A stretch of 35,779 bases of DNA from Ilumatobacteraceae bacterium (GTDB lineage Bacteria > Actinomycetota > Acidimicrobiia > Acidimicrobiales > Ilumatobacteraceae): contig SHUR01000005.1 in assembly GCA_009694565.1 (NCBI GenBank), positions 1-35,779 of the forward strand, read 5' to 3'. This document shows positions 1-35,779 of the stretch, piece after piece; within the stretch, counting starts at the first letter, position 1; each line of letters starts with the position of its first letter. Both the position numbers and the translations under genes were made by a program. The notes beneath the pieces are model-generated. The model was not told the DNA's origin, did no database searches, and saw only the letters and a list, made by a program, of their open reading frames with translations.

Positions 1-1691
1 TATGGGTCAGCGTCAAGGTGTAGGAATGGGGCAATCTTTGCTACGCGTGAACGCACATCACGTTGTAACAAGATTTGAGAATCTTGAGTAATGAGATTTG
101 AACCGAAAAGGTTGAACTCACCAAAATTCACCGCAAGGGCAACCCGTCGAACGAAACTGTTGACTTTGATTCCGCCATCTCCAACAAACGATGTTTGATT
201 GCCGCCAGCACACGCTTGCTCTTTTTGAGATGTCTTTACTACGGCATATTCACCTAGGCGATCGCCAAAGTAAATCTGGGGCTTTGTAACTTTGAGATCA
301 ATATATGAAGGACGTCCGTCCTCGGTGGCCAGACTGGCAGGAGCTGCGATAACACCACACCCATGTGTGTAAATAAGGTGGCGTGATACCCAAGTACGGT
401 TCGGGATTCCTGCAGGGTTTAATTCGCGTGCAGCAACTAATACTTGTTGCACGCGGCCATCAACCGAGTAACGATCAACATCAAGATCGTTGACTGTATA
501 AAACGATGTCAGCCCTTGGTCAAGAGCAAAACGATCAAGCATCTGAGCCGGATCAAGTTGGCGCACATCACGTAGCGCTGCATCATTCGTTGTGACATCA
601 GCAGTGCTGATCGAACTAAATGTGGTGTCCTCTCGGGCCACATCTGCGATTCCCATTGCTGCCTTTGTGGCGACAATGTTGTGTTGAATAAACGGCAACT
701 CTCGTGTACTTACGTTTGGCTGCACAACAAATCGTTGAATGATTGCTGGGTACACCGTGCCGACAGCCAACGCAACAACAACCCAAAGTCCAATCGCAAG
801 AACTGGCAAACGCCAACCCTTCTGGCGGATGTTCCACAGCAACAAGGCAGTTACGGCAAGTGACACCAAGACCATTAAGTTCAGTGCCGGCAATTGTGCG
901 TTGACATCGGTGTACAACGCACCACGTACAACACCGCGAGTTGATGACGTCAGTTGATATTTTGACAACCAATAATCCGCAGCGCGCAGAAGAGTTCCAA
1001 CTGCAAGAAGCACCGACAAATGTACTTTGGCTTGCGACGTCACGCGTTGTACGCGATCTTGAGGACGAATACTGCCATTTATGAAATGAAAGGCGGTGGT
1101 AATAATTGTGACGAGAATAAGTGCGCCAAAAGCCCACGACACTACAAACTGCGCGAACGGTAAACGAAAGACATAGAAGCCAACATTTGCTTTGAATTGT
1201 GGGTCCCCAACTGCAAAAGCCTGACGATTGCGGAACATGGTCCACTCTTGCCATTGGCTCGAAGCAGGTAATCCGAGCATGAGGGCAATAAGTACGGCCA
1301 ATGCGATTCGTAATTTTCCACGACTTTTCGCAGTCAATTCACGAAGACGAATGATGGTCTGGTCTTCTGGCGTATTTGGCAGTGTCAATGGTGCAAGGCG
1401 ATCTGCAATAAGAAGGTTGACCCATAGGAAAAGAAAACAACCAATTGTAAACACACCAACAAGTTCAGCTTTACTGCGTAAAATTGCCCAGTACACATCA
1501 CTTCGACCGACACTGTTGAACCACAACACATTCACGTAGAACGACGACATCGTCTTTGCGCTGAAGACAAGAAGCAAAACGAGTCCGACTACAACTGAGA
1601 CCACAATTCGGCCACGAGAGGGCTTACCGAAATTAGGAAGTCGAAATACAGGGCCGGTGGGGCCGCCAGGAAGGTCTGATGAGTTACGCAC
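1..1691 (-). CDS. UPF0182 family membrane protein (3' end outside window)
   Basis: This reading frame stays open for 563 codons to the left edge, so the C-terminus is missing. The start is GTG at 1691, the first start codon after an in-frame stop, 11 nt beyond the stop of the preceding gene. A short polar N-terminus is followed by a membrane segment at about residues 29-45, then further hydrophobic helices and a motif reading FYVNVLWFNSVGRSDVYW. Later stretches (KAAMGIADV, ASLATEDGRPSYIDLKVTKPQIYFGD) are typical of the large soluble domain of UPF0182/COG1615 proteins. The family has several N-terminal membrane helices and an extracytoplasmic domain of unknown function; full-length members are around 900-1000 residues. 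It is probably co-transcribed with the DivIVA-like and PDZ-protease genes upstream. Family assignment is firm; function is unknown. Confidence 0.9.
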   Translation of the reverse strand, partial: MRNSSDLPGGPTGPVFRLPNFGKPSRGRIVVSVVVGLVLLLVFSAKTMSSFYVNVLWFNSVGRSDVYWAILRSKAELVGVFTIGCFLFLWVNLLIADRLAPLTLPNTPEDQTIIRLRELTAKSRGKLRIALAVLIALMLGLPASSQWQEWTMFRNRQAFAVGDPQFKANVGFYVFRLPFAQFVVSWAFGALILVTIITTAFHFINGSIRPQDRVQRVTSQAKVHLSVLLAVGTLLRAADYWLSKYQLTSSTRGVVRGALYTDVNAQLPALNLMVLVSLAVTALLLWNIRQKGWRLPVLAIGLWVVVALAVGTVYPAIIQRFVVQPNVSTRELPFIQHNIVATKAAMGIADVAREDTTFSSISTADVTTNDAALRDVRQLDPAQMLDRFALDQGLTSFYTVNDLDVDRYSVDGRVQQVLVAARELNPAGIPNRTWVSRHLIYTHGCGVIAAPASLATEDGRPSYIDLKVTKPQIYFGDRLGEYAVVKTSQKEQACAGGNQTSFVGDGGIKVNSFVRRVALAVNFGEFNLFGSNLITQDSQILLQRDVRSRVAKIAPFLHLDADP

Positions 1692-1702
1692 GCATCAGGA
1701 CG

Positions 1703-3598
1703 CTAGTCCTGAACGGGGCAAACTAGGCATCGGCAGCCCGCATGGGCAGGTGGATGACTGTGACCCGTGGGGAAATCATCACCACGAACAATTGGGCCAC
1801 CAAGCGAATTATCTTCACATTCACTGCAGCAGTTGGCATCTGGCTCGGCCATCCACGTGATGCGGCTACCTGGCTCGAGGGCAAGGTACGCGCCATGGCT
1901 ATACGACGAACAGGCAATGTCGTCCACATGAGAATTGATTCTTTCCGTCTTCCAAATGCGATACAAGTCACGTATGAGCCCAAGCAAGACATCCCGATCG
2001 CCTTCGGCTTCGCCAATTGCGATACGAGCATCTTCACGGAACCCCGCAATTAAACCTGCGGTGATGGCCGAGAGAGCGTGAGCGGCAATAGCCTTTTGGG
2101 TAACACGACGGCTTGAACCACCAGCTGCCTTCACAGACTTTGCGCCAGCACTTGCAGCCGCCATGGTGTCTTCTGCGACTGCAGTTGCGTATCGAGCGCT
2201 ATGTTCTGCTTCAGTTCCAAGCACTGCATCGATATCCAACGATGTCCGCTTTGCGCGAACATGGCCAAGAACGGTGTTTTGTTCGTCGGCAAGTACCCGC
2301 TTCAACTTTCGAGCCATTGTCACAACTACCGGTGACAGTTCTTCGTCGCGCGCTTCAAAGCGTGCAGGATCTACAACAGGAACAGTGGGCTTTGCCGCCA
2401 CCTTTTTAATTGCCTTTGGCGCTGAGGCTTTCACAGAAGGCTCAGCGTCTTTCACGATGTCTGACACGGTTGTTGCTTTTGCAGCGACATCAGCGGTGCT
2501 GCCCGCGCGTAACTTTGCAAAAATATCGTCGACAGCGACAACGCCTTTCTTCGCAACCGGAGCAACAACTGCTTCTTCGGCCAGCATTTCGAGTTCAGGC
2601 ATGTCGACAGAACGTCGTCCGCGACCGAACAGCGACACCACATTGGTATGAGAAGTTTCCGTCAGTTCTACCGAAACATCATCATCAACTGATGGAGCGA
2701 TATCGGCTGGTGTATGCACTGGGTGAAGGACATCAACAATCTGAGTTTCATAGATTACTTGAACACTGGCTTCTTCTGTGATGTCTTCTACTTCTACTTC
2801 AGACTCATGATCGAAAATAACAACATTAGTAATAACTTCTGCTGGTTCTTCTGCAACGATTACTTCTTCACGATCAAACATTTTTACCGAAGGATGTTCA
2901 GAATTAATGATGGGCACAGGACCAGTAGTAGGTGACAAATCCACAATGAATTCAGGCTCATCATGAGCATCGGTGAGTCCGCCGATGACATCTTCACTGG
3001 CGATACGCGCGCGCTCAAACGCATTCATAAGACGGTCACGGCCATGAAGAAGTTGTTCAATCTGTGAGCGAGCAGCATCACGGCGACGGGACAATTCGGA
3101 CAAGACTTTTTCACGATACTCGCGTGCCTCGTTAACCATGTCACGGCCTTGTTGCTTTGCCATTTCAATTTCAGATTCAGCGTCTGAGCCTGAGTCTTCA
3201 CGGATGCGAGCTGCTTCTAAGACTGCAGATTCACGAATACGCACTGCATCTTCTGCGGCGTCTTTTACAAGGCGAGTTGCAGACTCTTCAGCACGGTCCC
3301 GAATTTGTGTACTCGCGTCACGAGCGGCCGTAAGCACACGTGCTGCTTCTTCACCGAGCAATGTGGTGACCGTCTCCTCATCGAGTTGTCCAGGAGCCGA
3401 CAAGCCCCTTGTTTGCATGGCGCGCATCTCACTTTCAAGGAAGCGCTCACGCTCTTGAAGGCGGGCCATCTCGGCTGCCACCATTTTGAGAAAATCGCGT
3501 ACCTCAGCCTGGTCGAACCCCCGGCGACCGGTGGGAAACGCAGCCGAGCCCACCGCTGTGGGCGACGAGGGGTCGGGTCGGGAGAACGAGATAGCCAT
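1703..3598 (-). CDS. DivIVA-domain coiled-coil protein with phage Mu gpF-like C-terminal domain
   Basis: The protein has 631 residues. Residues 21-60 carry a DivIVA-type N-terminus (GRRGFDQAEVRDFL), the membrane-curvature and polar-targeting module of DivIVA/Wag31 proteins. It is followed by a long charged coiled coil (about 40-200) and an acidic, Val/Glu/Ala-rich low-complexity linker (about 205-420). The C-terminal third is different: a helical region contains KTERINSH (550-557), then a cysteine/histidine cluster with C590, C591, C594, H613, H615, H619, C622, C624 and C627, including HSHPPAHAGCRC. This order (an R/K-T-E helix, C-x2-C, then PP-x-H-x-x-CRC) resembles the C-terminal end of phage Mu gpF-like head-morphogenesis proteins. 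The DivIVA part is clear; the gpF-like call comes from motif pattern only. It sits 57 nt after the protease gene and 11 nt before the UPF0182 gene. A metal-binding role is inferred. Confidence 0.85.
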   Translation of the reverse strand: MAISFSRPDPSSPTAVGSAAFPTGRRGFDQAEVRDFLKMVAAEMARLQERERFLESEMRAMQTRGLSAPGQLDEETVTTLLGEEAARVLTAARDASTQIRDRAEESATRLVKDAAEDAVRIRESAVLEAARIREDSGSDAESEIEMAKQQGRDMVNEAREYREKVLSELSRRRDAARSQIEQLLHGRDRLMNAFERARIASEDVIGGLTDAHDEPEFIVDLSPTTGPVPIINSEHPSVKMFDREEVIVAEEPAEVITNVVIFDHESEVEVEDITEEASVQVIYETQIVDVLHPVHTPADIAPSVDDDVSVELTETSHTNVVSLFGRGRRSVDMPELEMLAEEAVVAPVAKKGVVAVDDIFAKLRAGSTADVAAKATTVSDIVKDAEPSVKASAPKAIKKVAAKPTVPVVDPARFEARDEELSPVVVTMARKLKRVLADEQNTVLGHVRAKRTSLDIDAVLGTEAEHSARYATAVAEDTMAAASAGAKSVKAAGGSSRRVTQKAIAAHALSAITAGLIAGFREDARIAIGEAEGDRDVLLGLIRDLYRIWKTERINSHVDDIACSSYSHGAYLALEPGSRITWMAEPDANCCSECEDNSLGGPIVRGDDFPTGHSHPPAHAGCRCLVCPVQD

Positions 3599-3655
3599 TA
3601 GGCTTCTACAGTACGACTCTCAGGGTGCCAAATGGTGGCATTATCCACAGGCCGC

Positions 3656-4807
3656 TCAGGCGGTGGTAGCGCTCAATGCATCGCCACCGTGAGTACGTAG
3701 CACCGCCAGTGCTTCGTCCAGAGTTGCAATTTGCACAATTTCGACCTGTGTGCCGACCGCCTGACGGGCCCGCTTCATCTCATCGACTGATTGGCCGGCT
3801 GGAACGAGGAAGAGGTCAGCACCCGATGCGTTGACTGCGACAGCCTTTTGTAGCAGTGCCCCAATCGCACCAACAGAGCCATCTTCGCTGATTGTTCCCG
3901 TCGCCACCACGCGAGACGTGCCCATCAGATTGCCACTCGTAAGTTCATCGAGCAACGCCAAAGTGAATGCAAGCCCGGCCGAAGGTCCGCCAATATCACT
4001 TGTTGAAATCTGGACCTCAAATGGCAACGACACAGTACGAGTATCTGCTGGAACGAAGCCAATAATCGGACGAGTGCGATTATCAGCATTTGCCATCAAC
4101 TGCACAATGCGCTTCTCGGCCTTTGCTGCGTCCGGAGTTGCTGCTTTTGCGTCATACGGAATCACCGTGAGTTCCACTGTGTCGCCGACGGCATGATTCT
4201 TCATCTGCGCCGCAAGGTCAGTCAATGTGGGTGTCGCTACTCCATCGAAGTGAGTAATGATTTCCCCGACTTCAAGATTTGTGCACGCAGCATTATTCTT
4301 GGGCGCACCGTCGCAGACCAGTTCTTTAATAACTACTCGACCCAAAACAAACTTGACGTCAAGCCCGAGTTTCTTCATTGCGACATACTCGGCAACTTGT
4401 TTTGCTCCGATCATTGCTTGAAATCCCAGCCGCCGGGAGGAGCTTGGTGTGCCCGTCCCGAAATGCTCCTCGTAGGTATCTACTTGCACATACGGGTCAA
4501 TCCACCCAAGAACGCTGTCGAGAATGGATAATTGACCGCCAAAAGCAGTGACAAACTTAATTCCGTTTGTCGTGCGGAATCGTTCCGGAACTTTTGCCCC
4601 TGCCGATGATTTAGTGAACTCAATTCGTGGGGCCACTGTCATCGCTTCGCCAGGTGCCAGTTCGAATCGTTGAATACGCACGGCTGCCATTACGACAATG
4701 CCGAATAACACAAGCCATGACAACGTAATTAGTGGCAGGGCGAATCCCAGGCCACGCGTTGATGTGGAACGACGTGGTGGGACTGGCGGTACAATCGTGT
4801 TGTTCAT
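3656..4807 (-). CDS. Membrane-anchored PDZ / Lon-like (S16) serine protease, YlbL type
   Basis: With the start at 4807 the protein has 383 residues. A polar N-terminus precedes one membrane helix (about 20-42), so the rest should face outside the membrane. A PDZ-like region (about 150-240, GEIITHFDGVATPTL...VGDTVELTV) is followed by a Lon-type proteolytic domain with a Ser-Lys dyad: Ser276 in DIGGPSAGLAF and Lys321 in GALLQKAVAV. The frame extends upstream to 4975, but that extension would run deep into the divergent gene. ATG 4807 has an AAAGGA ribosome-binding site 11 nt upstream; ATG 4843 is an alternative. In Mycobacterium a PDZ protein of this kind (Rv3194c, from memory) neighbours the UPF0182 protein Rv3193c, so a linked role at the envelope is plausible. 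Substrate unknown. Confidence 0.9.
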   Translation of the reverse strand: MNNTIVPPVPPRRSTSTRGLGFALPLITLSWLVLFGIVVMAAVRIQRFELAPGEAMTVAPRIEFTKSSAGAKVPERFRTTNGIKFVTAFGGQLSILDSVLGWIDPYVQVDTYEEHFGTGTPSSSRRLGFQAMIGAKQVAEYVAMKKLGLDVKFVLGRVVIKELVCDGAPKNNAACTNLEVGEIITHFDGVATPTLTDLAAQMKNHAVGDTVELTVIPYDAKAATPDAAKAEKRIVQLMANADNRTRPIIGFVPADTRTVSLPFEVQISTSDIGGPSAGLAFTLALLDELTSGNLMGTSRVVATGTISEDGSVGAIGALLQKAVAVNASGADLFLVPAGQSVDEMKRARQAVGTQVEIVQIATLDEALAVLRTHGGDALSATTA

Positions 4808-4871
4808 GAGTACATCAATCCTTTCATCATCCTTGTTTGCCATCACCGCTACAGGTGCTGGAGCGCGTGCT

Positions 4872-5129
4872 GTGTGGGTTGTGGCCCTGGCCTTGGTAGC
4901 GCTTGCATTTATCGACCGTATGAAGCCTGCCACGCCGCGACGTAGTGCGGTGGTGCGGGTTGACAATAAACCCACTCCTCTCTATGCCGAACCAGAGCGC
5001 GATCAAAAATGGAAGACACTCGCCCACCTTTCTGGTGGCGCAATCATCCTCGGAGCCCTTTTTGCCTGCATCCTTGGTTTCATGTTCACCATTGCATTCG
5101 AATTTGTGGGTGGGCTCCTTCGGGCCTAG
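4872..5129 (+). CDS. Small membrane protein of unknown function
   Basis: This 85-residue protein has two hydrophobic segments, one at the extreme N-terminus (VWVVALALVALAFI) and one at the C-terminus (GGAIILGALFACILGFMFTIAFEFVGG), separated by a basic, proline-containing linker. I chose GTG 4872 because GGAG lies 8 nt upstream; an in-frame ATG at 4806 also exists but would overlap the start codon of the divergent protease gene and has no clear ribosome-binding site. The stop is 6 nt before the HEAT-repeat gene, so the two are probably co-transcribed. I do not recognise a family. Confidence 0.7.
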   Translation: MWVVALALVALAFIDRMKPATPRRSAVVRVDNKPTPLYAEPERDQKWKTLAHLSGGAIILGALFACILGFMFTIAFEFVGGLLRA

Positions 5130-5135
5130 TCCGCC

Positions 5136-5726
5136 ATGTCAGATAATTTTCGATTTGATGTCATCGCAGCCGGGTTCTCTGGTGACTCGTCAGTGGCGCT
5201 CGAGGCTCTGCACCATGAAGATGGCACTGTTCGTGCTAGTGCCTTGCGCGCTCTTGCGCGCATAGGAACTTTGACTGCAGAGATTCTTGCTCCATATATT
5301 CAGGATTCCCATGTTGAGACCAGACGTACGGCTGTGGAATTGGCAGTTCCTTTCCGCTCAGTCAATGTGCATCAGTGCATCGATGACTCAGATGTTTTTG
5401 TGGCCGAAATGACTGCATGGTGTGTGGGTGAACGCATGTCCGCAAGTGACATTGAAATCGAAACTCTCATTGATCGCACTACATCACACAAGGAGGCCGT
5501 GGTTCGCGAAGCGTGTGCGGCTGCACTTGGGTCACTTGGCGACGCACGCGGACTGCCTGCAATTCTTGCGGCATGTTCCGATAAACCCGCCGTGCGTAGA
5601 CGTGCCATCTTGGCACTTGCTCCATTCGAAGGCGACGAGGTAGATGCAGCCTTACAACGCGCGCTTGAAGACAAAGACTGGCAAGTGCGCCAGAACGCCG
5701 AAGATTTACTGAACCCTCGTGGTTAG
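5136..5726 (+). CDS. HEAT-repeat protein
   Basis: This 196-residue soluble protein is built of tandem alpha-helical repeats. Repeat signatures include LEALHHEDGTVRASALRALARIG (about 23-45), EAVVREACAAALGSLGD (about 119-135), KPAVRRRAILALAPFEG (about 149-165) and KDWQVRQNAEDLL (about 179-191), each with the D/P-x-x-V-R pattern of HEAT/PBS-lyase-like repeats. Such proteins are usually interaction scaffolds; no catalytic residues are apparent. No good ribosome-binding site precedes the ATG, which fits translational coupling to the small membrane protein 6 nt upstream. Its stop overlaps the convergent tag stop by 4 nt. The partner is unknown. Confidence 0.8.
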   Translation: MSDNFRFDVIAAGFSGDSSVALEALHHEDGTVRASALRALARIGTLTAEILAPYIQDSHVETRRTAVELAVPFRSVNVHQCIDDSDVFVAEMTAWCVGERMSASDIEIETLIDRTTSHKEAVVREACAAALGSLGDARGLPAILAACSDKPAVRRRAILALAPFEGDEVDAALQRALEDKDWQVRQNAEDLLNPRG

Positions 5727-6433
5727 TTATTTTTGCGCGCAGCGATAGCTGATAGTCGTGCAGTTTCGCATGCGCTGCGAACATGACATCCATCAACATG
5801 ATCATTCACTAGGCCCATCGACTGCATGAATGAATACACCGTGGTCGGGCCAACAAATTTCCACCCACGTTTCTTCAGGTCCTTTGACAATGCCGTGGCT
5901 GATGGTGACAAAGAAGCAACGCCAGATGCATGCGTTGAATTACCTTCGCGGCCAAACGGTACGTCTGATGCATAACCCCAGATGAAATCAGTCAATGATC
6001 CAGTTTCATCGATAAGGTCCAAGGCCCGACCCGCATTAGTAATGGTCGCTTCTATCTTGCCTCGATGGCGAACAATGCCTGTGTCTTCCAAAAGACGATT
6101 GATGTCGCGTTCAGAGAATCGAGCAACCTCATCCATATCGAATGCGTGAAATGCCCCACGAAAGTTTTCGCGTTTGCGCAGAATGGTCAACCATGACAAT
6201 CCAGCTTGAAATCCTTCAAGACATAGTTTTTCAAAAAGTCGAGTGTCGTCAGCAACTGGACGACCCCATTCGGTGTCGTGATATTTGATGTATTGCTCAT
6301 CATCACCTGGCCACCAACAACGCTGAGTACCATTTTCAGTTGACCGTAACCATTCATTCGTCACACCAGAAGCGTAGGTGGCTACTGCAGCACACGTATT
6401 CACCCAATTGTCACCCCGTGTGACCTCGGACAT
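5723..6433 (-). CDS. tag: DNA-3-methyladenine glycosylase I
   Basis: This enzyme removes 3-methyladenine from alkylated DNA, starting base-excision repair. Family hallmarks are all visible: RCWWPGDDEQYIKYHDTEWGRP (about 38-59), the substrate-pocket segment LEGFQAGLSWLTIL with Glu73, and the C-terminal NDHVDGC. Cys39, His52, His212 and Cys216 match the zinc ligands of the E. coli enzyme. It has about 36 extra N-terminal residues compared with E. coli Tag; a GTG start at residue 24 would shorten this, but neither start has a clear ribosome-binding site. It is transcribed divergently from the exporter gene 23 bp away and converges on the HEAT-repeat gene. Confidence 0.95.
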   Translation of the reverse strand: MSEVTRGDNWVNTCAAVATYASGVTNEWLRSTENGTQRCWWPGDDEQYIKYHDTEWGRPVADDTRLFEKLCLEGFQAGLSWLTILRKRENFRGAFHAFDMDEVARFSERDINRLLEDTGIVRHRGKIEATITNAGRALDLIDETGSLTDFIWGYASDVPFGREGNSTHASGVASLSPSATALSKDLKKRGWKFVGPTTVYSFMQSMGLVNDHVDGCHVRSACETARLSAIAARKNN

Positions 6434-6456
6434 GGCTAGGGGACTACGGTGAACTT

Positions 6457-7986
6457 ATGGCTACAGAGACTCTGGTTCCCGGATTCACCAATAAGAGATT
6501 GTGGATCGTTCTTGGCGCCTTGGCTCTTGCCGTCATGCTGGCAAATCTTGAGACATCCATTATCGCCACTGCACTTCCCACAATTACCGGACAGTTCAAT
6601 GCCTTCGAAAGTTTTGCGTGGGTAGGAACCGCATATATCGTCACGTCAGCAATTAGCACTCCACTCCTTGGAAAACTGTCTGACCTTTACGGTCGTCGAC
6701 TTATCTTTCAATCCACCATGGCAGTTTTTCTTGTCGGTTCACTTTTGTGCGGTGCATCACAAACAATGGGTCAACTCATCGCAGCTCGGGCCTTCCAAGG
6801 AATGGGCGGTGGCGGAATTCAAGCACTCGCATTTGCGATTCTCGGCGACATTCTTCCGCCACGCGAGCGCGGTCGGTACATGGGGTACTTCACACTTTCA
6901 TTTGTTGGTTCAGCACTCCTCGGACCACTGATCGGTGGAATCATTATCGATCATGCAAGTTGGCCATGGATCTTTTACATCAACATTCCTTTTATCATCA
7001 TCGTTGCTGGCATCTGCCATTTCGCACTCAGACTTCCGTTCAAACGCCGTACAGCAAAACTTGACTTCCTAGGTGCTGGCTTACTCTCTCTCACCATTGC
7101 GTCACTGATGATTGGTCTCGAAGAAGGACGACAAGGTTGGACCCAACAACACGTTCTGATTCTTCTTGTTATCGCACTCCTTGGTCTTGCCGCATTCATC
7201 AAAGTAGAACAACGGGCCGAAGAACCAATGATTCCCCTGCGACTATTTTCAAATGATGTCGTTCGCACATGTGCGCTTCTTGGAATGTGTGCCGGTGTAA
7301 CGACCTATGGCGCAGGTGGGTTTTTGGCGTTGTACTTCCAAGACTCGCTTCTGGTTTCTCCCACGGAATCAGGACTACGCATCCTGCCGCAAATGCTTGG
7401 CGTCACAATGGCGACATTCGGAATCGGTCGCATTATTGCCAAGACGGGCAGATACAAAATATTTCCAATCGTTGGCAGTGTTCTTTCAGTCTTTGGCCTG
7501 ATTGGTATTGCACAAATCACGGGAACAACTCCCTATTTGTACCTCGTAATTCCAATGATCTTCTTGGGCTTTGGTTCTGCATCAATCTTTACAACCACAT
7601 CAATTGCTAGTCAGAATGCGGTTGAGTTCTCTGACCTTGGTGTTGCAACTGCAACGGTGCTGTTCTTTCGATCACTTGGCGGGTCATTCGGACTCGCAAT
7701 ATTTGGCACAGTGTTGAACTCCACTATCCGCAGTGAAATTCCCAAGCGAATCACAATTGAGCCGGATAAAGCTTCTTCTCTAATTCGATCGCCGGAACAA
7801 ATCGCTACATTGCCCCTTGCGTCAAAGCAGGCAGTGATTGAAAGTCTTGCATTAGGGGTCAGCCGAATCTATTGGCTCTGCGGTGCGACTATGGCTATTG
7901 CCTTGTTGCTGGCACTTACCCTGCGCGAACAACCGTTGCGGCTACGCGCTGGATTATCTGACGCCATGGAAAGCGTGGACGCATAA
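6457..7986 (+). CDS. MFS multidrug efflux transporter, DHA2 (EmrB/QacA) family
   Basis: The 509-residue protein is highly hydrophobic with about 14 predicted membrane helices, the count typical of the DHA2 drug:H+ antiporters. The motif between helices 2 and 3 is GKLSDLYGRRLIF, and the antiporter-type segment is GSALLGPLIGGIIID. It opens with LANLETSIIATALPTI, the usual first-helix signature with an acidic residue. The likely role is proton-driven export of hydrophobic or cationic compounds from the cytoplasm; the substrate cannot be told from sequence. No TetR or MarR regulator is adjacent. It is divergent from tag across a very short 23-bp gap that must hold both promoters. Confidence 0.93.
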   Translation: MATETLVPGFTNKRLWIVLGALALAVMLANLETSIIATALPTITGQFNAFESFAWVGTAYIVTSAISTPLLGKLSDLYGRRLIFQSTMAVFLVGSLLCGASQTMGQLIAARAFQGMGGGGIQALAFAILGDILPPRERGRYMGYFTLSFVGSALLGPLIGGIIIDHASWPWIFYINIPFIIIVAGICHFALRLPFKRRTAKLDFLGAGLLSLTIASLMIGLEEGRQGWTQQHVLILLVIALLGLAAFIKVEQRAEEPMIPLRLFSNDVVRTCALLGMCAGVTTYGAGGFLALYFQDSLLVSPTESGLRILPQMLGVTMATFGIGRIIAKTGRYKIFPIVGSVLSVFGLIGIAQITGTTPYLYLVIPMIFLGFGSASIFTTTSIASQNAVEFSDLGVATATVLFFRSLGGSFGLAIFGTVLNSTIRSEIPKRITIEPDKASSLIRSPEQIATLPLASKQAVIESLALGVSRIYWLCGATMAIALLLALTLREQPLRLRAGLSDAMESVDA

Positions 7987-8209
7987 GTGCGAAAAGCCCA
8001 CGTTCTACGGTGAGGTTGTCAATAGAGAAACCCTATTCCTATTGGCTCTGTCGCCAAGTTGTACACCTCGCTGTTCTCAGGAACGAGGTCACATGTCTCT
8101 CACACTCCGTGTCGCCACCATTTGTCCCGTCGTGGAAAAAATTGATTACTTGCTCGTAGTCCAGCTCACAACCGAATTAGTTCGTGTCCACTCTTTGGGA
8201 CAGAGTTAA
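7987..8209. other. Intergenic region between convergent genes; possible bulged hairpin
   Basis: This 223-bp gap lies between two convergent genes. Positions 8065-8089 can fold into a hairpin (ACCTC with GAGGT, and GTTC with GAAC, with a 3-nt bulge and a TCAG loop), but it has no T-run on either strand, so calling it a terminator would be weak. A 38-codon open frame starting near 8093 on the plus strand has no ribosome-binding site and no recognisable content. I see nothing else here. Confidence 0.3.
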
Positions 8210-8656
8210 TTACTGGGGTTCTGCAATCAAAATTGGGATGATGCGCGACGTCTTATGTTTGTATTCGTTGTACTGGGGGAAAACAGCAGCAGAACGTTCC
8301 CACCACACATTGTATTCGTCACCTTGTACTTCGCGAACCGTAACGTCGAATGGTGCCGGACCATCTTGAACCAGAACCTCAGTTGGGTTTGCAATCAAAT
8401 TCGAGTACCAATCAGGATTTTCAGCCGCTCCGCCGCGTGATGCCACCAATGCATACGAGCCTTCGTGTTCAACACGCATTAGTGCAATCTTTCGCACGTT
8501 GCCACTTTTTACACCCCGCATAGTGACGATGATGACTGGGATGCCGGTCTTAAGAAGAGTGTTTCCTACTGTGCCTGCAGACTTTTCGTACTCTTCGACT
8601 TGATTACGTACCCATTCAAGAGTGCTAGGGACGTATCTGCCTTCAAGTTGAGCCAT
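8210..8656 (-). CDS. Nitroreductase/deazaflavin (F420)-dependent oxidoreductase family protein
   Basis: The 148-residue length and the signatures GIPVIIVTMRGVKSGNVRKIALMRVEHEG and VASRGGAAENPDWYSNLIANP place it in the split-barrel Ddn-like family (PF04075), whose characterised mycobacterial members use reduced F420 to reduce quinones or nitroimidazoles. The SRGG...NPxWYxNL stretch is the usual cofactor-contact region. It is probably cytosolic or peripheral to the membrane. Its start is 30 nt downstream of the GNAT gene stop on the same strand, so they are likely one transcript. Cofactor use is inferred from family, and the physiological substrate is unknown. Confidence 0.88.
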   Translation of the reverse strand: MAQLEGRYVPSTLEWVRNQVEEYEKSAGTVGNTLLKTGIPVIIVTMRGVKSGNVRKIALMRVEHEGSYALVASRGGAAENPDWYSNLIANPTEVLVQDGPAPFDVTVREVQGDEYNVWWERSAAVFPQYNEYKHKTSRIIPILIAEPQ

Positions 8657-8686
8657 ACCGGAACCATAGTGGAGGGCGTTCAGCTT

Positions 8687-9118
8687 TTAGAAGTCGTAGC
8701 GGTAGACGTTTGTTTCACGAACTGCGAAGCCAAGGCGTTGATACAAGCGATTTGCAGCCTCTCGAGATGGACGTGATGTCAGCTCAACCGTAATTGCTCC
8801 ACGATGACGAGCTTCCAGAATCGCTGCTTGATTTAACGCTTCCCCAACACCGTGGCCTCGAGCCGCAGAATCAACCACAACATCTTCAATCCATGCACGT
8901 ACTCCGGTGGGAATACGAAATGTTGCAAGGGTAAGAGACCCAACAATATGTTCGTCGTGTCGCGCTATGAAGAGAACAGTCGACGGTGACGCAATGATCT
9001 CAGCTAACTGCTCTTGTGTCGGCGGCTTGTTCGAGGTTGATAGTTGCGGAACGAGACGGTTGAAGGCGTCGATCAATTCGGCATTAGCAATAGTGGCTTG
9101 TTCAACGACAACGGACAT
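8687..9118 (-). CDS. GNAT family N-acetyltransferase
   Basis: This 143-residue protein is a single GNAT domain: beta strands around VLFIARHDEHIVGSLTLATFR, the strand WIEDVVVDSAARGHGVGEAL with the acetyl-CoA pyrophosphate-binding R-G-x-G-V-G loop, and the C-terminal SRPSREAANRLYQRLGFAVRETNVYRY, where the R-x-x-A-x-x-L-Y-x-x-x-GF motif is typical. ATG 9118 is preferred over ATG 9136 because AGGTGGG lies just upstream of it. The acceptor substrate (small molecule or protein N-terminus) cannot be told. It precedes the F420-type reductase gene in the same direction. Confidence 0.9.
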   Translation of the reverse strand: MSVVVEQATIANAELIDAFNRLVPQLSTSNKPPTQEQLAEIIASPSTVLFIARHDEHIVGSLTLATFRIPTGVRAWIEDVVVDSAARGHGVGEALNQAAILEARHRGAITVELTSRPSREAANRLYQRLGFAVRETNVYRYDF

Positions 9119-9182
9119 ATACCCACCTTGCCACATTTACCCCAGTTATCGGGCGACATCGGCGAGCCGATATTCTTCACAC

Positions 9183-10073
9183 ATGTCATCAACACATATT
9201 TCGCGAGTATTGGCTGGGGTTCTTGAACCGGTTACCGGACAGGTGTATTTCTCCCCCGAGTGCCATGGCAACTACCAAAAATTGGGTTTCGAGGCGAGTC
9301 CACGAGAACTGAACGGAGTCATGGCCCCTGATGGTCCGGCGTACTTCACTAGTCGTGGATCAGTCATGGGACAGGTGCCAGGAAATGTAGTCGCTGCAGC
9401 ATTTGCAGTGTTCAAACCAGAGGTGGTGTTGCCATCTGTTGCATACGGTTGGACACTTACTGACGCAGGAACAATCTGTGCTGCACGCGATGACGGCGCA
9501 ATTGGTCAACTGCACCGCATCATCGGTGAAAATCCAGAAGGCGCATCTCGCGCGCGCTCATTACTCTCGCGTGCAACTGCAGTACTTCGTCCCGAAGGTC
9601 GCGCACTATTTGCTGGTGTGAGTTCATTAGCAATGCCAGGTTCACTCGTTGGAGATATTTGGCGACTGGGTGACATGCTGCGTGAGTATCGCGGAGACAG
9701 TCACACTGCAGCATGGATTAGCGCCGGATTCACCGCATGTGAGATTGGAGTCCTCAGTGAATTGTTCTGGGGAATGGGCATCAAGACCTACAGTCGTAGC
9801 CGAGGATGGAACGAAGCAGACTACGACGAAGCGATTGATCGCTTGTTACGAGACCGTCTTATTACAGACGATGGAACCCTCACCACAGCGGGTCGCGCCG
9901 AGCGCGAATTAGTGGAGCAAAACACCGACAAACAAATGGAATGTGTAGTGCATGCGCTTGGCTCTGATATCGACGAGTTAATTGCTATTTTGAAGCCGTG
10001 GGGAGCCTCAATTCGAGAGAAAAAGGGCTATCCAGCAGCAGGCCCGCACGATCTGGCAGAAGCAGCTAATTAG
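9183..10073 (+). CDS. SCO6745-like protein (helix-rich, MarR/SalK-like)
   Basis: The protein from ATG 9183 has 296 residues. Recognisable segments are LEPVTGQVYFSPECHGNYQKLGF (12-34), YFTSRGSVMGQVPGNVVAAAFAVFKPEVV, and a C-terminal winged-helix-like part (DYDEAIDRLLRDRLITDDGTLTTAGRAERELVEQNTD). This pattern is that of the SCO6745/SalK-like family found widely in actinobacteria, for which no biochemical role is settled. The frame is open upstream to 8907, but that part is antisense to the GNAT gene and is not coding. The PAC2 gene follows 39 nt downstream on the same strand. It could bind DNA or a small ligand; neither is shown. Confidence 0.8.
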   Translation: MSSTHISRVLAGVLEPVTGQVYFSPECHGNYQKLGFEASPRELNGVMAPDGPAYFTSRGSVMGQVPGNVVAAAFAVFKPEVVLPSVAYGWTLTDAGTICAARDDGAIGQLHRIIGENPEGASRARSLLSRATAVLRPEGRALFAGVSSLAMPGSLVGDIWRLGDMLREYRGDSHTAAWISAGFTACEIGVLSELFWGMGIKTYSRSRGWNEADYDEAIDRLLRDRLITDDGTLTTAGRAERELVEQNTDKQMECVVHALGSDIDELIAILKPWGASIREKKGYPAAGPHDLAEAAN

Positions 10074-10112
10074 TGAAATCTCCGGCGATTTTCGGCGATA
10101 GATTTTGAAGGA

Positions 10113-11021
10113 ATGACGGCTTCAGATCACGTCCGCTGGTTATCGCAACCAACACTTCGCAGCCCTGCCGTCATCGCGGCTTTTAGCGGCTGGAACGATG
10201 CTGCCGACGCCTCAAGCACTGCAGTACGCACTCTCATTGATGCATGGAACGCCGAACCTCTCGCTGAAATTGATCCAGAAGAATTCACCGACTTCGCAAC
10301 AATTCGTCCATCTGTTCGTTTGCTTGATGGAGTTACTCGCACCATTGTGTGGCCAAAGGTCAGTCTGTGGCATGCAAGTACACCTGGTGCAGACGTCATT
10401 TTGATTCTCGGACCAGAACCAAGTTTGAAATGGCGCTTATTTACTGAGCAGATTGTCAGCGTTGCTGCTCGTTTTGAGGCATCAATGGTGTTGTCGCTCG
10501 GCGCATTACTTGCTGATGTTCCTCACTCTCGCGAAGTTCGCATCATGGGCACCGCAAGTGACCAACCCACTATTGAGAGATTCGATCTGCAACGTTCGCG
10601 ATATGAAGGACCAACCGGAATAGTTGGCGTCTTGCACGATGCGTGCTCACAAGCATCTATTCCATCGGCTTCGTTGTGGGCTGCTGTGCCTGCGTATGCA
10701 TCACAAATCCCTTCGCCAAAGGCAGCAAGTGCCCTAATGGCACGCGCCGGAGAAATCATCGGCACACCTGCTCCACTTTCCGCACTGCACAACTTCGTTG
10801 TTGCGTACGACAACAAAGTCAATGAACTTATCGAAGATGACGATGACCTTCGTGAATATGTTGAACGTCTTGACTCTATGGGTGACGATATCTTCGATCA
10901 AGAAGATTCACCGCAACTTGAATTTGAATTTGGTGAAGACAATAGCGAAGAAACTGAAGATAGTGCACACTCTCTTGTCGATGAAGTCGAACAATTCCTA
11001 CGTGATCAGGGTACAAACTAA
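10113..11021 (+). CDS. PAC2 family protein with acidic C-terminal tail
   Basis: This 302-residue protein begins HVRWLSQPTLRSPAVIAAFSGWNDAADASSTAVRTL, the typical opening of actinobacterial PAC2 (proteasome-assembly-chaperone-like, COG2047) proteins, followed by GADVILILGPEPSLKWRLF and the core segment VSLGALLADVPHSREVRIMGTAS. The last 70 or so residues are very acidic (EDDDDLREYVERL, EFEFGEDNSEETEDS) and probably flexible. In actinobacteria these proteins are linked by homology to proteasome assembly, but the role is not firmly established. AAGGA directly abuts the ATG, which is too close for normal pairing with 16S rRNA. The stop abuts the stop of the convergent NUDIX gene. Confidence 0.88.
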   Translation: MTASDHVRWLSQPTLRSPAVIAAFSGWNDAADASSTAVRTLIDAWNAEPLAEIDPEEFTDFATIRPSVRLLDGVTRTIVWPKVSLWHASTPGADVILILGPEPSLKWRLFTEQIVSVAARFEASMVLSLGALLADVPHSREVRIMGTASDQPTIERFDLQRSRYEGPTGIVGVLHDACSQASIPSASLWAAVPAYASQIPSPKAASALMARAGEIIGTPAPLSALHNFVVAYDNKVNELIEDDDDLREYVERLDSMGDDIFDQEDSPQLEFEFGEDNSEETEDSAHSLVDEVEQFLRDQGTN

Positions 11022-11726
11022 TTACTTTGTATGATCGCCGCGCCACATGTGCTCGCGCGGAGCATCAAACGTTGCGGGATTAATGTCGCCAGCAATCGCT
11101 GCAAAGGCCATATCGCCCCACCATTGTGCACCGGCTGTCGGAGTTGGAAGTTCATCGGGCCCAAACCAGCCCACATCGCCTGTTTCTAAAGGATGTCCTT
11201 GTAGTTCCCCGCCAGTTGGGCGCAGATGGAACAACAGCATGTACATGCCAAACCGTGAGAAACCCATCCGCATGCCATCAACAACACCGAGCAGTTGCAA
11301 TGGCTCGGCAATAATGCCCGTTTCTTCTTCTACTTCTTTCATGGCTACTTCAGCTGGCGAATACCCAACATCGGCCCAGCCGGTGGGGTACAACCACACT
11401 CCACTGTCTTTTCGTTGCACAAGAAGAATCTTTCCTTCTTCGTTTCCAACAATTGCTCCGATTGCAACTTTCGGAGTGACGTATCCAGGAATACCCTCAC
11501 CGACTGATTCCATCCACTCTTGAACAAAATGGTCTTGTTCGCGACGCACCTCTAAAGCATCGTCTGCTGCCACTTTGATATCTGCAGCAACTTTGAGTAC
11601 TTCTTCGTATCGTTCTTTCTCGTACAAGCTTTGCGTGAAGCCCATTCCGGTGCGTGCAATGGCTGCAAGAGTTTCGCTCCATCGAATGAGATCTTTAGTG
11701 AAGTATTGCGGTTCTGCATCGCTCAT
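11022..11726 (-). CDS. NUDIX hydrolase with Nudix_N domain
   Basis: The protein from ATG 11726 has 234 residues. Residues 1-80 are helical (FTKDLIRWSETLAAIARTGMGF) as in the Nudix_N (PF12535) group, whose members hydrolyse X-linked nucleoside diphosphates such as nucleotide sugars or ADP-ribose. The NUDIX box reads GWADVGYSPAEVAMKEVEEETGI: the KEVEEETG metal-binding end is intact, but the glutamate of the G-x5-E start is tyrosine. ATG 11726 has AGGTG 6 nt upstream; GTG 11735 lies inside that site and is unlikely. It starts 29 nt after the glnD stop and is probably the last gene of that operon. Substrate unknown. Confidence 0.9.
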   Translation of the reverse strand: MSDAEPQYFTKDLIRWSETLAAIARTGMGFTQSLYEKERYEEVLKVAADIKVAADDALEVRREQDHFVQEWMESVGEGIPGYVTPKVAIGAIVGNEEGKILLVQRKDSGVWLYPTGWADVGYSPAEVAMKEVEEETGIIAEPLQLLGVVDGMRMGFSRFGMYMLLFHLRPTGGELQGHPLETGDVGWFGPDELPTPTAGAQWWGDMAFAAIAGDINPATFDAPREHMWRGDHTK

Positions 11727-11755
11727 AGATTTCACCTTACTGGGTAGAGGGGCAA

Positions 11756-14041
11756 CTACTTCTCGCTAAGGGAGTACAAAATAGCGCGAGAAATTTCATT
11801 CTTATATGCCTCATCATTTATTCGGCCACCATTCGCTTCCCGCACATAAAAGGAGTCGACGACTTCGTTTCCGAGGGTTAATACCCGGGCATGACGAATG
11901 TCGAGTCCGCAATCAGCGATTGCTTTCGTAATGCGATGCAATACTCCGACCATGTCTGGCGCTCGCACTTCGAGGAATGTGGCATTCGATGATGCAGAGT
12001 CGTCAAAACGAACTGTCGGCGCAGCAGGTGCAAGCGCAGACGTTGCACGACGAGGTCGCGCATTTGCTGCACGATCTGCAAGGCGCGAATCAAGTGCTAG
12101 TCGCCCAGAAAGCGCAAGGTGAAGATTTGTCTCAATCGGTTCCCAGTCAATGTCACCATGTTGACTTGAGACTCGAAATTCCGATGCAGCCATTCCCTGT
12201 TCATCTGAATGTGCTTCAGCGCCCAAGACATCCATGTTGTACAGCGACAGAACTCCGGCAACACGACTGAAAGTTCCGGGTTTGTCAGGGCTCACAACAG
12301 TGACACGATCTGGTTGAGTGCGGATAGCAATATCGCCAGCTGCCATAAGTTCAAGTACCGACGCATCCGGGAAAAGTCGCCACATAACTTCTGTCATATC
12401 GCCACCACCCAATACATGTCGGGCACGTTCAACCAAGAGCGCAACAAGTTCTGCTTTCCAGTCACTCCATGCCGATGGGCCTGTCGCTAACGAGTCAGCC
12501 TGCGTGAGTGCATGTAAAAGGTCAAGGACAACAGATGATTCCAAGTGTCCAGTCACCATGGTGATGGTGGCGTCATCAGACAAGTCACGCCGCGTAGCGG
12601 TATCGGCTAGTAACAAATGATGTTCAATCAGCAAGCTGATCATGCGCTGATCTGATTCAGACATACCCATCCGCGGCCCAATGTCTGCAAATAACGCGAT
12701 GCCAACTTCTGTGTGATCTCCCGGATATCCCTTACCGAGGTCATGAAACAGAGCGGCTAACACCAGCAAGTCAGGACGAACAACTCGATGCACTAATTCT
12801 GCGGCATTCGCAACGGTCTGCCACAAATGGCGGTCGACTGTGTACCGATGAAATGCGTTGCGTTGAGGCTTGCTACGAACCGACGCCCATTCAGGCAACA
12901 CGCGTACCAACAAGTTTCGCTGATCCAACGATTCAAGAACGGGAATCGCTGCTTCGCCTTCAAGCAGTAGTGCAACAAGATCGTCACTAGCGCCGGCTGG
13001 CCATGGGTCAGGCCACTCAGGAGACAACTCACCCAGCCGATTTAAGGAGGTTCGGTCAATTCGTGCTCCGAGGCGCGCAGCAGCAGTTGCGACGCGCAAC
13101 AACAACGTGGGGTCATCAGCAACATTGATTGCCTCATCAAGATGCACTTCACCATTAATGAGTTGTACTCCGGGAGCCAATGGTTGCGGAATAGGTGAAC
13201 GATCCGGCGGTGGGTCGAGTTGAGCCCATGCTTCGTCGGCAATCCAGGCCACTTCACGTCCCACTTCAGCAATTGCTGCCATCAAGTCATCGTCAGTAGC
13301 AAAGCCGGCCATCGGTGCAACAGGCGCCTGGTCTTCCAATCGCAAGATTTCATTTGCTCTACCCACATGGCGATGCAGTGCAACACGAGCCCCAAGCAGG
13401 ACCTCATTGCATCTGGCCAATTGGCCACGATCATCAGTTGACAGTTCAAGCCCGGCTTCTACCGCCCACTGCAATGCATGAATATCGCGCAAGCCACCAA
13501 GACCTTCTTTGAGGTTTGGTTCGAGCAGAAATGCAACTTCCCCATCCTTTGCGTATCGCTCAAGAATGCGCGTATGCAATTGCACCAGCCATTGACGTCC
13601 GTCTTTCTTCCAACTGGAAGAAGCTCCATGAATCAATTCGTTTCCAAGTTTCTGATTTCCAGCAATTACACGTGCGGTCACTAATGCTGTGGCTGTATCA
13701 AGATCAGAGGTGCACAACTGAATTGTCTCTTTGGGAGTACGAACAGCATGACCAAGCTTGACGCCGGCATCCCAAATTGGATACCACATCTTTGATGCGA
13801 TATCGCCAATGTTCTTTACTGATTTATGCACCAGCAAAATGTCAAGATCGCTATGCGGTGCCAGTTCATGTCGACCGTACCCACCGACAGCAATCAGAAC
13901 AATGTCGTCCCGTTTCTTTTCTGTGGCAGTGGCAGCATCAAAAATATCTGTCAACCACGCATCGGTGACATCGGATAATGCACGACACGCAGCAATACCA
14001 CCCAATGAGATGTCAGCAATAACTTCAGCACGACTCGTCAT
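11756..14041 (-). CDS. glnD: [Protein-PII] uridylyltransferase/uridylyl-removing enzyme GlnD
   Basis: GlnD modifies the PII signal protein in response to glutamine, linking nitrogen status to glutamine synthetase and ammonium uptake. The 761 residues show all four modules: a nucleotidyltransferase domain with GGYGRHELAPHSDLDILLV (53-71; Gly53-Gly54, Asp65 and Asp67), the FLLEPNLKEGLGGLRDIHAL segment (171-190), an HD phosphohydrolase domain with LAALFHDLGKGYPGDHTEVG (428-447; His433-Asp434), and two ACT domains (about 575-645, VSPDKPGTFSRVAGVLS; and about 695-755, APDMVGVLHRITKAIAD). The length suits actinobacterial GlnD. In many actinobacteria it follows amtB-glnK; here it instead follows an unknown gene, overlapping its stop by 4 nt (ATGA), with a NUDIX gene behind. 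In some actinobacteria the enzyme adenylylates PII rather than uridylylating it. Confidence 0.95.
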   Translation of the reverse strand: MTSRAEVIADISLGGIAACRALSDVTDAWLTDIFDAATATEKKRDDIVLIAVGGYGRHELAPHSDLDILLVHKSVKNIGDIASKMWYPIWDAGVKLGHAVRTPKETIQLCTSDLDTATALVTARVIAGNQKLGNELIHGASSSWKKDGRQWLVQLHTRILERYAKDGEVAFLLEPNLKEGLGGLRDIHALQWAVEAGLELSTDDRGQLARCNEVLLGARVALHRHVGRANEILRLEDQAPVAPMAGFATDDDLMAAIAEVGREVAWIADEAWAQLDPPPDRSPIPQPLAPGVQLINGEVHLDEAINVADDPTLLLRVATAAARLGARIDRTSLNRLGELSPEWPDPWPAGASDDLVALLLEGEAAIPVLESLDQRNLLVRVLPEWASVRSKPQRNAFHRYTVDRHLWQTVANAAELVHRVVRPDLLVLAALFHDLGKGYPGDHTEVGIALFADIGPRMGMSESDQRMISLLIEHHLLLADTATRRDLSDDATITMVTGHLESSVVLDLLHALTQADSLATGPSAWSDWKAELVALLVERARHVLGGGDMTEVMWRLFPDASVLELMAAGDIAIRTQPDRVTVVSPDKPGTFSRVAGVLSLYNMDVLGAEAHSDEQGMAASEFRVSSQHGDIDWEPIETNLHLALSGRLALDSRLADRAANARPRRATSALAPAAPTVRFDDSASSNATFLEVRAPDMVGVLHRITKAIADCGLDIRHARVLTLGNEVVDSFYVREANGGRINDEAYKNEISRAILYSLSEK

Positions 14042-14523
14042 GTCGGGATACTTCCATCAGCACGTCGGCGAGTCAGAATCATTGCAGCTTTCCAAGCACC
14101 CCATGAAATACCTGCTTCGTGCACCTCTTCACCTAGATCTCTCCAAGTCAATGGTCCAATGGAGTACACATCGTCAGGCATTGCTCGCAATTCATATTCA
14201 TCGCGTTGAGCAGGTGCAACACCAAATCTCTGCAAGAGTTGGGTGGCAGAAGACGTCGATGCACGAAGTACATGCAGCGGGTTCAATTGTTGAGCATCAA
14301 CATCAATAACCAATAATGCACGAAGATTCTTTTGAACGACATTGTGAGTAGTTTGCATTACCTCAGCCAACGAATATTGAAATTTGCTAGAACTCACGTC
14401 ACAACTGGGCGAAGCGATCTCTGAGACTCGAGAGGCAATCCATGCCGGAACCGAACTGATTACAGCCTGATACAGGTCATCGGCATAGGGCTCTAGTTCG
14501 CATGCTTCAGGCTGGTTGACCAT
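14038..14523 (-). CDS. Conserved hypothetical protein translationally coupled to glnD
   Basis: A soluble protein of 161 residues from ATG 14523 with no membrane segment or signal peptide. Segments that look structured are YADDLYQAVISSVPAWIASRV, NLRALLVIDVDAQQLNPLHVLR, and the C-terminal RDEYELRAMPDDVYSIGPLTWRDLGEEVHEAGISWGAWKA, which resembles conserved actinobacterial hypothetical proteins I have no function for. AAGGAGAT immediately precedes ATG 14523; the frame is open upstream to 14601, but the upstream part looks unlike the rest. Its stop overlaps the glnD start by 4 nt, so translation of the two is probably coupled. A link to nitrogen regulation is guilt by association only. Confidence 0.7.
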   Translation of the reverse strand: MVNQPEACELEPYADDLYQAVISSVPAWIASRVSEIASPSCDVSSSKFQYSLAEVMQTTHNVVQKNLRALLVIDVDAQQLNPLHVLRASTSSATQLLQRFGVAPAQRDEYELRAMPDDVYSIGPLTWRDLGEEVHEAGISWGAWKAAMILTRRRADGSIPT

Positions 14524-14619
14524 ATCTCCTTGGAGTGTATGGAACCAGAACAAGCCACACCTCACGCGAAACAAAGTTGCAACAATTACCTCGGCCTCCA
14601 CAGCGACTAAACATGAGAC

Positions 14620-15432
14620 ATGACACAGGCATTGGTATTAGCGGGCGGCGGTGTCACGGGTGTCGCGTGGGAAACGGGAGTTCTCTTGGGATTGCGTGAT
14701 GCGGGACATGACATCATCGGCCACCTTGACCTCGTGGTGGGCACTTCAGCTGGTTCCACAGTGGGTGCCCAGATACTTTCTGGCACAGACCTTGCTCTAC
14801 TCTTCGCACGACAGACCGCTGACAAGCACAATGAAATTTCTCCACAACTTGATTTGGATGCATTAGCAACCATCTTCGGTGAAATGGCTTTAGGTGGAAC
14901 AACAACTGATGAACAACGCAGCCGAGTAGGAGAACTTGCCCTAGGTTCAACAACAGTTGATGAAGCAACGCGACGAGGTGTCATCGAAAAAAGACTGCCA
15001 TCTCATGAATGGCCAACTACCCCATTGATACTTACTGCAATTGATGCGGTGACCGGAGAATTCGTGACATGGGACAAGGACAGTGGCGTCTCACTTGTTG
15101 ATGCTGTGACTTCAAGTTGTGCAGTGCCGAGCGTGTGGCCGTGTGTCACCATCAACAAACGTCGTTACTACGACGGCGGATTACGAAACACTGCAAATGC
15201 ATATTTGGCAACTGGATACACGGATGTCATTGTGATTGCACCAATGACCAGCGGACCCTCTCCCATAGTTAACGTCGAACTTGATGACCTCAGAGCCTCT
15301 GGAAGCACGCTTCGTATCGTCGTTGCCGACGCTGAAGCAGTTGAGGCAATGGGACCAAACTCACTTGACCCTGGCTTTCGTCGTGTTGCGGCAGAACACG
15401 GACGCAGACAAGGTCGAATCGCTACATTCTGA
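14620..15432 (+). CDS. Patatin-like phospholipase family protein
   Basis: This 270-residue serine hydrolase has the three patatin marks: the glycine-rich oxyanion segment LAGGGVTGVAWETG (7-20), the nucleophile elbow GTSAGS with Ser43, and the catalytic Asp185 in YYDGGLRN, giving a Ser-Asp dyad. The family cleaves acyl ester bonds of phospholipids or neutral lipids. There is no signal peptide or membrane segment, so it should act in the cytoplasm or at the inner membrane face. It is divergent from the hypothetical-glnD operon and lies ahead of the sulfatase gene, 66 bp away. Substrate is not predictable. Confidence 0.92.
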   Translation: MTQALVLAGGGVTGVAWETGVLLGLRDAGHDIIGHLDLVVGTSAGSTVGAQILSGTDLALLFARQTADKHNEISPQLDLDALATIFGEMALGGTTTDEQRSRVGELALGSTTVDEATRRGVIEKRLPSHEWPTTPLILTAIDAVTGEFVTWDKDSGVSLVDAVTSSCAVPSVWPCVTINKRRYYDGGLRNTANAYLATGYTDVIVIAPMTSGPSPIVNVELDDLRASGSTLRIVVADAEAVEAMGPNSLDPGFRRVAAEHGRRQGRIATF

Positions 15433-15498
15433 ACGCACCTCATATTCCTAGGGAATTGGCAATATCACTAGAATTGTCACACCACCTATGGAGGTTTT

Positions 15499-17757
15499 AT
15501 GACGTTTCATCCCACTACCCCTCAGGGATTTCCAGGCACCATTGGTCGCACGCTCGCTGAATCCACCCCATATTTCCCATCAGATGACACCAACAGCAAT
15601 AAGCCAAACATTCTGATCGTGTTACTTGACGATGTCGGCTTTGCTGACTTCGGTTGCTACGGCTCAGAAAACGCAACACCCGTAATCGACTCCATCGCGC
15701 AGCGCGGTTTGCGCTTCTCAGGGTTTCACACCACAGCTATGTGTTCTACAACCCGTGCAGCAATTCACACTGGCCGTAACCATCACTCCGTTGGTGTTGG
15801 ATGTCTTGCAAACTTCGACAGTGGTTACCCCGGTTATCGCGGAAAGATTGTAAAGGAAGCAGGAACGCTCGCTGAAATGTTGCGACCTCATGGATACCGC
15901 AATTACATGGTGGGCAAATGGCATGTCACCCCACTCACTGAAACAGGACCAACAGGACCTTTCGATGGTTGGCCACTTGCACGCGGTTTTGATCGCTTCT
16001 ACGGATTTCTCGATGCCGAAACAGATCAGTTCAGCCCTGAGGTAGTACGCGACAATTCACACGTCACTGCACCTGGAACATATTGGACCGGCTATCACCT
16101 CACAGAAGATCTTGTGGACAATGCAGTTACTTATCTTGCAGACCACACTGCTGGTGCACCCAACTCACCATGGTTCATGTTGCTTGCACCGGGCGCGTGC
16201 CACGCTCCGCACCAAGCACCAGTACCAATCATTGATCGGTGTGAGCAGTATTACCTAGATGGTTGGGATGCAGCGCGCGAACGTCGTCTCGCAAACCAAA
16301 TCAAACTTGGTCTGGTACCTGCTGGAACTGAACTTCCTGTGCGTAATGATTTTGTCTTGCCATGGGAAGACGTACCAGCAGAACAAAAGCCACTCTTTGT
16401 CCGCCTCATGGCCGCATACGCCGCAATGTTGGAACACTTCGATGAGAACTTGGCGCGAGTAATTGAGCAACTAAAAGTGTCAGGGCAGTTAGACAACACC
16501 GTCATCATGGTGATGAGCGACAACGGAGCTAGTCAAGAAGGTGGCCCGTGGGGATTCATTAATGCAATGGGACCCTTCAATTTGATTCCCGAATCAATCG
16601 AAGAAAAGATTGCAAAGGTTGGCGATATTGGTGGCCCCGATACTCATAGCAACTTCCCATGGGGTTGGGCCATGGCTGCCAATACTCCGCTGAAGCGTTA
16701 TAAGCAGAACACTCACTCAGGTGGTATTCGAGATCCATTCATTTTGTCGTGGCCGGGTGTCGTGAAAGATGAAGGCGGACTTCGTCATAACTTCTGCCAT
16801 GCAATCGACCTCGCCCCCACCATCCTTGACATGCTCGGCCTTGAAGCGCCAATCACAATCAACGGAATAAAGCAGATGCCGATTGAAGGAACGTCCTTTG
16901 CTCCAGTTCTTTCAAACGCCCAGGCCATTGTCAATCGTGGCCCGCAATATTTTGAAATGTTTGGTCATCGTGGACTTTGGGAAGATGGCTGGAAAGCTGT
17001 CGCATTCCACCAAATGGGAACTCCATTTGAAAATGACAAATGGGAGCTCTACAACCTCGATGTTGACTTCAACGAGTGCACTGACTTAGCTGAAATAGAA
17101 CCTGAACGACTTTCTCGCATGATTGACATGTGGTGGGAAGAAGCCAACAAACACAGCGTGCTCCCGCTTGATGACAGATTCGCTCCACGCTTTGTTGAGA
17201 ACGCAGAACGACATACTGGTGCACGAACCAACTACACCTTCTGGCGCGGTATGGGTCATTTACCTTCAGATGTTGCACCAGACTTGCGAAGTCGTTCGTA
17301 CACCATCTCAGCGTTTATCGATGTTCCGAAAGATGGTTGTGAAGGCGTCATTATTTCTCACGGTGACCTCACCAGTGGTTACAGCCTCTTTATTCGTGAA
17401 GGCCATTTGGAGCATGACCTCAATATCGGTGGCTCACATCAGATGTTGCGTTCTGACAAACCCATCACACCTGGCACCCATACCGTTGGTGTGCGAATGA
17501 AGCGAAATGGAAATGAAGGAACGCTCACCATGTTCATTGATGATGTTCAAGTGGGAACGATGACCACCAACAACATCTTCTGGATTCTCATCTCGTGGTC
17601 GGGTCTTGATATTGGGCTTGACAGAGGAACACCCGTCAGCCATTACGAATCGCCGTTCTTGTTTACGGGTCATCTCACAAAAGTGGAAATCAGTCTTGAC
17701 AATGATCAAGTGCTCGACTTCCATGGTGAAAGCCGCGCCACCATGGCGCGCGACTAA
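15499..17757 (+). CDS. Arylsulfatase-type sulfatase
   Basis: This 752-residue protein hydrolyses sulfate esters by family. The metal site begins at NILIVLLDDVGFADFGCYGS (37-56); the active-site motif is CSTTRAAIHTGRNHHSVGVG with Cys82 as the residue expected to become formylglycine. The usual sulfatase consensus is C-x-P-x-R; here the proline is threonine. Further support is VGKWHVTP, the second metal-binding segment MVMSDNGASQEGG and a long C-terminal beta-rich region (about 570-752), as in AtsA-type enzymes. No signal peptide is seen, so it is predicted cytoplasmic. GGAGG lies 4 nt before the ATG. Maturation would need a formylglycine-generating enzyme encoded elsewhere. It converges on the acyl-CoA dehydrogenase gene. 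The natural substrate is unknown. Confidence 0.93.
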   Translation: MTFHPTTPQGFPGTIGRTLAESTPYFPSDDTNSNKPNILIVLLDDVGFADFGCYGSENATPVIDSIAQRGLRFSGFHTTAMCSTTRAAIHTGRNHHSVGVGCLANFDSGYPGYRGKIVKEAGTLAEMLRPHGYRNYMVGKWHVTPLTETGPTGPFDGWPLARGFDRFYGFLDAETDQFSPEVVRDNSHVTAPGTYWTGYHLTEDLVDNAVTYLADHTAGAPNSPWFMLLAPGACHAPHQAPVPIIDRCEQYYLDGWDAARERRLANQIKLGLVPAGTELPVRNDFVLPWEDVPAEQKPLFVRLMAAYAAMLEHFDENLARVIEQLKVSGQLDNTVIMVMSDNGASQEGGPWGFINAMGPFNLIPESIEEKIAKVGDIGGPDTHSNFPWGWAMAANTPLKRYKQNTHSGGIRDPFILSWPGVVKDEGGLRHNFCHAIDLAPTILDMLGLEAPITINGIKQMPIEGTSFAPVLSNAQAIVNRGPQYFEMFGHRGLWEDGWKAVAFHQMGTPFENDKWELYNLDVDFNECTDLAEIEPERLSRMIDMWWEEANKHSVLPLDDRFAPRFVENAERHTGARTNYTFWRGMGHLPSDVAPDLRSRSYTISAFIDVPKDGCEGVIISHGDLTSGYSLFIREGHLEHDLNIGGSHQMLRSDKPITPGTHTVGVRMKRNGNEGTLTMFIDDVQVGTMTTNNIFWILISWSGLDIGLDRGTPVSHYESPFLFTGHLTKVEISLDNDQVLDFHGESRATMARD

Positions 17758-17765
17758 CTACAACG

Positions 17766-18953
17766 TTATTTTCTGCCAGAGGCAGGAACTTCGCTAAACG
17801 GCATATCACGATCTATTTGAGGTTCTTTTGGCAAACCCAACACAAGTTCTCCGATGATGTTGCGCTGAATCTGATCTGTGCCACCACCAATTGATGTGAA
17901 ATAGGCATTGAGTTGCGAATAGTTCGCATCGCGAGCCCGAGGATTCTGGTCTCCATCGAGAGAACCTTCTGCGCCGAGTAGTTCGCCCTGAATGTGACCA
18001 GCAAAATGCAAGATGCCCGACATATTCAATTTGCCTAACGACGCAAGCGGAGATGAGCCACCTGTTTCAGCTACTGCTTTTGCACGATCACCATTCCAGT
18101 CATTGGTCAATCGCATGCAATACAACTTCGCCAACTTCTGTCGAACGGTTGCATCAGTGTTCTTTCCGACTTCTTGTGCCAACTTCACCAATGACAAATC
18201 TGGAGAAGGAATATTGCCCATTGCTGATGCAGTCGCTCCGCCTGGGCCACGCGGACCACGACGCGAGATACCCATCACTGCACGTTCATAGGCCAACGCA
18301 GTTTGCAACACCCACCAACCCTTATTGAGGTCACCCAATAAATGTGATTCAGGAACACGTGCATCGGTAATGAACACCTCATTAAATCTCGAGTCACCCG
18401 TGGCTTGTCGTAACGGACGCACTTCCACGCCTTCTTGTTTCATTGGCATCCAGAAAAATGAAAGACCACGGTGCTTTGGTTGATCCCAATCGGTTCGTGC
18501 AATCAACATGCCGATGTCTGCATCTTTTGCACCAGATGTCCACACCTTCTGACCATTCACTACCCACTCGCCGCCATCGCGCGCCGCAGTTGTGCGAATA
18601 CCAGCAAGATCAGAACCGGCACCAGGTTCGCTATACAACAAACACATACCAACTTCGTCAAGCAAGAGTTTACGCAAATATAACGACTTCATTTCATCGT
18701 TTCCATATGACAACAATGTGCCTGCCCATAAGTTTGACTTATCTTGCCCAGGCCCAGGCACTCCGGCTGCGCGGAACACATTTTCAACTTCAGTTGCAGT
18801 GTCATCATCAAGTCCACGACCAAACCAGTCAGTCGGCCATCGCAATGCAGCCCATTGTGAATCAACAATCAATTCACGCCAAGCAGCCAGGTCATTGTTC
18901 GGTTTCCAATTTGTTGCCAGAAAGGCTTGCGCCTCTTGCACTATGCCGCTCAT
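17766..18953 (-). CDS. Acyl-CoA dehydrogenase
   Basis: This flavoenzyme of 395 residues matches the FadE-type acyl-CoA dehydrogenases that oxidise the alpha-beta bond of acyl-CoA. FAD-contact signatures are LLYSEPGAGSDLAGIRTTA (105-123) and VVNGQKVWTSGAKDADIGMLIART (131-154). The C-terminal motif is SIGGGTDQIQRNIIGELVLGLP (354-375). The catalytic glutamate of the medium-chain type (YEGT) is glycine here, whereas Glu223 in TALAYERAVMG sits where isovaleryl-CoA-type enzymes place their base. Many actinobacterial enzymes with this GGGT motif act on branched or steroid-derived acyl-CoAs, some as heteromers; a partner subunit is not nearby. It is 56 nt downstream of the LysE gene, on the same strand. 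Confidence 0.92.
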   Translation of the reverse strand: MSGIVQEAQAFLATNWKPNNDLAAWRELIVDSQWAALRWPTDWFGRGLDDDTATEVENVFRAAGVPGPGQDKSNLWAGTLLSYGNDEMKSLYLRKLLLDEVGMCLLYSEPGAGSDLAGIRTTAARDGGEWVVNGQKVWTSGAKDADIGMLIARTDWDQPKHRGLSFFWMPMKQEGVEVRPLRQATGDSRFNEVFITDARVPESHLLGDLNKGWWVLQTALAYERAVMGISRRGPRGPGGATASAMGNIPSPDLSLVKLAQEVGKNTDATVRQKLAKLYCMRLTNDWNGDRAKAVAETGGSSPLASLGKLNMSGILHFAGHIQGELLGAEGSLDGDQNPRARDANYSQLNAYFTSIGGGTDQIQRNIIGELVLGLPKEPQIDRDMPFSEVPASGRK

Positions 18954-19009
18954 GCCTTGCGTCCGCTATTCGTCATGGTTTGAGACTAGACCGCTGATTA
19001 CTTATTGGT

Positions 19010-19639
19010 CTACTTGGTCCGACCTGCAGTTGCAGCCAAAAGCCCAAGCCCAACAAACAGACTGCCCGATACATACCGCTGAATAAATGGAAGTGTTCGG
19101 CCCCGTAATAAGAGGTGTCGTAGGCCACTCGCCATCAGAGAATACGAACCGTTGAACAGAGTCGCCAAGATAACAAAGATTGCGCCTAGAAATAGCGACT
19201 GAAGTTGAGAGTGGTCAGACGCCGTGTCAATGAACTGAGGAAAGATTGACAGGAAGAACAATGCAGTTTTCGGATTTAGTGCATTCACAATTATTCCTTG
19301 ACGGAATGCCTGCTTCGTTGAGACCGCCGCCTGATCACCATCAAGTGCGACTGGCTCATGCATCAATGTACGAACACCGGTGTAGACAAGGTAGAGGACT
19401 CCAGCCCATTTCACAATATTGAACAACGTGGCAGACGCCGCCAACACGGCACTAAGTCCGACAGATGCGAACAACACTTGTATTGCATCGCCCACTTCAA
19501 GTCCGCCAACAGCAGCTAAGCCCACTTTGCGTCCATCACTAATGCTGCGATTCAGAATATAAATAACAGCAGGTCCAGGAATGAGGAGCAACGCAACTGT
19601 GGCTGCACAGAAAGCAAGAATGGTCGACAACTCAGGCAC
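19010..19639 (-). CDS. LysE/RhtB family amino acid exporter
   Basis: This 209-residue integral membrane protein has about six hydrophobic helices. The N-terminus AATVALLLIPGPAVIYILNRSISDGRKVGLAAVGGLEVGDAI carries the family's P-G-P and G-x-x-x-G...G motifs, and IIVNALNPKTALFFLSIFPQFID is the second conserved segment. Family members export amino acids or derivatives such as lysine, homoserine or threonine; the substrate here is not predictable. The start is GTG at 19639, without a clear ribosome-binding site but with an AT-rich stretch directly upstream, which may indicate a leaderless or near-leaderless transcript. It is divergent from dtd by 31 bp. Confidence 0.92.
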   Translation of the reverse strand: MPELSTILAFCAATVALLLIPGPAVIYILNRSISDGRKVGLAAVGGLEVGDAIQVLFASVGLSAVLAASATLFNIVKWAGVLYLVYTGVRTLMHEPVALDGDQAAVSTKQAFRQGIIVNALNPKTALFFLSIFPQFIDTASDHSQLQSLFLGAIFVILATLFNGSYSLMASGLRHLLLRGRTLPFIQRYVSGSLFVGLGLLAATAGRTK

Positions 19640-19670
19640 AAAATAAGAGTACCAATACTACGATGTTGGA

Positions 19671-20120
19671 ATGCGGGCTTTAGTACAACGAGTTCTTAAC
19701 GCATCCGTCGATGCTGAAGTTGATGGCGCCACTATTCGAACGGGTGCAATAGACAAAGGGCTTCTGGTGCTTCTCGGTATCACTCATACCGATACTGACA
19801 TCACTGCGAAGAAGATGGCCGACAAAATCTGGAACCTTCGCATAATGGAAGACGAAAACGGTGTGATGAATATTTCCATTGCCGATTCCACCAAGAGCAT
19901 CTTGCTCGTCAGTCAGTTCACGCTGTACGGCGATACCAATTCGGGTCGCAGACCAACGTGGACAACTGCAGCTAAACCTGAATACGCAGAACCTTTGGTC
20001 AATCAGGTAGTGACCGAGTTGCAAGAACTGGGAGCACATGTGGAAATAGGCCAATTCCGCACATACATGCAAGTGGCTTCCGTAAACGACGGCCCGACCA
20101 CAGTGTCGATTGAAATCTAG
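19671..20120 (+). CDS. dtd: D-aminoacyl-tRNA deacylase
   Basis: Dtd removes D-amino acids (and glycine mischarged on tRNA-Ala) from tRNA, a translation quality-control step in the cytosol. The 149-residue length is standard. Catalytic segments are SQFTLYGDTNSGRRPTWTTAA (around 81-101) and the C-terminal NDGPTTVSIEI, matching the S-Q-F-T-L and N-x-G-P-(V/F)-T motifs with threonine at the variable position. The N-terminus MRALVQRVLNASVDAEVDG is typical. It is divergent from the LysE gene, and its stop codon shares the CTAG with the convergent hemQ stop (4-nt overlap). Confidence 0.96.
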   Translation: MRALVQRVLNASVDAEVDGATIRTGAIDKGLLVLLGITHTDTDITAKKMADKIWNLRIMEDENGVMNISIADSTKSILLVSQFTLYGDTNSGRRPTWTTAAKPEYAEPLVNQVVTELQELGAHVEIGQFRTYMQVASVNDGPTTVSIEI

Positions 20121-20791
20121 ATTTGGTGAATTAGTTCTTCAACGGGCGTAACCATGCCCATGTAGAACGCACCAAATTCGGCGTAGATAGCAGATGCTTC
20201 GTCATACCGCATGGTGTACACCACTTCTTTGAGATCATCAGGGTTCACACCAAATAGCGTGACTCCCCATTCGTAATCGTCAAGACCGGTTGAACCAGTA
20301 ACAAGCTGAATGATGCGGCCGGCAAACGTACGTCCACTCTTGCCGTGTTCTTCCATAAGTACTTTGCGCTTATCGAATTCAAGTGTGAACCAGTTGTCCT
20401 TGTGTTCACGACGCTTTGACATTGGATAAAAGCACCATGCATTTTTGCCAGCTGGAGGAAGTTGTGGGTACAAACGAGCATTCAGCATCTCTTCTGGCAT
20501 GCCCTTTGAGTATTCAGATACTTCGGTGAGAGACACATAACTATCTACGATGTCGAGACCAGCGTGTTGAATTCCTGTTTGCAGTGCCTTGAGTTGACGC
20601 ATATCAGCAGCGACACCCATGACTGCAACATCTGCTTTATGGCCTAACATTGCAACCGTTATTACGGTGACACCCGCGCCTTCAGCTGCTTTTACGGCTG
20701 CAACAAGTGCTTCGCCGTCGTATTCAAAACTTGGCTTGCAAAAATAGTGGACTACTGCAAGACCAACTGACGGGGACATCGGTTCGCTCAT
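20117..20791 (-). CDS. hemQ: Coproheme decarboxylase HemQ (chlorite dismutase family)
   Basis: HemQ converts coproheme to haem b in the coproporphyrin-dependent pathway of monoderm bacteria. From ATG 20791 it has 224 residues. Family segments are WCFYPMSKRREHKDNWF (about 119-135; Tyr122 is the likely catalytic tyrosine), LMEEHGKSGRTFAGRIIQLVTGSTGLDDYEWGVTLF with the probable haem-ligand His149, and MRYDEASAIYAEFGAFYMG near the end. The arginine typical of true chlorite dismutases is not apparent, in line with HemQ. The frame extends upstream to 20848, but that overlaps the ATP-grasp gene. The start lies 10 nt after the ATP-grasp stop, so it is probably co-transcribed with that gene and perhaps with groEL. 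No other haem gene is in the window. Confidence 0.93.
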   Translation of the reverse strand: MSEPMSPSVGLAVVHYFCKPSFEYDGEALVAAVKAAEGAGVTVITVAMLGHKADVAVMGVAADMRQLKALQTGIQHAGLDIVDSYVSLTEVSEYSKGMPEEMLNARLYPQLPPAGKNAWCFYPMSKRREHKDNWFTLEFDKRKVLMEEHGKSGRTFAGRIIQLVTGSTGLDDYEWGVTLFGVNPDDLKEVVYTMRYDEASAIYAEFGAFYMGMVTPVEELIHQI

Positions 20792-20801
20792 ACTGGTAAC
20801 G

Positions 20802-21683
20802 CTATCGGCGAGCCACCACAGCAGCGGCAAAACGTGACGGCGCCTCATGGTCTACCTGCAAAAAAAACGACGGTTCTGCTAATTCCAGCTCCATCACCAC
20901 CGGAACCCCAGCAGATCCACGCACCACATCAACACGGGCATACAGCGGGTACTCGCCCCATTTTTTCTTCACAAACGTCATCACAGCTTCGCCCAATTCG
21001 CGCTCTTGTGCACTGGCCACACGGGGCGCAATATCTTCCACCGTGAAGAGTCCATTCTTTACGTTCTCACCCGTGACCAAGATGGCGCCTTTGCGGAATG
21101 AATGGCTGAGCTGGCCGTTGAAATACACCATGCCTGTTTCGCCACGTTCATCGATAAAACGTTGATACGGCTGAACCATCGCGACAAAGCCAGCATCAAG
21201 AAGAAAACCTAAATGAGCCGCAGCTTTCACGGGGGACTCTTCATGGCGTTCTGTGTTGTTCGACCCAGCGCTAATGGTGGGCTTCACCACAATGTCACGC
21301 TCGAGCATGCCTTCATTTGTGACGGTAACCAAGTCCTCTGCTGAACGAACAAACGTTGTGGGAACGATGCCAATCTTTGCATCGACTAACTCAGTCAGAT
21401 ATTCCTTATTGGTATTCCACCGAATGATGTCTGCAGAGTTATGCAACGCAGTCGCAGCAGAGACAGCGTCTAACCACGTAAGAAATTCCGGGTATCGACG
21501 GTGATAGTCCCATGGGGAACGAACAATCGCCATGGAATAGCGCGACCAATCAGTGGATGCATTATCCCAATCAACAATTTCGGTGATGATGCCACGGTCG
21601 CCTAAAGCGCGTGACAAGTACGGCAGATCTGTATCGAATTCTCGCGCTTCGGCACCGCTAACGAGAGCGATGATGCGAGACAT
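20802..21683 (-). CDS. ATP-grasp domain protein (RimK/glutathione-synthetase-like)
   Basis: From ATG 21683 the protein has 293 residues. It opens MSRIIALVSGAEAREFDTDLPYL, continues with RSPWDYHRRYPEFLTWLD, and has ATP-grasp signatures: NTNKEYLTELVDAKIGIVPTTF, the lysine-containing strand RDIVVKPTISAGSNNT, MVQPYQRFIDERGETGMVYFNGQLSHSFRKG, and the metal-binding end YARVDVVRGSAGVPVVMELELAEPSFFL. Such enzymes join a carboxylate to an amine or thiol using ATP; neither substrate is predictable. The frame extends upstream to 21791 over the groEL 3' end, but the family-like sequence starts at 21683. No ribosome-binding site is visible and a perfect hairpin lies upstream. It sits between groEL and hemQ on the same strand. 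Confidence 0.88.
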   Translation of the reverse strand: MSRIIALVSGAEAREFDTDLPYLSRALGDRGIITEIVDWDNASTDWSRYSMAIVRSPWDYHRRYPEFLTWLDAVSAATALHNSADIIRWNTNKEYLTELVDAKIGIVPTTFVRSAEDLVTVTNEGMLERDIVVKPTISAGSNNTERHEESPVKAAAHLGFLLDAGFVAMVQPYQRFIDERGETGMVYFNGQLSHSFRKGAILVTGENVKNGLFTVEDIAPRVASAQERELGEAVMTFVKKKWGEYPLYARVDVVRGSAGVPVVMELELAEPSFFLQVDHEAPSRFAAAVVARR

Positions 21684-21704
21684 CAAAAAGGTAGGAGTTG
21701 AATT

Positions 21705-23391
<1,687 letters not shown>

Positions 23392-23409
23392 TCACACTGG
23401 AACAGACGA

Positions 23410-23436
23410 CTAGCACTCTACCGTTGAGACTGCTAA
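23410..23436 (-). promoter_or_regulatory. CIRCE operator (HrcA-binding site) upstream of groEL
   Basis: CTAGCACTC, a 9-nt spacer and GACTGCTAA match the CIRCE consensus TTAGCACTC-N9-GAGTGCTAA at 16 of 18 arm positions. The element ends 67 nt before the groEL start codon, a usual position for HrcA control of chaperonin genes. HrcA itself is not in the window. Confidence 0.9.
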
Positions 23437-23473
23437 CGGCACTACCCCCCAGCGAGGAAGCAATGCCTGAGAT

Positions 23474-23752
23474 TTAGAGGCCGCCGGCCACCGCAGGGAT
23501 GATGGACACCGTGTCGCCAGGGGCTACGGGGGTATCTAAGCCTTGCAAATAGCGGACATCGTCGTCAGAGACAAAGACATTGACGAACTTGTGTAGGTCC
23601 CCAGTGGCATCAAACAGGCGGTCATTAAAGCCTGCATGCGCAGCATTAAGTGCCGCAAGCACGTCGCGCAAGTTGGCTCCTTCAACAGAAACGGTGGATG
23701 CGCCGCCTGAGATGGGGCGCATATTGGTGGGGATTCGAACGGTCACGGCCAT
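23474..23752 (-). CDS. MoaD/ThiS-family ubiquitin-like sulfur carrier protein
   Basis: The 92-residue protein from ATG 23752 has the beta-grasp pattern VTVRIPTNMRPISGGASTVSVEGANLRDVLAALNAAHAGF, then FVNVFVSDDDVRYLQGLDTPVAPGDTVSIIPAVAGGL. Sulfur carriers of this family (MoaD, ThiS, CysO) end in an exposed Gly-Gly that is adenylated and converted to a thiocarboxylate. Here one leucine follows the di-glycine. The body, including the end PAVAGG, looks most like CysO-type proteins that feed cysteine synthesis. No cysM, moaE or thiG is adjacent. It lies 20 nt after the amidase stop on the same strand and before the groEL promoter region. The pathway is inferred only. Confidence 0.88.
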   Translation of the reverse strand: MAVTVRIPTNMRPISGGASTVSVEGANLRDVLAALNAAHAGFNDRLFDATGDLHKFVNVFVSDDDVRYLQGLDTPVAPGDTVSIIPAVAGGL

Positions 23753-23772
23753 AACCAAACCCTACCGAACTA

Positions 23773-25218
23773 CTAGGAATTCACCACCAGAGGAGCAACC
23801 TTGTCGCGCCATGGCATTGCGGTTTCCAATTGCGATGCAAGCCGCACTAACACATCTTCGCGAAATGGTGCACCAACGAACTGCACGCCCATCGGAAGAC
23901 CAGTGGATGACCAATGCAGCGGAAGACTGATTGCAGGTTGACCCGTCAAGTTGAACTGCGATGTGTACGCCATGATCTCTCGCAAGTTATGTCCACTATG
24001 TTCACCACTCAGATGACCGAGGCGTGGCGGGGGGCCGGCCAGCGTTGGAGTGACGAGGACATCAAAGCCTTTCGAACCATCAGTTGGTTCCCACCATTGC
24101 ACCACTCGCCTGCACCATGCATGCAGCCATTCCATATTTGCTAAGTACATTTCCGCCGTGAGGGCTCGGCCCATTTCCCGTATACGAATGTTGTCTGGTT
24201 CTAAATCACCTTCACCAATTGTGCGGCCAAGAATTGCCTCAAATGTCGAAACATCTCGATGCGTCCACGCGGCGACTATGGCGGTGAATTTCCCTGCAAA
24301 TAATTCGTCATTCAAATGTTCTGGCCATGCAACAGAGACATCATGACCTAGCGCAGTTAACTGATCTGCAACACGCGCGACTGATGCACGTGACTCTGTG
24401 TCATCTAATTGGAACCCAAACAATGGATGATCCAGGATGCCAATGCGCAACCGTCCGGGGTTGACACCAACTTCCTGAGACAGCGGACGCACCAACGGTG
24501 GTGCCGTGTACGGGTCACCTGTTTCATATCCACAAATCACATCAAGAACTGCCGCCGTGTCGCGCACGGTGCGAGTCACACAACCATCAATAGTTGCGCC
24601 CATCCATGTTTCACTAAGGTCCGGCCCTTTACTTACTCGACCACGCGATGGCTTTAGCCCCACAAGTCCACATTCACTTGCAGGTACACGAATAGACCCA
24701 CCACCATCATTAGCGTGCCCCACCGCCACAATGTGCGCCGCCACACTTGCTGCTGAACCACCACTCGAACCACCTGTTGAGTGTTCAAGATTCCACGGGT
24801 TACGCGTTGGTCCATATGACAAAGGTTCAGTCGTAATGGTGTTGCCGAACTCAGGCGTGTTGGTGCGACCAATAACAACAAAACCTGCCCGCAAAAAACG
24901 CTGCGTCAAATAACTGCTGTGTGATGCAATGTATTTTTCGTTCTTCAAGAACCGAGTTCCCATGTGATGTGGTTCGCCAGCAAGTGGCGCACCTAAATCT
25001 TTCAAGACCATCGGCACACCCGTGAATGGCCCAGAGGGCAATCCGGCGTCTGCTTCTTTTTGTGCACGTTCAAACCGCGGATGAATAATCGCGTTGATAT
25101 CGCCATTGATCGCCTCAGCCTGAGCAATCGCTGCGTCAATCAGTTCGCGGGCAGAAACCTTCCCATTCGCAACCAGTCCGGCTTGCTCAACTGCATCACA
25201 GTTTGTCAATTCACTCAT
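23773..25218 (-). CDS. Amidase (amidase-signature family)
   Basis: The 481-residue enzyme hydrolyses amide bonds of an unknown substrate. The Ser-cisSer-Lys triad is visible: Lys73 in GVPMVLKDLGAP, Ser151 in the GGSSGGSAASVAA signature (149-161) and the nucleophile Ser175 in DGGGSIRVPAS. There is no signal peptide. A GatA role (tRNA-dependent amidation) is unlikely because gatB and gatC are absent and the C-terminus (MEWLHAWCRRVVQWWE, GLPMGVQFVGAPFREDVLVRLASQLE) looks like a general amidase. AAGG lies 9 nt upstream of the ATG. It is divergent from the glycerate kinase gene with about 33 bp between starts. Confidence 0.93.
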   Translation of the reverse strand: MSELTNCDAVEQAGLVANGKVSARELIDAAIAQAEAINGDINAIIHPRFERAQKEADAGLPSGPFTGVPMVLKDLGAPLAGEPHHMGTRFLKNEKYIASHSSYLTQRFLRAGFVVIGRTNTPEFGNTITTEPLSYGPTRNPWNLEHSTGGSSGGSAASVAAHIVAVGHANDGGGSIRVPASECGLVGLKPSRGRVSKGPDLSETWMGATIDGCVTRTVRDTAAVLDVICGYETGDPYTAPPLVRPLSQEVGVNPGRLRIGILDHPLFGFQLDDTESRASVARVADQLTALGHDVSVAWPEHLNDELFAGKFTAIVAAWTHRDVSTFEAILGRTIGEGDLEPDNIRIREMGRALTAEMYLANMEWLHAWCRRVVQWWEPTDGSKGFDVLVTPTLAGPPPRLGHLSGEHSGHNLREIMAYTSQFNLTGQPAISLPLHWSSTGLPMGVQFVGAPFREDVLVRLASQLETAMPWRDKVAPLVVNS

Positions 25219-25251
25219 GGCGCAACCTTATGCGCCCCGTAAGGTATGCAG

Positions 25252-26250
25252 ATGCGCGTACTTGCAGCAGCCGACAAGTTCAAAGGGACAGCAACAGCTG
25301 CCCAGGTGTGCGCCGCTATCGGCCATGCGTGTTGGAACCTCAACATTGGCTGCGTGGAAATGCCCATGGCTGATGGCGGTGAAGGCACGCTTGAGGTGTT
25401 GGGCGGCGCGAATCGTGTCACTACTGTGGCTGGACCACTGGGGCATCCTGTTCAAGCCGAGTGGCGATTGCACCGCGGCGTCGCAGTGATAGAAATGGCT
25501 CGCGCATCGGGACTGACGTTGGTAGGTGGAGCATCACAGAACGATGCGATTGCTGCTTCAACAACTGGTACGGGACAGCTCATTGACATCGCATTGAACG
25601 AAGGTGCGAAAAAAATAATTGTGTGTCTCGGTGGATCAGCAACAACTGACGGCGGGTACGGAGCGCTACGTGCAATCAGTACGCCAGCACGACTTCTTGC
25701 TGTTGACTTTCTCGTGGCATGCGATGTCCACACTTTGTTCACGGATGCTGCGCGCGTATTTGCCCCGCAAAAGGGCGCAACGCAATCACAGGTAAATCTT
25801 CTGACTAGGCGATTAGAACGACTTGCACAGATATATGAATCTGAATACGGAATTGATATTGCGCAATTACCAGGCTCGGGTGCAGCAGGTGGGCTCGCGG
25901 GTGCACTCGCTGCTCTCGGGGCAACATTGATGCCCGGCTTCGACATTGTTGCTGAAGAGGTCGACTTTGACGAAATGATTCAGAACACGGACCTAATAAT
26001 TACTGGCGAAGGTTTACTTGATGACACAAGTTTCGACGGAAAAGTTGTGGGTAGTGTGCGCGACTACGCGCGAGATGCACACACACCTGTTGCAGTGATT
26101 GTTGGTGACATTGATGAAGCAATAGATTCATCACTGTATGCAGATTTGCGAGTCACTAATCTGACTCAGAAATTTGGCGCAGATGAATCAATGACTCACG
26201 TCCTGCGTTGTATCGAAGAAGCAGCACGCGAGATACTGCAGAATTCGTAA
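25252..26250 (+). CDS. Glycerate kinase (GarK/GlxK type)
   Basis: This 332-residue enzyme phosphorylates D-glycerate, feeding glyoxylate or serine catabolism into glycolysis. Family segments (COG1929) are ADKFKGTATAAQV near the N-terminus, MPMADGGEGTLEVL, the nucleotide-site IIVCLGGSATTDGGYGALRA, LPGSGAAGGLAGALAALGATLMPGFDIVAE, and DLIITGEGLLDDTSFDGKVVGSV. ATG 25252 is preferred because AAGG lies 8 nt upstream, whereas ATG 25246 nearly abuts it. It is about 20 residues shorter than the commonest members, mostly in the middle. It ends 3 nt before the stop of the convergent LytR_C-domain gene. Confidence 0.94.
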   Translation: MRVLAAADKFKGTATAAQVCAAIGHACWNLNIGCVEMPMADGGEGTLEVLGGANRVTTVAGPLGHPVQAEWRLHRGVAVIEMARASGLTLVGGASQNDAIAASTTGTGQLIDIALNEGAKKIIVCLGGSATTDGGYGALRAISTPARLLAVDFLVACDVHTLFTDAARVFAPQKGATQSQVNLLTRRLERLAQIYESEYGIDIAQLPGSGAAGGLAGALAALGATLMPGFDIVAEEVDFDEMIQNTDLIITGEGLLDDTSFDGKVVGSVRDYARDAHTPVAVIVGDIDEAIDSSLYADLRVTNLTQKFGADESMTHVLRCIEEAAREILQNS

Positions 26251-26253
26251 CTG

Positions 26254-26862
26254 CTAACCGGCAACCGTTGTCGTCGTCGCAGCTGAACCACTGCCGCCAC
26301 CGACAACACCCGCGAGTGGTTTGTTCGCTAGGTCTGTTCCGAGCAAAATCAGGATGCAGGCTTCACCGACAGTTCCTGTTTCGACAGGAATTGGTTGCGG
26401 CATTGCAGCTACTTCGACATTGCCGCCGAGAACTGCTGCCACATTCTGTGATGCTGCTTCACAACCAGCAAGATAAAACACGCCTGTCTTCATACGCTTT
26501 GCAGTTCCAGCGGCCACATTCATTGCAACTTGGACTACGTAGCCCTGGTCTTGCAGTTTGGTGGTCATGTCGCCGGCACTTCCAGCAAGTCCTGACGCAT
26601 TAGCGACTTGAATCTTGAAACCATTAATGCTGAACGGTGCGAGCGTCGTTGGCGCTGCTGGGTCAATGGTTTCACCAGGTGCCACAGAGCCGCTTGGGTC
26701 AGCAACGCCGACTGGGCCAGTAGCTGGGCCACCATCGCCTCGAACGTCACGCAGAATGAGAAACCCAAGCACCAGGGCAACGACTGCGACGGCTGCACCG
26801 AGAGTGCCTGTACTTGGCGATGAAAGTGATGGGCGCTTCGCGCCTGGTTTTTGCTGGCTCAT
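26254..26862 (-). CDS. Membrane-anchored protein with LytR_C domain
   Basis: The 202-residue protein has a polar N-terminus, one membrane helix (about 22-39, GAAVAVVALVLGFLIL), a Pro/Gly/Ala-rich linker, and a domain from about 80 to 180 (FKIQVANASGLAGSAGDMTTKLQDQGYVVQVAMN...GVFYLAGCEAASQNVAAVLGG) typical of the LytR/CpsA C-terminal domain PF13399. The catalytic LytR-CpsA-Psr phosphotransferase domain is absent. The domain should face outside the membrane and is often found in cell-wall proteins of actinobacteria. Two cysteines (in AGCEAA and EACILIL) could form a disulfide. It ends in a Thr-rich tail. It lies 135 nt downstream of tRNA-Thr on the same strand. Confidence 0.85.
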   Translation of the reverse strand: MSQQKPGAKRPSLSSPSTGTLGAAVAVVALVLGFLILRDVRGDGGPATGPVGVADPSGSVAPGETIDPAAPTTLAPFSINGFKIQVANASGLAGSAGDMTTKLQDQGYVVQVAMNVAAGTAKRMKTGVFYLAGCEAASQNVAAVLGGNVEVAAMPQPIPVETGTVGEACILILLGTDLANKPLAGVVGGGSGSAATTTTVAG

Positions 26863-26997
26863 GTAAAAGGTCCTCTGAGAGAGAAATAGGAGACGACTAC
26901 ACGGTAGTTCCTATGCGGGTACAGGGGTATGACACCCCGATTTCCCCTACTGGGTAAGGAATTTTTGCTGCTCGCTAGCCCGAAACCGGACGAATGG

Positions 26998-27069
26998 AGC
27001 CGGGTGTGGGGATTGAACCCACGACCTACGCATTACAAGTGCGTTGCTCTACCACTGAGCTAACCCGGC
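26998..27069 (-). tRNA. tRNA-Thr (anticodon TGT)
   Basis: The minus strand folds as a full cloverleaf: acceptor GCCGGGT/ACCCGGC, D-arm GCTC...GAGC, anticodon stem ACGCA/TGCGT with loop CTTGTAA (anticodon TGT, reading ACA), and T-arm GTGGG-TTCAATC-CCCAC. The discriminator is T and CCA is encoded at 26995-26997. The 5' end is 16 nt after the rlmB stop, so it may be processed from the ispD-ispF-rlmB transcript. Confidence 0.97.
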
Positions 27070-27085
27070 AAGGTGAAGGACAATC

Positions 27086-28069
27086 TTAGGCGGGAGAAGC
27101 CAATCGCGCGCGGGTCACTTCATACGTTGCCAGGGCAGCGGCAGCCGACACATTCAGCGACGAGACCTGGCCAAGCATTGGAATGCTGACCACTGTGTCG
27201 CAACGCTCCCGAACCAACCGGGAAAGGCCTGTGCCTTCAGATCCAAGGACGATACAAATGCCGTCCGTAGCGAAGTTTGCTATGTCGAACAAAGTGTTTT
27301 CACTTGAGTCATCGAGCCCCACCACCCAGATACCTTTGTCGCGCATTTGTGTAATGGCAACGGGCAGGCCCGGCACCAATGTCATCGGCACATGCTCGAT
27401 AGCACCAGCTGAAGTCTTTGCAACTGTGGGAGTGACATGCACGGCACGATGCTTTGGCAAGATCACACCAGTCACACCTGCTCCGTCGCAACAACGCAAT
27501 AACGCGCCAAGGTTGCCTGGATCAGTCACACCATCGACTGCAACAAGAAATGGCATCACGCCATTTCGTTTCGTCATCAGCGCATTAAAATCTGCCTCTT
27601 CTAACGGTTGTGCAAACGCAATGATTCCCTGTGGTGCTTCACTGCGGGCTGTATCTTCCAATGTGCGACGAGGCACCTCAAGAACGGTCACGCGCGCGGC
27701 GTCAGCCAGCTGTTGAATGTCATCAATGATCGCGGCAGGATCAATGTCTTGCGCAATCCAAATTTCTTTTACTTTGCGACGTTGGCCAATCAGTAATTCT
27801 CGAACAGCCTGACGACCTTCAATTTGTTCCCCACCGAGACCTTTAGCAACAGGTGCACTCCGACGCGCATCCGACTGACGAATGGGACGACCGCGAGGTC
27901 CACCTTCGCGTGGTCCACTGCTACGTGATGGTGACCCACTAGTGCGACCAGTGCTTGGTGGCTTTCCACCACCTTTTCCACTTCCAGTGTCGCGGCCGCC
28001 TGGTGCGCGACCCGGCTTACCGGTATTCACTTTGGGACTACTTGACTTGCTTGGTTTACGTGGTGCCAT
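27086..28069 (-). CDS. rlmB: 23S rRNA (guanosine-2'-O-)-methyltransferase RlmB (SpoU/TrmH family)
   Basis: RlmB-type enzymes 2'-O-methylate a guanosine of 23S rRNA using S-adenosylmethionine. The SpoU knot motifs are all present: AVDGVTDPGNLGALLRCC, CIVLGSEGTGLSRLVRERCD and SIPMLGQVSSLNVSAAAALATYE. An N-terminal substrate-binding part is visible from about residue 80 (EQIEGRQAVRELLIGQRRKVKEIWI). The first 75 or so residues are a disordered basic tail rich in Gly, Ser, Arg and Lys, common in actinobacterial members. AAGGAG lies 8 nt upstream of the ATG, inside the end of ispF, and only 2 nt separate the genes. The exact target nucleotide is inferred from family. Confidence 0.93.
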   Translation of the reverse strand: MAPRKPSKSSSPKVNTGKPGRAPGGRDTGSGKGGGKPPSTGRTSGSPSRSSGPREGGPRGRPIRQSDARRSAPVAKGLGGEQIEGRQAVRELLIGQRRKVKEIWIAQDIDPAAIIDDIQQLADAARVTVLEVPRRTLEDTARSEAPQGIIAFAQPLEEADFNALMTKRNGVMPFLVAVDGVTDPGNLGALLRCCDGAGVTGVILPKHRAVHVTPTVAKTSAGAIEHVPMTLVPGLPVAITQMRDKGIWVVGLDDSSENTLFDIANFATDGICIVLGSEGTGLSRLVRERCDTVVSIPMLGQVSSLNVSAAAALATYEVTRARLASPA

Positions 28070-28071
28070 AA

Positions 28072-28560
28072 CTACGACTCCTTCATAATAAGTGCTGATG
28101 CGAAACAGGCGATTCCTTCACCGCGGCCAATAGACCCAAGACCTTCTGCCCTGCGTCCTTTGACAGAAATAGGTGCGCCGGCGGCGGCTGACAACAATGC
28201 GATCATTGCATCGCGGTGCGGTCCAATACGTGGTTCTTCACAGACAACACTGCAATCAACATTACTAATCCGCCAACCGTGAGCTGAAAGCTTGCTCGCA
28301 ACATCGTGCAGAATTGCCAAAGAATCTGCGCTCTTCCAAGCGGGGTCTGTGTCGGGATAATGCTGACCGATGTCGCCAAGACCAGCGGCGCCTAACAATG
28401 CGTCTGCTGCTGCATGTGCGATGACATCTGCATCGCTATGACCTTCAAGCGTGCGCTCGCCAGGAAAGGCGACACCACCAAGAACTAAGACACGGCCAGG
28501 CTCTGTTGTTTCTGCAAAGCGGTGGACATCAAAACCCTGACCGACACGAATGTCGACCAT
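28072..28560 (-). CDS. ispF: 2-C-methyl-D-erythritol 2,4-cyclodiphosphate synthase IspF
   Basis: IspF cyclises CDP-methylerythritol phosphate in the MEP isoprenoid pathway. From ATG 28560 it has 162 residues. Zinc ligands are Asp11 and His13 in GQGFDVHRF and His49 in DADVIAHAAADALLGA; GDIGQHYPDTDPAWKSADS and GRGEGIACFASALI are also standard. The nucleotide-contacting loop, usually K-A-T-T-T-E-x-L-G-F, reads KGRRAEGLGSIG (134-145), so threonines that contact the substrate phosphates in E. coli are arginine/alanine. The start overlaps the ispD stop by one nucleotide (TAATG), so translation is probably coupled. The frame extends upstream to 28605, within ispD. Confidence 0.96.
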   Translation of the reverse strand: MVDIRVGQGFDVHRFAETTEPGRVLVLGGVAFPGERTLEGHSDADVIAHAAADALLGAAGLGDIGQHYPDTDPAWKSADSLAILHDVASKLSAHGWRISNVDCSVVCEEPRIGPHRDAMIALLSAAAGAPISVKGRRAEGLGSIGRGEGIACFASALIMKES

Positions 28561-29210
28561 TAGATTTCTCCGGCTAACAATCTGTTCGCGTGAGCAACTG
28601 CCCACTCAAGATCTTCTGGTGAAGTGATCTTTCGATTCACCACTTCACCTTCGATCACAACGACTTCCCCACCTATACGCTCGATGAGAGCTGCATCATC
28701 AGTTCCTTCGCCACCTTGTTCGTGAGCACGTCGCAACGACGATGCACGAAATGCTTGGGGTGTCTGCACTGCACGCAATGTCTCACGACGTGGCGTTGCA
28801 ACAACAACTTCTGATTCATTCACTTGCTTGATGGTGTCAATCACAGCTACTCCAGGAACTGCTGCGTCGGCACCGTCAACAACTGCAGAGATGACCCGCT
28901 GAAAAATGACAGGGCTGGCAAACGGGCGGGCTGCGTCATGAACGCACACAATGGTGGCGTCGCTTGGGACGGCTGCCAGACCGCGTCGCACTGATTCAGA
29001 GCGGGTTGATCCACCCTCTACCTGGCCGGGAACGGTGACTTGGCCCGCTGGCACCACTACAACCACTCCTACAGAGTGCTTCACTGCCTCTTCGACAGCC
29101 CAATCAACGATTCGGCGGCCACCAATCACCTCAAACTGCTTCGCTGCTCCGAAACGGAGACCAGATCCGGCTGCGACCACAATTGTCCATACAGTTTCAT
29201 TTTGAGCCAT
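28560..29210 (-). CDS. ispD: 2-C-methyl-D-erythritol 4-phosphate cytidylyltransferase IspD
   Basis: IspD transfers CMP from CTP to methylerythritol phosphate, the third step of the MEP pathway. The 216-residue sequence carries the CTP-binding AAGSGLRFGAAKQF (13-26), CVHDAARPFASP, PGVAVIDTIKQV, TLRAVQTPQAFRASSL and GEGTDDAALIERIGGEVVVIEGEVVNRKITSPEDL. Length and motifs are standard. It is the first gene of the ispD-ispF-rlmB operon and is divergent from the Crp/Fnr gene with 28 bp between the start codons. The kinase IspE, acting between IspD and IspF, is not in the window. Confidence 0.97.
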   Translation of the reverse strand: MAQNETVWTIVVAAGSGLRFGAAKQFEVIGGRRIVDWAVEEAVKHSVGVVVVVPAGQVTVPGQVEGGSTRSESVRRGLAAVPSDATIVCVHDAARPFASPVIFQRVISAVVDGADAAVPGVAVIDTIKQVNESEVVVATPRRETLRAVQTPQAFRASSLRRAHEQGGEGTDDAALIERIGGEVVVIEGEVVNRKITSPEDLEWAVAHANRLLAGEI

Positions 29211-29238
29211 ACACGAAGGGTAGTACGGTCAAATAGAT

Positions 29239-29904
29239 ATGGCACACGAACAAGTTCTTGCAGGCACAGAATTCTTTGCAAATGCTCCGGCATCAATGCT
29301 TTCAATCATCGCGGAAGCAGGCCAGATCAAAAATCTCGTCAGAGGCGATGTCTTATTTGAATCCGGAGATGAGCCCGACTGCATCTACGTCGTCCTCTCT
29401 GGTCGCATCGCAATAGCCATCGGCAATAAGCCGTTTGACAGTCGCGAAACCGTCATCGCCCTCATGGATGAGGGTGACCTATTCGGCGAGATGGGCATGC
29501 TTGACGCCAGTACCCGCTCTGCCGGAGCCCGCGCACTTGAAGCATCAACTGTTCTCGAGCTTCCCTACGCCGCTGTCACTGAACAGCTCAACTCGTCAAG
29601 TGCTTTGCTGTGGAATGTCATCGGCATGCTCAGTCGTCGCCTTCGCGCTATGGACCAAGCATTGGCCGACAGTGTGTTCCTTGACGTCACGGGCCGCACC
29701 GCAAAGCGTCTCCTTGAATTGTCAGATGGAAAAGATGATTTCACATTGCCAGTCACACAGGAAGAACTTGCTGGCATGGTCGGGGCATCACGTGAACGTG
29801 TCAACAAAGCAATCGCTAGTTTCATCAAATTGCGTTGGCTTGAACAACGCGACCGTTCGTATCGCATTATCGAACGCGAAAAACTCTCACAACGCGCACT
29901 ATAA
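29239..29904 (+). CDS. Crp/Fnr family transcriptional regulator
   Basis: The 221-residue protein has an N-terminal cyclic-nucleotide-binding-like beta barrel (about 12-120; LVRGDVLFESGDEPDCIYVVLSGRIAIAI, and the GEMGMLDASTRSAGARALE phosphate-binding cassette), a long dimer helix (LLWNVIGMLSRRLRAMDQAL), and a C-terminal winged helix with the recognition helix GMVGASRERVNKAIASF. No cysteine cluster is present, so it is not an FNR-type iron-sulfur sensor. It may sense cAMP, since the E-M...R-S pattern of the cassette is kept, but the ligand is unproven. It diverges from ispD and may influence it across the 28-bp shared upstream region. Confidence 0.93.
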   Translation: MAHEQVLAGTEFFANAPASMLSIIAEAGQIKNLVRGDVLFESGDEPDCIYVVLSGRIAIAIGNKPFDSRETVIALMDEGDLFGEMGMLDASTRSAGARALEASTVLELPYAAVTEQLNSSSALLWNVIGMLSRRLRAMDQALADSVFLDVTGRTAKRLLELSDGKDDFTLPVTQEELAGMVGASRERVNKAIASFIKLRWLEQRDRSYRIIEREKLSQRAL

Positions 29905-29911
29905 GAATGGC

Positions 29912-30574
29912 TTAGCGCAATGCGCTGAGTAACCATTCTTCCGCACGCGCAAAAGCATCAGCTGCATCATCAGGTCTGTGCGCCGGACGCGAAGCGTCGT
30001 GTGCAAATGCATGTTCTGCTTCGGGATACAGCACTACTTGCACGCCAGTTGAACGCAATTGGTCAATATCAACTATCGGTGTGTAGTGGTCTTTTTCTCC
30101 CACGATTGCAAGGACACCTTCTGCATACCCTGAAATCAGCATGCCGAGTGGCTCGGCTTGTGTTCGGCTACGCCATGCTTCAGGAATTGTGATCATTCCG
30201 TAAAAACTGACAATGCGTGCAAATCGTTCATCGCGTGCTGCTTTGAAGCAATACATGCCGCCCATGCAAAAACCAATTAGCCCGACTGTCTCGGTGCCCA
30301 GCGCATCGGCTGCTTCTAATAAGTCACGCAAGTTCTTGGCATCACTCAGTGCTGGCACTGCTGCAAAACGCGGGTCGATATCAGGACCAAGGTCCGCCCC
30401 AGGAAATGGCTCAACTGCAACCACAGACATTCCCCACTCGCGCGAGAACCGTGCTACCAAGTCGTCGTACAACGGACGCAGACCGAAAATATCTGGTGCG
30501 ACAACAAGGCCCATCACCGGTGAATCGTGACGAACGATCTCGGCGGAGGTACCTGAGGGAAGAGTGATGCGCAT
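29912..30574 (-). CDS. Dienelactone hydrolase family protein
   Basis: This alpha/beta hydrolase has 220 residues from ATG 30574. The Cys-His-Asp triad of dienelactone hydrolases is present: Cys103 in GLIGFCMGGMYCF, Asp162 in GEKDHYTP, and His188 in EAEHAFAHDASRP. The N-terminal strand VVAPDIFGLRPLYDDLVARFSREWGMSVVAVEPFPG is typical. It should hydrolyse lactones or esters in the cytosol; an aromatic-degradation role is not supported by neighbours. The frame extends upstream to 30691, but family-like sequence starts at MRITLPSG, and GGAGGA directly abuts that ATG. It converges on the Crp/Fnr gene with 7 bp between stops and diverges from the sigma-like gene. Confidence 0.9.
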   Translation of the reverse strand: MRITLPSGTSAEIVRHDSPVMGLVVAPDIFGLRPLYDDLVARFSREWGMSVVAVEPFPGADLGPDIDPRFAAVPALSDAKNLRDLLEAADALGTETVGLIGFCMGGMYCFKAARDERFARIVSFYGMITIPEAWRSRTQAEPLGMLISGYAEGVLAIVGEKDHYTPIVDIDQLRSTGVQVVLYPEAEHAFAHDASRPAHRPDDAADAFARAEEWLLSALR

Positions 30575-30658
30575 TCCTCCAGTATTGCCGAATGGGTGAG
30601 ACCCTCGGTGAGCCTTCGGTGCCTTCACGGGGTGAGAGGTGTTTTGCATTGTCCCTGC

Positions 30659-31474
30659 ATGACACACGCAATCCATCCCTATTACCAACAAGCACAGTCA
30701 GAATCTGACTCTGAGCAGCCACTACCGACCGCCCTCGTGTGGTCCACTGTCACCTCTGGGCCCGCCAGACAGTTCATTGACGAATGGGCGCGTCTTTCCC
30801 ACCGACCAAGTGTTCTGCGCCGCGTCAACGCATGGGACTTCTTGCCTCGACCAGTATCAGACCTCGATGACTTATTAACTGTGTGCGGATTCGGCATGCC
30901 ATATGACGACGAGATGGGTGACCGCGTGTTGTGGCACGTGACGCAGCTTGCCGCACATGATGATCTTGCAGCGCGCGTGTGCCTACACCGCATCATGCCA
31001 GCCATCATGTCGGTTGCTCGTAGACGAGGACGCATCACTCAAGGCGGCGTGGAAAACGCGATTGGTGACGCAATCTCCACAGCATGGATGGTGATTCGCG
31101 AGTTCCCATGCGACCGCCGCCATGCAAAGATCGCCGCAAATCTTGTTCGCGATGTTGAGTACTACGGATTTGTCCGCGATCAACGACTACGTCGAGTCTC
31201 TGAAACACAAGTTGAATTTGAAGAGCTTCAGCAAATAGCAGAAGCCGATATTGCCAAAACCGTTGACCAGGAACTTGATGATGTTCTGTCATATGCATCC
31301 GAGATGGGGGTGAGTGCACCTCAAATTGAACTACTACGAACACTCGGAGAAGGAAGACACACAGATGACATCGCTACAGACCAGGACGTATCACCACGAA
31401 CAATTCGCAACCACAAGCACACCGCAATCAAACGTGTTCAACATGTCCTTTCTAAAAATGAAAAAAATCGTTGA
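30659..31474 (+). CDS. Sigma-factor-like protein with C-terminal helix-turn-helix
   Basis: From ATG 30659 the protein has 271 residues. The middle part, RVCLHRIMPAIMSVARRRGR...IGDAISTAWMVIREFPCDRRHAKIAANLVRDVEYYGFVRDQRLRR, resembles the region-2 helices of divergent sigma-like proteins seen in actinobacterial genomes. The C-terminus, APQIELLRTLGEGRHTDDIATDQDVSPRTIRNHKHTAIKRVQHVLSK, is a LuxR/sigma region-4-type helix-turn-helix (about 215-265). This suggests DNA binding and possibly an RNA polymerase partner, but a true sigma activity is not shown. A TTG at 30644 with GAGAGG upstream is an alternative start. It converges on copA with 2 bp between stop codons. Confidence 0.75.
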   Translation: MTHAIHPYYQQAQSESDSEQPLPTALVWSTVTSGPARQFIDEWARLSHRPSVLRRVNAWDFLPRPVSDLDDLLTVCGFGMPYDDEMGDRVLWHVTQLAAHDDLAARVCLHRIMPAIMSVARRRGRITQGGVENAIGDAISTAWMVIREFPCDRRHAKIAANLVRDVEYYGFVRDQRLRRVSETQVEFEELQQIAEADIAKTVDQELDDVLSYASEMGVSAPQIELLRTLGEGRHTDDIATDQDVSPRTIRNHKHTAIKRVQHVLSKNEKNR

Positions 31475-31476
31475 TG

Positions 31477-33720
31477 TCAGCGATGTAGTTTCACGCGACG
31501 TAGTCGCAAACTGTTTGTCACTACAAACACTGAAGATGATGCCATCGCAAGGCCAGCCCACATGGGGTTCAATCTGCCAGAAGCAGCTAAAGGTATCGCA
31601 GCCACGTTGTAGGCAAAAGCCCAAAAAACATTGGTCCGAATAGTGCGAAGTGTCGCTCGTGATAGACGAATTGCATCAGGAACGGAACGCAAGTCTCCGT
31701 TCACAATAGTGAGGTCACTTGCCTGCATTGCGACGTCGGTACCCCCACCCATTGCAATACCAACATCTGCTTGCGTCAGTGCCGCTGCGTCGTTCACACC
31801 GTCGCCCACCATGGCAACTGCATAGCCACGATTTTGTAAATCACGAATCACTGCGACTTTGTCCTCTGGCAGAACGCCTGCGTACAAATGATGCTCATCA
31901 GTTTCAATGCCGACAGATTCAGCGATGGCCCGCGCAGTTGTCGCGTTGTCACCTGTCAACAAGATTGGTGCAAGGCCCATAAGACGCAACGAAGCAATTG
32001 CTTCAGCACTAGTCGGTTTGGGCTGATCAGCCAATGAAATCACGGCCTTTGCTTGCCCACCCCAAGTCACGATGACCGCAGTGTGGCCTAGTTCGCGCGA
32101 CGATGCCAGCCCATCGCGAATGACTTTCGGCAAGATCACAAGGCGTTCACGGAACATTTCTTCACGACCAACGGTGATGATGGTGCCACCAATGCGACCC
32201 GTTGCTCCCACACCAGGCAATGACTCAAATTCATCAAGTGATGGCAGTTCACCAATTTCTTCTTCAGCAGAACGCACGATGGCACGGGCAATGGGATGTT
32301 CACTGCTTTTCTCAACTGCTCCGGCATTTAGTAGTGCTTCGTCGCGTGTCACACCATCAACACACATCACATCGACCAAGGTCATCACGCCAGTTGTAAC
32401 GGTGCCTGTCTTATCAAGCACCACTGTGTCAATACGCCGAGTGCTCTGCAGAACATCAATACCCTTAATCACAATTCCCATTTGAGCGGCACGTCCGCTA
32501 CCCACCATCAAAGCTGTGGGTGTTGCAAGGCCCAGAGCACATGGGCACGCGATAATCAGCACAGCCACTGCAGCAGTAAATGCTTTCGAAGCATCACCAT
32601 CGAAATACAACCAGCAAGCCAAAGTCAGCCCGCTGATAATGAATACAGTTGGCACAAAAATACTGCTGACTTTGTCAGCAAATCTCTGCACAGGGGCCTT
32701 AGTGGCTTGTGCTTCACGAACTAGCTTTGCCATTCGCGCAAAAGTTGTTTCAGCACCAACTCGAGTAGCTCGCACCACAATGCGACCATTCATGTTCACG
32801 GTTGCTGATGTAACGGAATCGCCCACCACAACATCAACTGGCACGCTCTCGCCTGTCACCATGCTCATGTCGATACTTGAAGCACCTTCGGCCACAACGC
32901 CGTCTGCAGCAATCTTTTCCCCAGGTCGCACAACAATCATGTCGCCTTCACGCACAACAGATGCGGGTATTGACACCTCAATGCCATCACGCATAACTGT
33001 CGCGTACTTGGCACCTAACGCCAACAACGACCGCAGTGCGTCACCCGCAGAATGTTTTGCCCTCATTTCCAGAAAGCGACCCACCAATATAAACGACGTA
33101 ACGGTGGCACCCACTTCGAAATACACATGCGACGAACTGGACTGTGTCATTGTCATACCGGCGTGACTCATTGAACTAACAGCATCGCCCCACACCACAG
33201 CCCAAATGCTCCATGCTGTAGCAGCAATAACACCCACACTGATCAGGGTGTCCATGGTGGAAGTACCACGCATTGCATTACGAAAAGCTGTTTTATGGAA
33301 CGGCCATGCACCCCAAGTAACTACCGGTGCCGACAATCCCATCGCCCACCATTGCCAATTGTGAAACTGCCACGCCATGACCATTGACAACAGAACAACG
33401 GGAATTGTGAATACCACAGAAATTCCCAATCGAATTGATGCCTCGCGAAGACGCGCCTCGAGATCATCGTCGAACGGCTGATCATCCATCACACGTGCCG
33501 AGTATCCGATTCGTTCAACTGCAGAAATCACTGCACCTTGCGTCATAGCGTCAGCATCAAAAGCCACCATGGCTGTCTCGGTTGCATAATTAACTGCGGC
33601 CTCAACACCGGTTATTTCGTTGAGTTCTTTTTCTATCTTGGCGGCACATGCACCACAGGTCATTCCTTGAACGGCGAGTTCCACTTCGATAATGGAGGTG
33701 GGAGGCAAAACAACACTCAT
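31477..33720 (-). CDS. copA: Copper-translocating P1B-type ATPase CopA
   Basis: This 747-residue pump exports Cu(I) from the cytoplasm using ATP. One N-terminal metal-binding domain has [10 protein letters not shown] (Cys22, Cys25); the membrane metal site is CPC (392-394) in [13 protein letters not shown]; the actuator loop has TGES (289-292); the phosphorylated aspartate is Asp436 in [14 protein letters not shown] and [28 protein letters not shown] complete the ATP-binding domain. About eight membrane helices are expected. A Met/His-rich stretch ([15 protein letters not shown], about 184-198) lies between the first helices and may bind copper outside. The gene starts 5 nt after the enoyl-CoA hydratase-like gene and is probably co-transcribed with it. 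No CsoR or copper chaperone gene is adjacent. Confidence 0.96.
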
Positions 33721-33725
33721 GACTA

Positions 33726-34496
33726 TTACCCACCACCAAAATTTGGTGGACGCTTTGCGAGGAAGGCATTGATTCCCTCTTGGGCCATGTCTGACACCAC
33801 AGCATCCGCCATAACCGCTGAAGCAAATACATACGCCTGATCTTCTGGCAAAACAATTTGGTCATAGTAGGCACGCTTGCCAATGGCTTTTGATTCACGT
33901 GAACCACGTGTTGCGCGCGTCATCAGATCATTCACTGCAGTATCAAGTTCATCATCTTCAACAACTGCGTTCACAAAACCCCATTCATATGCGGTGGCCG
34001 CACTGATGACGTCTCCGGTCATTGCCATCTCCAGCGCACGCTTAGGTGACAAGTTCCGCGCAACCGCGACTAAAGGTGTGTGGCAGAACAAACCGCCCTT
34101 GCCGCCCGGAATCGCAAAACCTGCAGACTCAGCGGCAACTGCAAGGTCACACGTGGCTACCAATTGACACCCGGCAGCCGTTGCAAGTGCATGTACACGA
34201 GCGATAACAACTTGCGGGATGCGATGCATCAGTTGCATCAAGTTGGAACACACAGTGAAAAGCTCGAACGCATCATCACGTGACGTTCCGGCCATTTCAC
34301 CAAAATTGTGTCCAGCAGAAAAAACGGGGCCTTCGGCTGCCAACACAACTCCCACGGCATCAGAGACAGAAACTTCTTCAAAGGCAGCAGCGAGCTCCTT
34401 CAGAACATCCAGCGATAACGCATTGCGCTTGGCTGGGTTGCACAGCGTGACCGTGACAATGTCTGCCTCACGCGATGTACGAACTTTTTGGTCCAT
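33726..34496 (-). CDS. Enoyl-CoA hydratase/isomerase family protein (ECHDC3-like)
   Basis: From ATG 34496 the protein has 256 residues of crotonase fold: [16 protein letters not shown], the CoA/oxyanion segment [15 protein letters not shown], and [41 protein letters not shown]. The two glutamates that catalyse hydration in classical enoyl-CoA hydratase are replaced: the first position is Gln111 (GCQ) and the second lies in a PGGKGG stretch. This matches the ECHDC3-like branch, whose reaction is uncertain. GGAGG lies 6 nt upstream of ATG 34496, which rules out the upstream in-frame start at 34529. It follows tRNA-Lys by 37 nt and precedes copA by 5 nt. Confidence 0.9.
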
Positions 34497-34536
34497 GCCC
34501 AACCTCCACAACAACCATATATACGACAACCATTGG

Positions 34537-34609
34537 TGCGCCCTCTGGGGCTCGAACCCAGGACCTGCGGATTAAAAGTCCGTTGCTCTACCGACTGAGC
34601 TAAAGGCGC
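34537..34609 (-). tRNA. tRNA-Lys (anticodon TTT)
   Basis: The minus strand gives a complete cloverleaf: acceptor GCGCCTT/AGGGCGC with one G-T pair, D-arm GCTC-AGTCGGTA-GAGC, anticodon stem CGGA/TCCG with loop around CTTTTAA (anticodon TTT), and T-arm CTGGG-TTCGAGC-CCCAG. The discriminator is A and CCA is encoded at 34534-34536. It is upstream of the crotonase-family gene on the same strand. Confidence 0.97.
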
Positions 34610-34816
34610 GGAGGCGGAACGGAATTCGGAGCGAAACTCACCCAGAACGCCGAATACATCCATTTTCCATACTAGTTCGCCCGAACCGAATACCTTCAGA
34701 CCGTTACAAATTGGCACATTCCGAGGGGAAAGGGTTGTCCCACAACAGTTTCCCGAAACGACCCGAGGAAGTGTGACACAAAATGGGCCAGGCGACGAAA
34801 ATTTCCCTCAATTTCG

Positions 34817-34822
34817 TATTAT
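34817..34822 (+). promoter_or_regulatory. Possible -10 element for the fasciclin gene
   Basis: The 266-bp stretch 34610-34875 holds no gene. Within it TATTAT at 34817-34822 lies in an AT-rich patch about 54 nt before the fasciclin start codon, which would give a 5' leader of roughly 45 nt. I see no convincing -35 hexamer. A small hairpin CCAAC...GTTGG (around 34835-34850) follows. The part nearest 34610 should contain the minus-strand tRNA-Lys promoter, which I cannot pinpoint. Confidence 0.35.
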
Positions 34823-34875
34823 TTTGTTAGCCACCAACTGATTTGTTGGACCACTAATTTCACAGGAGTGAAAAC

Positions 34876-35424
34876 ATGAAAAAAACAATTATCGCTATCG
34901 CTGCAGCATCAGTTCTATTGCTGTCTGCTTGTGGGTCAGATGGGTCAACTTCCGACACCACTGTCGCTGCAGTTGAAACCTCAGAAATGGCTACCGAGGT
35001 AGGCACCATCGTTGCAGTTGCTCAGGGCAACCCAGAATTCTCGACTTTGGTTGCTGCAATAACAGCAGCTGGTCTTGGTGATGCACTTTCAGGAGAAGGA
35101 CCATTCACAGTCTTCGCCCCGACAAACGCAGCGTTTGAAGCCCTTCCAGAGGGACTTCTTGAGAAGCTTTTGCTTCCAGAAAACAAAGAAGTCCTGACAA
35201 AGATTCTCACCTACCACGTCGTGGCAGCAAAGGTAATGGCCGCTGACGTTGCTGCAGGTGATGTCACCACACTTGAAGGAACTGCCTTCGCTGTAACAAC
35301 AGAAGGTGGTGTCAAAGTGAACACCGCAAATGTAACTGCAACCGACGTTGCAGCATCCAACGGAGTCATTCACGTCATTGACGCAGTTCTTGTACCTGCA
35401 TCAGTTGATGTTTCAAAACTGTAA
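34876..35424 (+). CDS. Fasciclin (FAS1) domain lipoprotein
   Basis: The 182-residue protein begins with a lipoprotein signal peptide ([19 protein letters not shown]; lipid-modified Cys19), a Ser/Thr-rich linker, and one FAS1 domain (about 45-180). The two conserved FAS1 boxes are visible: [25 protein letters not shown] and [13 protein letters not shown], with the TYHVV segment between them. FAS1 domains mediate adhesion or protein-protein contact at the cell surface, as in mycobacterial MPT70/MPT83. AGGAG lies 7 nt upstream of the ATG. It is a single-gene transcript ended by a strong terminator at 35437-35480. The binding partner is unknown. Confidence 0.95.
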
Positions 35425-35436
35425 ATAACGTCTAGT

Positions 35437-35480
35437 AAATAGAGTCGGTAAGAGAATTCTCTTACCGACTCTATTTTTTT
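35437..35480 (+). terminator. Strong intrinsic terminator after the fasciclin gene
   Basis: A perfect 20-bp inverted repeat (arms 35437-35456 and 35457-35476, centre GAATTC) runs directly into seven T residues at 35474-35480. It begins 12 nt after the fasciclin stop codon. As a hairpin the innermost bases would form the loop. On the other strand only three T residues follow, so it should act mainly on plus-strand transcripts. Confidence 0.95.
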
Positions 35481-35559
35481 GTCTAGGTAATCGGAGACTC
35501 ACGTTTCTGCGACCTCGAACATCACAGAATTCATAGGGGTCTACGATGCCGATTCCACA

Positions 35560-35779
35560 TTGTTAGGTGAGATCTCATATTGGGTGGGTGCGCAACGATT
35601 CGACATGCAGGTCGGACTGCAATCACACCCAGGAAATGACGTAGCCAACATACTCATGGAACACCTGCCACCCTCAGGCAGGTCAGACATCGCACGAAAA
35701 CAAGACACAACCGATATTCACAAGGAACTCACCCGTATCAACGGCCCCTTGCAAGTCGTTATTGGTGGCGTACTCACTA
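35560..35779 (+). CDS. Unidentified reading frame, truncated by window end
   Basis: The frame is open from 35491 to the right edge (96 codons). The translated part reads FIGVYDADSTLLGEISYWVGA, then FDMQVGLQSHPGNDVANILMEHL and NGPLQVVIGGVLT. The opening GVYDAD-x-x-LLGE resembles, weakly and from memory, the start of small actinobacterial hypothetical proteins. No ATG, GTG or TTG lies ahead of that opening: the first canonical start in frame is TTG at 35560, which would cut into it, and GTG 35584 is next. Either a rare start codon is used or the 5' end is damaged. No ribosome-binding site fits clearly. Function unknown. Confidence 0.45.
   Translation, partial: MLGEISYWVGAQRFDMQVGLQSHPGNDVANILMEHLPPSGRSDIARKQDTTDIHKELTRINGPLQVVIGGVLT

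Follow-up and report, generated by a model that had tools for sequence, protein, structure and literature searches.

The locus and its genes

The window analysed here is the whole 35,779-nucleotide stretch of DNA, and the gene under study lies on its minus strand between the genes of a YlbL-type protease and a UPF0182 membrane protein. Sequence analysis confirmed that one protein combines a DivIVA domain and its coiled coil, a disordered linker and, at the C-terminus, a domain with homology to phage MuF (hereafter the C-domain). The features of the locus, in the order of transcription, are:

3656-4975, minus strand: YlbL-type PDZ and Lon-like (S16) protease, upstream, 57 nt before the fusion gene (PF05362, PF13180)
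1703-3598, minus strand: DivIVA-MuF fusion gene, 631 aa; intact open reading frame with ATG start and 631 codons
3227-3553, minus strand: DivIVA domain, residues 16-124 (PF05103, above cut-off)
2966-3511, minus strand: coiled-coil helices, residues 30-63 and 74-211 (full-length model)
2384-2965, minus strand: disordered linker, residues 212-405, acidic and then Ala/Lys-rich (pLDDT)
2621-2644, minus strand: linker motif NVVSLFGR, residues 319-326 (conservation in 40 rows)
2501-2530, minus strand: linker motif DDIFAKLRAG, residues 357-366 (conservation in 40 rows)
1706-2368, minus strand: MuF-like domain, residues 411-631, a helical bundle with a small beta tail (profiles, model)
1715-1864, minus strand: Cys/His tail of the MuF-like domain, residues 579-628, with C591, C594, H619, C622 and C624 (PF04233 match, alignment)
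3-1691, minus strand: UPF0182 membrane protein, downstream, 11 nt after the fusion gene, running off the window (PF03699, E = 4.3e-153)

The original prediction had described a phage capsid-assembly domain tied to a DivIVA scaffold. Its core stands, in that a MuF homologue is joined to DivIVA in a chromosomal gene outside any prophage, whereas its nine-residue Cys/His set, its equating of K-T-E with the phage helix and its view of the metal cluster as essential are not supported in detail. The full-length model reached a mean pLDDT of 70.9 with a pTM of 0.42, so the relative placement of its parts is meaningless. We also noticed a gene for a HEAT-repeat protein near ylbL on the opposite strand (window positions 5136-5726, plus strand), which is present in several relatives as well.

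The DivIVA end

PF05103 matched the whole protein with 41.7 bits and, searched separately, residues 1-210 alone with 49.2 bits, against a gathering score of 28; the same cut-off was passed by six of the eight fusions scanned from outside the order, so not every distant relative's N-terminus qualifies as DivIVA. The DivIVA loop reads RRGFDQAEVRDFL at residues 25-37, and RRGFDQAEV at 25-33 fits the RGYDxxEV-type loop ahead of a coiled coil (the coiled coil here being the modelled helices), by which the available text of a DivIVA survey defines the DivIVA-like domain (PMC9858780). This loop pattern occurs in 87 of the 128 distinct fusion ORFs. The modelled helices (30-63 and 74-211) have block mean pLDDT values of 82-96, but 61-74 near residues 61-80 and in the last block. 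Both the DivIVA-type N-terminus with its coiled coil and the long acidic linker that had been read from the letters were thus borne out, the linker having a pLDDT below 50 over most of its length, with weak helices at 359-381 in the full-length model.

Actinobacterial DivIVA/Wag31 proteins (PF05103, NF050102) share with the fusion the N-terminal RG[Y/F]DxxEV loop ahead of a long coiled coil. Unlike them, the fusion sits outside the dcw cluster, carries a linker and a folded phage-type domain, and scores 39.9 bits against the Wag31 equivalog NF050102, whose cut-off is 260. PolyDIV Ser/Thr kinase proteins likewise combine a DivIVA-like domain with an extra folded domain; in the available text of the survey, the kinase cluster is called unique in having one, and MuF is unmentioned (PMC9858780). 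Our literature search, judged by titles and the starts of abstracts, found no description of a DivIVA-MuF fusion.

Homology of the C-domain to phage MuF

The C-domain, as judged from sequence profiles, is homologous to phage MuF, though outside Pfam's MuF membership. The window protein scored 18.8-21 bits against PF04233 (MuF), under the gathering score of 29.6, and missed the TIGR01641 cut-off likewise; among 30 relatives the best E-value to PF04233 was 3.8e-5. No fusion in the 61 genomes scanned lay above the PF04233 cut-off, the sole passing frame being another gene (G051:C61). Of 30 C-domains from across the order, 29 matched the phage portal family phrog_2662 at E ≤ 1, the lowest E-value being 5.4e-14; the window C-domain matched it at E = 5.2e-8, with residues 432-629 on the last third of the portal profile, a part that we read as MuF-like. 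The earlier reading of the C-terminus as gpF-like therefore holds as profile homology to phage MuF and portal ends, but not as membership by Pfam's MuF cut-off.

Might the resemblance be convergence of a small zinc-knuckle motif? The score under the curated Pfam cut-off and the lack of a significant PDB match would fit such a view, as would the finding that in the window protein the Pfam match and the majority of PHROG matches cover just the last 50 residues. Against it, phrog_2662 covers the whole domain, hhalign aligned the C-domain with phage portal ends over 117 columns (98.4%, E = 7.9e-15), the phage side consisting of five ends (one from a named phage portal and four from viral contigs, with three near copies among them), and the fold matches are mainly phage head proteins; we consider convergence scarcely credible. 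A profile built from 63 cellular members, with no phage among them, found seven of nine phage or phage-like loci (E 4.9e-13 to 1.7e-4, nominal database 100,000), which are not a blind sample because they had been gathered by similarity to the C-domain family or its first phage match. It matched none of the reversed sequences; the two of the nine that it missed are G051:C61 and G043:C209, frames of other bacterial genomes that PF04233 matches.

The structural comparison agrees with the profiles. Residues 408-631 were modelled with a pLDDT of 92.3 and a pTM of 0.89. A BFVD search with this model brought up mainly phage head proteins: 37 viral matches lie at E ≤ 1e-3, the best of them at E = 1.2e-5, and the query-normalised TM reaches 0.71. 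Of the 50 matches listed, 24 are named, and capsid, head, portal or structural proteins account for 18 of the named ones. The PDB returned nothing at E ≤ 0.001 for the C-domain model and five weak matches by sequence (e.g., ZorA), at E 0.048 or worse. VIA-align matches, mostly helical bundles (best Z 7.8 to a designed bundle, then dynamin-like), were read as common helical packing.

Among phages, the best matches found are portal-MuF fusions (phrog_2662), including the putative portal protein of Brevundimonas phage Strzyga (ON529867). When two C-domains were searched by tblastn against 50,697 phage records, each matched 11 of them, Strzyga being the best at E = 1e-4, and a scan of viral contigs with the C-domain alignment gave a single relative (L074). 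The tails of the Strzyga portal and of the fusion protein both read FP[S/T]GHxxPxAHxxCRC; the domain is preceded by a portal protein in the phage fusions and by a DivIVA coiled coil here. With the MuF superfamily at large (PF04233/TIGR01641; Mu gpF, SPP1 gp7) the C-domain shares, besides profile and fold similarity, a helical domain ending in C-x2-C ... P-x-x-H-x-x-C-R-C. It differs in lying under the Pfam and TIGR01641 cut-offs, in having no portal or capsid gene seen beside it and in belonging to a chromosomal protein. The source genome has a second weak MuF match (G000:C26, 13.1 bits, two stops), which was set aside as noise.

The Cys/His tail

All nine Cys and His residues named from the letters (C590, C591, C594, H613, H615, H619, C622, C624, C627), with the string PPAHAGCRC, are present in the translation, but only part of the set is conserved. 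In an alignment of 49 distinct C-domains (leaving aside L058, which stops short of the tail; the contig-cut L013 below the score limit; the tail-less L054 showing a gap there), C591 is kept in 44, H619 in 47, and C622 and C624 in 48 each; C594 is kept in 34 and replaced by Ala in 14. The other four vary: C590 is kept in 22, H613 in 35, H615 in 30 and C627 in 10. The predicted nine-residue cluster is thereby reduced to four near-invariant residues and the mostly kept C594. Further tail positions are retained at similar levels (D596 in 47, N597 in 46, P610 and G612 in 48 each).

K550-T551-E552, taken in the original prediction for the equivalent of the phage R-T-E helix, is present in the window protein, but T551 varies among relatives in the alignments, and our reading of the profile alignment would place the Glu of the phage helix near D560; that equivalence was dropped. 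Nor is the metal cluster supported as the essential point, since in four genomes the frame stops after the helices: L058 (G033), L054 (G040), L195 (G226) and L200 (G189). None of the four has a Cys/His tail in its own frame within the next 700 bases; CxC strings in another frame at two of these loci were read as chance. As every tail-less form is known from a single genome, one or other may reflect an assembly error. With the tail lost and the helices kept, the helical part is the more constant part of the domain. The tail probably binds metal, as its residues suggest, and may add to stability or docking, with some lineages doing without.

Gene order around the fusion

Of 129 distinct loci, 124 have UPF0182 at most 300 nt downstream of the fusion, and in the remaining five it overlaps, is partial or lies 1 kb on; YlbL lies at most 300 nt upstream in 92 of 119 loci and at most 6 kb upstream in 18 more, and was not seen within the available upstream stretch in 9, all these counts omitting L031, L032 and 30 short loci (L155-L184), some of which (e.g., from G208, G159 and G324) stand for genomes represented nowhere else. 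In several groups, YlbL is separated from the fusion by two further genes; at L186, L189, L207, L037 and L035 these encode, as read by eye, a membrane sensor-like protein of approximately 900 aa and a FecR-like exported protein. At L071 (G046) and L289 (G213), a DivIVA-only protein, without the MuF part, stands ahead of UPF0182.

Twenty UPF0182 loci from genomes without a C-domain match held no C-domain (0/20) and a DivIVA frame once (G213). At these loci YlbL was at most 1 kb upstream in nine, farther in three and not in the stretch in eight.

As had been noted from the letters, phage genes do not surround the fusion: none was recognised by eye among the window ORFs of at least 180 aa, and the YlbL and UPF0182 neighbours were tested by family. 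The HK97-type capsid family PF05065 was found neither in the source genome (71% complete) nor in 54 of 61 genomes, the source included. We therefore rejected a prophage remnant, given the constant YlbL and UPF0182 neighbours, the lack of phage genes, the single copy in 51 genomes and the lack of PF05065.

Distribution and descent

A survey of the fusion, which had been proposed as a check, matched the protein in 59 of 61 genomes, the source genome counted, and in 32 of 32 genomes of good quality, although some matches span one half only and several copies end at contig edges. Across the phylum, the C-domain occurs in 51 of 296 genomes, always as a single copy; the carriers comprise 27 genomes of the same order, another 8 of the class and 16 from elsewhere in the phylum. 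UPF0182 occurs in 198 of the 296, including all 51 C-domain carriers (chance 1e-10, kinship ignored). The C-domain profile had no match in the other 147 of the 198, so UPF0182 does not need the C-domain in general.

These distributions bear on whether the protein is an ordinary DivIVA with a near-idle C-terminal extension, the MuF part being carried along. The DivIVA-only forms ahead of UPF0182 in G046 and G213 and the missing tail in four genomes speak for it, and together they indicate that the MuF part is not always needed. Within the class, on the other hand, 35 of 35 members with UPF0182 in the phylum sample have the C-domain, though G046, of the same order and from the other sample, lacks it and has a DivIVA-only protein in the slot; moreover, 23 C-domain positions are kept in at least 90% of 49 sequences across the order. 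On balance, we consider an idle extension rather unlikely.

Pairwise distances of the C-domain and of UPF0182 are strongly correlated (r = 0.89, 115 loci), with none of 2000 permutations as high. In a tree of 65 rows, the seven phage rows form one side of a branch (100/100), which allows a single passage between phages and cells, and kinship labels require five changes where four is the minimum possible. As the tree is unrooted and the phage branch joins a weakly resolved part among order-level rows, the direction from phage to cell is one that we infer from the wide spread of MuF in phages; passage of the domain from cell to phage is possible. Taken together, the comparisons suggest that the fusion gene is old and that its descent is apparently vertical.

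Could the domain instead serve as an anti-phage decoy, a membrane-held portal- or MuF-like domain that spoils the head assembly of infecting phages? Its homology to phage portal ends would suit this role, and defence that blocks virion assembly exists, according to the accessible part of one report (PMC10884400). But a single copy, a kept place and kinship-following descent are unlike patchy defence genes, and a PADLOC search with the C-domain found nothing, while one with the whole protein gave no more than a coiled-coil hit at E = 0.03, all of which makes a decoy very unlikely.

Several public MAG records titled Bifidobacterium breve (L076, L078, L079, L138-L140, L143 and L150) carry this locus with 42-93% identity to the window domain, and look mislabelled.

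Loss of the canonical divIVA

The sepF neighbourhood of the dcw cluster was compared at L258-L276 (the window genome being L258, G000:C67), 19 of 59 sepF loci having been inspected for the dcw divIVA. None of the 13 family members examined has this gene: in all of them, nine of the window's genus and four of other genera, ileS directly follows yggT, 280-323 nt past sepF, with no DivIVA frame between. The gene is present in six of six comparison genomes, including G035 of the same family; four of the six supplied query pieces, so only G060 and G054 are independent positives.

Each of the 13 family members without the dcw divIVA has one PF05103 match, and in the window's genus 30 of 32 genomes have one match and two have none. 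A PF05103 scan of 24 further genomes found a second DivIVA gene in five larger-genome family members (G091, G170, G148, G236 and G208) and a single one in the family members G286, G126 and G179; in G137 and G227 the sole match is not the fusion. With the dcw gene gone and one PF05103 match left, the chimera is the only recognised DivIVA in the window's lineage, with the reservations that PF05103 could miss a strongly diverged DivIVA and that several of the genomes are incomplete.

A proposed role for the fusion protein

We propose that the fusion is a cytoplasmic, membrane-associated scaffold at sites of division or growth that docks UPF0182, perhaps with YlbL, through its MuF end, a reading that we hold to be evenly balanced between right and wrong. 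The DivIVA end would self-assemble and bind the inner membrane where the cell divides or grows; the MuF end, on its flexible tether, would serve as a docking module, most likely for UPF0182 or a UPF0182-YlbL complex. Docking would keep UPF0182 and YlbL where new envelope is made, and in the window's family the fusion would, in addition, stand in for the missing DivIVA. We infer the location, the partner and the metal of the protein, and the link to division would run through distant relatives of its neighbours. Against docking, linked genes that descend together need not act together.

One such relative is Rv3193c, which we take to be a UPF0182 protein. In the available text of a Tn-seq study of an rv0954 divisome mutant, Rv3193c is among 14 underrepresented genes of membrane proteins, and the table gives it seven TM helices (PMC8093794). 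For the other neighbour, a study reports that Bacillus subtilis cells lacking YlbL and CtpA accumulate the division inhibitor YneA; of the two, only CtpA was shown to cleave it directly (PMC6051672).

Another use of a MuF end on a DivIVA scaffold would be to bind DNA and so anchor the chromosome at a pole or septum. DivIVA proteins act as polar anchors, RacA attaches the chromosome together with DivIVA in sporulating Bacillus, and SPP1 gp7 binds DNA. The anchoring role of DivIVA speaks for this reading, as do the basic residues K433, R434, R521 and R547, kept in 48-49 of 49 C-domains. muf genes also adjoin portal genes in phage packaging modules, in the accessible portion of a study that gives the role of MuF as unknown even in phage Mu (PMC5576092). 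Yet what constantly adjoins the fusion is the gene of a membrane protein rather than a nucleoid gene, and the profile matches of the window protein include no DNA-binding family; a chromosome anchor seems to us improbable.

A wider form of the docking proposal, which we regard as possible but somewhat doubtful, is that a phage portal-associated module is now core to the envelope-growth or division machinery of most of the class. In the freshwater Ilumatobacteraceae lineage, the chimera would then have replaced the canonical DivIVA as the only pole or septum scaffold, docking UPF0182 by its phage-derived domain. If true, this would clearly exemplify the recruitment of a virion-assembly domain into the cell-division or growth apparatus, in a group that lost the ordinary DivIVA gene. 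UPF0182 is still labelled uncharacterised in Pfam, and a MuF-scaffold fusion kept beside it in nearly every readable carrier offers a direct way into both functions.

Finally, two short motifs are kept in the otherwise variable linker and are possible candidates for partner-binding sites. V320 and F324 of NVVSLFGR, and F360 and L363 of DDIFAKLRAG, are invariant in 40 rows. The DDIFAKLRAG pattern occurs in 79 of 128 distinct fusion ORFs and in 0 of 17 class- or phylum-level fusions, the family set of this count comprising all loci outside the order, class and phylum lists and so taking in some order-level rows. In the comparison set of 3270 further long six-frame ORFs from these loci, mostly not genes, 16 contain the pattern.
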